Virus record (IMG/VR): IMGVR_UViG_3300010885_026776
Coordinates: 1 to 38,223 of that record
DNA from: a virus
Direction: 5' to 3' (one strand)
DNA length: 38,223 bases
Position 1 is the stretch's first letter, and every line of letters begins with the position of its first letter. The notes under the pieces are model-generated. The model did not search any database, was not told the DNA's origin, and saw only the letters and a list, made by a program, of their open reading frames with translations. Of this stretch, positions 1-38,223 are shown piece by piece. The position numbers were made by a program, and so were the translations under genes.

Positions 1-123
1 ATCCAGACCCTCGCGCCGTATGGGTATCAGTGGGCTTACTTCGAGACGTTCTTCGACCGGACTCTCCGCCGGCCATTGTATGGTCCGCTTGACGAGACAG
101 AATGGCAGCGGATCAAGGCTCTG
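1..123. repeat. Terminal direct repeat, left copy (circular closure)
   Basis: These 123 bases are identical to 38101-38223. The reading frame of the gene starting at 37894 passes from the right copy into position 1 without a break, so the two ends are the same piece of sequence. The simplest reading is the overlap of a circular assembly, giving a unit of 38,100 bp. A genuine short terminal redundancy cannot be excluded from sequence alone. Confidence 0.95.
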
Positions 124-510
124 CCGAACCCTGGTCCGTTTTACAAGTTCCGTATCCGTGGCGATCATTTGCTGATTAACCCGGCGCCAGCCACGCCGCT
201 CAGCACCATCGCGTTTGAATATGCAAGTTCCTGGTGCGTGACGGACAGTGGTGGAACGGCCAAAGCTGCCATCACAGCCGATACTGATCTATTCGTTTTC
301 CCTGAGCGTATCGTCCGAAAGGGGTTGATGTTCCGGTGGAAACAGATCAAAGGCCTGCCATACCAAGCCGACGAAGCCCAGTATTACAACCTTCTCAACA
401 ACTACATCGCTCGGGATAAGGTTAAACCCCGCATCAACGTCGCTCAGCCAGTTCAACCCGATATCAAGCCCGGCGTGTTTGTCCCCTCCGGCAACTGGCC
501 CGTCGTATGA
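1..510 (+). CDS. Head-tail adaptor / tail accessory protein, 3' part
   Basis: This is the downstream part of the gene that begins at 37894. Joining the two across the closure gives a 238-aa protein. It resembles the adaptor proteins that sit between portal and tail hub in short-tailed phages (P22 gp4-like or T7 tail-tubular-A-like roles); this is recalled family resemblance and gene order, not an alignment. Visible features are an aromatic-rich stretch near the join (YGYQWAYFETFF) and a basic RIVRKGLMFRWK segment near the C-terminal third. The gene ends in an ATGA overlap with the tail hub gene, fitting coupled translation of two tail-machine parts. A TTG at 76 is an internal codon, not a start. 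Confidence 0.75.
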   Translation: MQTLAPYGYQWAYFETFFDRTLRRPLYGPLDETEWQRIKALPNPGPFYKFRIRGDHLLINPAPATPLSTIAFEYASSWCVTDSGGTAKAAITADTDLFVFPERIVRKGLMFRWKQIKGLPYQADEAQYYNLLNNYIARDKVKPRINVAQPVQPDIKPGVFVPSGNWPVV

Positions 511-2090
511 GAGGGCCGCCAAACCTTCCCGTCCGAGCCGGTGCGCGTATCCCGCAGGTTAATCAAGCCTCCGGCCGTACCGTCACGATCCCTTCTCCTT
601 ACGAAGGTTGGAACGCAAACGGGAACTTGTCCAACATGCGGTCGTTGCAGGCTGTGCAGATGGATAACATCTTCCCTGATATAAGCGACGTTATGCTCCG
701 TCGTGGATCGGATACTTGGATCACTGGTGCTAACTCGGCGATTAAGTCGCTCCATGCGTATGAGAGCGCGTCTGGGGCGAAGCTCTTCGCCTCCACCACG
801 ACCAAGATCTACGACGCCACAACCACTGGGACCTTCGGTGCCTCCGTCGTTACTTGCACTTCCGGAGCCTGGTCCAGCACGAATATGTCTACTTCCGGCG
901 GTCAGTTCCTCGTCATGGTCAATGGCGTGGACTCGATGCAGGTTTATGATGGCTCGACTTGGAACGCTATTACCGGGATTAGCACCCCTGCCATTACTGG
1001 TGTAGCTACTACGGCTTTGTCGTATGTTGTTCAGCATCAGCGTCGGCTTTGGTTCGTCAAAGCCAATTCAATGGATTTGTACTATCTTCCTGTTGACTCC
1101 TACGCCGGGGCAGCTTCTGTTTTCCCTGTCGGACCGTTGTTCAAAAAGGGTGGAAAAGTCACTGCAATTGGAACCTGGACCGTCGATGGCGGGACAGGGA
1201 GCCAAGACTTCTTTGTCATCGTAACTTCGGCTGGGGAACTCGCCGTCTACCAAGGCACCGATCCGGCGGATGCTACCAAGTGGTCTCTCGTCGGTGTGTA
1301 CGAGGCCGGAAAGCCCGTCGGCACCAGGCCCTTCGCTGACTTCGGTGGGGATCTTCTCTACTTGTCCGAGAACGGTCTTTTCCCTGTTTCGGAGTTCCTC
1401 CAGTCTGCTATCCTCGATGTGACAAAGGCTGTGAATTTCCTCGTCCAAGGAGCTTACCTCCCGATGGTGGAGGCTTATAAAACCGTCGCCGGTTGGCAGG
1501 TTTTAGCCTTCCGCCGTGGGAACTTTCTCCTCATAAACCTTCCCGTCGCGGCGGATACGACGTCCGTCCAGTTCGTAATGAACCTCACGACTAAGGCTTG
1601 GTGTCGGTTTCTAAATTGGAATGCTTCTTGTTTCTGCGAGTCTGGCGGAAACCTCTATTTCGCTGTCGGGACAAAAGTCTATCTCGCTTGGACCGGGACT
1701 TCCGACTCCGGCGTCACTATCCAAGGCGACGTCATTGCCGCCTATAATGGCTTCGGCTACGGACAGGAAAAGCAAATAACCCTCGTCCGCCCGCATGTTT
1801 CGATCGACGGGAGCGTGTCTTTCAAGCTCTCCCTCGACACAGACTTTCGCTCCTATGAAGGCAGTTCCCAGGTCACCTACACAACCGGGACAGGGACTGG
1901 TATCTGGGGTTCCAGCCTCTGGGACGGCGCTCTCTGGTCTGCCGGCACTACCCCACTCAAGCCGACATGGACCACTGTCCCATGCGATATCGGCTTCTTG
2001 CACGCTTTTCGCTTGCAGATACTTTCAAGCAGTGCTACCGTCTCATGGACGGCGACCAATTTCCTATACACTCCTGCCGGGGTCTTGTGA
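507..2090 (+). CDS. Tail hub / packaged-DNA stabilisation protein (P22 gp10-like)
   Basis: The product is 527 aa. After a short basic N-terminus it has a PSPYEGWNANGNL segment followed by MDNIFPDISDVMLRRG. This block (an EGWN-type start, then an acidic 'npD' and 'lRrG' region) is typical of the gp10-like stabilisation or hub proteins of podoviruses and related prophages. The rest is Gly/Ser/Thr-rich and beta-strand-rich with repeated short strands, consistent with a propeller or beta-rich tail hub. It follows the adaptor gene with an ATGA overlap and ends in a GTGA overlap with the GNAT gene. The role in closing the portal and building the tail is inferred from family and gene order. Confidence 0.72.
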   Translation: MRGPPNLPVRAGARIPQVNQASGRTVTIPSPYEGWNANGNLSNMRSLQAVQMDNIFPDISDVMLRRGSDTWITGANSAIKSLHAYESASGAKLFASTTTKIYDATTTGTFGASVVTCTSGAWSSTNMSTSGGQFLVMVNGVDSMQVYDGSTWNAITGISTPAITGVATTALSYVVQHQRRLWFVKANSMDLYYLPVDSYAGAASVFPVGPLFKKGGKVTAIGTWTVDGGTGSQDFFVIVTSAGELAVYQGTDPADATKWSLVGVYEAGKPVGTRPFADFGGDLLYLSENGLFPVSEFLQSAILDVTKAVNFLVQGAYLPMVEAYKTVAGWQVLAFRRGNFLLINLPVAADTTSVQFVMNLTTKAWCRFLNWNASCFCESGGNLYFAVGTKVYLAWTGTSDSGVTIQGDVIAAYNGFGYGQEKQITLVRPHVSIDGSVSFKLSLDTDFRSYEGSSQVTYTTGTGTGIWGSSLWDGALWSAGTTPLKPTWTTVPCDIGFLHAFRLQILSSSATVSWTATNFLYTPAGVL

Positions 2091-2545
2091 AAAAAGTCCT
2101 GACTAATTGCGATAATCTCTTCGGGCCTTGGATAGCCAATCAACTAGGCTTTCCGTGGTTTCAAGGTCGAGGATCAACAATTGGGCTGATGGATTTGAAG
2201 ATAGGTCCTGTCGCTGCGGCGATGTTTGAGGGTTATAATGGCGCCAGTATCATGGTCCATTTGGCCTCGAAAAACAAAGCCTGGTTGAATAGAGAGTTTT
2301 TGTGGTATGTCTGCCACTATCCGTTTGAAGAGTTGAAAGTCCACAAAGTCATTGCACCGATTGAGAGTGATAACTTTGATTCGATTAGATGGACTGAACA
2401 TTTCGGTTTTACGCTAGAGGCCACCCTCGAAGCTGCTGCCCCGAAAGGGGATTTACTGATCTACACGATGAGAAAAGATCAGTGCAAATGGCTTCAATTA
2501 GAGGGTTTATATCGTGGGCAAGCCAAAAGCGCCAGCAGCACCTGA
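2087..2545 (+). CDS. GNAT-like N-acetyltransferase
   Basis: Starting at the GTG at 2087, which overlaps the stop of the hub gene (GTGA), the product is 152 aa. The order of segments fits a small phage GNAT: a strand with an ASIMVHLASKN-like acceptor region, an FLWYVCHYPF helix, then VHKVIAPIESDNFDSIRW, in which a neighbour 'N..s.rw.e.lGF' acetyl-CoA-binding pattern is seen (TEHFGFTLEATL), and a terminal DLLIYTMRKDQCKWL strand. An earlier in-frame start near 1967 would overlap the hub gene by about 120 bases and is unlikely. Such acetyltransferases occur among structural genes of several podoviruses. The substrate is unknown. Confidence 0.7.
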   Translation: MKKVLTNCDNLFGPWIANQLGFPWFQGRGSTIGLMDLKIGPVAAAMFEGYNGASIMVHLASKNKAWLNREFLWYVCHYPFEELKVHKVIAPIESDNFDSIRWTEHFGFTLEATLEAAAPKGDLLIYTMRKDQCKWLQLEGLYRGQAKSASST

Positions 2546-3431
2546 TTACGCAGCAGCAGCGGACAAACAAGGCGCTGCGAACGTCAACGCCGCTGTCGCT
2601 ACGAACCGGCTGAACCAAGCCGATCAGGTCGGGCCTTACGGCTCGCTGAAATATACCTACGGGGATCAGGGAAGTGGTCGGGGTTACACCGATCCGCAGA
2701 CTGGACAATGGATACCCCAAGTCACAGCCACCACGACGCTTGATCCAGCACAGCAGAAGTTGCTGGATCAGAATAACCAAATCTCGACGAGTCTGAATGA
2801 CTTGGCGCAGAAGGGGATTGGTTATGTCGGGCAGGCTTCCGCGAATCCTGCAAGGGCGTCGGATTTTCAATCGCTGAATAATGGTTTGGCCCTTAGCCCA
2901 AGCGTTGGAACCGAACAGCGGGATCAGATCACCAACGCTTACATGGCGAGATTGCAGCCTTATCTCGACCACGACAAGGCCGCGCTGGACACACAGCTCT
3001 CCAATCAAGGCATCCACCGAGGCTCCGATGCTTATGGTTACAGCCAGCAAGTCCTCGGCCGGAACCAGAATGACCAGCGTATTGCTGCCTTGCTCGCCGG
3101 TGATCAAGCCCAACAGACACAATTCAACCAGGGTCTGGCGTCGAGCCAGTTCCAAAACCAAGCCCAGCAACTCGCGATCCAGCAGGCAGATTACTTCAAG
3201 AATCAGCCGCTGAACATGCTGAACGCTCTGAGGTCTGGGAACCAAGTCACAACCCCGCAGTTTGGGAATGTAACAGCAGGGTCTAACATCGGGGCGGCAC
3301 CGATTTATCAAGCTACAAATGACCAGTACAATGCGGCTTTGAATGCTTACAAAGCCCAGATGGCTGGTTTCGGTGGCATCCTCGGCGGTATTGGCAGCTT
3401 AGGTTCTGCCGCGATCGGGAAGTGGGGTTAA
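2514..3431 (+). CDS. Internal virion / tail structural protein, Ala- and Gln-rich
   Basis: The product is 305 aa and begins with MGKPKAPAAPDYAAAADKQG, a start common to podovirus internal virion or ejection proteins, followed by a VGPYGSLKYTYGD segment. The middle is rich in Ala, Gln and Asn and looks helical; the last 25 residues are Gly-rich (FGGILGGIGSLGSAAIG), suggesting a membrane-active tail. The GTG start at 2514 has GAGGG a few bases upstream and overlaps the GNAT gene by 32 bases. Position between tail hub and the giant internal protein supports a DNA-ejection role. This is family resemblance plus inference. Confidence 0.65.
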   Translation: MGKPKAPAAPDYAAAADKQGAANVNAAVATNRLNQADQVGPYGSLKYTYGDQGSGRGYTDPQTGQWIPQVTATTTLDPAQQKLLDQNNQISTSLNDLAQKGIGYVGQASANPARASDFQSLNNGLALSPSVGTEQRDQITNAYMARLQPYLDHDKAALDTQLSNQGIHRGSDAYGYSQQVLGRNQNDQRIAALLAGDQAQQTQFNQGLASSQFQNQAQQLAIQQADYFKNQPLNMLNALRSGNQVTTPQFGNVTAGSNIGAAPIYQATNDQYNAALNAYKAQMAGFGGILGGIGSLGSAAIGKWG

Positions 3432-3432
3432 C

Positions 3433-4341
3433 ATGGCTGGAAGCATCGCCGCGCCAACGGCTGATTTGGCGAAGATCACCATTCCGACAGGGTATGAGGC
3501 GGATCAAGCAAAAATTGCGACTCGGCAGGCTCTGGCGAAGACTATGCTCGAACAGGGGCTTTCGCAGGAACCGATGGTTTCGCCGCTGCAAGTACTCGGC
3601 CATTGGGCACAGACCTGGGCCGGGAAGTCGTTGCAAGACGACTCGGTTAAAGATCAGACGAACTTGAACTATCGGGTTCGGGATCAGCAAAATGCAGAGA
3701 TTGACCAGCTGAATGATCCGAATATCCCTCTGGATCAGAAGGTGATTTGGGCACTCAAGCATCCGCTGGTGGGTGAAGCGGCTAAGCCCTTTATTGAGGC
3801 TTTTACCTCTCGGCTGAAAAATCGTGAAGGTTATGTTGCAGGCGATCCCTATCATCGGACACATGGGCAAATTCCTTCTGGTCAGTATGTTCCACCGAAC
3901 CCGGCAACGTCCGATCTAGTTTTAAGCCAAGATGGAAATTACCTTGTTCCTAACTATCTGCTTATTGGCGCAAAGGCAGCTTCTCAAGGTTTGCCTGTGG
4001 CAGTTCCAGGACCGGAGGGCCAGTCGCAGGATCTTTACCCTCGCTCTATGCCAGTTCCTCAAATGCCGGGGACTGCTGGTCTGGCCTCTGCCATGGGTCA
4101 GGCTCGTGGGATGGCACCTGTGGCTGACAATCCTGCGCCACAAATCCTCCAGTCCGCTTCGACTTCCAAACTCATCTCCCCCGAGGATGCACAACGAGTG
4201 GCTTCTTCCCTCGGTCCGAATGGCCAAGCGGCGTTTGAAAACTGGCGGAAACAAAACGGCATCCAAATCGGAAAGCAAGTTAATGGCCAGACCTACTATC
4301 AAGTCAATGGGGCTTGGTATGACAATCCGGAGGGACGCTGA
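3433..4341 (+). CDS. Putative internal virion protein
   Basis: The product is 302 aa. The N-terminus carries a PTGYEADQAKIATRQALAK segment followed by a helical MLEQGL region, a pattern seen in small virion proteins encoded beside ejection proteins. The middle is Pro/Gly-rich and of low complexity. The C-terminus is compact and charged (ISPEDAQRVASSLGPNG, then a NWRKQNGIQIG segment). The ATG at 3433 lies one base after the previous stop, and the gene ends in a TGATG overlap with the 1048-aa gene. No catalytic motif is visible. The structural role is inferred from its place in the tail/ejection cluster. Confidence 0.55.
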   Translation: MAGSIAAPTADLAKITIPTGYEADQAKIATRQALAKTMLEQGLSQEPMVSPLQVLGHWAQTWAGKSLQDDSVKDQTNLNYRVRDQQNAEIDQLNDPNIPLDQKVIWALKHPLVGEAAKPFIEAFTSRLKNREGYVAGDPYHRTHGQIPSGQYVPPNPATSDLVLSQDGNYLVPNYLLIGAKAASQGLPVAVPGPEGQSQDLYPRSMPVPQMPGTAGLASAMGQARGMAPVADNPAPQILQSASTSKLISPEDAQRVASSLGPNGQAAFENWRKQNGIQIGKQVNGQTYYQVNGAWYDNPEGR

Positions 4342-7300
4342 TGCCCCAGGTTACTGATCCGAATGTTTTGGCGCAGCTTCAAGGCCCGCAGCCGAATGTT
4401 CAGCCACAACCCTTCCCTGGTGCGCAGGTACCGTCCCAGATCCCGATCTACGGCAATCCAGCGAAGGTGCAGGCTCAGCAGAACGAGGCTACTCGTATTC
4501 GCTTGAGCGAGAAATCCGGCCAGCGAGAGGATAAAAATCTTCAAAACACGCTGGAAAACACCGGCTTTGACAACCGTACTCGGCTTCGTACTGAGTATGC
4601 GCAGCTTCCGGAAGTCAAAGCCTATCGGACTGTCCTGCCAATTTTGATGGCGGGCTTGAACACTGATCCAAACCCTGGTGGGGATAATGCTCTACTTTAC
4701 TCTTATGCCAAGGTCATGGACCCTTTGACCGGTGCTCTGCAAGGTGAGCAGCGTTCGGCGGCGGAAGCTGATTCAGCAGCTCGCGCTTTCGTGGCGAGGC
4801 TAAAGAAAGAGCTGAATATCGACGAGGGTGGTAACCTTTCCCCCACCATGCGGGACCAATTCCGTCGGGAGATGGATCGGAAAGTCAGGGCTCTCGGAGA
4901 CTCCGCTAAGTTTTACCATAACCGTTACGCTACTTTGGCTCAACGGTATAAGATGGACCCGATGGAGATTGTTGGGGACTTTGACTTTGCACCGTTTGAA
5001 GAGAAGTATAAGGAGACTCGGCAGAGACTTGGTTGGGATAAACCTCCAGTAGCGGAACCGCAAGGTCAACTCGCCGCCGGAGATAAGATGACGACGAAAG
5101 TCCCGCCGGAAATGCAGACGGATTATGAGGCCTATCTGGCTAATCATCCGAAGCTTGATCCTCAGGATTATAAGGCTTTTGTTGACACCTTGTACCAGCA
5201 CTATGGGTTCGGTGTTGGCGGAAGCCCTGAAGCCAGTGCAGCTTTTGTTGAGGCTTATAACGCTGGCAAACCTACTGTTCGGACTATTCCTGGTCCTGAT
5301 GAAAGGATGAATTTCCTTCAAAAGGCGGCGAGTAACGCCGCGGCTGACAAGGGCGCGGTCGGCGATCTGTACGCCGGTGGGATGAACTACGGCAACGCTA
5401 CGATGCTTGGATTGCCAGAACTGCTCAGCGGTGAAGGTGGCCGCTACCTCAAAGGTATGGCGGATAAGGAACATCCTGTCTCCGCCTTTGTCGGGGATGT
5501 AGCCGGTTCGATCCTTCCGACTGCACTTGGAACCGCTGGCTTTGCCAAGGCCGGTCTGGGTCCAATCGGGGCGGATATTCTCGCCAATGCCGGCTATGGA
5601 GCGGCGCGAGGGACCACTGGGGCGGAGGATGGCTCACGTCTATCTGGGGCCGCGTTTGGGACCGGTATTGGCGCGGGTGGTGCTCTAGTGGGACGAGTTT
5701 TGACCAAGGGCGCTCGCGGGTTCACTTCACCAGAAACTCAAAGCGCAATTGACAATCTGCTGGCAGAGCAGGAGTTTGACATCCCGAGCGCGAGGGAGGG
5801 GAATCTTCCAGCCTTGCCGACGGAAATGCAGGGCCTGGACGAAGCCGGACTGAAAGCCGTTGCGGACAAAGCCCGTCAGCATTTGGCTCTGAATAAAGCC
5901 ATTGAAGAGCAAAACGCTCTTCGGAAGGCAGAAGCTGATGCCGCGAATAGGAACACCCAAAATCAATACAACTTCGAAAATCGAAATGCCGAAGGTTCTC
6001 TCGAAGCCAATCGTGGGAAGCTGGAACAGGCTGTTGCCCAGATAGCTGAACAGAATAAAATCAAACAGCAGCAGCTGCTTGCAGCCCGCGGGTTTGGTAA
6101 AGCTGGAATCGAGGATCAGCAGCGGCTTCTCGCCCTGGCGGAGGAAAGCTACCCGACGACGAAGAATGGGATCGTTCTGGCTAATCCAGAGCTTAATAGG
6201 CTGGAAGTTCGGTCTTCGCCGGCTGATCCGATTTTGCAAGAGCCTAAGCTTCAACAGAGTCCGCATGAGCCGGACAAGGTCTTGAATGACCGCATCTCCA
6301 TGATCGAAAAGCATCTTGGTCTGGATAATACAGGCGGTAAGGCTACTATCCCTCCAGTCGATCTGACTACCTTGCAACGGGTTGGTCTGGGTCATCTGGA
6401 AGGAACTTTACAAGACATTCCTGGCATCCGCGGGATTCGGGAGAATACTTTTAAAGGCTGGTCTCGGCGGAAATCTGCTGAGGTCTTGCAATTTATTGGC
6501 AAGGCTTTGCCAGAGGATATTAATGCTGGGTACACGGCCAATGACTATGTTCATAAAGCCTTGACGGAAGGGTATGAGACCTTGCGCCCGCATATCGGTG
6601 GGGAGGTTACTAAGACTTTCAAAAATATGCTTGGAGCCTTGGAATTTGACTTCCTCCGAGGCGCGCAGAATGTTGAAGGCGGTCTAGCCGAACGAGCGAG
6701 CCTCTGGCAAGATATTAAAAACGCAACGGACTATCTGACCCAAAGCGGAAACTTCGATGGCGAGGCTTATCAGAAATTCTCCAGTGAACTTCGCATGGTT
6801 ATGCGGTCTCTCGGCGCAAAGGCTAACAACGAGACACAAACTGTCGCGCAGCAGAAGGCTTTGCAAGCTGTCGAAAACATTTCCAAAGCCGCAGATGAAC
6901 TTGTCGCTACGTCTAACCCGGCGGCGGGGAAGAGGCTGAAGGCTCTGAATAAAGCCTGGGCACGGCAGCTTCGACTCGATGTAGCGAGTGGGACTGGTCC
7001 GGCGCCTTTGGCGGAAGGTGTTCCTAGTCCGAAAGAATACGTCTCTGGTATTCGTCGTATGTCCCCGGCGGAGAGGGATGCTGGGGTTCCACGAGACTTC
7101 TCCCGCGGCAAAGCCATGGATCAGGGTCCGGCTCTGGAAGCCGAACGAGTCCTTGGTGATCGCCCAAGCCGAGAAGGCAGCCTCAAGGGTGTTGGACTAG
7201 GTCTTGGAGCCTTGGCCACAGGTGCAGGCGGTGTTGCCGTTGGGTCTACGTCTCTCCTGGCTGCTCCCGCAATCCTCGCTGGGGTTGGTATTACGGCTTA

Positions 7301-7487
7301 CACTCCGGGACTGAAGCGACTTACACAAACCATGCTGGATGGGAAGCTTGGCGCCTCAGCCGACGTTATCTTGGCAACAATTCGTCGTGATCCTGAGATG
7401 AGGAAAGCCGGAGCAACTATCCCCTCAGAGGCTCTTCAAAAACTTATCACCCAAGTCATTCGCGCTAAAGCCCAAGGAGGCAACTAA
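4341..7487 (+). CDS. Large internal virion (DNA ejection) protein
   Basis: At 1048 aa this is the largest gene in the genome. From N to C it shows a Gln/Pro-rich start, long charged helical stretches, a Gly/Ala-rich hydrophobic region near residues 350-460 that could insert in membrane, a coiled-coil-prone segment with many Glu, Gln and Asn near residues 500-590, and a second Gly/Ala hydrophobic hairpin near residues 950-1000. This architecture matches the large ejection proteins that podoviruses send into the host envelope. I looked for a lysozyme or transglycosylase catalytic motif and did not recognise one. It overlaps its neighbours by one base at each end (TGATG, TAATG). Confidence 0.65.
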   Translation: MPQVTDPNVLAQLQGPQPNVQPQPFPGAQVPSQIPIYGNPAKVQAQQNEATRIRLSEKSGQREDKNLQNTLENTGFDNRTRLRTEYAQLPEVKAYRTVLPILMAGLNTDPNPGGDNALLYSYAKVMDPLTGALQGEQRSAAEADSAARAFVARLKKELNIDEGGNLSPTMRDQFRREMDRKVRALGDSAKFYHNRYATLAQRYKMDPMEIVGDFDFAPFEEKYKETRQRLGWDKPPVAEPQGQLAAGDKMTTKVPPEMQTDYEAYLANHPKLDPQDYKAFVDTLYQHYGFGVGGSPEASAAFVEAYNAGKPTVRTIPGPDERMNFLQKAASNAAADKGAVGDLYAGGMNYGNATMLGLPELLSGEGGRYLKGMADKEHPVSAFVGDVAGSILPTALGTAGFAKAGLGPIGADILANAGYGAARGTTGAEDGSRLSGAAFGTGIGAGGALVGRVLTKGARGFTSPETQSAIDNLLAEQEFDIPSAREGNLPALPTEMQGLDEAGLKAVADKARQHLALNKAIEEQNALRKAEADAANRNTQNQYNFENRNAEGSLEANRGKLEQAVAQIAEQNKIKQQQLLAARGFGKAGIEDQQRLLALAEESYPTTKNGIVLANPELNRLEVRSSPADPILQEPKLQQSPHEPDKVLNDRISMIEKHLGLDNTGGKATIPPVDLTTLQRVGLGHLEGTLQDIPGIRGIRENTFKGWSRRKSAEVLQFIGKALPEDINAGYTANDYVHKALTEGYETLRPHIGGEVTKTFKNMLGALEFDFLRGAQNVEGGLAERASLWQDIKNATDYLTQSGNFDGEAYQKFSSELRMVMRSLGAKANNETQTVAQQKALQAVENISKAADELVATSNPAAGKRLKALNKAWARQLRLDVASGTGPAPLAEGVPSPKEYVSGIRRMSPAERDAGVPRDFSRGKAMDQGPALEAERVLGDRPSREGSLKGVGLGLGALATGAGGVAVGSTSLLAAPAILAGVGITAYTPGLKRLTQTMLDGKLGASADVILATIRRDPEMRKAGATIPSEALQKLITQVIRAKAQGGN

Positions 7488-8896
7488 TGGCTTTCGATGG
7501 TTCCGGGAACTACACCCCACCAAGCCCTCCGACCTTTCCAGCCGTATCTGGGAATGTTATCAGTTCGACCTATTTCAACGCAACGATTAATGACATTGCG
7601 ACGGCGCTGAGTAACGTCATCTGCCGCGATGGGCAATCGACAGTGACAGCGAATATCTCGCTGAACTCACACAAGCTGACGAGTGTGACTGATCCGACGA
7701 ACGCGCAAGATGCGATGACGTTGAATTACTTCAACTCGAATACCGGCACGGCTACCACGACTGCTATTGCTGCAGCCATAACGGCCTTCAAAGCCGCGAC
7801 AAATAACTTCACCGCTCGGAATGAGTTTGCTTATAATCCGACCGGGACGATCACGGCTGATCTATCGACGCTGTTCCGCGGAACAAGTGTGGAGGTTAGC
7901 TCAACTTCCGACAACGGTGTTTCCGCCGCTACGCCAGGAACGAATATTCCAACCCTCTTCAATGTCTCGCACTTCTTCGGTGGGTCAGCCATCAACGACG
8001 GCCGCAACGCTCTTGGGGTTCACTTGCACCAGACCGCTGCAACAGCGTCTTCGAATACATACAAGCTCTTCACCGCAGGGTATTTCTTTGCCGACACGGC
8101 TTATAACGAAGGCGGGACTGGGGGATCGCCTAAGGGCACTCTCTACGGCCTTGGGTCTGACGTTTGGTTGAAAGTCGGAGCGACGAATTGGGCAGGGTTG
8201 ATTGGGATGGAAACCAATGTCTGCGTCGAGACTGGCGCCAATGCGGATAAGGTTGTTGGTGTAGCATCTTTGATCTGGCCGGGGCATAGGGTCGCCGGAA
8301 CGACTGTTGATGCGGCTTATTGGGCTACTTCCGCCAGTTCGACAAAGCATCTGAATGGTATCCAGTTTGACGATAATGGTGGATACTTCCCCGTCGAGAC
8401 GACTGGCACGCTCTGGAAAGCTACTGGCACTGGCGTGACGGTGAGCCAAGGGTTGGACTTCTCCGGTATCACGATCACGAACTTTATGCTTCGTGGGAAT
8501 GGGACGATTTCGACTACTTCGACAGGGGATGCAACCAGTGTTGCGACCGGGGCTATCCGCTCGTCGGGTGGGCTTGGTGTGGCGAAGAACCTGGCTCTCG
8601 GTGGGCTGTGTATCCATACCGCGAAGGATATTGTCGTTCCGTTGACTGGTGAAACCGTCACGATCGGAGCGGCGAAGCTTGTAACCATTATCAACCCCGC
8701 CGGAACGCTGGCAAATTTGACAATTGTTCTTCCAACCGCGGCAGGAGATGGGGATACTCGGACAGTAACCTTTAGCCAAGCCATCACGACACTGGCCTGG
8801 ACCGGGATGACTTCCGGCTTCCCCACCACGATGGCCCGGAATGCATCTTTCAGTGCGGTTTGGGACTCACGTTCTTCAACTTGGTTTGTAGGGTAA
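7487..8896 (+). CDS. Tail fibre protein
   Basis: The product is 469 aa. The N-terminal 90 residues have the FDGSGNYTPPSPPTFPAVSG start and a following ISLNSHKLTSVTDPTNAQDA segment, a well-known signature of virion-attached phage fibres (the 'n.kItnvadP....DAvt..y' block). The middle is Gly/Thr/Ser-rich with short beta repeats, and the C-terminal 80 residues read as a beta-stranded module ending in a RSSTWFVG terminus. It lies directly after the ejection protein (TAATG overlap). Host-receptor recognition is inferred. The variable central region is where host range would be set. Confidence 0.8.
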   Translation: MAFDGSGNYTPPSPPTFPAVSGNVISSTYFNATINDIATALSNVICRDGQSTVTANISLNSHKLTSVTDPTNAQDAMTLNYFNSNTGTATTTAIAAAITAFKAATNNFTARNEFAYNPTGTITADLSTLFRGTSVEVSSTSDNGVSAATPGTNIPTLFNVSHFFGGSAINDGRNALGVHLHQTAATASSNTYKLFTAGYFFADTAYNEGGTGGSPKGTLYGLGSDVWLKVGATNWAGLIGMETNVCVETGANADKVVGVASLIWPGHRVAGTTVDAAYWATSASSTKHLNGIQFDDNGGYFPVETTGTLWKATGTGVTVSQGLDFSGITITNFMLRGNGTISTTSTGDATSVATGAIRSSGGLGVAKNLALGGLCIHTAKDIVVPLTGETVTIGAAKLVTIINPAGTLANLTIVLPTAAGDGDTRTVTFSQAITTLAWTGMTSGFPTTMARNASFSAVWDSRSSTWFVG

Positions 8897-8905
8897 GGAG
8901 AGTTT

Positions 8906-9124
8906 ATGTCGTTCGCAGTTGTTCCTGTCAAGACCATTGATGCGATCTATGGGTATTTGATCCAGCGTCCAATGGTCGAGGTCGAGGGGCTGGTTAAAAG
9001 CCTTCGAGACGAGACGAAGGAGCTTGAGGTTTTTAACAAGAAACTAGAGCAGGAAAGGCTGGCGGAGAAAGCCGGGAAAAGGCCTGCTGCAAAGGTTCCG
9101 ACGACTGAAGAAGGGAAAGCTTAA
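8906..9124 (+). CDS. Small unknown protein with charged helical C-terminus
   Basis: The product is 72 aa. The ATG at 8906 has GGAGAG about 6 bases upstream. The N-terminal 25 residues are mildly hydrophobic (SFAVVPVKTIDAIYGYLIQ); the rest is a strongly charged Lys/Glu helix. It stands between the fibre gene and the XhlA-like gene. I do not recognise the family. A chaperone or small virion or lysis accessory would fit the position, but nothing in the sequence decides this. Confidence 0.6.
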   Translation: MSFAVVPVKTIDAIYGYLIQRPMVEVEGLVKSLRDETKELEVFNKKLEQERLAEKAGKRPAAKVPTTEEGKA

Positions 9125-9199
9125 ATGACTTTTATCTGGTTTACTGGTCGTTGGACTGGCTTGCCGCAGTGGGTAATAGTCAGCGGAAAGGCACCGTGA
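9125..9199 (+). CDS. Possible 24-aa peptide
   Basis: A short frame starts one base after the previous stop, with GAAGGG about 8 bases upstream, and ends in a TGATG overlap with the next gene. The peptide is aromatic-rich (MTFIWFTGRWTGLPQWVIV). The tight fit between two genes supports translation, perhaps mainly to couple the next gene, but the length is too short to be sure. Confidence 0.35.
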   Translation: MTFIWFTGRWTGLPQWVIVSGKAP

Positions 9200-9438
9200 T
9201 GGTCAACTCCACCGAAGTTAACAACGTCAACCGCGCCCTTGGGCAAGTTCAGGGGGAGATTTTGGCATTGAAAAACGTGCTTGATGAAATTCGCTCTGAC
9301 TTGCACGACATCAAGGCGGACGTGGCGGAACTGAAAATGAAAGAAGGGCAGCGTTCGGTTATTGAGAAGGCGGCGGTTTGGATGGCTGGCGTATTAGGCG
9401 CGGTTATTACCATGATTGTCGGACACTTTTGGAAATAG
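9199..9438 (+). CDS. XhlA-like membrane protein, candidate holin/lysis protein
   Basis: The product is 79 aa. Residues 10-55 form a heptad-like charged helix (ALKNVLDEIRSDLHDIKADV), and residues 58-79 form a single hydrophobic segment with a charged end (WMAGVLGAVITMIVGHFWK). A coiled coil followed by one C-terminal membrane span is the pattern of the haemolysin XhlA family, often encoded in phage lysis clusters. I chose the ATG at 9199 because it has AGCGGAAAGG upstream and couples to the preceding frame. Location after the fibre gene is a usual place for lysis genes. No endolysin is recognisable next to it. Confidence 0.6.
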   Translation: MVNSTEVNNVNRALGQVQGEILALKNVLDEIRSDLHDIKADVAELKMKEGQRSVIEKAAVWMAGVLGAVITMIVGHFWK

Positions 9439-9445
9439 GTGAACT

Positions 9446-10390
9446 ATGGCGACACCGGCGATTGATCCCATCTTGGTTGAACAGGCGGTGGCAGCGGTTG
9501 CTGCGAACGGGGGCAACCTTATGCAGGCTGCGCGCTCGCTGGGCATCCCGCGCGGAACGCTGCAAGGCCGGCTCGCCATCGCCAACCGGGGGCGCGAGCG
9601 CATCTCGACGGATGGCTGGACGTTCCCGCGCGAGAAGCGGCTTGAAGTGTTCACCGGCACGGTCGTGGTCAGCTCGGATCACCACTATTGGCCCGGCGAA
9701 CCGACTGTGGCTCATCGCGCGTTGCTGGCGGTTATCCGCATGGTCAAGCCGCGCGTCAAAATCCTCAATGGCGACATTTTCGACGGCGTTTCAGTTTCAC
9801 GCCATCAACCGTTTGGTTGGTCTGCGCGGCCGTCTGTCCTTGAGGAGCTGAGCGCTTGCCAAGAGCGCATCGGTGAGATAGATCAAGCGATACCGAAAGG
9901 GTGCGAGCGGCTGTGGAACATCGGAAACCATTGTATCCGTATTGAGCGGACTTTGGCGACGCAATCGCGGGAGTTTGCATCAATCGTTGGCACGCGCTTG
10001 GCCGATCATTTCGACGGTTGGGAAATGCAGTGGTCAACGCTCATAAACCCTGAGGCCGCAACCCCGACGATGGTCAAGCATCGGTTCCAGAATGGCGGCG
10101 TTCATGCCGGATACAACGCGACTTTGAAGGCCGGCGTGCATACCGTAGCGGGGCACACGCACTTGCTCGAAAGCAAGCCCTGGGGCGATTACCGGGGCCG
10201 GCGGTACGGGGTGCAGACCGGGTGCATTGCCAGCAACGACGCGCCATCGGTGGAGTACAGCGAAAACAATCCGTCGCCCGCTTGTTCTGGGTTTGCGGTG
10301 CTGACCTTCCGCGATGGCGTGATGCTGCCGCCGGAACTGTGCGAGGTCATTGACGGGCGCGCGTATTTTCGCGGGGAAGTTGTGGCATGA
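9446..10390 (+). CDS. HTH-metallophosphoesterase
   Basis: The product is 314 aa. Residues 9-45 look like a Fis-type helix-turn-helix (NLMQAARSLGIPRGTLQGRL). Residues 70-300 carry calcineurin-like phosphoesterase motifs in order: D78-x-H80, GD at 109-110, GNH at 160-162, a His near 220, and GHTH at 236-239. All metal ligands appear present, so it is probably active on a phosphodiester or phosphomonoester; nuclease or nucleotide hydrolase are both possible. The DNA-binding domain hints at a nucleic-acid substrate. Base composition is visibly richer in GC than in the flanking genes, with many CGCG steps, which suggests recent acquisition. It is placed with the lysis-region genes but need not act in lysis. 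Confidence 0.8.
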   Translation: MATPAIDPILVEQAVAAVAANGGNLMQAARSLGIPRGTLQGRLAIANRGRERISTDGWTFPREKRLEVFTGTVVVSSDHHYWPGEPTVAHRALLAVIRMVKPRVKILNGDIFDGVSVSRHQPFGWSARPSVLEELSACQERIGEIDQAIPKGCERLWNIGNHCIRIERTLATQSREFASIVGTRLADHFDGWEMQWSTLINPEAATPTMVKHRFQNGGVHAGYNATLKAGVHTVAGHTHLLESKPWGDYRGRRYGVQTGCIASNDAPSVEYSENNPSPACSGFAVLTFRDGVMLPPELCEVIDGRAYFRGEVVA

Positions 10391-10495
10391 CTGTTACATT
10401 CTGATTTAAGCAGTTTAACCAAGAGAGCCTAACCCCTCTTGGTTAAAAACTCCGGGAAGTTTCCGGAGTGTCACTAGAGACGAAGGGGAAATACT
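10391..10495 (+). other. Intergenic stem-loops
   Basis: This gap holds a perfect 12-bp inverted repeat (TTTAACCAAGAG at 10414-10425 and its complement at 10436-10447, loop 10 bases) followed by a second 6-bp stem (CTCCGG at 10450-10455, CCGGAG at 10463-10468). The first stem is followed by A rather than T on the + strand, so it is not a standard intrinsic terminator; it may limit read-through from the metallophosphoesterase gene or protect mRNA ends. Confidence 0.55.
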
Positions 10496-10642
10496 ATGCC
10501 TACCGATCCGAGCATCATTGCTTTTGTTGTTCTCGCGGCCCAGATCATTGGCCGGGCTATTCCTGACAGTGCGACGGGGTTCTTCGGTGTGGTCAGGAAA
10601 CTGGCCAAGATCGTGGGGCTGTATGTGAACAATCAGAAGTAA
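10496..10642 (+). CDS. Small membrane-associated protein
   Basis: The product is 48 aa, starting MPTDPSIIAFVVLAAQIIG and ending in a basic amphipathic stretch (VRKLAKIVGLYVNNQK). GAAGGGGAA lies about 6 bases before the ATG, a strong ribosome-binding site. The hydrophobic N-terminus could cross or lie on the membrane. It is the last gene of the rightward late region, just ahead of the palindromic terminator. A role near lysis is plausible from size and place only. Confidence 0.7.
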   Translation: MPTDPSIIAFVVLAAQIIGRAIPDSATGFFGVVRKLAKIVGLYVNNQK

Positions 10643-10648
10643 GGAAGT

Positions 10649-10684
10649 CCCCGTAGATTATAAATCTGTAATCTACGGGGATTT
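10649..10684 (+). terminator. Palindromic terminator at the convergence point (32-bp family)
   Basis: CCCCGTAGATTA at 10649-10660 pairs with TAATCTACGGGG at 10669-10680 across an 8-base loop, followed by ATTTT on the + strand. It sits between the last rightward gene and the end of the leftward genes, so it should stop rightward transcription. On the - strand no T-run follows, so leftward termination is less sure. It is also one copy of the dispersed 32-bp palindrome family. Confidence 0.75.
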
Positions 10685-10690
10685 TCCCTC

Positions 10691-11908
10691 TCACCCTTCC
10701 CCTCCCGGTGATGCTGCCGGACCTGGGAAGAGGAACATTTCCACCCCCTGTTGTTTGAGAGTAAGGTAACCGGAGCGAACTGCTCCGGTTATTACTGCTT
10801 CGAAATCCTGCATTTTTGGGAAATGCTGGTGGACGAAACGATAGGCTTCGGCATAGGGGCAGCTTCCACGTTTGGTGATGTACCAGATAAGTCGTTCGGC
10901 GTAGATTGCGTCCTCGGACTTTCCGATCTTGGAGAACACGAACTGCATGTCGGGTTCGAGGTCGGTAACCATCTGGTTAGCGAGAGCAAGGTGCTCAGCA
11001 GTGATGGACAGTTGATCGGACTCAGCCGCGGCTAGGACCATAGCGAGCTTGTGGATATGGGTTTGTTTCCGGGCGAGATAGCCGCCGAAGCGCTCGTCGT
11101 CGAGGTTGAGATGCTTGCCGGCATAGTGAGCTTCATACCAGGATTGCCCCCATTGGATGGCTTTGCGGGTTAGGACGTATTGCCCAGCCATGAGGGAGAT
11201 TTGAGCCAAGTCGTCGATCAGGTTCTGCGCGAGTTGCTTGAGATTGGCGGGGACCAGTTCGGAAGGGTAGGCGACGAGTTTGGCTTTTTTGTCTGCGTAG
11301 ACGAAGATGCAGCGAGAGGTGAAGCCTCCGCCGATCATGTATTCAGGGAAGTTGCCGGCGATCCAAGCTGGAGTCGTACAAGCGATGAGGTTGATCCAGG
11401 GATTTTCCACTGTGTCACAGCCGGAGCCTTTAGTACGCTTTTCAAAAGCGCCAGGTTTCCCATCCCACAGACTGACTAAGAGATCAACCATCTCCTTGTC
11501 CTGAGGGTTAAGCAGATTTCCAAATTCGGACGATTCGATCGTGAGGGCTGACATTGCATGGAACTCTCCTTGGTGTTCGAAGGTCATGGTGGATTCGGCA
11601 AAGCCGGTGACGAGAGCTTGCCAGGTCACAACGTCTGGGCCGAACTTTATGTCAGGAACTCGCTTGAGAAGCGACATACCAATCCCGGCGGTGGTGGACT
11701 TGGAAACGATGCCTGGCGGAGCGACAAGGATGATGTAGAAATTTGGATGCCACTGGAAGTAGGCCATGTCGATCCAAACTTTGCGACGTAAGGCTCCCGC
11801 AAGAGTAGAAACCGCTGTCCAAAAGTGCATATGCCGAGGCGCTTCGGAGAAGGAAGCATACTCCATGAAAGCGGAGATCCAATTGTCGAAGTGTCTTTTC
11901 TGCCCCAT
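10691..11908 (-). CDS. DUF3987-like helicase/primase ATPase
   Basis: The product is 405 aa from the ATG at 11908, which forms a TGATG overlap with the polymerase C-terminal gene; a TTG 18 bases upstream is less likely. The first 100 residues hold FWTAVSTLAGALRRKVW and then a degenerate P-loop (APPGIVSKSTT) in which Ser replaces the usual Gly before Lys. A later segment (INLIACTTPAWIAGNFPEYM, then the Gly-rich GGGFTSRCIF) is characteristic of the phage DUF3987-type replicative ATPases. The C-terminal 70 residues look like a winged-helix domain. It is the last gene of the leftward replication operon. Helicase or helicase-loader activity is inferred from family and position. Confidence 0.65.
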   Translation of the reverse strand: MGQKRHFDNWISAFMEYASFSEAPRHMHFWTAVSTLAGALRRKVWIDMAYFQWHPNFYIILVAPPGIVSKSTTAGIGMSLLKRVPDIKFGPDVVTWQALVTGFAESTMTFEHQGEFHAMSALTIESSEFGNLLNPQDKEMVDLLVSLWDGKPGAFEKRTKGSGCDTVENPWINLIACTTPAWIAGNFPEYMIGGGFTSRCIFVYADKKAKLVAYPSELVPANLKQLAQNLIDDLAQISLMAGQYVLTRKAIQWGQSWYEAHYAGKHLNLDDERFGGYLARKQTHIHKLAMVLAAAESDQLSITAEHLALANQMVTDLEPDMQFVFSKIGKSEDAIYAERLIWYITKRGSCPYAEAYRFVHQHFPKMQDFEAVITGAVRSGYLTLKQQGVEMFLFPGPAASPGGEG

Positions 11909-12633
11909 CACCCGCACGCCCCCCAAGACTCTTCACTCATCACCAGCCCGACCGGAATAATCAAAGGCTCTTCGTAAGGTAACGGAACAGAACAGTGGTC
12001 AATAATCTTTCTGCTACACTCGTCTCGAAGGTGTGTTGGGAACTGTCCTGCCAAGGAGTCGTGAACTTGAAGGAGAACTTGAATTTGATCTTCGTTGGCA
12101 TAGATATTTCGATACCCTCGATTGATGAGGCAAGCAACGGTAGACTGAGGGATTGCAGCAACAGCTTGATTGAAGATGGTTCCCTCAATACGATCGAAGA
12201 ACCAGATCCGGTAGCCGAAGACATTCTCGACAAAGCGATTAGACCTGAGGCGATGGCATAGATCGTCTTGCCAAGTTTTGATTTCGGGGAACTTGCCGTA
12301 GTACCAAGTTTGGATGCGTTCGACTTCAGAGGCGAGTAGTCCGATCCGTCCAGCAAGTCCAGAAGCTGTGCCAAGGTAGTTGGTACCGTGACAGAGGGCT
12401 TTGAAGAGCTTATAGGAGGGGTGGTGCTTGTCGATGGAAGGGTCACGGTAGTATTCCTTTGCGACTTCGACGTAGGGCTTGAGGCCGGCGGCGAACATGG
12501 CCTTCATTTCGAGACAATTGGACTCCCAGACAACAATGCGGAGGTCAGCAGAGTCGAGGTCGATATCGAAGAAGGTCATGCCTGGGTCAGGGATGAAGAG
12601 ACGGCGGATATTTGGGAGGGCTTGGTGTTGCAT
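11908..12633 (-). CDS. DNA polymerase family A, C-terminal (palm/fingers) half
   Basis: The product is 241 aa from the ATG at 12633, which overlaps the stop of the zinc-ribbon gene as TAATG. It carries motif A (FFDIDLDSADL, Asp at about residue 23), motif B (KLFKALCHGTNYLGT, about residues 75-89) and motif C (LQVHDSL, His191-Asp192), so the metal ligands needed for nucleotide addition are present. It lacks the exonuclease and thumb, which are encoded separately at 12809-14485. The first residues (QALPNIRRLFIPDPG) are exactly what follows the NLQN block in an undivided phage polymerase. The two halves presumably associate to form the replicative enzyme. The reading frame differs from that of the first half, so a simple stop-codon change is not the cause. 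Confidence 0.9.
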   Translation of the reverse strand: MQHQALPNIRRLFIPDPGMTFFDIDLDSADLRIVVWESNCLEMKAMFAAGLKPYVEVAKEYYRDPSIDKHHPSYKLFKALCHGTNYLGTASGLAGRIGLLASEVERIQTWYYGKFPEIKTWQDDLCHRLRSNRFVENVFGYRIWFFDRIEGTIFNQAVAAIPQSTVACLINRGYRNIYANEDQIQVLLQVHDSLAGQFPTHLRDECSRKIIDHCSVPLPYEEPLIIPVGLVMSEESWGACG

Positions 12634-12809
12634 TAGCGGCACTCCGGGCAAAGATGATACCACTCTCCGTCGATTTCTTTTTTGACTTTCCAGTTCTCTT
12701 CCCGCAGAGAAGCTCTAGCTTGGTCGAAATTAGTCTCACCTGTGTCTAGAACTTCATCGCAAGAGTCACATTCGAAGCTAATTTTTCCGCGGTTTTTGTG
12801 AATAGTCAT
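12633..12809 (-). CDS. 58-aa zinc-ribbon protein between the polymerase halves
   Basis: The frame begins at the ATG at 12809 in a TAATG overlap with the polymerase N-terminal gene and ends in a TAATG overlap with the C-terminal gene. The protein has C14-x2-C17 near the start (ECDSC) and C54-x2-C57 at the very end (HLCPEC), with a helical NFDQARASLREENW middle, the layout of a small zinc ribbon. Similar short zinc proteins are common in phages. There is no homing-endonuclease motif. Its seat exactly between two parts of one enzyme suggests either an insertion that split the gene or a bridging subunit; the sequence does not tell which. Confidence 0.8.
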   Translation of the reverse strand: MTIHKNRGKISFECDSCDEVLDTGETNFDQARASLREENWKVKKEIDGEWYHLCPECR

Positions 12810-14485
12810 TAGTCATCCCCCTTTGGCACGTTCTGCAGGTTCATACCAGATCCGAAAGCGTTTTCGCTAGATGAAAAGCGATAAGTTTCCGTTCCGGTAA
12901 TGTTAAACGAACAACGCATCCTTTCGTCAAGATCCACAGGAGCTTCCAAAAAGGTAGCACGGAAGACGTAGAGACTTCGAAGCTCTCGAATAGTGTCACA
13001 GAGGGGTTTGAGCAGAGGTTCTCTAGTAGAGATGACTTCGAGAGCACTATCGTCAGTTGTGACTGCTGCACCTTTCTTACTCCGTTTTTTAACCTCCTTT
13101 TGGGCAAAGACTCTATAGAACAAGTCCTGCATTTGTTTCGGAGATTTTATGTTGAGAGGCTGGCCGAGGAGGTCTTTGATCCAGGCATTTCGTTCGTCGA
13201 TGGCAGTTTGGAGTTCCGCGGACAAGGCGGCTTTCGCTTCGTTGTTGACGCGCAGGCCGTCGTTCATGGACTTCAAAACAGGCCAGAATAGTGACTGCTG
13301 GAAGTCATGGATTTCCCGGAGTTTCGGCCAGGAGGACAAGAGGGCATCGATCGCGGCTTGTTCAGACTCATCGACTTCGTAAGTGACTACGCAGTCTTTG
13401 CAGTTGTATATCCAGAGCTGCCGCTCCCCGAGTTTCGGGTCCCAATCCTTGGACTCGTCTTTCCAGTAGACATGGTAATCAGTGTAGAGGGAAGAGAGGA
13501 AATCGAGACCTTTCTGCATGGAAGAAAACATGCAATGCTGAGCGATCATGGTGTCGCGGTGGAAGTTAGGAATGAAAAGGAAATGACGGTGGAAATACTG
13601 CGCATCGTAAAGGAAGTTTTGCCCGATGACTTGGCAGTTCGGATGGGTTAGGAGTTTGTATAGCTGGTGAGTGAGGTAGACTTCTTCTTCCTCCCGCCAG
13701 TATTGGATGCGATCTTGCCAACCGGGGACTTCCTGTGGGCAGGCTCGGAGTTGGGGGATACAGATTGCTTCGAGTTTAGACCAAGCAAGGCCTACGCAAG
13801 CGATGTGTCCTCCGCGGGTTTCGATATCGACGGAAAGCTTGAGGGGACCATCGCTGACTCGTCGTAGAAGGTCAGACAAACGCTTCGCTGCTGTTGCGAA
13901 GGATGGCTCAATTTCAAAACTATATTCTGGCGGTCGAGGAGGGCTTTCCAATCGGGAAATTGACAAAGCTCTTCGAAGATCGTGGAGGACAATGTTCCGA
14001 TCTTTCCATACTCCGTAGATATAAGAAGGAGGGTAGGTCGGGATGACATGGCAAGTGTGTCCTTTCGGTGTTGTGTAATCGAGGATTGATCCGCGCCAGG
14101 ACTTTATCCCGATTTTTCCGAGCATGGCAAAGAGTGGGCCATTTCCCAAGACGAGAACAACTCGTGGTTTAACCAAGTCGATATCAGCGTTAAGCCGATC
14201 AAGACCAGTAACCACAACAGGCAGGACATAGCGATCATGAAGAGGAACATGATTGGGCGTGCGTTCGGCCTTGTTTCTGGCGACGAGGTTGTCGAAGTTT
14301 TGTCCATGAGTTGCCTCCCTGATTAGGGCTGTGACGAAGGTGGTGGAACGCTGGATGCCGGCTTCTTCCAGCATCCGGTCGAACTCTCGGTCGATAAGGA
14401 TCATGTTGTGCTGGAGGTCTCGGTAAGAGACAATATCGCTCACGATCATGAGCTTGGAGTTGGATGGTCCAGATGGTGTTATCAT
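12809..14485 (-). CDS. DNA polymerase N-terminal part: UDG-like domain, 3'-5' exonuclease, thumb
   Basis: The product is 558 aa. Residues 10-175 look like a uracil-DNA-glycosylase fold (REFDRMLEEAGI, then VVLVLGNGPLFAMLG and HVIPTYPPSYI), but the usual GEAPG active-site loop is replaced by a SDIVSYRD segment, so uracil excision is doubtful. Residues 215-370 hold the exonuclease motifs: D220-I-E222, N290 to D294, and Y360-x3-D364, all complete. Residues 400-545 are the thumb. The protein stops just after the TGTETYRFSS and NLQNVPKG motifs that precede motif A in family A enzymes. The start has GGGGGAG upstream. Catalysis must be supplied by the separate gene at 11908-12633. Confidence 0.9.
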   Translation of the reverse strand: MITPSGPSNSKLMIVSDIVSYRDLQHNMILIDREFDRMLEEAGIQRSTTFVTALIREATHGQNFDNLVARNKAERTPNHVPLHDRYVLPVVVTGLDRLNADIDLVKPRVVLVLGNGPLFAMLGKIGIKSWRGSILDYTTPKGHTCHVIPTYPPSYIYGVWKDRNIVLHDLRRALSISRLESPPRPPEYSFEIEPSFATAAKRLSDLLRRVSDGPLKLSVDIETRGGHIACVGLAWSKLEAICIPQLRACPQEVPGWQDRIQYWREEEEVYLTHQLYKLLTHPNCQVIGQNFLYDAQYFHRHFLFIPNFHRDTMIAQHCMFSSMQKGLDFLSSLYTDYHVYWKDESKDWDPKLGERQLWIYNCKDCVVTYEVDESEQAAIDALLSSWPKLREIHDFQQSLFWPVLKSMNDGLRVNNEAKAALSAELQTAIDERNAWIKDLLGQPLNIKSPKQMQDLFYRVFAQKEVKKRSKKGAAVTTDDSALEVISTREPLLKPLCDTIRELRSLYVFRATFLEAPVDLDERMRCSFNITGTETYRFSSSENAFGSGMNLQNVPKGDD

Positions 14486-14505
14486 AAGCAGCTCCCCCGA
14501 GGTTG

Positions 14506-15816
14506 TCAGACAAAGGCAGGTTCGTCATCGAGGGCGTTGAGGCGAAGGACACTAATCCCATAATATTCCGGGCTTAGTTCAAGTCCTGTTGCGTAGAGCT
14601 TACATTGGTGAGCCGCGGGGAAGATAGTCCCGGTCCCCGCGAAGGCGTCGAGGACAGTATCTCCGGGGCGAGTGGACCGCTTAAGGAGGTCCACGAATAA
14701 CTCAACAGGTTTATTAGCACCATGTCCAAGATTTTCCTCCAAGCGGCAAGGTATAACGTCGGAGTAGATACCAGTAACAGGGCGATGGCCTTTGATGGCA
14801 TAAAGGATAAGTTCATATTGGCGTCTCGGTCCATGTTCGGGAAGAGGGACTCGGCCGGAACCAAGCTTGTAGACGATGAGAGGGGTTCGGAAGACGTACC
14901 AGCCGGCGGCTTTCATCATGGACTTGAGTTCGTGGAACTTGTCGAAGTCGCAGAAGATGTAGGCATGGGCTTTTGGCTTGGCGACTCGATAAGAGGCCGG
15001 ACAGAACTTTTCCATCAGGATGCGCCAGGAAGCTGGGCTGTCGTCGTAGTGGTGTTCAGCATTTTCTAGCCGGCTTCCACCATCGCCAAAACTCTGCGCG
15101 TTCATCCCATACGGCGGGTCGGTGAGAACCACATCAAAAGTGTTATCGGGGCAGTTTGCCATCCAAACAAGGCAATCGGAATGATGAAGTTGGTGGACGG
15201 ATGAGTTATATGAAACACCGACAACTTCCGCCAGCCGCTCAGATTTGGCTTTTTCTTCTTGACGTTTAAGAGCTTTAAATGCATCTTTTTCATTCTTTGC
15301 CCCTGCAACAAGTGGGTTATCAAGGTGATCGGCAAGTAGGATGGCCTTGCGATCACCCGCATAGTCAGTTGTCTGGACTTCACGAAGCGTGTCCGCGATC
15401 GTGTGAGATTTCCCGATCGCCTCGGCTTGAGCAACACGTAGTCGATTGAGACGGGCAAGGGCTTCGCTGCGTTCCTGCCAAGATAAATCTTGCCGGCGGA
15501 GATTTTCATCGAGTTCGGCCTCTTCAGCTTCGAGCGGGGTGAGTTCGCCAAGGGTGAGGACAGGGACGGAATTGGCGGGGATTTCGAGGCCATTGCAACG
15601 TATGCCGTCACCGAGCATCCAGATTGTCTCTAATGCCCGCAATCGACGCTCACCGGCGACTAGGACGGTTCCTAGCGGGGTTTCCCGCACAACAATCGGG
15701 TGGAGAAGGCCAAGCGCGGAAATGGAGTTAACCAGATCAGTTAGAGCTTCTGGTTCGAAGATCTTCCGTTGGCGGTTGGGGGAGATGATAAGATCGGAAC
15801 GAGGGATAGTTTTCAC
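14506..15816 (-). CDS. ParB-domain / DNA methyltransferase fusion
   Basis: The product is 436 aa. Residues 1-115 are a ParB/Srx-like domain (LHPIVVRETP, then AGERRLRAL at 54-62). A charged linker leads to a methyltransferase domain from about residue 205: HHSDCLVWM, then the catalytic DPPYG at 233-237, and later the AdoMet-binding DAFAGTGT near residue 393. DPPY before FxGxG is the beta-class order, so the product should methylate adenine-N6 or cytosine-N4. The GTG start overlaps the MazG stop (GTGA) and has AAGGAGG 8 bases upstream. No restriction enzyme is nearby, so protection from host restriction or regulation are both possible. The ParB domain may guide it to a site. Confidence 0.88.
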   Translation of the reverse strand: MKTIPRSDLIISPNRQRKIFEPEALTDLVNSISALGLLHPIVVRETPLGTVLVAGERRLRALETIWMLGDGIRCNGLEIPANSVPVLTLGELTPLEAEEAELDENLRRQDLSWQERSEALARLNRLRVAQAEAIGKSHTIADTLREVQTTDYAGDRKAILLADHLDNPLVAGAKNEKDAFKALKRQEEKAKSERLAEVVGVSYNSSVHQLHHSDCLVWMANCPDNTFDVVLTDPPYGMNAQSFGDGGSRLENAEHHYDDSPASWRILMEKFCPASYRVAKPKAHAYIFCDFDKFHELKSMMKAAGWYVFRTPLIVYKLGSGRVPLPEHGPRRQYELILYAIKGHRPVTGIYSDVIPCRLEENLGHGANKPVELFVDLLKRSTRPGDTVLDAFAGTGTIFPAAHQCKLYATGLELSPEYYGISVLRLNALDDEPAFV

Positions 15817-16121
15817 AGATCAGCCTCCTTGACAAAAATTCCATCCACAACGATGCCCTTTCGGTCCTTGATTTCGTCATAGGCTTCCGCCAGGCAGTCT
15901 TCCAGACTAAACCCTTTCTGCGCCGCGAGGATGACCAAGACCACGATAATGTCCCCGATTGAGTCCTTGAACACGGCTAGGTTATTACGCGGGATCGAGC
16001 CAGCGAGTTCGCCGACCTCTTCGATTAGTTTCGGAAACTGCTGCGTTGGAGTCAGGCCTTCGATCAAATTACGATCATAGGCCCACTGCTCGACTTTGAA
16101 AACGAGGGCGTCAAGTGACAT
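15813..16121 (-). CDS. MazG-like nucleotide pyrophosphohydrolase
   Basis: The product is 102 aa. The MazG metal-binding pattern is visible: KLIEEVGELAGS with Glu34, Glu35 and Glu38, and then KDSIGDIIV with Asp53 and Asp57, in a four-helix protein of usual size for the single-domain family. Such enzymes hydrolyse NTPs or dNTPs to the monophosphate; in phages they are thought to adjust nucleotide pools or (p)ppGpp. It follows a strong leftward terminator by about 20 bases and is coupled to the methyltransferase gene downstream. Confidence 0.85.
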   Translation of the reverse strand: MSLDALVFKVEQWAYDRNLIEGLTPTQQFPKLIEEVGELAGSIPRNNLAVFKDSIGDIIVVLVILAAQKGFSLEDCLAEAYDEIKDRKGIVVDGIFVKEADL

Positions 16122-16137
16122 GAGGATTCCTTCGACA

Positions 16138-16167
16138 AAAAAGCCGGGGAGCAGATTACTCCCCGGC
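16138..16167 (-). terminator. Intrinsic terminator, leftward
   Basis: GCCGGGGAG (16143-16151) pairs with CTCCCCGGC (16159-16167) across a 7-base loop, and six T follow on the - strand. It lies after the putative ssDNA-binding gene and before mazG, so it probably reduces expression of the polymerase part of the operon relative to the recombination part. Confidence 0.85.
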
Positions 16168-16184
16168 CCAGGTTAGAGAGTAGG

Positions 16185-16634
16185 TTAACCGGCCTTCGCG
16201 ACGCGCTTGATCTCTGCAAAGATCTCGTCGTTATAGGTCCGGTGGGAAACCACGACCTTGGCCATCCGGCCCTGCATCATCGGGAAGGCAAAGGGCTGAC
16301 CGGGAGTGTTGAGGTCGAGGGCTTCACGAAGCCGACCGAGGCCGACGTTCTTGCCCTTGCCGAGGTCGAGTTGACCAGTATCGGTCAGGTCGAGCATCTG
16401 CTGCTGAGTCACGCGGACAGTATCGCGGCCGGTCAAGGCCTTGACATTCTCATCCTGGATTTCCCAGACGATTTCGAGCTTGATGCCGGAGGACGAGCCG
16501 TCCTTGGAAGCCCAGGGCTTAATATCGACCTTTTCGGAAATGGCGAGGTATTCCCCGGCAGGGACAGGAACCATAGTGGTGTCGTTGGCTTCGGTGAAGG
16601 TGGTGGAGAGGAAGGTGTTCGGATCGAAAGACAT
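16185..16634 (-). CDS. Putative ssDNA-binding / DUF669-like recombination accessory protein
   Basis: The product is 149 aa from the ATG at 16634, which has AAGGAAACC upstream; an earlier ATG at 16676 lacks a good site. The pattern VPVPAGEYLAISEKVDIKPW, then IKLEIVWEIQDENVK, and a charged C-terminus resembles the DUF669-type proteins that phages encode beside single-strand annealing proteins. It directly follows the Sak4-like ATPase gene. A role in binding ssDNA or loading the annealing protein is inferred from this context. No zinc or nuclease motif is seen. Confidence 0.55.
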   Translation of the reverse strand: MSFDPNTFLSTTFTEANDTTMVPVPAGEYLAISEKVDIKPWASKDGSSSGIKLEIVWEIQDENVKALTGRDTVRVTQQQMLDLTDTGQLDLGKGKNVGLGRLREALDLNTPGQPFAFPMMQGRMAKVVVSHRTYNDEIFAEIKRVAKAG

Positions 16635-16687
16635 GAGGAGGTTTCCTTGAGTTGGTTGGTTGTGTAGGTGGGACAAGAGGCTGAGAT

Positions 16688-16708
16688 GCCCATCGGTCCC
16701 TGCGATGG
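16688..16708 (-). other. Short stem-loop in the mRNA leader
   Basis: CCCATCG and CGATGGG form a 7-bp stem with a 7-base loop in the gap between the Sak4-like gene and the next gene. No T-run follows on the - strand, so it is unlikely to terminate; it may affect mRNA stability or translation. Confidence 0.4.
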
Positions 16709-16711
16709 GTA

Positions 16712-17557
16712 TTAGGAAGGTTTATTCCGGCTGATCCACTTGTCGAGGATCGGCTTGAACGTCGGTGGAAGATCCGATTTGATCGGGAGGTTTCGGGTCT
16801 TAACATCAGCCATCGCACTAGCCGTGTTCCAAGTCCATTTATCCGCCGATCTCTCGCAGAGGATAACGTCGGAGAACATGGCAGGGAACTTCGGGGCCAG
16901 GGCCTTGCCGAGAGTGGAAACCATGAGCTTCACCCCGCCGAGGATGGTGTCGGTTTCCCTTTCCACATGGGACAAGAGGACGAAGTGACAAGGGCAGTTA
17001 TCGCACAACATTCGGGTTAGTTTCTCGACTTGGTCCTGGGCAATCCCCCAATCGGACTGGTTCCGAACGGCTTTCCCGCCGACGACAAGAGCCATGGCAC
17101 ATTGCGCTAATCCCGTCATGCCGTCAACGACTAAAACGCGGGTCTGGTCCCATTGGTTGACAGGGCCGAACTTGGTGTTGGTGCGATCGTCAGGAAAGTT
17201 GTTCAGGGCTTCAAGGAGGGAGATGAACTGGTTATGCTTGGACTTGTTTGGGTCGGACATTTTTGCCAAGGCGTCGAGGTTGAGCATGTTGATGTTCTTG
17301 GCATTGGCGATGAGTTGGGTGAAGTCGGCGGTGGGGGCGGCGACCTTATGCCAGTGGAGATTGGCGGGGATGGGAAGGCCGCGATCTGTCCAATAGCCGA
17401 GAAGGGACTCCATGCCGGACTCAAGGGCGAGGTAGAAGGTTTCAATGCCGGTGTCTACAAGGGTGCCGATGGAGTGGGTCTTGCCAGTACCGGATGGACC
17501 CATGAGAAGGGCGTTGAAGCCGGGGAGAGTGAAAGGTGGGGAGAGGTTAGGTGTCAT
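16712..17557 (-). CDS. Sak4-like RecA-fold ATPase (single-strand annealing)
   Basis: The product is 281 aa. Walker A is GPSGTGKT at 20-27; a Walker B-like strand with Asp (TRVLVVDGM) comes near residue 145, followed by the LSHVERETD region near 200. This compact RecA-like core without extra domains is the pattern of Sak4/AAA_24 phage recombinases. The gene overlaps the upstream zinc-protein gene as ATGA and lies between a Cas4-like nuclease and a putative ssDNA-binding protein, the usual recombination set. It should anneal or exchange strands during phage DNA replication or repair. Confidence 0.75.
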   Translation of the reverse strand: MTPNLSPPFTLPGFNALLMGPSGTGKTHSIGTLVDTGIETFYLALESGMESLLGYWTDRGLPIPANLHWHKVAAPTADFTQLIANAKNINMLNLDALAKMSDPNKSKHNQFISLLEALNNFPDDRTNTKFGPVNQWDQTRVLVVDGMTGLAQCAMALVVGGKAVRNQSDWGIAQDQVEKLTRMLCDNCPCHFVLLSHVERETDTILGGVKLMVSTLGKALAPKFPAMFSDVILCERSADKWTWNTASAMADVKTRNLPIKSDLPPTFKPILDKWISRNKPS

Positions 17558-17898
17558 TCGGAAGGTCCTTGGTTATAGGGATGGGCAGGTGAAGATAGGA
17601 ACTCAAGTTCTGCTTGGAGTTGAAGAGCGAGCCAAGCCCTAGGCTGCTCTGTTGAGCAGAGGTAGCCAGCTTCAACAGACCCAGGCAGGCAGAACTTATT
17701 TCCGGGGCAGGAAGGACAACAACCGGAGATGAACGAGAAGTTTGATTTTCTCCCATTGATCTTGGCCTTCATCATGGCGTAGCTGGAACCACAATAGATA
17801 CAAAGCCATTTCAGGCTCCGACCTACCAACTGCGGATTGATTGGGAAGTCTGTTACAACTTCCCAACCGTTGTAGTACCATTCACGCTCCAGTTGCAT
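17554..17898 (-). CDS. Cysteine-rich zinc-binding protein
   Basis: The product is 114 aa from the ATG at 17898. This start lies inside the end of the nuclease gene (17-base overlap), and the gene ends in an ATGA overlap with the Sak4-like gene. Cysteines are at 33, 36, 60, 61, 64 and 70 (CIYC, then CCPSCPGNKFC), which can form a zinc ribbon. I do not recognise the family. Its place between the nuclease and the annealing ATPase suggests a DNA-binding partner in recombination. Confidence 0.65.
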   Translation of the reverse strand: MQLEREWYYNGWEVVTDFPINPQLVGRSLKWLCIYCGSSYAMMKAKINGRKSNFSFISGCCPSCPGNKFCLPGSVEAGYLCSTEQPRAWLALQLQAELEFLSSPAHPYNQGPSE

Positions 17899-18835
17899 TG
17901 AACGACCGGAGGTAAGCATCATATTCTTCGACTGTTTGTTCCTGCCGAGCGAGAGGGTTCCAAACTCGCGGGGTGAAGTAGGTCTGGAGCCAGGCTTCAG
18001 GATCGGAGGACTTACAAACCTGGACCAAGGAACACCCCCCATACTCCGCACAAGCGTGATCGAGGTTGTAATCCCAATACCCCTCTTCCCAGCACTTGAT
18101 CATTCGCTCAATGTCACGACAAGTCTGATCGAGCCATCGGTCGATTTCGTAAGGACTGCGGTAAGAGAGGACTTCTTGTGTGTCGTATTTGGTCTTGAGA
18201 ATGGAAACTCCTCGGATAACCACGCCCGCTGGATTGAGGCCAGACTCCCGAGCGGCCCAGCAATAGCCGGTGAACTGGGATCGCATTTCCCACTGCCGAG
18301 ACCAGCTAGGTCCAAGCGAAGAAGTTGTTTTCTCGTCATAGATGTAGACTCCGCCGTAAGCGTTGGCAATCATGTCCGCCCGACCTGTGTAAACGAGAGG
18401 ATCTCCAGTGATCGGATGATTGATCGGGAGAGGCTGAGCAAAAGAGAACTCAATTCCACGGCGACCGTCGGAGAAGTGGATTGGGATCGCTCCGTCCGAG
18501 CCAAGAGGGTAACGCTCGAAGTAAAACTCAAGAGCGCCTGCAGTGCGTTCCAGTGATTTGGCACTGTCGGGTGGGCACTCAAAATCTCCATACTTTCGGA
18601 GAAGCGCTTGTAGCCCGATCGCAACAGCATCTTCCGGCGGGGCGGCATCTTGGTAATAAGCTCTTCGAGCAGCTTCGATACCATCGGCGAAAGCCCCTCC
18701 GGCGATAAGGTGGACGGACTCATTGGCAGGTTTCCAATGCTGGATGTATTGGCGCAACATCTTTTGGGGGCAGGAGCGGAAGGTGCCAAGGGCGGTCGAG
18801 TCTATGGCGATGGGGAAGAAGAGGCGATCGACCAT
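17882..18835 (-). CDS. Cas4/RecB-like PD-(D/E)XK nuclease
   Basis: The product is 317 aa. The nuclease core is clear: GRAD at 151-154, DEKTT at 167-171 (the D-E-K triad) and QFTGYCWA at 187-194. Cys22 together with Cys263, Cys269 and Cys275 fits the iron-sulphur cluster arrangement of Cas4 and AddB-type enzymes. It should act as a DNA exonuclease supplying single strands to the Sak4-like protein. The ATG overlaps the previous stop as TGATG. There is no CRISPR array here, so a CRISPR role is not suggested. Confidence 0.85.
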   Translation of the reverse strand: MVDRLFFPIAIDSTALGTFRSCPQKMLRQYIQHWKPANESVHLIAGGAFADGIEAARRAYYQDAAPPEDAVAIGLQALLRKYGDFECPPDSAKSLERTAGALEFYFERYPLGSDGAIPIHFSDGRRGIEFSFAQPLPINHPITGDPLVYTGRADMIANAYGGVYIYDEKTTSSLGPSWSRQWEMRSQFTGYCWAARESGLNPAGVVIRGVSILKTKYDTQEVLSYRSPYEIDRWLDQTCRDIERMIKCWEEGYWDYNLDHACAEYGGCSLVQVCKSSDPEAWLQTYFTPRVWNPLARQEQTVEEYDAYLRSFNATGA

Positions 18836-19104
18836 CAGAAGGGCACCTCTGTGAAGTCGGCATCTTCGATGTTGGGGTTGGTCGGTGCAGTCAGCTGCGG
18901 GACTGCAATATCCGCCGAGACTAGGGCCTTGATCATATCATTCCGCTTGCGATCGAGAGCCGCCACGCAGATGGCTTGGATCGCTGCGGCTTCGTTTTCG
19001 TCGAAGTCGATCTGGGTCTTGGTCTTTCCATCGGTCATGTCGAAGTGGCCGGTGATGGGCTTGTCTTGGCTGTAGGTCGAGAGATAGACGCAAACGATGT
19101 GCAT
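18835..19104 (-). CDS. Unknown small acidic protein
   Basis: The product is 89 aa. The ATG at 19104 has AAGGAAC upstream. The N-terminal half has beta-like segments (MHIVCVYLSTYS, then TKTQIDFDENEA), followed by a helical AAAIQAICVAALDRKRND region and an acidic tail ending ADFTEVPF. An acidic tail ending in Pro-Phe recalls the C-terminal tip of ssDNA-binding proteins, but the body is too short to assign. It is coupled to the nuclease gene (TGATG). Confidence 0.6.
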   Translation of the reverse strand: MHIVCVYLSTYSQDKPITGHFDMTDGKTKTQIDFDENEAAAIQAICVAALDRKRNDMIKALVSADIAVPQLTAPTNPNIEDADFTEVPF

Positions 19105-19133
19105 GGGATTGTTCCTTGTTCCGAGGTTGAAGA

Positions 19134-19340
19134 TCAGAGTCCGAAGTCTGCAAGCAGGTCGTCGCCGGAAACGACCGGAGTCTTGGTTCGAGGGGAGGAC
19201 TTCGCCGCCGGCATGGCGAGGCGTTCTTGACGGAGGAAGCGGATAGCCTCGCGAGTTTCGTCGAGGGACAAGCCCTCGGTGGAGCGAGCCTTGAGGCGGA
19301 GTTCGGCTATGCGCTGTTGAGTAGGGAGGGAGGGAAGCAA
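19134..19340 (-). CDS. Small conserved phage protein with C-terminal LLADFGL motif
   Basis: The product is 68 aa from a TTG at 19340, with AAAGGA about 9 bases upstream. A helical first half (RIAELRLKARSTEGLSLDE, then REAIRFLRQERL) leads through a basic linker to a C-terminal DDLLADFGL. Small proteins of this layout occur in other phages near replication genes. The last residues match motifs at 22295-22921 and 26094-26633. It is the first gene after a promoter overlapped by a 40-bp palindrome. Function unknown; the tail looks like a protein-interaction peptide. Confidence 0.65.
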   Translation of the reverse strand: MLPSLPTQQRIAELRLKARSTEGLSLDETREAIRFLRQERLAMPAAKSSPRTKTPVVSGDDLLADFGL

Positions 19341-19359
19341 AGTGGAAAATCCTTTCGGG

Positions 19360-19399
19360 AAATCTCCGGGGATTTGGGGAATATAATCCCCGGAGATTT
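19360..19399 (-). promoter_or_regulatory. 40-bp palindromic operator across a promoter
   Basis: AAATCTCCGGGGATT (19360-19374) and AATCCCCGGAGATTT (19385-19399) are perfect 15-bp arms around a 10-base spacer. The palindrome covers the -10 box and start region of the leftward promoter at 19380-19408. The inner 32 bp (11-bp arms, 10-base spacer) have the same geometry as the other family members. The placement is that of a repressor operator. Confidence 0.7.
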
Positions 19400-19408
19400 G
19401 ATTGTCAA
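19380..19408 (-). promoter_or_regulatory. Sigma70-type promoter, leftward
   Basis: Reading the - strand, TTGACA (19403-19408) is followed after exactly 17 bases by TATATT (19380-19385). It is the best promoter match in the genome and lies just upstream of the 68-aa gene, so it should drive the recombination and replication genes from there leftward. Confidence 0.8.
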
Positions 19409-19427
19409 CTAGGGTTGATCGCTTGGC

Positions 19428-20759
19428 TCACGCGACATGGAGTTCTTCCCGCTGCCTGGTGCAAGCGACATAGAGGCTGCGGAAAGCTTCCCCACGGTTG
19501 CGGTTGAGCATGATATCTTCAAGGTCGATGAAACCTTTCAGGATGCTGGAACCTTGGGACATGTGGCTGGTCCAGGCATAGGCGTGACGAACATCGTGGA
19601 AGGCGTCTTTCAATAGCCAGAATTCTTTCCACTTGTAGCGTTTGCCGTTCTTTGCTTCCTGGGAGAGTTCATTAAGCCGGTTGTTGAGATGAAACTGGCC
19701 GGAGGGGGTGAGAGTTCGGATGGTGAACTTTTGCCCTGTCTCATGCATGACAAGGAGGTTGAAGATTTCGAACTCCTTGTAGAAAGGGTGGGAGCCGATG
19801 GCAACGGCCTCAATCGTGGCTTCCTCGGCGTTTTGCATGAAGGTGTTGTCATCGAGGTCTTTGAGCGGAGCCTTTGCCACAATCTTGTCACCGGGTAGCC
19901 ACTGGTTGGACTTGGCCTCGATCCGACCGAAGATCAGGAATCGGATATAGTTGTTGTGAGCATCGACTGTGACATTGCGCCAAGCGATGATCTTTGCATC
20001 GCCGGCTTTGAAGAGGTCGAGGTTTTCTTCAATGCGGTTAAGCCACTCGGCTCGACCCCAGCGATAAACAGGGGCGTTGGTCTCAATCTTGATCGAGGGG
20101 AATGGTGCGTCCACGATCTTTCGGATGGAAGTTGCAAGGTCAAGCATGGAGTTGCCATACCGCATGACGGTGGTAAGTTCCGCTCCACGAGCGACCTTCC
20201 AGACAGGGGAGGTTGTCTCCCCGACTGGTGGAAGCTGGGCAGGGTCGCCCATGAAAATGAAGGGGACGCGCCATTGGTCATATGCGTCCTTGATCGCATC
20301 CATGAGGAAACGGTTGACCATGGAGGCTTCGTCCACGACAATGACCTTGAAACCGGATAAGTCAACTGGTTCCTCTGGTCTAGAGAGTTCCTTCACTTCA
20401 CCGTTTGCTTGAAGGGACAGTCCGAGCAGTGAATAGATTGTTTTCGAAGGGCTACCCTGCAAGCCTGCGCCATCGAGGTAGTTTCGGAGGACCTTGACGG
20501 CTTTGTTTGTTGGTGCGGTGAAGCAGATCTGGTCGGGTTTGAAACGCAAGGTTCCATCGGGGAGGGTCACCTTTGCCAAGAGGGTGATGGAGAAGGACTT
20601 GCCGGTGCCGGCATAGCCTTTGAGGGTGAAGAAGCGGTCGGAGTTGTCGAGGAAGGAGAGCATGGCAGAGAGAGCAGCGGCTTGCTCGGGGGTGGGAGTC
20701 ATGGAAGGGGTGGGCGGATTGATGCCTTCGTCATCGAGGATAGGAGTTAGGCTTGACAT
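19428..20759 (-). CDS. RecD/Dda-type SF1B DNA helicase
   Basis: The product is 443 aa from the ATG at 20759, which has GAAAGGAAA upstream. Helicase motifs in order: motif I GYAGTGKS at 48-55, Ia TAPTNKAVKVL at about 81-91, motif II VVDEAS at 141-146, motif III GDPAQLPPVG at 171-180, and the C-terminal motif VI YVACTRQREEL. The DEAS and GDPAQLPPVG pair is typical of RecD2/Dda helicases, which move 5' to 3'. It probably serves phage replication or recombination. A promoter and palindrome follow the gene. Confidence 0.9.
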   Translation of the reverse strand: MSSLTPILDDEGINPPTPSMTPTPEQAAALSAMLSFLDNSDRFFTLKGYAGTGKSFSITLLAKVTLPDGTLRFKPDQICFTAPTNKAVKVLRNYLDGAGLQGSPSKTIYSLLGLSLQANGEVKELSRPEEPVDLSGFKVIVVDEASMVNRFLMDAIKDAYDQWRVPFIFMGDPAQLPPVGETTSPVWKVARGAELTTVMRYGNSMLDLATSIRKIVDAPFPSIKIETNAPVYRWGRAEWLNRIEENLDLFKAGDAKIIAWRNVTVDAHNNYIRFLIFGRIEAKSNQWLPGDKIVAKAPLKDLDDNTFMQNAEEATIEAVAIGSHPFYKEFEIFNLLVMHETGQKFTIRTLTPSGQFHLNNRLNELSQEAKNGKRYKWKEFWLLKDAFHDVRHAYAWTSHMSQGSSILKGFIDLEDIMLNRNRGEAFRSLYVACTRQREELHVA

Positions 20760-20784
20760 TGAGATTTCCTTTCGGATAGTTGGC

Positions 20785-20916
20785 TTATCGCCGGGTGGGT
20801 TGCTCGGGTTGAATAGGTGTGCGAGGGATGCCTTTCTTCGCCAGCCAAGCAGAGGTCGAGGGGGCAAAGACTGGCGGAAAGGCAGTTTCTTGTTGGTGGT
20901 TACGAGGCTGGGTCAT
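20785..20916 (-). CDS. Small unknown protein (43 aa)
   Basis: The frame starts in an ATGA overlap with the stop of the 67-aa gene and ends 25 bases before the helicase start. The peptide is Pro/Gln-rich with a central STSAWLAKKGIPRTP segment. Coupling on the upstream side is the main evidence that it is translated. No function is evident. Confidence 0.5.
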   Translation of the reverse strand: MTQPRNHQQETAFPPVFAPSTSAWLAKKGIPRTPIQPEQPTRR

Positions 20917-21116
20917 AGGGGTAGAAACTCCATAAGGTAGTCCGGTTCGAGGCCGAAGTAGTCTTCGAAGAGCTGCTCGATTTCATCGAGCGAGGCTGAT
21001 TCATCCAGGTATTCCTCAAGTTCGGATTTGAACTCGTTGATAAGGTCGAGAGCATCTTCAGCACTCATACCATCACGCTCCATAAGAACGGTTTGGACAC
21101 TTGGCAGGTCAGTCAT
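20913..21116 (-). CDS. Small acidic helical protein
   Basis: The product is 67 aa from the ATG at 21116, overlapping the previous gene by 8 bases. It is strongly acidic (SELEEYLDESASLDEIEQLF) and predicted helical. Similar tiny acidic proteins occur in many phages as inhibitors or DNA mimics, but nothing specific can be claimed. Confidence 0.6.
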   Translation of the reverse strand: MTDLPSVQTVLMERDGMSAEDALDLINEFKSELEEYLDESASLDEIEQLFEDYFGLEPDYLMEFLPL

Positions 21117-21378
21117 TTTTAACAATCCTCATTCCTAGTTTGCGGACTTGACTCCGCGGGGTTGGTGCGTAGGCTTTGGTATTCCCATCAGCATGGCCTT
21201 GGGCTTGGGTCCTGGTCGAGTGCCGACCGATGACGGAAGTTTCTGTGTATTTTTTCCCCTTTCGTGTGTAAGTGTCGATACGGAGGACGGCCCAAGACGT
21301 GACTTGGTGAAGTTCGCAAGGAACGTACTTGGTCCCGTCGGAGCGTTGGGCTTGGACGGTGAAGGTCGGCCGCGGCAT
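21109..21378 (-). CDS. Small basic protein of unknown function
   Basis: The product is 89 aa from the ATG at 21378 (TAATG overlap with the preceding gene). It is beta-rich in the first half (TFTVQAQRSDGTKYVPCEL, WAVLRIDTYTRKG) and basic at the C-terminus. The regular strand pattern suggests a small barrel. No family is recognised. Confidence 0.6.
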   Translation of the reverse strand: MPRPTFTVQAQRSDGTKYVPCELHQVTSWAVLRIDTYTRKGKKYTETSVIGRHSTRTQAQGHADGNTKAYAPTPRSQVRKLGMRIVKND

Positions 21379-21563
21379 TAGACATTCACCCCACGAGACT
21401 TCAACCACTCGGTAAAGAGGGTCTTGATCAAGTTCGCCACCGCGCCGTGAGGGACTTTCCCTTCCAGTTCGGAGAACAGTTCGAGGTGGACCTTGGAGTA
21501 TAGGGACTCTGGAACGTGGGTTTCAAGCCGTCGAGGGCGGTCTATGTTACGGATACGGGGCAT
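21378..21563 (-). CDS. Small DNA-binding candidate (ribbon-helix-helix-like)
   Basis: The product is 61 aa from the ATG at 21563, with AAGGA 9 bases upstream; an ATG at 21599 would overlap the previous gene. The layout is a basic MPRIRNIDRPRRLETHVPE strand followed by two helices (SLYSKVHLELFSELEG, AVANLIKTLFTEWL), compatible with an Arc/MetJ-type fold. Small proteins with this RPRRLE start occur in other phages. It is a candidate binder of the palindromic operators, by inference only. Confidence 0.6.
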   Translation of the reverse strand: MPRIRNIDRPRRLETHVPESLYSKVHLELFSELEGKVPHGAVANLIKTLFTEWLKSRGVNV

Positions 21564-21579
21564 GGGATTGGTCCTTGAC

Positions 21580-22116
21580 TTAGTGTGTGGAAACTTCATT
21601 CAGATCTTCCTGCACATACGTCATGGAAGGTCCGACGGTTTCGACGCGGGAAGTCAGGCTGAGGGAATGGGCCAGGTTGAAGCCATGATCGTCGCAGCAA
21701 TCAGCGCAAAGGTGCGTGATGACTGGTTGGATCATGGTTTGCTTGGGGAGGAGAGGCATGGGCTTCGACACCCGAACCCAGCGTTGGGTCGTGGGCTTGC
21801 GGATGAGTTGCTGGAGTTCCATGAACTGGAGGAAGATGCGGTGGACGGAACCACAGCCATCGCAGGTTTGCTCGGAGAAGAGCGCGACGGTGGAGATTGC
21901 ACCCCATTCGTTCGCTTCAAGGATGGCGGAGAGGGCTTTGAACTTCCCGGAGGCTTCGGCCCGAGCGGCGGAAGAGAGGGAAGTTGTGTTCGCTCGTTTT
22001 TTTGCCAAGTCGCGCTCGGCCTTGAGTTTGTCCTGGGCTGTGATCTTGGCTATTTCGGCTTCGAGTTCGAGGAAGAAGGGATCGGACGCTAAGTCTGTGA
22101 TTGTGGCTTGTGACAT
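21580..22116 (-). CDS. Unknown protein with two Cys-rich knuckles
   Basis: The product is 178 aa from the ATG at 22116, with GGGAG 8 bases upstream. The first 80 residues are helical and charged; then come CDGCGSVH and, about 50 residues later, HLCADCCDDH, which could jointly bind zinc. It is the first gene after palindrome and promoter sequences at 22143-22183, so it likely starts a transcription unit. No family is recognised. Confidence 0.65.
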   Translation of the reverse strand: MSQATITDLASDPFFLELEAEIAKITAQDKLKAERDLAKKRANTTSLSSAARAEASGKFKALSAILEANEWGAISTVALFSEQTCDGCGSVHRIFLQFMELQQLIRKPTTQRWVRVSKPMPLLPKQTMIQPVITHLCADCCDDHGFNLAHSLSLTSRVETVGPSMTYVQEDLNEVSTH

Positions 22117-22142
22117 TTGCTTACTCCCAAATGACGGGAAAA

Positions 22143-22183
22143 CCCCGTAGATTATATCTAGCATATCTACGGGGATAATGCAA
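22143..22183 (-). promoter_or_regulatory. 32-bp palindrome with promoter-like boxes
   Basis: CCCCGTAGAT (22143-22152) and ATCTACGGGG (22165-22174) are the arms of a 32-bp palindrome. On the - strand it contains TATAAT (22151-22156). TTGCAT (22178-22183) lies 17 bases upstream of TAGATA (22155-22160), giving a possible promoter for the 178-aa gene. It lies between a strong terminator and that gene, where a promoter is expected. Confidence 0.6.
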
Positions 22184-22205
22184 CTGTTTTTGTTCCCTTT
22201 GCGCA

Positions 22206-22242
22206 AAGAAAAACCCCAGGCAAGATAGGCTTGCCTGGGGTT
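22206..22242 (-). terminator. Intrinsic terminator, leftward
   Basis: CCCCAGGCAAG (22214-22224) pairs perfectly with CTTGCCTGGGG (22230-22240) across a 5-base loop. On the - strand TTTTTC follows. It ends the transcript of the 208-aa gene. Confidence 0.88.
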
Positions 22243-22294
22243 CTCTATTCGGCAGGGAAGAAGCTACCGAAAGGAGGGGGAAAGGTTACTTTTT

Positions 22295-22921
22295 TTACTT
22301 GGCAATCGAGACATGCTCTTCGCCGAAGTCAATGTCGGCGTCGTCATCAACATCGTTCGAAGACACCGGATCGCCCAGACCGAAGTCCGCCAGCAAGCTG
22401 GAGGTATCGACCGTGGTCTTGGCCTTGGCACCCTTTTCCGCCTCGATGCGCTGGATGATCGGCCGCAGCTTGTCGGTCAGACGGAGAGCGACCTTCTGCT
22501 TGAGGGTGAGCGGTGCGAGGAAGGCCTTGGCCGCTTCCACCGACTTCCCGGAGGCTTCGACCAGCGCGCGGAGCAGGACGGAAGTCCCAGCGAACGCACC
22601 GGCTTCACGCTTGGTGTTCCAGTCCCCGGCATGGAGCCGAGCGAGAAGGTCATCCATCGCAATGACGGCGTCTTCGATATCGGCTTCGTTCGCGATCTCA
22701 TCGCCGAGCTTCTGAGCCGCGCCGTGAGCAGCGAGCTTTAGGATCAGGCTCGGGGGCGAGAGGAAGGTACGAGTTTCACCATTGAGGAAGTCGAGGACGA
22801 CCTTGACTTCACCAGTCTCGTCGTTGAAGGTGGCGGTCTTGACAAGCTTCTGGCGCTTGTTGAAGTGGGCAACACGTCCGTCGGTCATGGCGACGGGGGT
22901 CTTTTCGGCGGCCTCGGCCAT
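22295..22921 (-). CDS. Conserved phage protein with internal LLADFGL motif (paralogue of 26094-26633)
   Basis: The product is 208 aa from the ATG at 22921, with AAGGAACC upstream. Order of segments: a TDGRVAHFNKRQ start, beta strands (VKVVLDFLNGETRTF), LKLAAHGAAQKLGDEIAN, a helix with LLARLHAGDWNTKREAGAF, a long helix ending LRPIIQRIEAEKG, then SSLLADFGLGD and an acidic Asp-rich tail. The same order is seen in the + strand gene at 26094. Proteins of this type are found in other phages; function is unknown. The acidic tail and motif suggest partner binding. It has its own strong promoter and terminator, so it is expressed as a single-gene unit, probably abundantly. Confidence 0.75.
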   Translation of the reverse strand: MAEAAEKTPVAMTDGRVAHFNKRQKLVKTATFNDETGEVKVVLDFLNGETRTFLSPPSLILKLAAHGAAQKLGDEIANEADIEDAVIAMDDLLARLHAGDWNTKREAGAFAGTSVLLRALVEASGKSVEAAKAFLAPLTLKQKVALRLTDKLRPIIQRIEAEKGAKAKTTVDTSSLLADFGLGDPVSSNDVDDDADIDFGEEHVSIAK

Positions 22922-22976
22922 GGGAAGGTTCCTTTTGCTTGGTTGGCGGCAGGGTTGAATTATCGTGCCGGAATTG

Positions 22977-23005
22977 AATATGATGGATGGGATGGGATTT
23001 GTCAA
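22977..23005 (-). promoter_or_regulatory. Sigma70-type promoter, leftward
   Basis: On the - strand TTGACA (23000-23005) and CATATT (22977-22982) are 17 bases apart. The promoter lies about 55 bases before the 208-aa gene. Confidence 0.75.
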
Positions 23006-23047
23006 TAGAATATGCGGGCTGGTGTAGGATTTGTCTAATCGAGGCGA

Positions 23048-23386
23048 TTAGAGAACCAATCTGGTTAATTCCGGGTTCAGGGCTAGGAAATCAGAGAGGG
23101 GTCTAGGCTTGGCGGTTAGAAGGAGTTCCCAAACGCCGAAGGAAGATTCGGTGATCTTCGTGCGGAAGGACCAGGATTGGATGAAGTTGGTTAGAGTCAG
23201 ATCGGTTGTTGGTTGCTGGCGGATGAGATGGCGATACTGGCGGAAGGTCAGAGCCTCGGCCGCAGCCGCAGAGTGGGAAGGGAAACCTCCGCAGAGGATA
23301 GAGGTCGGGGTCGAAGCCACGGCCGAGCGGAGCCAGTTTGGGTACTTGGCGGAGTAGGTGCGGAAGTCGCGGGTGGCCCAGGTCAT
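23048..23386 (-). CDS. Unknown protein (112 aa)
   Basis: The ATG at 23386 is preceded by GGAGCAAGAG and overlaps the stop of a 13-codon frame. The protein is basic in the first half (RDFRTYSAKYPNWLRSAV) and has a helix-rich middle (EALTFRQYRHLIRQQ). It ends in LTRLVL. No family is recognised. It closes the operon that begins at the promoter at 24241-24269. Confidence 0.6.
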   Translation of the reverse strand: MTWATRDFRTYSAKYPNWLRSAVASTPTSILCGGFPSHSAAAAEALTFRQYRHLIRQQPTTDLTLTNFIQSWSFRTKITESSFGVWELLLTAKPRPLSDFLALNPELTRLVL

Positions 23387-23424
23387 TTCTCTTGCTCCAC
23401 GCGGGGTGGTAGTTTTTCGCTCAT
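23383..23424 (-). CDS. Possible 13-aa coupling peptide
   Basis: A 13-codon frame (MSEKLPPRVEQEK) has a strong AAGGAAAGGGG site and ATGA junctions with the genes on both sides. It may exist only to carry ribosomes from one gene to the next. Confidence 0.35.
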   Translation of the reverse strand: MSEKLPPRVEQEK

Positions 23425-23645
23425 GCCCCTTTCCTTAACAAATAGGCCCGGACTTGCATGCCGAGCGGGGTTAAAATGCTTTCACCGCGTTTCGGCAAAC
23501 CCTGTTTCCAGAGATGGGAGGAATAGAGCACAGTCTCGGTCCATTCTTGTTCCCAAGGTGTTTTTGAAGAAAATATTCCGCATAGGGCATCCCGCTGAGT
23601 CGCCGTCAGCCCTTTGGCTATCGCGGCAATTTCGTCCTGGGTCAT
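23421..23645 (-). CDS. Small unknown protein, possibly winged-helix
   Basis: The product is 74 aa. A start helix (DEIAAIAKGLTATQRDAL) and a KRGESILTPLGMQVRAYLLRK end give a pattern reminiscent of small winged-helix proteins ('..lT.lG..vr..L'). It overlaps the 34-aa gene as ATGA. A DNA-binding role is possible but unproven. Confidence 0.6.
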   Translation of the reverse strand: MTQDEIAAIAKGLTATQRDALCGIFSSKTPWEQEWTETVLYSSHLWKQGLPKRGESILTPLGMQVRAYLLRKGA

Positions 23646-23746
23646 TCCGGCGATCCTTTCATGGCTGCGATGGCGGCGTCGGCAGCGCGCCTGCGCCGGA
23701 CATGCGGCGTCCAGCCTGCGGGGAGGTCAGAAAGATCATCACTCAT
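23642..23746 (-). CDS. Small Ala/Arg-rich protein (34 aa)
   Basis: The frame begins 4 bases after the stop of the 148-aa gene, with AGAGGA upstream, and ends in an ATGA overlap with the next gene. The peptide reads MSDDLSDLPAGWTPHVRRRR followed by an Ala-rich helix. The stretch is clearly more GC-rich than its neighbours. No function is evident. Confidence 0.55.
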   Translation of the reverse strand: MSDDLSDLPAGWTPHVRRRRAADAAIAAMKGSPE

Positions 23747-23750
23747 AACT

Positions 23751-24197
23751 TCAATCCTCTCTTGTGTAAAATGGGTTGCTCGGCCGTGGGCTTGGTTTCG
23801 CCTCGGCAATGAAATCACTCAAGCCCTTGATCGTGATCTTCTCACTCGGGAAGAGCAGATCCGAGTCATCCAGCCCGAGGTTGGCAAGCTCCCGCTCCAG
23901 TTCCGTCATGGAGATTTTCGGCTTCATAACGATGGTGTGAGGGTGTTCGGGCTTCTCGGCTTTTTCAATACAGACGGAGAAGTGCTCGGAGGCGGAGAAT
24001 AATTCCGAGTCGAAAATTGTCTGCTCTCGATAGGGTCGGATGGCGCGGTAAAGCCCTCGACGGAGAGTTTCCGCCGCGAGGTAGCTTGATGCGGTTAGCG
24101 TCACTGGTGGAATTGGAAGATCTTTCTCCTGCATCGCTTTCCGCCAGATTGCAAGGTAGATGCGATTTTCTCGGCTGATTGTTTGGGTTAAGGCCAT
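23751..24197 (-). CDS. Unknown protein (148 aa)
   Basis: The ATG at 24197 is preferred; a TTG 18 bases upstream is possible. The protein has a helical first half (ENRIYLAIWRKAMQ, AETLRRGLYRAIRPYREQ) and a C-terminal half with LERELANLGLDDSDLLF. It is the first gene after the promoter at 24241-24269. No family is recognised. Confidence 0.6.
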   Translation of the reverse strand: MALTQTISRENRIYLAIWRKAMQEKDLPIPPVTLTASSYLAAETLRRGLYRAIRPYREQTIFDSELFSASEHFSVCIEKAEKPEHPHTIVMKPKISMTELERELANLGLDDSDLLFPSEKITIKGLSDFIAEAKPSPRPSNPFYTRED

Positions 24198-24240
24198 GGG
24201 GCAGATTGGCTCCAATAATACGCGCGATTGCGTGAGGGGA

Positions 24241-24269
24241 AATGTATGTTAGATTTATTCCCTAGTCAA
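24241..24269 (-). promoter_or_regulatory. Sigma70-type promoter, leftward
   Basis: On the - strand TTGACT (24264-24269) and TACATT (24241-24246) are 17 bases apart. It lies about 45 bases before the 148-aa gene and just after a terminator. Confidence 0.7.
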
Positions 24270-24304
24270 TGTCGGAGTTTTGGCTTAGACAGGGAGGTAG
24301 GGAA

Positions 24305-24337
24305 AGAAAAACCCAGGGAGTGGAAGGCTCCCTGGGT
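24305..24337 (-). terminator. Intrinsic terminator, leftward
   Basis: ACCCAGGGAG (24311-24320) pairs with CTCCCTGGGT (24328-24337) across a 7-base loop, followed on the - strand by TTTTCTTT. It ends the unit of small genes starting near 25664. Confidence 0.85.
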
Positions 24338-24366
24338 GAAAGGTGATAGCGGGGGATGGTAGGTAG

Positions 24367-24669
24367 TCAGGCTTCGAGCCAATCAATCTTATCCATTTCT
24401 TCGAGAGTTTCACTTCCATCGTATTCGGTGATACGGTACTTTGTGCCGACGGGCAGCCAGTTGAGGACAATGTTTCTATAACCGCCGAGATAGGCTTCTG
24501 GATAAAGGCGATTTGTCACTTCCCGCAACTCCCCGGCCTCATAAGCCAGGATAAGTCGAGAGTCCCAGGCCATTTCCGGCTTATTCCAAGTAGACCAGCC
24601 AGCCCCATAGCCGGGCGAGTAGAGGATAGCGGACTTTCCATCACGAATGAACTTGATCGGGTGGGTCAT
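24367..24669 (-). CDS. Unknown early protein (100 aa)
   Basis: The ATG at 24669 is preceded by AGGAGATAATCCA, a leader shared with the neighbouring genes. The protein is aromatic-rich (YSPGYGAGWSTWNKPEMAW) and acidic at the end (TLEEMDKIDWLEA). Its size, position and strong ribosome-binding site fit an early host-takeover protein, but the function is unknown. Confidence 0.6.
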   Translation of the reverse strand: MTHPIKFIRDGKSAILYSPGYGAGWSTWNKPEMAWDSRLILAYEAGELREVTNRLYPEAYLGGYRNIVLNWLPVGTKYRITEYDGSETLEEMDKIDWLEA

Positions 24670-24718
24670 TGGATTATCTCCTGTTAGATTTCAAGGTAAT
24701 TAAATGGCATGGGAGGAT

Positions 24719-24961
24719 TTATCCCCCGTGTGAGGAAACCAACTTAGCGGACAGTTTGTTTGGCCAACGGCTGTCCTTTTCGTCTATGTAATTCTGCGCG
24801 GCATCCTCTGTTGTAAATTCATAAATGCGGATTTGCCCACAGCCCATTTTAATCAAATCGTTTTTTTCCCGCAGAGCAATCGACATAGTTTCAACGATCT
24901 GATCACATTCGGCATAGGCTGCGCCATTTTCGCAACCAGTCATGATGAGATAGCTAGGCAT
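24719..24961 (-). CDS. Unknown early protein (80 aa)
   Basis: The ATG at 24961 follows GGGGATAATTTG. The protein has Cys at 10, 19 and 41, a helical EIVETMSIALREKN-like region and a TTEDAAQNYIDEKD segment. It is part of the small-gene cluster transcribed from the promoter at 25741-25769. No family is recognised. Confidence 0.6.
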   Translation of the reverse strand: MPSYLIMTGCENGAAYAECDQIVETMSIALREKNDLIKMGCGQIRIYEFTTEDAAQNYIDEKDSRWPNKLSAKLVSSHGG

Positions 24962-24981
24962 CAAATTATCCCCTGATTAAG

Positions 24982-25034
24982 GCAACTGAATGGCAGTTGC
25001 GATGACGGTTCGGACTTGATTGGCCAAACCGTCA
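24982..25034 (-). other. Two stem-loops between small genes
   Basis: GCAACTG/CAGTTGC (24982-24988 and 24994-25000, loop 5) and TGACGGTT/AACCGTCA (25003-25010 and 25027-25034) are adjacent inverted repeats in the gap between the 27-aa and 80-aa genes. Neither has a T-run, so processing or translational control is more likely than termination. Confidence 0.45.
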
Positions 25035-25044
25035 CGCGCAAGTG

Positions 25045-25128
25045 TCAAAACATCATTACAAACGCCCATCCAGCGAGGAAGGCAACGAGCAGGATCAGGG
25101 CGACTTCGATCTGGTTCTTGGTGGGCAT
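25045..25128 (-). CDS. 27-aa single-span membrane peptide
   Basis: The peptide is a short polar start (MPTKNQIEV) followed by one membrane-spanning stretch (ALILLVAFLAGWAFVMMF). The ATG at 25128 has GAGGATAATCCG directly upstream, the same leader as neighbouring genes, which strongly supports translation. It probably sits in the host inner membrane. Function unknown. Confidence 0.65.
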   Translation of the reverse strand: MPTKNQIEVALILLVAFLAGWAFVMMF

Positions 25129-25132
25129 CGGA

Positions 25133-25384
25133 TTATCCTCTCACCAGCCTATCCCCGAACCGATCGAGGACGAGAACTTGCCAATCGGTTTCGTCCCCTT
25201 CCTCGTTCAGATCGAGATCGTAGGACAAGTCTTCCGGTTGGAAATCCGGGCTGCAGTCCCAGGCATTTTCCGAGAACCAGTCCCGGCTGCCGACAAGGTT
25301 ATAATCGTCGTCGAGGTCGGCTTCGGAGGTGGAAAATGACCGGCTGATTGTCCCAGCAGGGCGAAGGGTACGAATGGAAAACAT
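25133..25384 (-). CDS. Unknown acidic early protein (83 aa)
   Basis: The ATG at 25384 follows AAAGGAGATAATCCG, a strong site; earlier in-frame codons lack one. The protein is very acidic (SEADLDDDYNLVGSRD, EDLSYDLDLNEEGDETDW). Small acidic early phage proteins often bind or mimic nucleic-acid partners, but there is no specific signature here. Confidence 0.6.
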   Translation of the reverse strand: MFSIRTLRPAGTISRSFSTSEADLDDDYNLVGSRDWFSENAWDCSPDFQPEDLSYDLDLNEEGDETDWQVLVLDRFGDRLVRG

Positions 25385-25427
25385 CGGATTATCTCCTTTC
25401 AAGTCGATGCGAAGTGGCCGCATCAGT

Positions 25428-25456
25428 AGCCGGCGGAAACATAATCCCCGCCGGCT
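25428..25456. other. 9-bp inverted repeat
   Basis: AGCCGGCGG (25428-25436) and CCGCCGGCT (25448-25456) form a GC-rich stem across 11 bases between the first two leftward small genes. No T-run follows; it may act as an attenuator or processing site. Confidence 0.5.
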
Positions 25457-25472
25457 GATTGTTGGGGTCAAG

Positions 25473-25664
25473 TTATTCGCGAGCAATCTTGGTTTCACCT
25501 CTGGGGACTTCACCCTGTCGAATAACATAGCCGCCATTTTGCGCTTCGAAAGCTTTTATTTCGCACCCTGCAGGAAAAACTCCGCCCCCAAAATACAAGG
25601 TTTTCGTCAATAGTATTGTGGCGGGGTTTCGCAGGGTTTTGCCTTTTCCAATAAACTTGCGCAT
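25473..25664 (-). CDS. Unknown small basic protein (63 aa)
   Basis: The ATG at 25664 is preceded by AGGAAG. It is the first gene leftward of the control region. The protein is basic at the start (MRKFIGKGKTLRNPA) and has beta-like segments (LYFGGGVFPAG, GGYVIRQGEVP). No family is recognised. Confidence 0.55.
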   Translation of the reverse strand: MRKFIGKGKTLRNPATILLTKTLYFGGGVFPAGCEIKAFEAQNGGYVIRQGEVPRGETKIARE

Positions 25665-25705
25665 GATTTACTTCCTATTCCTATCTCGCCGCCAAGCCTA
25701 TCTCG

Positions 25706-25721
25706 ACGGTCGAGCGACCGT
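25706..25721. promoter_or_regulatory. 16-bp palindrome downstream of the leftward promoter
   Basis: ACGGTCG and CGACCGT are perfect arms around AG. It lies about 12-28 bases after the expected start of the promoter at 25741-25769, a place where an operator or a 5' mRNA hairpin would act. Confidence 0.45.
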
Positions 25722-25740
25722 AGCACAATTCGTCCGATTT

Positions 25741-25769
25741 GTATATATCTCGGTGATTTAAGCCATCAA
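25741..25769 (-). promoter_or_regulatory. Leftward early promoter candidate
   Basis: On the - strand TTGATG (25764-25769) and ATATAC (25741-25746) are 17 bases apart, upstream of the first leftward gene. It probably drives the small early genes down to the terminator at 24305-24337. Confidence 0.55.
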
Positions 25770-25777
25770 AATAATTC

Positions 25778-25813
25778 CCCCGTAGATTTGAAATTTATTT
25801 TCCCCGTAGATTT
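25778..25813. promoter_or_regulatory. Paired CCCCGTAGATTT motifs in the divergent control region
   Basis: CCCCGTAGATTT occurs twice in direct orientation (25778-25789 and 25802-25813), 24 bases apart. The first copy and its following TTGAAA match the element at 36430 closely. This is a variant member of the 32-bp family, located between the leftward and rightward units. Confidence 0.55.
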
Positions 25814-26093
25814 AACCAACTTTCAAATCACCAATAGACCGACTTTAAACTTGTCGGCTGCTTATAGTAGTCGAATTGGTCATTACCTTGGTGCTCGGGT
25901 AGAGGCCAGGATCGGGGCTTGGATCGGTGGCGATTGCAAGTTGTGGCATTGTTGCAAGCTTGCCGCATCCCTAGGGGGGGGGGGAAAATTATTTTGATAG
26001 GGGACTTGTTTTTTACGTCAGAGGCCATAAATGGGGGGAACCGGACAAAACGAGCGATAGGCGCTGGGGATGATCCGGTTTTGGAGAATGATC
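25814..26093 (+). other. Divergent control region, leader of the 179-aa gene
   Basis: I see no convincing gene here. It holds TTGCAAG repeated twice, a GCAAGCTTGC palindrome, a run of 11 G (25974-25984), and an AACCGG/CCGGTT inverted pair close to the next gene. A rightward promoter is expected here, but no box pair is good enough to name. Confidence 0.4.
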
Positions 26094-26633
26094 GTGGCTA
26101 AAAAAGGCATTATCTCGAACGAGAATGACGGAAAAGTTTTGACTATTCGCGTTGATGGCATCGCTAATCCAATCATCATTGCGCGAGCCGATTTGACGGA
26201 TGACATAAACGAAAACGTCTATTGGCATGGGTTGGTCCAAAAAATCAGCGACGCAGCTGCCATCCCTAAAACCGAAATGACTGGTAATCCGATAGTGGAT
26301 AACCAGACTAAATATGACGCAATGATGGCAGTGGCTAATCGCCTGTTGTCTGGCGATTGGACGAAAAACAAAGGTGACGGCTCAGGTCCTGTTTCGGGGA
26401 TTATTTTCCTCGCCTATGCCGAATTTATTACGAATGGGTTTATCGCGGCAGGAAAGCCGGCCCCAACAATGGATCAAATCCGTGTAGAGTATGACAAAAA
26501 GGACCATAAAACGAAAATTGGTTTGAAGTCTCGTCCAGACTTGGCCCCTATTATCGAACGGATTAAATCCGAGCGTACCCCTGCCGCGAATATCGCCGAA
26601 ACAGTCGATTTGTTGGCAGACTTCGGCATCTAA
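26094..26633 (+). CDS. Conserved phage protein ending in LLADFGI (paralogue of 22295-22921)
   Basis: The product is 179 aa from the GTG at 26094, with GGAG 7 bases upstream; the ATG at 26088 is too close to that site. It shows the same order of elements as the leftward paralogue: LVQKISDAAAIP, MMAVANRLLSGDWTKNKGDG, a helix with AYAEFITNGFIAAGKP, a basic KKDHKTKIGLKSRPDLAPII segment, and a C-terminal TVDLLADFGI. It lacks the acidic tail of the other copy. It is the first rightward gene, followed by its own terminator. Function unknown; possibly a regulator or replication partner. Confidence 0.75.
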   Translation: MAKKGIISNENDGKVLTIRVDGIANPIIIARADLTDDINENVYWHGLVQKISDAAAIPKTEMTGNPIVDNQTKYDAMMAVANRLLSGDWTKNKGDGSGPVSGIIFLAYAEFITNGFIAAGKPAPTMDQIRVEYDKKDHKTKIGLKSRPDLAPIIERIKSERTPAANIAETVDLLADFGI

Positions 26634-26646
26634 TTTGTTCAATCAT

Positions 26647-26682
26647 ATAGGGCGGGGATTTGTTTTCCGCCCTATGTTTTTT
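26647..26682 (+). terminator. Intrinsic terminator, rightward
   Basis: ATAGGGCGG (26647-26655) pairs with CCGCCCTAT (26667-26675), followed by GTTTTTT. It ends the 179-aa gene transcript. Confidence 0.85.
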
Positions 26683-26694
26683 GGGATTAGCCCA

Positions 26695-26871
26695 ATGACT
26701 ATGAATTATGCTGTTTATAGCCGTTTCGTTTTGGAAAATCTGGAAGCTGAAACTATGAACGCGACAGCCGCTAAATTATTGGTCCAAGCCCTGCGTGCCC
26801 ATCGCGGGGAATTGTGGCAATTCCGCATTGTCGCTCTGACGAACCGTGGAAAATCAACTGACTGGAGCTAA
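26695..26871 (+). CDS. Small unknown protein (58 aa)
   Basis: The ATG at 26695 has GGGA upstream, just after the terminator; longer readings would run through the hairpin. The protein has a helical EAETMNATAAKLLVQALRAH segment and a basic C-terminus. It is expressed by read-through or from an unseen promoter and has its own terminator. No family is recognised. Confidence 0.55.
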   Translation: MTMNYAVYSRFVLENLEAETMNATAAKLLVQALRAHRGELWQFRIVALTNRGKSTDWS

Positions 26872-26896
26872 ACGGCTTCCCTACTAATCTACTCAG

Positions 26897-26925
26897 CCCA
26901 CGTCCTCTTAGGACGTGGGTTTTTT
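26897..26925 (+). terminator. Intrinsic terminator, rightward
   Basis: CCCACGTCCT (26897-26906) pairs with AGGACGTGGG (26910-26919) around a 3-base loop, followed by TTTTTT. It seals the short rightward unit from the long non-coding region. Confidence 0.92.
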
Positions 26926-27136
26926 ATTCCCCTATCTCGTTCCCGTTTTGTCCGGGCCATAGAGCGCGATTAGGCTCCCCCCGCATAGATAGAGCCAAAT
27001 CCTCATCCCCGCGCCCTACGAGGCTCGGAACGGTGTTCCATGGCATATCGCTATCGCTCGCTCCCCCATCCCATCCCCGCGCGATATGGCCTCACGTCCC
27101 ATCCCCGCATTGTGACCATTGTGCTGTACCCGTGAC

Positions 27137-27407
27137 CTAGGTTTCCATGGTTTATTATTCCCCTCCCCCTCCCCCGGGGAAACCCTGCCCTATTCCCCCC
27201 TACCTCTCTCTCCAGTTTGGGAATAAAAAAAATATTGACTTAGAACCAAACAACAACACTTCTGGCACAACTCTTACAACGGGGGGATGGATGGGCAATC
27301 GGGGGGATGATGGGGATGGATGGATAGAGCAGAGATTGCTCATCATCCCCCCTCATCCATCCCCCCGCTACTCATGGGATGGGGAATAATCGCCCATGGA
27401 AACCTAG
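27137..27407. repeat. 271-bp element bounded by 27-bp inverted repeats
   Basis: The left arm at 27137-27163 (CTAGGTTTCCATGG, 3 bases, ATTATTCCCC) and the right arm at 27381-27407 are inverted complements at 24 of 27 positions; the only mismatches are the three central bases. No flanking target duplication is seen. Inside are an A-rich tract and a nested palindrome (27281-27366). Confidence 0.85.
27281..27366. repeat. Nested palindrome (double-arm cruciform)
   Basis: Outer arms GGGGGGATGGATG (27281-27293) and CATCCATCCCCCC (27354-27366) and inner arms GGGGGGATGATG (27301-27312) and CATCATCCCCCC (27341-27352) are both perfect. The loop of 28 bases holds a further AGCA/TGCT pair. The strand is G-rich on one side and C-rich on the other. 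Confidence 0.9.
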
Positions 27408-27531
27408 TCCCATCCAGTCGGATTGATCCCCCGATTAGGTCATTCTGCCCAATTTTCCCCTTCATCCCCTATGCTGCACCTGCGAACGTGACAAATTCGC
27501 CACACCAGCTGTTGCAAAAATGTATACGTCT

Positions 27532-27573
27532 AAAATGGCCTCAGAGGCCCCTTAGAGCGTGCTGAGCCATTTT
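27532..27573. repeat. Hairpin with 12-bp arms
   Basis: AAAATGGC-CTCAG on the left pairs with CTGAGCCATTTT on the right with one bulged base. A second small palindrome (GGCCTC-A-GAGGCC, 27537-27549) overlaps the left arm, so two alternative folds are possible. Confidence 0.65.
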
Positions 27574-27615
27574 GGCTCCCCCAGCCTACTCGTTTCGATA
27601 TTCCCTATTTGAACC

Positions 27616-27757
27616 CTGTTTGTTCCACGCAACAATCGGCAAGTTTCTCTATCATTCCACGCAACAAACTGTTTGTTCCCCAGCAATAAACCCTGCTAGT
27701 CAAGCCCCTATCTGCGCAACAATATATTGCTCGCCAGCTGGAGCATTATGTTTGTTC
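27616..27757. repeat. Iteron-like repeat cluster
   Basis: TTCCACGCAACAA occurs at 27623-27635 and 27655-27667, with a shorter GCGCAACAA at 27714-27722. CTGTTTGTTCC occurs at 27616-27626 and 27669-27679, with TGTTTGTTC again at 27749-27757. The second pair abuts to form the palindrome AACAAAC-T-GTTTGTT. Such clusters commonly bind replication initiators. Confidence 0.6.
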
Positions 27758-28032
27758 TCCCCTCTGTTGCAGTGCAGCATCTCATCCACTTCCATACCGC
27801 ATTGCAGCATAACCTATCTGGTTCATCCTGCCCTTTCCCCTCACCAATTCATCCCTTTCCCCCCCCCCTATACCCTACCTAAGCCATCGACCGGGGGTGG
27901 GCTTCCCGGTTGGGGGGTCGGTTAAGTGGGGGCTTTAGGCCTTACCCCTACCTCCGCATCCCCTGTTTTTCAGATCCCCTCCTGTTTCCAAGTTTTCAAG
28001 TTTCCAGCCAAAAATTTCAAAAAATAGGGGTG

Positions 28033-28072
28033 AAATCTACGGAGATTTGAGGTTTATAATCTACGCAGATTT
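28033..28072 (+). promoter_or_regulatory. 32-bp-family element upstream of the late genes
   Basis: AAATCTACGGAGATTT (28033-28048) and AATCTACGCAGATTT (28058-28072) are direct copies, each itself palindromic, with TATAAT at 28055-28060. Aligned with the copy at 36430, the TATAAT falls at the same place in the 32-bp frame. The -35 region is weak, so activation by a phage protein is possible. It lies about 100 bases before the first late gene. Confidence 0.55.
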
Positions 28073-28098
28073 AGGCTTTGAGCTTGAAAAGAACCAAC

Positions 28099-28127
28099 TT
28101 GACACCGAGATCGAAGATGGAGTAAAA
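28099..28127 (+). promoter_or_regulatory. Weak rightward promoter candidate
   Basis: A perfect TTGACA (28099-28104) is followed after 17 bases by GTAAAA (28122-28127), a poor -10 box. It is a possible second start for the late operon. Confidence 0.3.
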
Positions 28128-28174
28128 ACGGCGGGTAGAAAAAGGCCTTTCGCCACTGCAATCGGAGCCTAAAA

Positions 28175-28573
28175 ATGCCTTTCCCCGGCTATAGCGACCT
28201 GGAGCGGACTCTTTATGAAGCTCTTAACCATATCCGCAATGCAGGAGCCTTTAACGAGGGCCAACCAAATCAGGTAACAGGGGATCAGCTTCCTCCGGAG
28301 ATTAAGCAGCGAGTTGATTCCTTAGCAGCTGCAAGAGATAGTCTCAAAGGTGTTCCCGGAGCTGAAGCCCAAGTCCAAGCTCTGCAGGACTCGATCAACA
28401 ATCTCTACAATCCCCGGCTTCGTGAAGGGGCAGCTTCCTCCTGGGCCCAGCTTCGTGGGGATGAAAACAATCCATGGTCTGCGACTGGTGGAAACCTCCA
28501 AGGAGCCGCTAGTATTGTGAACCCGATGACTACTGACCCAGACCACAATTATTACGGTGGTCGTCGTAAATAA
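28175..28573 (+). CDS. Unknown first late protein (132 aa)
   Basis: The ATG at 28175 has GGAG 10 bases upstream. The protein is mainly helical and charged (DLERTLYEALNHIRNAGAF, then a coiled-coil-like AAARDSLKGVPGAEAQVQAL), with a disordered Asn/Gly-rich tail ending YYGGRRK. It immediately precedes the small terminase candidate. A packaging accessory or virion protein would fit. No family is recognised. Confidence 0.6.
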   Translation: MPFPGYSDLERTLYEALNHIRNAGAFNEGQPNQVTGDQLPPEIKQRVDSLAAARDSLKGVPGAEAQVQALQDSINNLYNPRLREGAASSWAQLRGDENNPWSATGGNLQGAASIVNPMTTDPDHNYYGGRRK

Positions 28574-28587
28574 GGCCTTCCACCATC

Positions 28588-29328
28588 ATGGATTACGAAA
28601 AGCTCCTCGCAGACATTCCCATCCCAGGTAATAGCCCGGTGGAGACCCAACCCGCTGCGGTCAATGCCGCTACTTTTCCCAATTCCAAGACTGTCCCCGA
28701 CCCCGCTGCTATCTTCTCCACTATCTATGGTGTTTCCGACGACACCCTTTCCAACCTCGGCCCCGCCACTGCCCAAGCCCGCGCCAACCGCATCCCTCTC
28801 CCCCTCAACCATTCCAAGTACGCCGGCATTGCTGAGGCCAAAGGCTACCCCCAGGGCGATGACTTCTCTGGCTCTCGCCTTCTCCGTGTCCACTACTCCC
28901 ACGAAGCCATGATCGACGTGATCATCGCTGAGCCCACCATCACCCAAAACGAGCTTGCCAAGCGGTTCAACCGCTCTGTCTCTTGGATTTCCATCGTCAT
29001 GGGGTCGGACTCCTTCCAAGCCGCCCTCGCCAAGCGTCGCGACGATATCATCGACCCCTTTCTAATCGCGACGGTCGAAGAACGCTTCCGCGGCCTCGCC
29101 GACCAGTCCCTCCAAATCATCGCCGAAAAGCTCGAAAAGTCCCAAAATCTCGACGTGGCCTTTAAAGCCCTCGAAATCTCCTCCAAGGCCCTTGGTTTCG
29201 GCGCTCGATCTGCCGGCCCGACCAATGTCCAAAACAACTTCGTCGTGGCGCTCCCTGCCAAATCTCCCGACGCCGCTGCCTGGGCTTCCCAACACTCTCA
29301 AACCTTGACCATTGAATCAAAAACCTAA
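28588..29328 (+). CDS. Small terminase subunit candidate
   Basis: The product is 246 aa. After a Pro/Ala-rich N-terminal 90 residues comes a helix-turn-helix (TITQNELAKRFNRSVSWIS, about residues 116-134) followed by SDSFQAALAKRRDDI and a long helical oligomerisation-like region (ERFRGLADQSLQIIAEKLEK). DNA-binding domain plus helical core, and position two genes before the large terminase, fit a TerS that recognises the packaging site. The HTH could also serve another DNA-binding role, so the assignment rests mostly on context. Confidence 0.6.
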   Translation: MDYEKLLADIPIPGNSPVETQPAAVNAATFPNSKTVPDPAAIFSTIYGVSDDTLSNLGPATAQARANRIPLPLNHSKYAGIAEAKGYPQGDDFSGSRLLRVHYSHEAMIDVIIAEPTITQNELAKRFNRSVSWISIVMGSDSFQAALAKRRDDIIDPFLIATVEERFRGLADQSLQIIAEKLEKSQNLDVAFKALEISSKALGFGARSAGPTNVQNNFVVALPAKSPDAAAWASQHSQTLTIESKT

Positions 29329-29343
29329 CCAGAGGAACTTCCC

Positions 29344-30165
29344 ATGGCCGCACCAATTACCTTAGCCAACCTCTCTGATATTCCTATCACGACCACTACG
29401 ACGGGTTCCTCCGTCGCTATGGATGTAAGCATGACTGGTGGCGGTGCCGACTCTGTTATTGATGGCTTGATCACGACCGGCAGTGTAACCTCCGCTGCGG
29501 TCGTTCTCTCTGCCTCCAATGTCGGCTTTGGTGGTGGGTCTTTCCAAATCACTTCGGCCGGGACTGGCAATACCATCACATGGGAACAGTCGAACGACAA
29601 CGCGACTTGGACCAATCTCATCACCTACAACGAAACCAGCACGGCTGGGACCGGCAGCGCGACAAACACGTCTGCCGCTCTTTACAAATTCAGCTCATCC
29701 GCTGCCTACGTCCGCGCCCGTGTATCCACTTACGGTTCTGGCACCGTCACTATTGTATTGACGCAAAAGCGCTCTGCACAGCAAGTGGCGGGCATGACCT
29801 TGGCAACCAGCGCTGCCCAAATCGGCTCCCTTGTTAACATGGTGGGTTACACCGACAGCATCGCCAACCTCGGCATGTCCGCCACCTTCACCGGCATCGG
29901 CCGGGCCGTCTCCTCGAGCTACAACTATTTCCAAGCCACGGTTTACGCCGATCAGGTCGGAACGCTTTATCTCGAGCAATCCCTTGATACTGGCGCAAAC
30001 TACTACGTGGTGGCCAGCGTCGCCGTCGCCGCAGGCGTGGCCCAGACCCTCAAAACCCCCACCATGGGCGCGGCCGGCACGGCCAGCCTCTATCGCGTGC
30101 GCTATCTCAACGGCGGCGTGGCGCAAACTGTCTTTCGGCTTTCCTCCGCGCTGACCGCAAACTAG
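29344..30165 (+). CDS. Beta-rich virion protein (decoration or fibre-like)
   Basis: The product is 273 aa, rich in Thr, Ser, Gly and Ala. Two similar halves can be seen: TITWEQSNDNATW with a later AYVRARVSTYGSGTVTIVL, and TLYLEQSLDTGANYY with a later LYRVRYLNGGVAQTVFRL. This suggests two beta-sandwich domains. The second half is visibly more GC-rich than the first. It lies between small and large terminase genes, so it may be a head-decoration protein. Function is inferred only from composition and place. Confidence 0.5.
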   Translation: MAAPITLANLSDIPITTTTTGSSVAMDVSMTGGGADSVIDGLITTGSVTSAAVVLSASNVGFGGGSFQITSAGTGNTITWEQSNDNATWTNLITYNETSTAGTGSATNTSAALYKFSSSAAYVRARVSTYGSGTVTIVLTQKRSAQQVAGMTLATSAAQIGSLVNMVGYTDSIANLGMSATFTGIGRAVSSSYNYFQATVYADQVGTLYLEQSLDTGANYYVVASVAVAAGVAQTLKTPTMGAAGTASLYRVRYLNGGVAQTVFRLSSALTAN

Positions 30166-30176
30166 GACCGACCCCC

Positions 30177-30317
30177 ATGGAATTTAACCCAAACATCGCT
30201 TTCATCACGCACGCGGACGGCACCAAGTTCCAGGTTCTCAACGAGGACGGCACCGACTGGGACGAAGCCGCGACAAAGGCGCTGGTTGAGGCTTACACCC
30301 CACCGAAGAAAAAATAA
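30177..30317 (+). CDS. Small unknown protein (46 aa)
   Basis: The ATG at 30177 has AGGA 9 bases upstream. The peptide (MEFNPNIAFITHADGTKFQV, then an acidic helix and a PPKKK end) fills the gap before the large terminase. Composition matches the GC-rich end of the preceding gene. No function is evident. Confidence 0.6.
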   Translation: MEFNPNIAFITHADGTKFQVLNEDGTDWDEAATKALVEAYTPPKKK

Positions 30318-30323
30318 CCCTTC

Positions 30324-31829
30324 ATGGCTTCGTCTCCCACCGTCATCTGGTCGCCCCAAGAAGGCCCCCAAACAGCCCTTCTCCAGTGCCCTATTTTCGA
30401 GGTCCTTTACGGAGGCGCTCGCGGTGGTGGAAAGACTGAGTCCTCCATCGGTGACTGGCTTGAACACTCCAATACCTACGGTGATGCCGCTATCGGCATC
30501 TTCGTTCGGCGGAAGTTCAAGCAGCTTGCCGAAGTCATCGCTCGAACGAAGCAACTATTCCCCAAACTCAATGCCAAGTATAATGAACAAAAAGCTGAAT
30601 GGAGAATGGCAAACGGCGCTCGTCTCAAGTTCGTCTACCTCGAAAGAGATTCAGATGCTGAAGAATACCAAGGTCACAACTACACCCGTGTCTATGTCGA
30701 AGAAGTCACTAATTTTCCTTCCCCCGGCCCGATCAACAAGCTCCGCGCCACCCTCCGCTCCGGCTCTGGCGTCCCCGTCGGTATGCGTCTTACTGGCAAC
30801 CCCGGAGGCCCCGGCCATAACTGGGTAAAAGCCCGCTACATTGACCCAGATCCCCGCGGGTACAAAATCATCGAGGAGTCTTGCGATGTTGAAATCGACG
30901 GCGAAATCCGAAGCGTCTCCCTCTCCCGAGTCTTCATCCCGTCGAAGCTCGGCGATAATATGCTCCTTCTCCGCAATGATCCTACTTACGTCCTGCGTCT
31001 CCGTCAATCTGGCTCCGAAGCTCTCGTCAAAGCCTGGCTTGAAGGAAACTGGGATATCGTCGACGGAGCCTACTTCACCGGACTCGACGAGCAAGTTCAC
31101 GGCCGGCCTGGAGATATCATCCGCTGGGCCCCTCCTTCAACTATCCGCTTTCGTTCCTTTGACTGGGGTTCTGCAAAGCCTTTCTCGGTCGGCTGGTGGG
31201 CGATCTGTGACGGGACATGGCCGAAGCCCAATCCCCTCCCGTTCGGCGCGATCTTCCGCTATCGTGAGTGGTACGGAGCCAGCGGCATCAACAAAGGTCT
31301 CGGTTCCACCGCCGACCTTGTCTCCAAACAAATCCTCGCCATGGAAGGCAACGACCGTGTTAGGTATGCAGTTGCTGATCCTGCTATTTTTATCCGCAAT
31401 GGTGGTCCGAGCATTGCTGAAAGTATGGCAGCCTGTCGCTGGCGGAGAGCCGACAACAAACGTCTCCCAGGCTGGGAACAAGTCCGCCAGCGCATCGCCG
31501 GGGAAGTGACGGAGGTTGAAGTCGAAGGCCAGACCAAGCAAATCTCCCTCCCGATGCTCTACGCTGCCCACGAGTGCGAAGACTTTTGGCGGACAATGCC
31601 GACGCTCCAGCATGACGATAAAAACACCGAAGATCTTGACACCGATGGCGAAGATCACATCGCCGATGAGGTCCGCTACGCTTGCATGTCTCGTCCGTGG
31701 AAACCCAAACTCATTCAACCAGCCCGAGGGCTTGCCCTTCCGCGCCTACCGAGTGAAATGAACTTCACTCAACTCGTAGAACGGAATAAAAAGCTCAGAC
31801 TGCAGAAAGAAGAAGAAAATGCTTACTAA
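30324..31829 (+). CDS. terL: Large terminase subunit (packaging ATPase and nuclease)
   Basis: The product is 501 aa. The ATPase half has Walker A GGARGGGKT at about 30-38, Walker B RVYVEEV at about 122-128, and the coupling motif MRLTGNPGGPGH at 154-165. The nuclease half begins with FRSFDWGSAKPF (Asp280) and carries VADPAIF (Asp352), the expected acidic metal ligands of the RNase H-like domain. It pumps DNA into the prohead through the portal and cuts the concatemer. Its end overlaps the portal start by 11 bases. The packaging strategy (headful or site-specific) is not evident. Confidence 0.92.
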   Translation: MASSPTVIWSPQEGPQTALLQCPIFEVLYGGARGGGKTESSIGDWLEHSNTYGDAAIGIFVRRKFKQLAEVIARTKQLFPKLNAKYNEQKAEWRMANGARLKFVYLERDSDAEEYQGHNYTRVYVEEVTNFPSPGPINKLRATLRSGSGVPVGMRLTGNPGGPGHNWVKARYIDPDPRGYKIIEESCDVEIDGEIRSVSLSRVFIPSKLGDNMLLLRNDPTYVLRLRQSGSEALVKAWLEGNWDIVDGAYFTGLDEQVHGRPGDIIRWAPPSTIRFRSFDWGSAKPFSVGWWAICDGTWPKPNPLPFGAIFRYREWYGASGINKGLGSTADLVSKQILAMEGNDRVRYAVADPAIFIRNGGPSIAESMAACRWRRADNKRLPGWEQVRQRIAGEVTEVEVEGQTKQISLPMLYAAHECEDFWRTMPTLQHDDKNTEDLDTDGEDHIADEVRYACMSRPWKPKLIQPARGLALPRLPSEMNFTQLVERNKKLRLQKEEENAY

Positions 31830-33939
31830 AGAAAAAGATCCGACTCTAACCGCCGAGTCTCAGCAGGCTTTTGTCAAGGCCTGGTTTGCCGAAATCGACG
31901 ATGCCTTGGCGCGGGAAAAACCCTACCGCACGACCGGGCAGAAGATCGTCGATCTATACGAGGCAAAGACGCCGGACGACACGCCTTTTGCTATTCTCTA
32001 TTCCAACACCGAAACCCTTGCCCCAGCCGTCTACAACGCCAGACCCATTCCAATGGTCAAGCGTCGGTTCAAAGATGCCGACCCTCTTGGGAAGGAAATC
32101 TCTAACGTCTCGGTCCGGTTGTTGAAGTTCCTCATCGACAACGAAGATGCAAACTACGACTCCTTCGACGATTTGATGCAAGCTTGTGTCCTTAACGGCC
32201 TTCTCACCAATCGAGGTCTAACCCGGTTCAAGTACGTCGTCCATTCCCAAGCCTCAACTGAGTGCATCTACGGAGAAGACGTTCGCTGGGACAAGTTCTT
32301 CCACGGCTATGCTCGGAGTTGGAAAAAAGTCCCTTGGGTCGGCTTCGAATGGGACATGACGGAGAGCGAAGTTCGGCAGAACTTTCCCGAAGCAGAGGGG
32401 ATTGACTTCGGTGCCATTCCTGACCATGACGGCGGACCAAAAACCGACAACTCTCTTCAAGGTGTCAAACTCACTAAGGTATATGAAATCTGGGACAAGC
32501 GGACAGGGAAAGTCTTTTTCCTCTCCCGTTGCTGCCCGAAGATGCCGCTTAAGATGGTGGAAGATCCTCTCAAGTTGTCTGGCTTCTTCCCCGTCCCTCG
32601 GCCGCTCAACTTCATGCGGAAGGTCACAACCCTCGTCCCAACCCCTCTGTATGAGCATTACAAATCTCAAGCCCGCGAACTCAACGACATAACTGTTCGG
32701 CTCAAAGCCATTATCAAAGCCATTCGCTTCCGCGGGGCTTACAATGCCGCGGTCGAGGGTATTGAGAAGATGCTCAAGGCTGAGGATAACGAACTAATCC
32801 CAGTCGAGAATGTCCTTTCCATGCCGGATGGGACGGGGATGGATAAGCTTCTCTGGATCGTCCCTATCGCTGAACTTGCGGCAACGGCTCAGTCTTTGTA
32901 CCAGCAGCGCGAACAGGTCAAGCAAGTCATCTACGAAATCACTGGCATTTCTGACATTCTCCGCGGAGCATCCGTCGCTTCGGAAACGGCAACTGCCCAG
33001 AACATCAAGAACCAATGGGGTACCCTCCGGCTGAAAAAGATGCAGAAGGAGGTCCAGCGCTACTCTCGTGACGCCTTGAGCATTATCTTGGAAATCGCCT
33101 GTAATTGCTTCGACATACAGACGGTCAAGTCCATGACTGGTGGACAGTACCTTGACGCCGGAGCAAAGCAGCAGATACAGCAACAGCAGGCTATGATGGC
33201 CCAGCAAGCTGCCATGATGGCCCAACAACAGCAAATGCAACAGCCCCAAGGTCAGCCTGGGCAACCTCCTGTCCAACCACCAGAGCCTCCGCCACTTCCC
33301 CCCGAACTCCAGCACGCCATGATGCTTCCGACTTGGGAAGAAATCTATGGCGCGATGAAACAAGCCCTGGCCCTCCACTACCGCATCGACATTGAGACAA
33401 ACTCCACGATCGACGCGGAAGCGGCTCAGGACAAGCAAGACATTGCCGATCTTGTCAACGCCATGTCCCAGTTCATGAACGGTCTCGGCCCTCTTGTTCA
33501 AGGAGGTGCCATGCCGATGGAGGTTGCGAAGCAAGTCCTTCTCGTTATCTCCCGCCGGTTTAACTTTGGACCGGAGTTGGAGGACGCGATTAACCTGATG
33601 AAGGAGCCGGCTCCGGCCCAGCAAGGCCCGTCCCCCGCCGACCAGGCTAAGATGGAAACCATCATGGCACAGGCGAAGGTTGACCAAGCCAAAGCCCAAA
33701 TGGAACTGCAGATGCTCCAGGCAGAAACCCAAGCCAAACAACAGCAGGCTGCAGTCGAGCAGGAACTTGCTATGGCGGAACTCAACATCAAGCGGCAGGA
33801 ACTTCTGCTGCAGGAAAAAGCTCTTGGAATGAAGCTCCAAGCCCAGACCATGGCACATCAGCAGAAGATGCAGGCATTAATGGCGAAGGCCACAACGGAA
33901 GAAGCGAATGAAAAGGAACCTCCTCATGCCTCTATATGA
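31819..33939 (+). CDS. Portal protein (P22-type)
   Basis: The product is 706 aa, close to the length of the P22 portal. Early segments (AILYSNTETLAPAVYNARPI, then VKRRFKDADPLGKE) and the later GISDILRGASVASETATAQN are typical of this portal group. From about residue 450 there is a Gln/Met/Pro-rich segment, and residues 600-690 form a long Gln/Ala/Glu-rich coiled coil like the barrel crown of P22-type portals. It forms the dodecameric ring at the head vertex, where terminase and tail adaptor dock. Confidence 0.88.
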   Translation: MLTKEKDPTLTAESQQAFVKAWFAEIDDALAREKPYRTTGQKIVDLYEAKTPDDTPFAILYSNTETLAPAVYNARPIPMVKRRFKDADPLGKEISNVSVRLLKFLIDNEDANYDSFDDLMQACVLNGLLTNRGLTRFKYVVHSQASTECIYGEDVRWDKFFHGYARSWKKVPWVGFEWDMTESEVRQNFPEAEGIDFGAIPDHDGGPKTDNSLQGVKLTKVYEIWDKRTGKVFFLSRCCPKMPLKMVEDPLKLSGFFPVPRPLNFMRKVTTLVPTPLYEHYKSQARELNDITVRLKAIIKAIRFRGAYNAAVEGIEKMLKAEDNELIPVENVLSMPDGTGMDKLLWIVPIAELAATAQSLYQQREQVKQVIYEITGISDILRGASVASETATAQNIKNQWGTLRLKKMQKEVQRYSRDALSIILEIACNCFDIQTVKSMTGGQYLDAGAKQQIQQQQAMMAQQAAMMAQQQQMQQPQGQPGQPPVQPPEPPPLPPELQHAMMLPTWEEIYGAMKQALALHYRIDIETNSTIDAEAAQDKQDIADLVNAMSQFMNGLGPLVQGGAMPMEVAKQVLLVISRRFNFGPELEDAINLMKEPAPAQQGPSPADQAKMETIMAQAKVDQAKAQMELQMLQAETQAKQQQAAVEQELAMAELNIKRQELLLQEKALGMKLQAQTMAHQQKMQALMAKATTEEANEKEPPHASI

Positions 33940-34336
33940 CTTCCGTTGTTCCGCCGGCCATGTCTTCGAACGCTCCGTCCCACTAAAAGATTTTCAAGCG
34001 CAACAACTTTGCGCTTGCTCCTCCCCCGCTATTCGGCTCATATCCCGTCCTATGTTCATGGTGGAAAACATAGGCTACACTTGCCCTGTCACTGATCGAT
34101 GGATTGCTTCCCGTCGATCGCACGAGGATAACCTTCGCCGCCAAGGCTGCCGGGTGCTGGAGACTGGAGAGAAGGAAGCTGCTGCCGCTAACCGAGCCAA
34201 GATCGAAGCCGATTTCGACGCGAAGATCGAAGCCACTGTCGAACGCGAAGTTGAAGCCCTGCCCTCAGCCAAGCGTGAAACTCTCTACAACGAGATGACT
34301 CGCCAAGGCCTAACTGCCCAAGTCACCAGAGCTTAA
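33926..34336 (+). CDS. FmdB-like zinc-ribbon protein
   Basis: The product is 136 aa from the ATG at 33926, which has AAGGA upstream and overlaps the portal gene by 14 bases. The MPLYDFRCSAGHVFE start followed by CACSS (Cys8, His12, Cys29, Cys31) is the FmdB/CxxC-type ribbon pattern, here with a His in one position. The remainder is a long charged helix. Proteins of this type are often found between portal and scaffold genes of podoviruses; the function is not established. Confidence 0.7.
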   Translation: MPLYDFRCSAGHVFERSVPLKDFQAQQLCACSSPAIRLISRPMFMVENIGYTCPVTDRWIASRRSHEDNLRRQGCRVLETGEKEAAAANRAKIEADFDAKIEATVEREVEALPSAKRETLYNEMTRQGLTAQVTRA

Positions 34337-34349
34337 GGAACTCCTGCCC

Positions 34350-35417
34350 ATGCCCGCCCTTGAAACTAACCTGATTGAAGAACCTGAACTCGACACCCAG
34401 GCGGCACTCGCCGACATTTCCGCTGACCTCTTCGGGCAGGGGGAGAGCAGCGCTGATGCTGGGTCGTCGAAGGAGCCGGGGGAGAAAGTACTCGCGAGCG
34501 CAGGCGCTGAGGAAACCGCTCCCCCGGCTCCAGACAAGGGCACGACAGGGGTTTCGGCGGCTGATCCTGCCACCCCTTCTACCGAGACCTCCGCTGAAGT
34601 CCAAGCCATCGGTGCGCCCAAGACCTGGACAAAGGAAGCCCTCGCCGAATGGGCAGCAGTCCCTCCCCGCGTCCAGCAGGAAATCGCCAAACGCGAGCAA
34701 GACTTCCTCAACGGCATCACCCAATACAAGACCGCGGCAGAAGTCGGCCAGCGCTACGACTCTGTCGTGGAACCCTACCGCCCTGCCTTTGCTGCCGAAA
34801 ACATCGACCCGGTTCAGCTCTTCCAATCTTTCGCCGCGAACCACTACCTCCTGTCCCGTGGAACCCCCGCCCAGAAGGTCGAACTCGCTGCCAGCCTCAT
34901 CAACGGCTACGGGATTGACTTCGTTGACCTCGCCCAACACCTCGGCTCCTTCGACCCTCCCACCCCTGTCGATCCTCGTGTCGCTGCTCTCGAAGCCGAG
35001 GTCGCTCAACTCCGCCAGTTCACTTCCTCCGCCCGACAGAAAGAGGAAGAGTCCGCCCGCAGCGCAATCGAGGCAGAAATCACTGCCTTTGCTGCTGATC
35101 CCGCCTACCCGCACTTCGACTCTCTTGTGGATGACATGCAGAGACTTTTCGCAACGGGTCAGGCAAAAAACCTAAAGGAAGCCTACGAGACGGCTGTCTA
35201 CTTGAACCCTGAAACTCGCCAGAAAGAACTCGATCGGCTGACAGCCGAGAAGTTGAGTTCCGCCACTGCCGAGGTCTCTCAGCGTCAGGCCAAGATCGCT
35301 GCCGCAACGGCTGCCAACCTATCGTCTCACCAAAAACCAGGGAATGGAACGATTCCGCTTGGCTCGATGGATGATACGCTCGCAGAAACCATGGCCCGCA
35401 TTTCCGCGCGGTCGTAA
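34350..35417 (+). CDS. Scaffolding protein
   Basis: The product is 355 aa. An acidic, Pro/Ala/Ser-rich disordered N-terminus (about residues 1-90) precedes a helical domain with WTKEALAEWAAVPPRVQQE and a coiled coil (VAALEAEVAQLRQF), then a helical C-terminus. The order portal, scaffold, capsid and the helical, acidic make-up are typical of phage scaffolds that direct prohead assembly and leave before packaging ends. No protease motif is seen. Confidence 0.8.
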   Translation: MPALETNLIEEPELDTQAALADISADLFGQGESSADAGSSKEPGEKVLASAGAEETAPPAPDKGTTGVSAADPATPSTETSAEVQAIGAPKTWTKEALAEWAAVPPRVQQEIAKREQDFLNGITQYKTAAEVGQRYDSVVEPYRPAFAAENIDPVQLFQSFAANHYLLSRGTPAQKVELAASLINGYGIDFVDLAQHLGSFDPPTPVDPRVAALEAEVAQLRQFTSSARQKEEESARSAIEAEITAFAADPAYPHFDSLVDDMQRLFATGQAKNLKEAYETAVYLNPETRQKELDRLTAEKLSSATAEVSQRQAKIAAATAANLSSHQKPGNGTIPLGSMDDTLAETMARISARS

Positions 35418-35433
35418 CTTGAAAGGTTAGACA

Positions 35434-36417
35434 ATGGCTACTCCCTCGTCAACCTTCACCGAGCTGGTCGCCACTACCTGGCGGAACCACGCTTCCGATG
35501 TGAAGGACAACATCACTCGCAATAATGCCCTCTACGCTCGCATGGTGAGCAAGGGTCAGATCCGGCTCGAAGACGGTGGTTTGACCATCGCACAGCCTCT
35601 GGACTACAACTCGAACGGGACTTATCAGCGGTACTCGGGCTACGATATCCTGAATATCCAGCAGTCCGACGTCATCACGGCGGCTGAGTTCCAGTGGCGC
35701 CAGATCGCCCTCAACGTCGTGGCGAGTGGTCTTGAACTCCGCACCAACTCCGGTTCGAACGCGATCGTCAAGCTCGCCAAGGCCCGGATCAAGAACGCCA
35801 TGCGGACGTTCAAGAATAACTTCTCTTACGATATCTACTCGGATGGTACGCTTCCGAACCAGATCGGTGGGCTGCAAGCTCTTGTTTCCGACGCCGGCAC
35901 CGGCACTGTCGGCGGCATTGACTCTTCATCTTGGCCTTTCTGGCAGTCGGCAGTTCAGTCGGCGGCGGCTCCGATCCAGGGTGGTAGCGCAGTTACTGTT
36001 TCCGCCACCACGATCGAATCCGGCGTCATGCTTCCGCTCTGGCTCAACCAGGTTCGCGGAGACGACAAGCCCGATCTCATCGTCGCTTCGAACGATTGGT
36101 TCACCTTTTACGAGGCGAGTCAGGTTTCGTTCAAGCGCTACACCGACAACAACGGCTCCGGCGAAGCGAATGGTGGTTTCACCAGTCTGAAGTACAAGTC
36201 CGCCGACGTCATCTTTGATGGCAACAGTGGCATCCCTGGTGCCCACATGTACTTCCTCAACACCGACTACCTCGACCTCGTGGTTCATAAGGACGCAAAC
36301 CTCTCGGTCCAAGACCAAATGATGCCTTACAACCAGGACGCTGTGGTCATTCCGGTGCTTTGGATGGGCAACATGGTCGTGACGAACCGCCGGCTTCAGG
36401 GTGTGGCTAAGGCCTAA
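35434..36417 (+). CDS. Major capsid protein
   Basis: The product is 327 aa. It opens MATPSSTFTELVATTWRNHA, with a later DGGLTIAQPLDYNSNGTY and an NVVASGLELRTNSGSNAIVK segment, as in the major capsid proteins of several podoviruses; an HK97-type fold is expected. The ATG at 35434 has GAAAGG upstream. The gene is followed by the 32-bp palindrome at 36430-36461, so its expression can be set apart from the next gene. Position after the scaffold supports the call. Confidence 0.88.
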   Translation: MATPSSTFTELVATTWRNHASDVKDNITRNNALYARMVSKGQIRLEDGGLTIAQPLDYNSNGTYQRYSGYDILNIQQSDVITAAEFQWRQIALNVVASGLELRTNSGSNAIVKLAKARIKNAMRTFKNNFSYDIYSDGTLPNQIGGLQALVSDAGTGTVGGIDSSSWPFWQSAVQSAAAPIQGGSAVTVSATTIESGVMLPLWLNQVRGDDKPDLIVASNDWFTFYEASQVSFKRYTDNNGSGEANGGFTSLKYKSADVIFDGNSGIPGAHMYFLNTDYLDLVVHKDANLSVQDQMMPYNQDAVVIPVLWMGNMVVTNRRLQGVAKA

Positions 36418-36429
36418 TAGGGGCCAATT

Positions 36430-36461
36430 CCCCGTAGATTTGAAACCTATAATCTACGGGG
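36430..36461 (+). promoter_or_regulatory. 32-bp palindrome between capsid and cement genes
   Basis: CCCCGTAGATT (36430-36440) and AATCTACGGGG (36451-36461) are perfect 11-bp arms around a 10-base spacer. TATAAT (36448-36453) lies inside. No T-run follows on the + strand, so it is more likely a promoter/operator or an mRNA 5' hairpin than a terminator. It starts 12 bases after the capsid stop. Confidence 0.65.
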
Positions 36462-36480
36462 AAAACGAAAGGAAATCCCA

Positions 36481-37209
36481 ATGACTTACGCTCTTGTAAA
36501 TGGGGTTGCTGGCAATCAGCAGCTCACCCCGTACAATCTCCCCGACACTACCGCTCGGCATCTTCCCGGTCTGATCGTTGATGCGGTCAGCAGTTTTTGG
36601 GGTGGTGGCGAGTTCATCTACGTCAAGGCCAATGGCACCATCCGCCAGTACGGTCTTGTGGTTCTCACCCAGACTCTCGTCAGCAACCAGATGGTCTACA
36701 ACGCGACGGAAGTGCCTAACACCGCAAACCTTGGGCGAACCCTCGGCGTTGCGATGGTTTCGGCAACTTCGGGTCAGTTCCTCTGGGTCTGCATCGGCGG
36801 CGTCGTTCCGGTCAACTGCCAAGCAGCAGTTTCCGCCGACACAGCTTTTGGCATCGCAGCCGCTGGTCAGGGCGGGGCTATCGCCAACGGCAAGCAGATC
36901 CTCAACGCTCGCATCGTCATTGCTTCGACCACTACCGTGGCAAAGGCGGGTTCGACTGCAAGCAGCGGCTCGACGATCCTGAACATCAGCAGTGCTCAGG
37001 GCTGGTTTGCCGGGGCTTATCTCTCCGGGACTGGCATTGCTTCCGGTACGACTGTGACGGATATCGACCCGAGCGGAACTGTCGTAACCCTCTCCACCGC
37101 CACCACGGCAGCGGTAAATGGGACCGTCACTGCCACTTACAACAACGCGACTGTCTACTACAACATCGCGCATATCAATCGTCCATTTGCTCAGGGTCAA
37201 ACCACCTAA
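36481..37209 (+). CDS. Capsid cement/decoration protein candidate
   Basis: The product is 242 aa with AAAGGAAA upstream. It is Gly/Ala/Thr-rich with short strands (EFIYVKANGTIRQYGLVVL, then GQFLWVCIGGVVPVNC). A following region near residues 155-215 has many Ser/Thr and short 'GT' repeats. It lies between the capsid gene and a terminator and may be highly expressed, as expected for a head-decoration protein. The call rests on composition and place. Confidence 0.6.
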   Translation: MTYALVNGVAGNQQLTPYNLPDTTARHLPGLIVDAVSSFWGGGEFIYVKANGTIRQYGLVVLTQTLVSNQMVYNATEVPNTANLGRTLGVAMVSATSGQFLWVCIGGVVPVNCQAAVSADTAFGIAAAGQGGAIANGKQILNARIVIASTTTVAKAGSTASSGSTILNISSAQGWFAGAYLSGTGIASGTTVTDIDPSGTVVTLSTATTAAVNGTVTATYNNATVYYNIAHINRPFAQGQTT

Positions 37210-37220
37210 CCTTGAGTAAG

Positions 37221-37261
37221 ACTCCCCGGAGGTTTTCTCCTGTCCTCCGGGGAGTTATTTT
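37221..37261 (+). terminator. Intrinsic terminator, rightward
   Basis: ACTCCCCGGAGG (37221-37232) pairs perfectly with CCTCCGGGGAGT (37244-37255) across 11 bases, followed by TATTTT. It follows the cement-like gene and probably lowers expression of the tail genes relative to head proteins. Confidence 0.85.
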
Positions 37262-37284
37262 CCACCCCTGCCAAAGAGGTTTTT

Positions 37285-37881
37285 ATGTCCGATCCCCGTC
37301 CTCCTTATGTTCAGTTTGAGATGCGCGCAGTGGAAAACCGCACGGCCTCCATAGAGACAGGTCACTATGTCGCAAGAGATGTGGTCTTTGCCCTCGTTAC
37401 CCCCGCTGGTTCCCGCGATCGAGTCGAGAAGGTGGCGGAAGAATGGATCAGGGACATGGAGGAAGGCGCTCGACAGGATCGTATTCCGATCCAGTGGCCG
37501 CAGATCTATCGCCAAGCACTGAAGCTTTGGCTGGAAAACCGTCAAGATCCGGAGTTCGGAACCCCGGTCAAAGACTGGCCAGCCATCTCCCCGGCACAGG
37601 TTCGGATTTTGCAGGACGTTGGCATCACCTCGATCGAACAAGTTGCTGAGATGAACGACGAGGCTATTTCAAAGGTCGGAATGGGTGGTCGAGCGTTGAA
37701 GTCAAAAGCCCAGGCCTGGCTCGATGCGGCCAAGTCTACTGGCGCCACTGCTGGGGAACTAGACTCTCTTCGGATCGAGAACGCGGCACTGGAAGGACGG
37801 GCGACAGAGGCCGAGGCCAAACTCAAAGACCTCGAAACCCGTTTCGCCGTGATGGAAAAGTCCCTCGAAAAAGCGAAGTAA
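37285..37881 (+). CDS. HhH-like and coiled-coil protein, head-tail region
   Basis: The product is 198 aa. Residues 100-150 resemble a helix-hairpin-helix (WPAISPAQVRILQDVGITSI, then KVGMGGRALKSKAQ), a fold that usually contacts DNA. The last 45 residues are a coiled coil (LRIENAALEGRATEAEAKL). It lies between the cement-like gene and the head-tail adaptor, so it may be a minor head protein or a head completion factor. The start at 37285 has AAAGAGG upstream. Confidence 0.65.
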   Translation: MSDPRPPYVQFEMRAVENRTASIETGHYVARDVVFALVTPAGSRDRVEKVAEEWIRDMEEGARQDRIPIQWPQIYRQALKLWLENRQDPEFGTPVKDWPAISPAQVRILQDVGITSIEQVAEMNDEAISKVGMGGRALKSKAQAWLDAAKSTGATAGELDSLRIENAALEGRATEAEAKLKDLETRFAVMEKSLEKAK

Positions 37882-37893
37882 GGAACCTTTCCT

Positions 37894-38223
37894 ATGTCGG
37901 TTCTCTCCATCGTCCAAGACCATTGCCGCATTCACGCCTTGAACATACCGGCAGCTGTGGTGACTAGCGCCGACGCAACGACTCAGCAGCTATTTGGGAT
38001 TTTGAACGAAATCCTTGATGAAATGGTGAATGAGTCGAAGTTCAACGTCACGACGAGAGAGACGGTTTTTACTGCCATTGCGGCGGAGGATCAGGGAGCA
38101 ATCCAGACCCTCGCGCCGTATGGGTATCAGTGGGCTTACTTCGAGACGTTCTTCGACCGGACTCTCCGCCGGCCATTGTATGGTCCGCTTGACGAGACAG
38201 AATGGCAGCGGATCAAGGCTCTG
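37894..38223 (+). CDS. Head-tail adaptor / tail accessory protein, 5' part
   Basis: The ATG at 37894 has AAGGAACC upstream. The window ends after codon 110; because 38101-38223 repeats 1-123, the frame continues at 124 and stops at 510, giving 238 aa in all. The N-terminus (SVLSIVQDHCRIHALNIPAA, then a helical QQLFGILNEILDEMVNES) is typical of podovirus adaptor proteins that bind the portal. See the entry at 1-510 for the rest. Confidence 0.75.
   Translation, partial: MSVLSIVQDHCRIHALNIPAAVVTSADATTQQLFGILNEILDEMVNESKFNVTTRETVFTAIAAEDQGAIQTLAPYGYQWAYFETFFDRTLRRPLYGPLDETEWQRIKAL
38101..38223. repeat. Terminal direct repeat, right copy (circular closure)
   Basis: Identical to 1-123. It lies within the adaptor gene, which argues for an assembly overlap of a circular or circularly permuted genome rather than a special terminal sequence. 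Confidence 0.95.

Follow-up and report, generated by a model that had tools for sequence, protein, structure and literature searches.

The window analysed here (38,223 nt; IMG/VR record IMGVR_UViG_3300010885_026776, positions 1 to 38,223) carries a family A DNA polymerase encoded in two pieces, with a small zinc-ribbon-like gene exactly between them, and a search for homologues revealed the identical seam to be broken in 56 of 194 related polymerases. We consider it likely that this is a working two-piece enzyme, whose recurrent seam was broken by an insertion of the homing-endonuclease type and in which the zinc gene is a late passenger. The putative replicative polymerase of a tailed phage would then consist of two polypeptides that assemble in trans into one working enzyme.

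The split polymerase locus

Three minus-strand open reading frames (ORFs), in the order polymerase N-half, zinc ORF and C-half, were confirmed (Table 1), and the ORFs, their TAATG overlaps and the Pfam domains bear out an earlier sequence-only reading of this DNA, which had described a polymerase split in two by a zinc-ribbon gene. The N-half, with the C-terminus ...TGTETYRFSS...NLQNVPKGDD*, matches UDG PF03167 (7-163), DNA_pol_A_exo1 PF01612 (198-371) and positions 5-133 of the DNA_pol_A profile PF00476, and the C-half matches positions 138-354, so that this last profile is cleanly divided in two. The C-half starts with the ATG at 12633; the listed 251-aa ORF merely adds an upstream GTG. The DNA_pol_A and 3'-5' exonuclease domains, together with the catalytic residues of motifs A and C and Exo I-III, all present, place the enzyme in family A (Pol I-like), and in being encoded by two ORFs it departs from the usual single-polypeptide form, which is typical of this family and not strictly defining.

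Table 1. Features of the polymerase locus and its neighbours in the window
Feature	Position	Strand	Remarks
Primase/helicase-like gene (DUF3987, phrog_14296)	10691..11926	-	downstream, overlaps C-half end, same operon
Polymerase C-half, 241 aa	11908..12633	-	motif A (DIDLDSAD), motif B (K-4-H-4-Y), motif C (VHDS)
Zinc-gene stop TAA overlapping C-half ATG (TAATG)	12633..12635	-	
Nested zinc-ribbon-like gene, 58 aa, CxxC...CPxC	12633..12809	-	GC 44.6%, predicted structure
GGAG, Shine-Dalgarno-like	12642..12645	-	in zinc-gene CPEC codons, 8 nt before C-half ATG
Polymerase N-half, 558 aa	12809..14485	-	UDG-like domain, 3'-5' exonuclease, thumb, first palm part
N-half stop TAA, last base common to zinc-gene ATG (TAATG)	12809..12811	-	
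AAAGGGGG, Shine-Dalgarno-like	12817..12824	-	from PKG codons, 7 nt before zinc ATG
ParB-N / N6_N4 DNA methyltransferase gene	14506..15816	-	upstream, same operon direction

A continuous frame across 12633-12809, named earlier as evidence against a split, was looked for, and no reading frame traverses the insert. The identical codon boundary is also broken in L001, L002, L003, L021, L025 and L102, all split in the same way and without the zinc gene, and in the isolate Vibrio phage VS-ABTNL-3; since the same break is found in independent contigs and in an isolate, assembly error, sequencing frameshift and chance were rejected. The closest relatives, L001 (75/83% identity) and L002 (67/84% identity), have no gene between the polymerase halves.

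Translation would proceed from the N-half through the zinc ORF to the C-half by TAATG stop/start overlaps, with Shine-Dalgarno-like coding stretches just before the starts, and judging from these overlaps the three genes seem to be translationally coupled, in agreement with the tight coupling proposed before. A strong Shine-Dalgarno sequence as the cause of the seam was rejected, since such stretches are almost as common in unsplit relatives (content at the seam not clearly higher, P=0.07).

One seam across the polymerase clade

Among 194 distinct clade polymerases in a profile HMM survey, 135 are whole and 56 split. All 56 splits fall in one loop between NLQNxPKG and LPNIR (N-end at model 544-551), where a gene that is continuous in relatives is broken at one point with each half in frame; ten further breaks were found elsewhere in the polymerase, likewise between domains or ahead of motifs. 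The N-halves end about 5-10 residues after NLQN, the C-half of the window begins 5 residues before LPNIR, and in unsplit relatives the linker measures about 3 to 25 residues. Roughly 17 of the 56 seams are bare, and the remainder are occupied by one or more genes (HNH-AP2 homing endonucleases, MazG, class II-like ribonucleotide reductase (RNR), dUTPase, methyltransferase, HTH or unknown genes). A scan of genome contigs returned a continuous polymerase on a contig labelled Saccharibacteria (L328), one distant match and nothing else, and a DNA pattern search for the seam returned five contigs only, two of them new.

In the model of the unsplit L019 polymerase (mean pLDDT 90.5) the seam is a coil of pLDDT 71-75, and the fold of this unsplit relative resembles Bst, Taq and phage G20c Pol I (Z 32-35). 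The break lies within a short coil of variable length, between NLQNxPKG and the LPNIRxLF segment leading to motif A, so that each half retains whole structural elements.

The halves might be rejoined through a split intein, an intron or a programmed frameshift, and there are precedents: split inteins with a nested HNH gene were published for phage DNA polymerase B (PMC6892783), and phage polymerases often contain group I introns (cited in PMC10580990). We nevertheless hold such rejoining to be extremely improbable here, because in bare splits the two halves are separated by almost nothing. The broken ends lie within about 10 residues of the conserved motifs, so close to NLQN and LPNIR that there is no room for intein halves. 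Group I and II introns were rejected because neither the window nor 17 split loci gave an Rfam match, the window insert is fully coding and many splits are gapless. A programmed frameshift to a fused product was rejected for the window, since a -1 shift meets a stop at once, and the frame of the C-half is closed upstream.

On a tree of 185 rows, about 16 changes between split and whole forms are needed (14-20 in bootstraps; mean of 45 when shuffled), counts in which gain and re-fusion are indistinguishable. That the six splits within the window's subclade form a single clade was rejected (p-AU 1e-4).

Splitting would be a usual first step of gene decay, and the polymerase could in principle be dead, its role taken over by a host or second enzyme. 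The evidence makes this scarcely credible: active-site residues are retained in all splits with data, pN/pS is 0.17-0.35 in both halves, which indicates strong purifying selection as in unsplit pairs, splits persist through a 13-member clade, and no second match to the C-half was found elsewhere in the window genome. The exonuclease and polymerase residues, intact in both halves as first noted, and the purifying selection are also consistent with the expectation that the enzyme probably functions in its split form.

Homing endonucleases at the seam

Recognisable homing endonucleases, all HNH-AP2 genes, were found within 7 of the 56 seams (L089, L107, L130, L142, L279, L285 and L098), an enrichment of about 25-fold per base, and the HNH-split L089 stands beside its unsplit sister L090 with full support. 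An insertion polymorphism is seen in the pair L098/L170, a seam with versus without the homing endonuclease: the flanks are identical, the LQNLPKGDG codons are synonymously recoded and the homing gene restores, with its own end, the AAAGGAGATGGTTAA junction. As the two versions are the ends of a single metagenomic contig, they might come from mixed strains. The endonuclease-free one is itself already split, and insertion-linked recoding of the target, a possible co-conversion, was seen in this one contig pair.

We propose that HNH-AP2 genes insert at the seam and supply a stop and a restart, which would be the usual first event, and that the endonuclease may afterwards disappear, so that a bare split remains, or the gap may be taken up by other genes; in the window, the small zinc-ribbon-like gene would have filled it recently. 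The seam of the window retains neither a homing endonuclease nor a remnant of one, so an origin of this kind is what we infer for its split.

Many of these patterns would also arise if the frame simply broke in a mutation-tolerant loop and genes were inserted afterwards. The seam is a coil, the linker of unsplit relatives varies widely, bare splits are common, the PKG codons give a Shine-Dalgarno-like stretch in whole genes too and the breaks elsewhere also fall between domains or ahead of motifs, all of which would suit a split made by frame breakage and restart, with no homing endonuclease and a gap that gathered genes neutrally. This is possible but, in our judgement, doubtful, given the endonucleases precisely at the seam in seven lineages, the recoded target codons beside one of them and the contrast between L089 and L090. 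A broader reading is put forward tentatively: the loop might be a general docking seam, where homing endonucleases repeatedly break the gene in dozens of phage lineages, a two-subunit enzyme is tolerated and genes for replication and nucleotide supply (RNR, dUTPase, MazG, methyltransferase and zinc proteins) use the gap as a slot coupled in translation, so that their products are synthesised together with the polymerase.

The zinc-ribbon-like gene

The GC content of the zinc gene is lower than the 50-51% against which it was compared, which suggests that it arrived recently. Its product, modelled with low confidence (pLDDT 72) as strand-strand-helix-strand-strand, contains CDSC...CPEC; it gave no Pfam match above cut-off, no endonuclease match in profile searches and nothing useful in a PDB sequence search. 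No homologue was found in 11 related records or in the related loci examined, and a scan of viral contigs with the zinc gene found no relative. Outside the relatives, homologues are stand-alone genes: in Caulobacter phages they lie several genes away from an unsplit polymerase, and in phage IMGVR 517045 a weak homologue (E=0.02) sits just downstream of a whole polymerase.

The sequence-only reading had suggested that the zinc protein may bridge the halves; it would then be a third polymerase subunit that clamps or bridges them. Its exact nesting with coupled overlaps, the small CxxC proteins in further seams (L253, L284 and L326), the weak homologue adjoining a whole polymerase in IMGVR 517045 and the internal zinc-binding domain of HMO-2011-type polymerases (PMC9038755) are all compatible with such a role. 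We find it unlikely, since L001 and L002 carry the identical split with no intervening gene, in most seams the cargo is unrelated or absent, zinc homologues in other genomes lie close to unsplit polymerases and the GC content points to a recent arrival. Nor does the zinc gene regularly accompany the split, as among the genomes examined the window genome alone has it, and most likely it is a late passenger, synthesised in step with the polymerase, and not a required bridge.

Implications

An essential replicative enzyme appears to have changed many times, at a single position, between being encoded by one gene and by two, and this recurrent switching provides natural replicates for how fission happens, whether it is reversible and what occupies the gap. 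The seam is also a ready-made site at which to break family A polymerases, one for which natural examples exist, and annotators should be warned that such split polymerases look truncated. A published survey of viral PolA reportedly retained only sequences with Phe, Leu or Tyr at position 762; the whole clade has His there, so that a filter of this kind would drop it entirely.

Comparison with known systems

The arrangement had been thought undescribed, and this has to be narrowed. In OM43 phages MEP401, MEP402 and relatives, two ORFs encode a family A polymerase and a small ORF of unknown function separates them; most group I genomes are split, and the authors suspected an intron (PMC10580990). 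The MEP401/402 break lies about 14 residues further on than the window seam, directly before motif A, the intervening ORF (77 aa) is unrelated to the zinc gene, and the MEP401 polymerase is only distantly related; the window C-half found no match in MEP401.

Split family B polymerases are described for T4-like phages: Aeromonas phages 25 and 44RR have gp43A/gp43B, just one of these two phages carrying a Seg homing endonuclease, and the phage 25 halves co-purify and are active (PMC2988022). These differ from the window clade in family, in their Seg-type element and in being known from few phages; neither recurrence across dozens of lineages nor cargo such as RNR, dUTPase, MazG or a zinc gene is reported for them. 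Aeh1 nrdA, split by the HNH homing endonuclease mobE ('genes-in-pieces'), gives a functional two-piece enzyme, and T4 mobE has the same UAAUGA-type overlap (PMC2988022); unlike the window, this is a ribonucleotide reductase and a single case. MIJ3 PolB resembles split relatives of the window in having polymerase genes split around an HNH gene, but has intein blocks on both sides (PMC6892783), where the window has none.

HMO-2011-type polymerases, like the window, tie a zinc-binding element to a phage family A polymerase, although theirs is a DnaJ-like domain encoded in frame, which lies between the exonuclease and polymerase parts of a single uninterrupted protein (PMC9038755); the partial DnaJ domain with CXXCXGXG repeats that marks this type is absent from both window halves. 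Vibrio phage vB_VspS_VS-ABTNL-3 (MF497422) has a family A polymerase broken at the identical codon boundary (NLQNLPKGDG*), with a TAATG overlap and a nested gene, which, unlike that of the window, encodes a 184-aa phrog_8380-like protein; its annotation is silent on the split. A two-piece phage enzyme is a known kind (T4-like gp43A/B, Aeh1 nrdA and OM43 phage MEP401), while the recurrence of the split and its cargo are new.

The split polymerase of the window

The window, a complete virus record of 38,223 bases, carries terminase, portal and major head genes on its plus strand and a replication operon (Sak4-like ATPase, MazG, ParB/methyltransferase, polymerase and DUF3987 primase) on its minus strand. 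Several relatives also have a gene annotated as methyltransferase or ParB-like ahead of the polymerase. The family A DNA polymerase had been described, in the sequence-only reading, as split into two ORFs (N-half and C-half) with a zinc-ribbon gene between them, and this was right: the ORFs were seen, as was TAATG at both junctions (N-half/zinc gene and zinc gene/C-half). A AAAGGGGG stretch 7 nt ahead of the zinc ATG and GGAG 8 nt ahead of the C-half ATG both lie within coding sequence. No open frame crosses the insert: the -1 frame meets a TGA immediately, and the frame of the C-half does not stay open upstream.

Features of the split polymerase in the window, and of the seam and other breaks in related loci (L-numbers)
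Feature	Location	Strand	Remarks
Polymerase N-half	14485-12809	minus	558 aa; UDG-like domain, 3'-5' exonuclease, DNA_pol_A profile positions 5-133
ORF nested between N-half and C-half			complete, 58 aa; CDSC and CPEC motifs
Polymerase C-half	12633-11908	minus	241 aa; DNA_pol_A profile positions 138-354
His82 codon of C-half	12388-12390		equivalent to Klenow Phe762 / Taq Phe667
ParB-N domain fused to N6/N4 DNA methyltransferase	14506-15816		directly upstream of polymerase
Seam: HNH-AP2 endonucleases	L089, L107, L130, L142, L279, L285, L098
Seam: MazG-type pyrophosphatases	L091, L114, L272
Seam: whole ribonucleotide reductase genes	L302:2295-4043; L318:2082-3803		class II-like by length and sequence; further genes beside them, in L318 including an SNase-like gene
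Seam: dUTPase	L321
Seam: methyltransferases	L255, L268
Seam: Lon-C-like protein	L290
Seam: regulators	L168, L143		L143 by sequence
Seam: phrog_8380-like protein	Vibrio phage VS-ABTNL-3		184 aa; isolate
Third break	L005:1413-1684; L272:2500-3149		between UDG-like and exonuclease domains

Distribution of the break

Viral contigs were scanned with four related profiles, and an HMM of 790 positions was made from the continuous (single-ORF) members. The 194 distinct polymerases comprise 135 continuous and 56 split ones, with 3 not judgeable. The N-half ends at model position 544-551 in all 56 splits, and the match is taken up again by the C-half at LPNIR (in L322 the C-half match is partial), defining a seam between the NLQNxPKG and LPNIR segments; only ten breaks lie away from it. 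The seam holds anything from no DNA to about 2.9 kb; about 17 of the 56 seams are bare and the rest hold one to five genes, many of which are unknowns.

A second recurrent break lies just upstream of the Exo III motif, at model positions 341-350 (L080, L093, L304, L306, L314 and L013, the last being Caulobacter phage Kuura), the pieces lying 0 to about 660 nt apart. At the third break, a short ORF of L005 reads CNNKLCVNTDHLYLGTHQQN, like an HNH remnant.

On a 185-row tree made without the seam columns, the split/whole state requires at least 16 changes (14-20 in 24 bootstrap replicates; mean of 45 with shuffled labels), and 6 changes are needed on a careful 33-row tree. A tree that unites the six splits within the window's own subclade in a single clade is rejected (p-AU 1e-4); one that unites only the window, L001, L002 and L021 is not (p 0.22). 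We claim recurrence of the split/whole change and not an exact number of gains, since change counts cannot separate new fissions from re-fusions.

Integrity of the two-piece enzyme

All splits with data at the column keep the catalytic residues of the exonuclease motifs (Exo I, Exo II, Exo III) and of polymerase motifs A and C, the RFSS-motif arginine and the lysine of motif B, just as the continuous polymerases do. Both halves have pN/pS values of 0.17-0.35, similar in magnitude to those of unsplit pairs. In continuous relatives the seam is a variable-length linker. An AlphaFold2 model of the unsplit L019 (mean pLDDT 90.5), which matches the Bst, Taq and phage G20c polymerases at Z 32-35, shows the seam mainly as coil (pLDDT 71-75). 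Judged by its sequence, the split enzyme looks alive, a functional-looking gene-in-pieces, and from conservation, the model and precedent we infer that the two chains assemble; the split enzyme probably works, as the sequence-only reading expected.

All 189 aligned members, split or whole, have His at the position of Klenow Phe762 / Taq Phe667.

The zinc gene

The closest relatives, L001 (75% and 83% identity to the window in the two halves) and L002 (67% and 84%), are split without a zinc gene, the N-half terminating in NLQN(I/V)PKGDD and the C-half starting at an overlapping ATG. L003 (54% and 62%), terminating in NLQTIPKGDED, is split in the same manner, and bare splits also occur in L021, L025 and L102. 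No zinc homologue was found in the 11 related records or related loci searched. Where homologues do occur, they stand alone: in Caulobacter phages such as Jess A (E 4e-7) the gene lies several genes downstream of a polymerase that is not split, and in phage IMGVR 517045 a weak match (E 0.02) directly follows a whole polymerase. The GC content of the zinc gene is 44.6%, versus 50-51% in the polymerase halves, and falls within the lowest 2.4% of the operon's 177-base windows. Given the bare splits, the stand-alone homologues and the low GC, the zinc gene probably arrived late, and such polymerases cannot in general depend on it to be held together; the proposal that its product bridges the halves is unlikely.

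Origin of the break

HNH-AP2 homing endonuclease genes occur at 6 of the surveyed seams (28 kb in total), and the other 1.92 Mb has 16 places with such genes (P about 6e-7). This enrichment is to be read knowing that whatever fills a seam has, by definition, been inserted, and that about ten of the 16 other places sit just downstream of the polymerase gene. The latter arrangement is seen in L232, L054, L025, L289, L093, L019 (unsplit, a close relative of the window), L127, L033, L263 and L131.

A seventh seam case and the most telling one, L098/L170, comprises the two ends of contig IMGVR_UViG_3300036546_000107, which have identical flanks, one version having a 138-aa HNH-AP2 gene. The LQNLPKGDG codons directly ahead of this gene are synonymously recoded and its own 3' end recreates the AAAGGAGATGGTTAAAATG junction, which is how a homing insertion immunising its target should look; both versions are already split. 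The contig ends overlap but differ by the endonuclease gene; versions from two strains seem to have been joined during assembly, and this may account for the pair. L089, with HNH at the seam, adjoins the unsplit L090 on the tree with full support and is a recent case.

On the enrichment and these two pairs, we favour a history of endonuclease insertion at the seam, followed by loss or replacement, over plain breakage in a tolerant loop, to which we give a distinctly smaller chance.

Comparison with known systems

In the open-licence literature searched, no account was found of recurrent fission at this exact seam, nor of a polymerase gene that harbours ribonucleotide reductase, dUTPase, MazG or zinc cargo. 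One likely reason is that a published viral PolA survey (PMC9069017) retained only sequences with Phe, Leu or Tyr at position 762, where all 189 aligned members here have His. Split inteins are known in phage PolB (PMC6892783); no intein segments fit at this seam. T4-like Aeromonas phages have a two-piece replicative polymerase, gp43A/B, with and without a nested homing endonuclease, and in phage 25 the two halves purify together and are active; Aeh1 nrdA, split by mobE, keeps its function (PMC2988022). The sequence-only reading knew of no described split family A polymerase with a gene nested at this point, which is only partly right: a split one is published for the OM43 phages MEP401/402, with a small ORF of unknown function between the halves and an intron suspected (PMC10580990). 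Their break, however, lies about 14 residues later, directly ahead of motif A. The interesting part is the wider pattern, the recurrent split/whole change at the seam described here.
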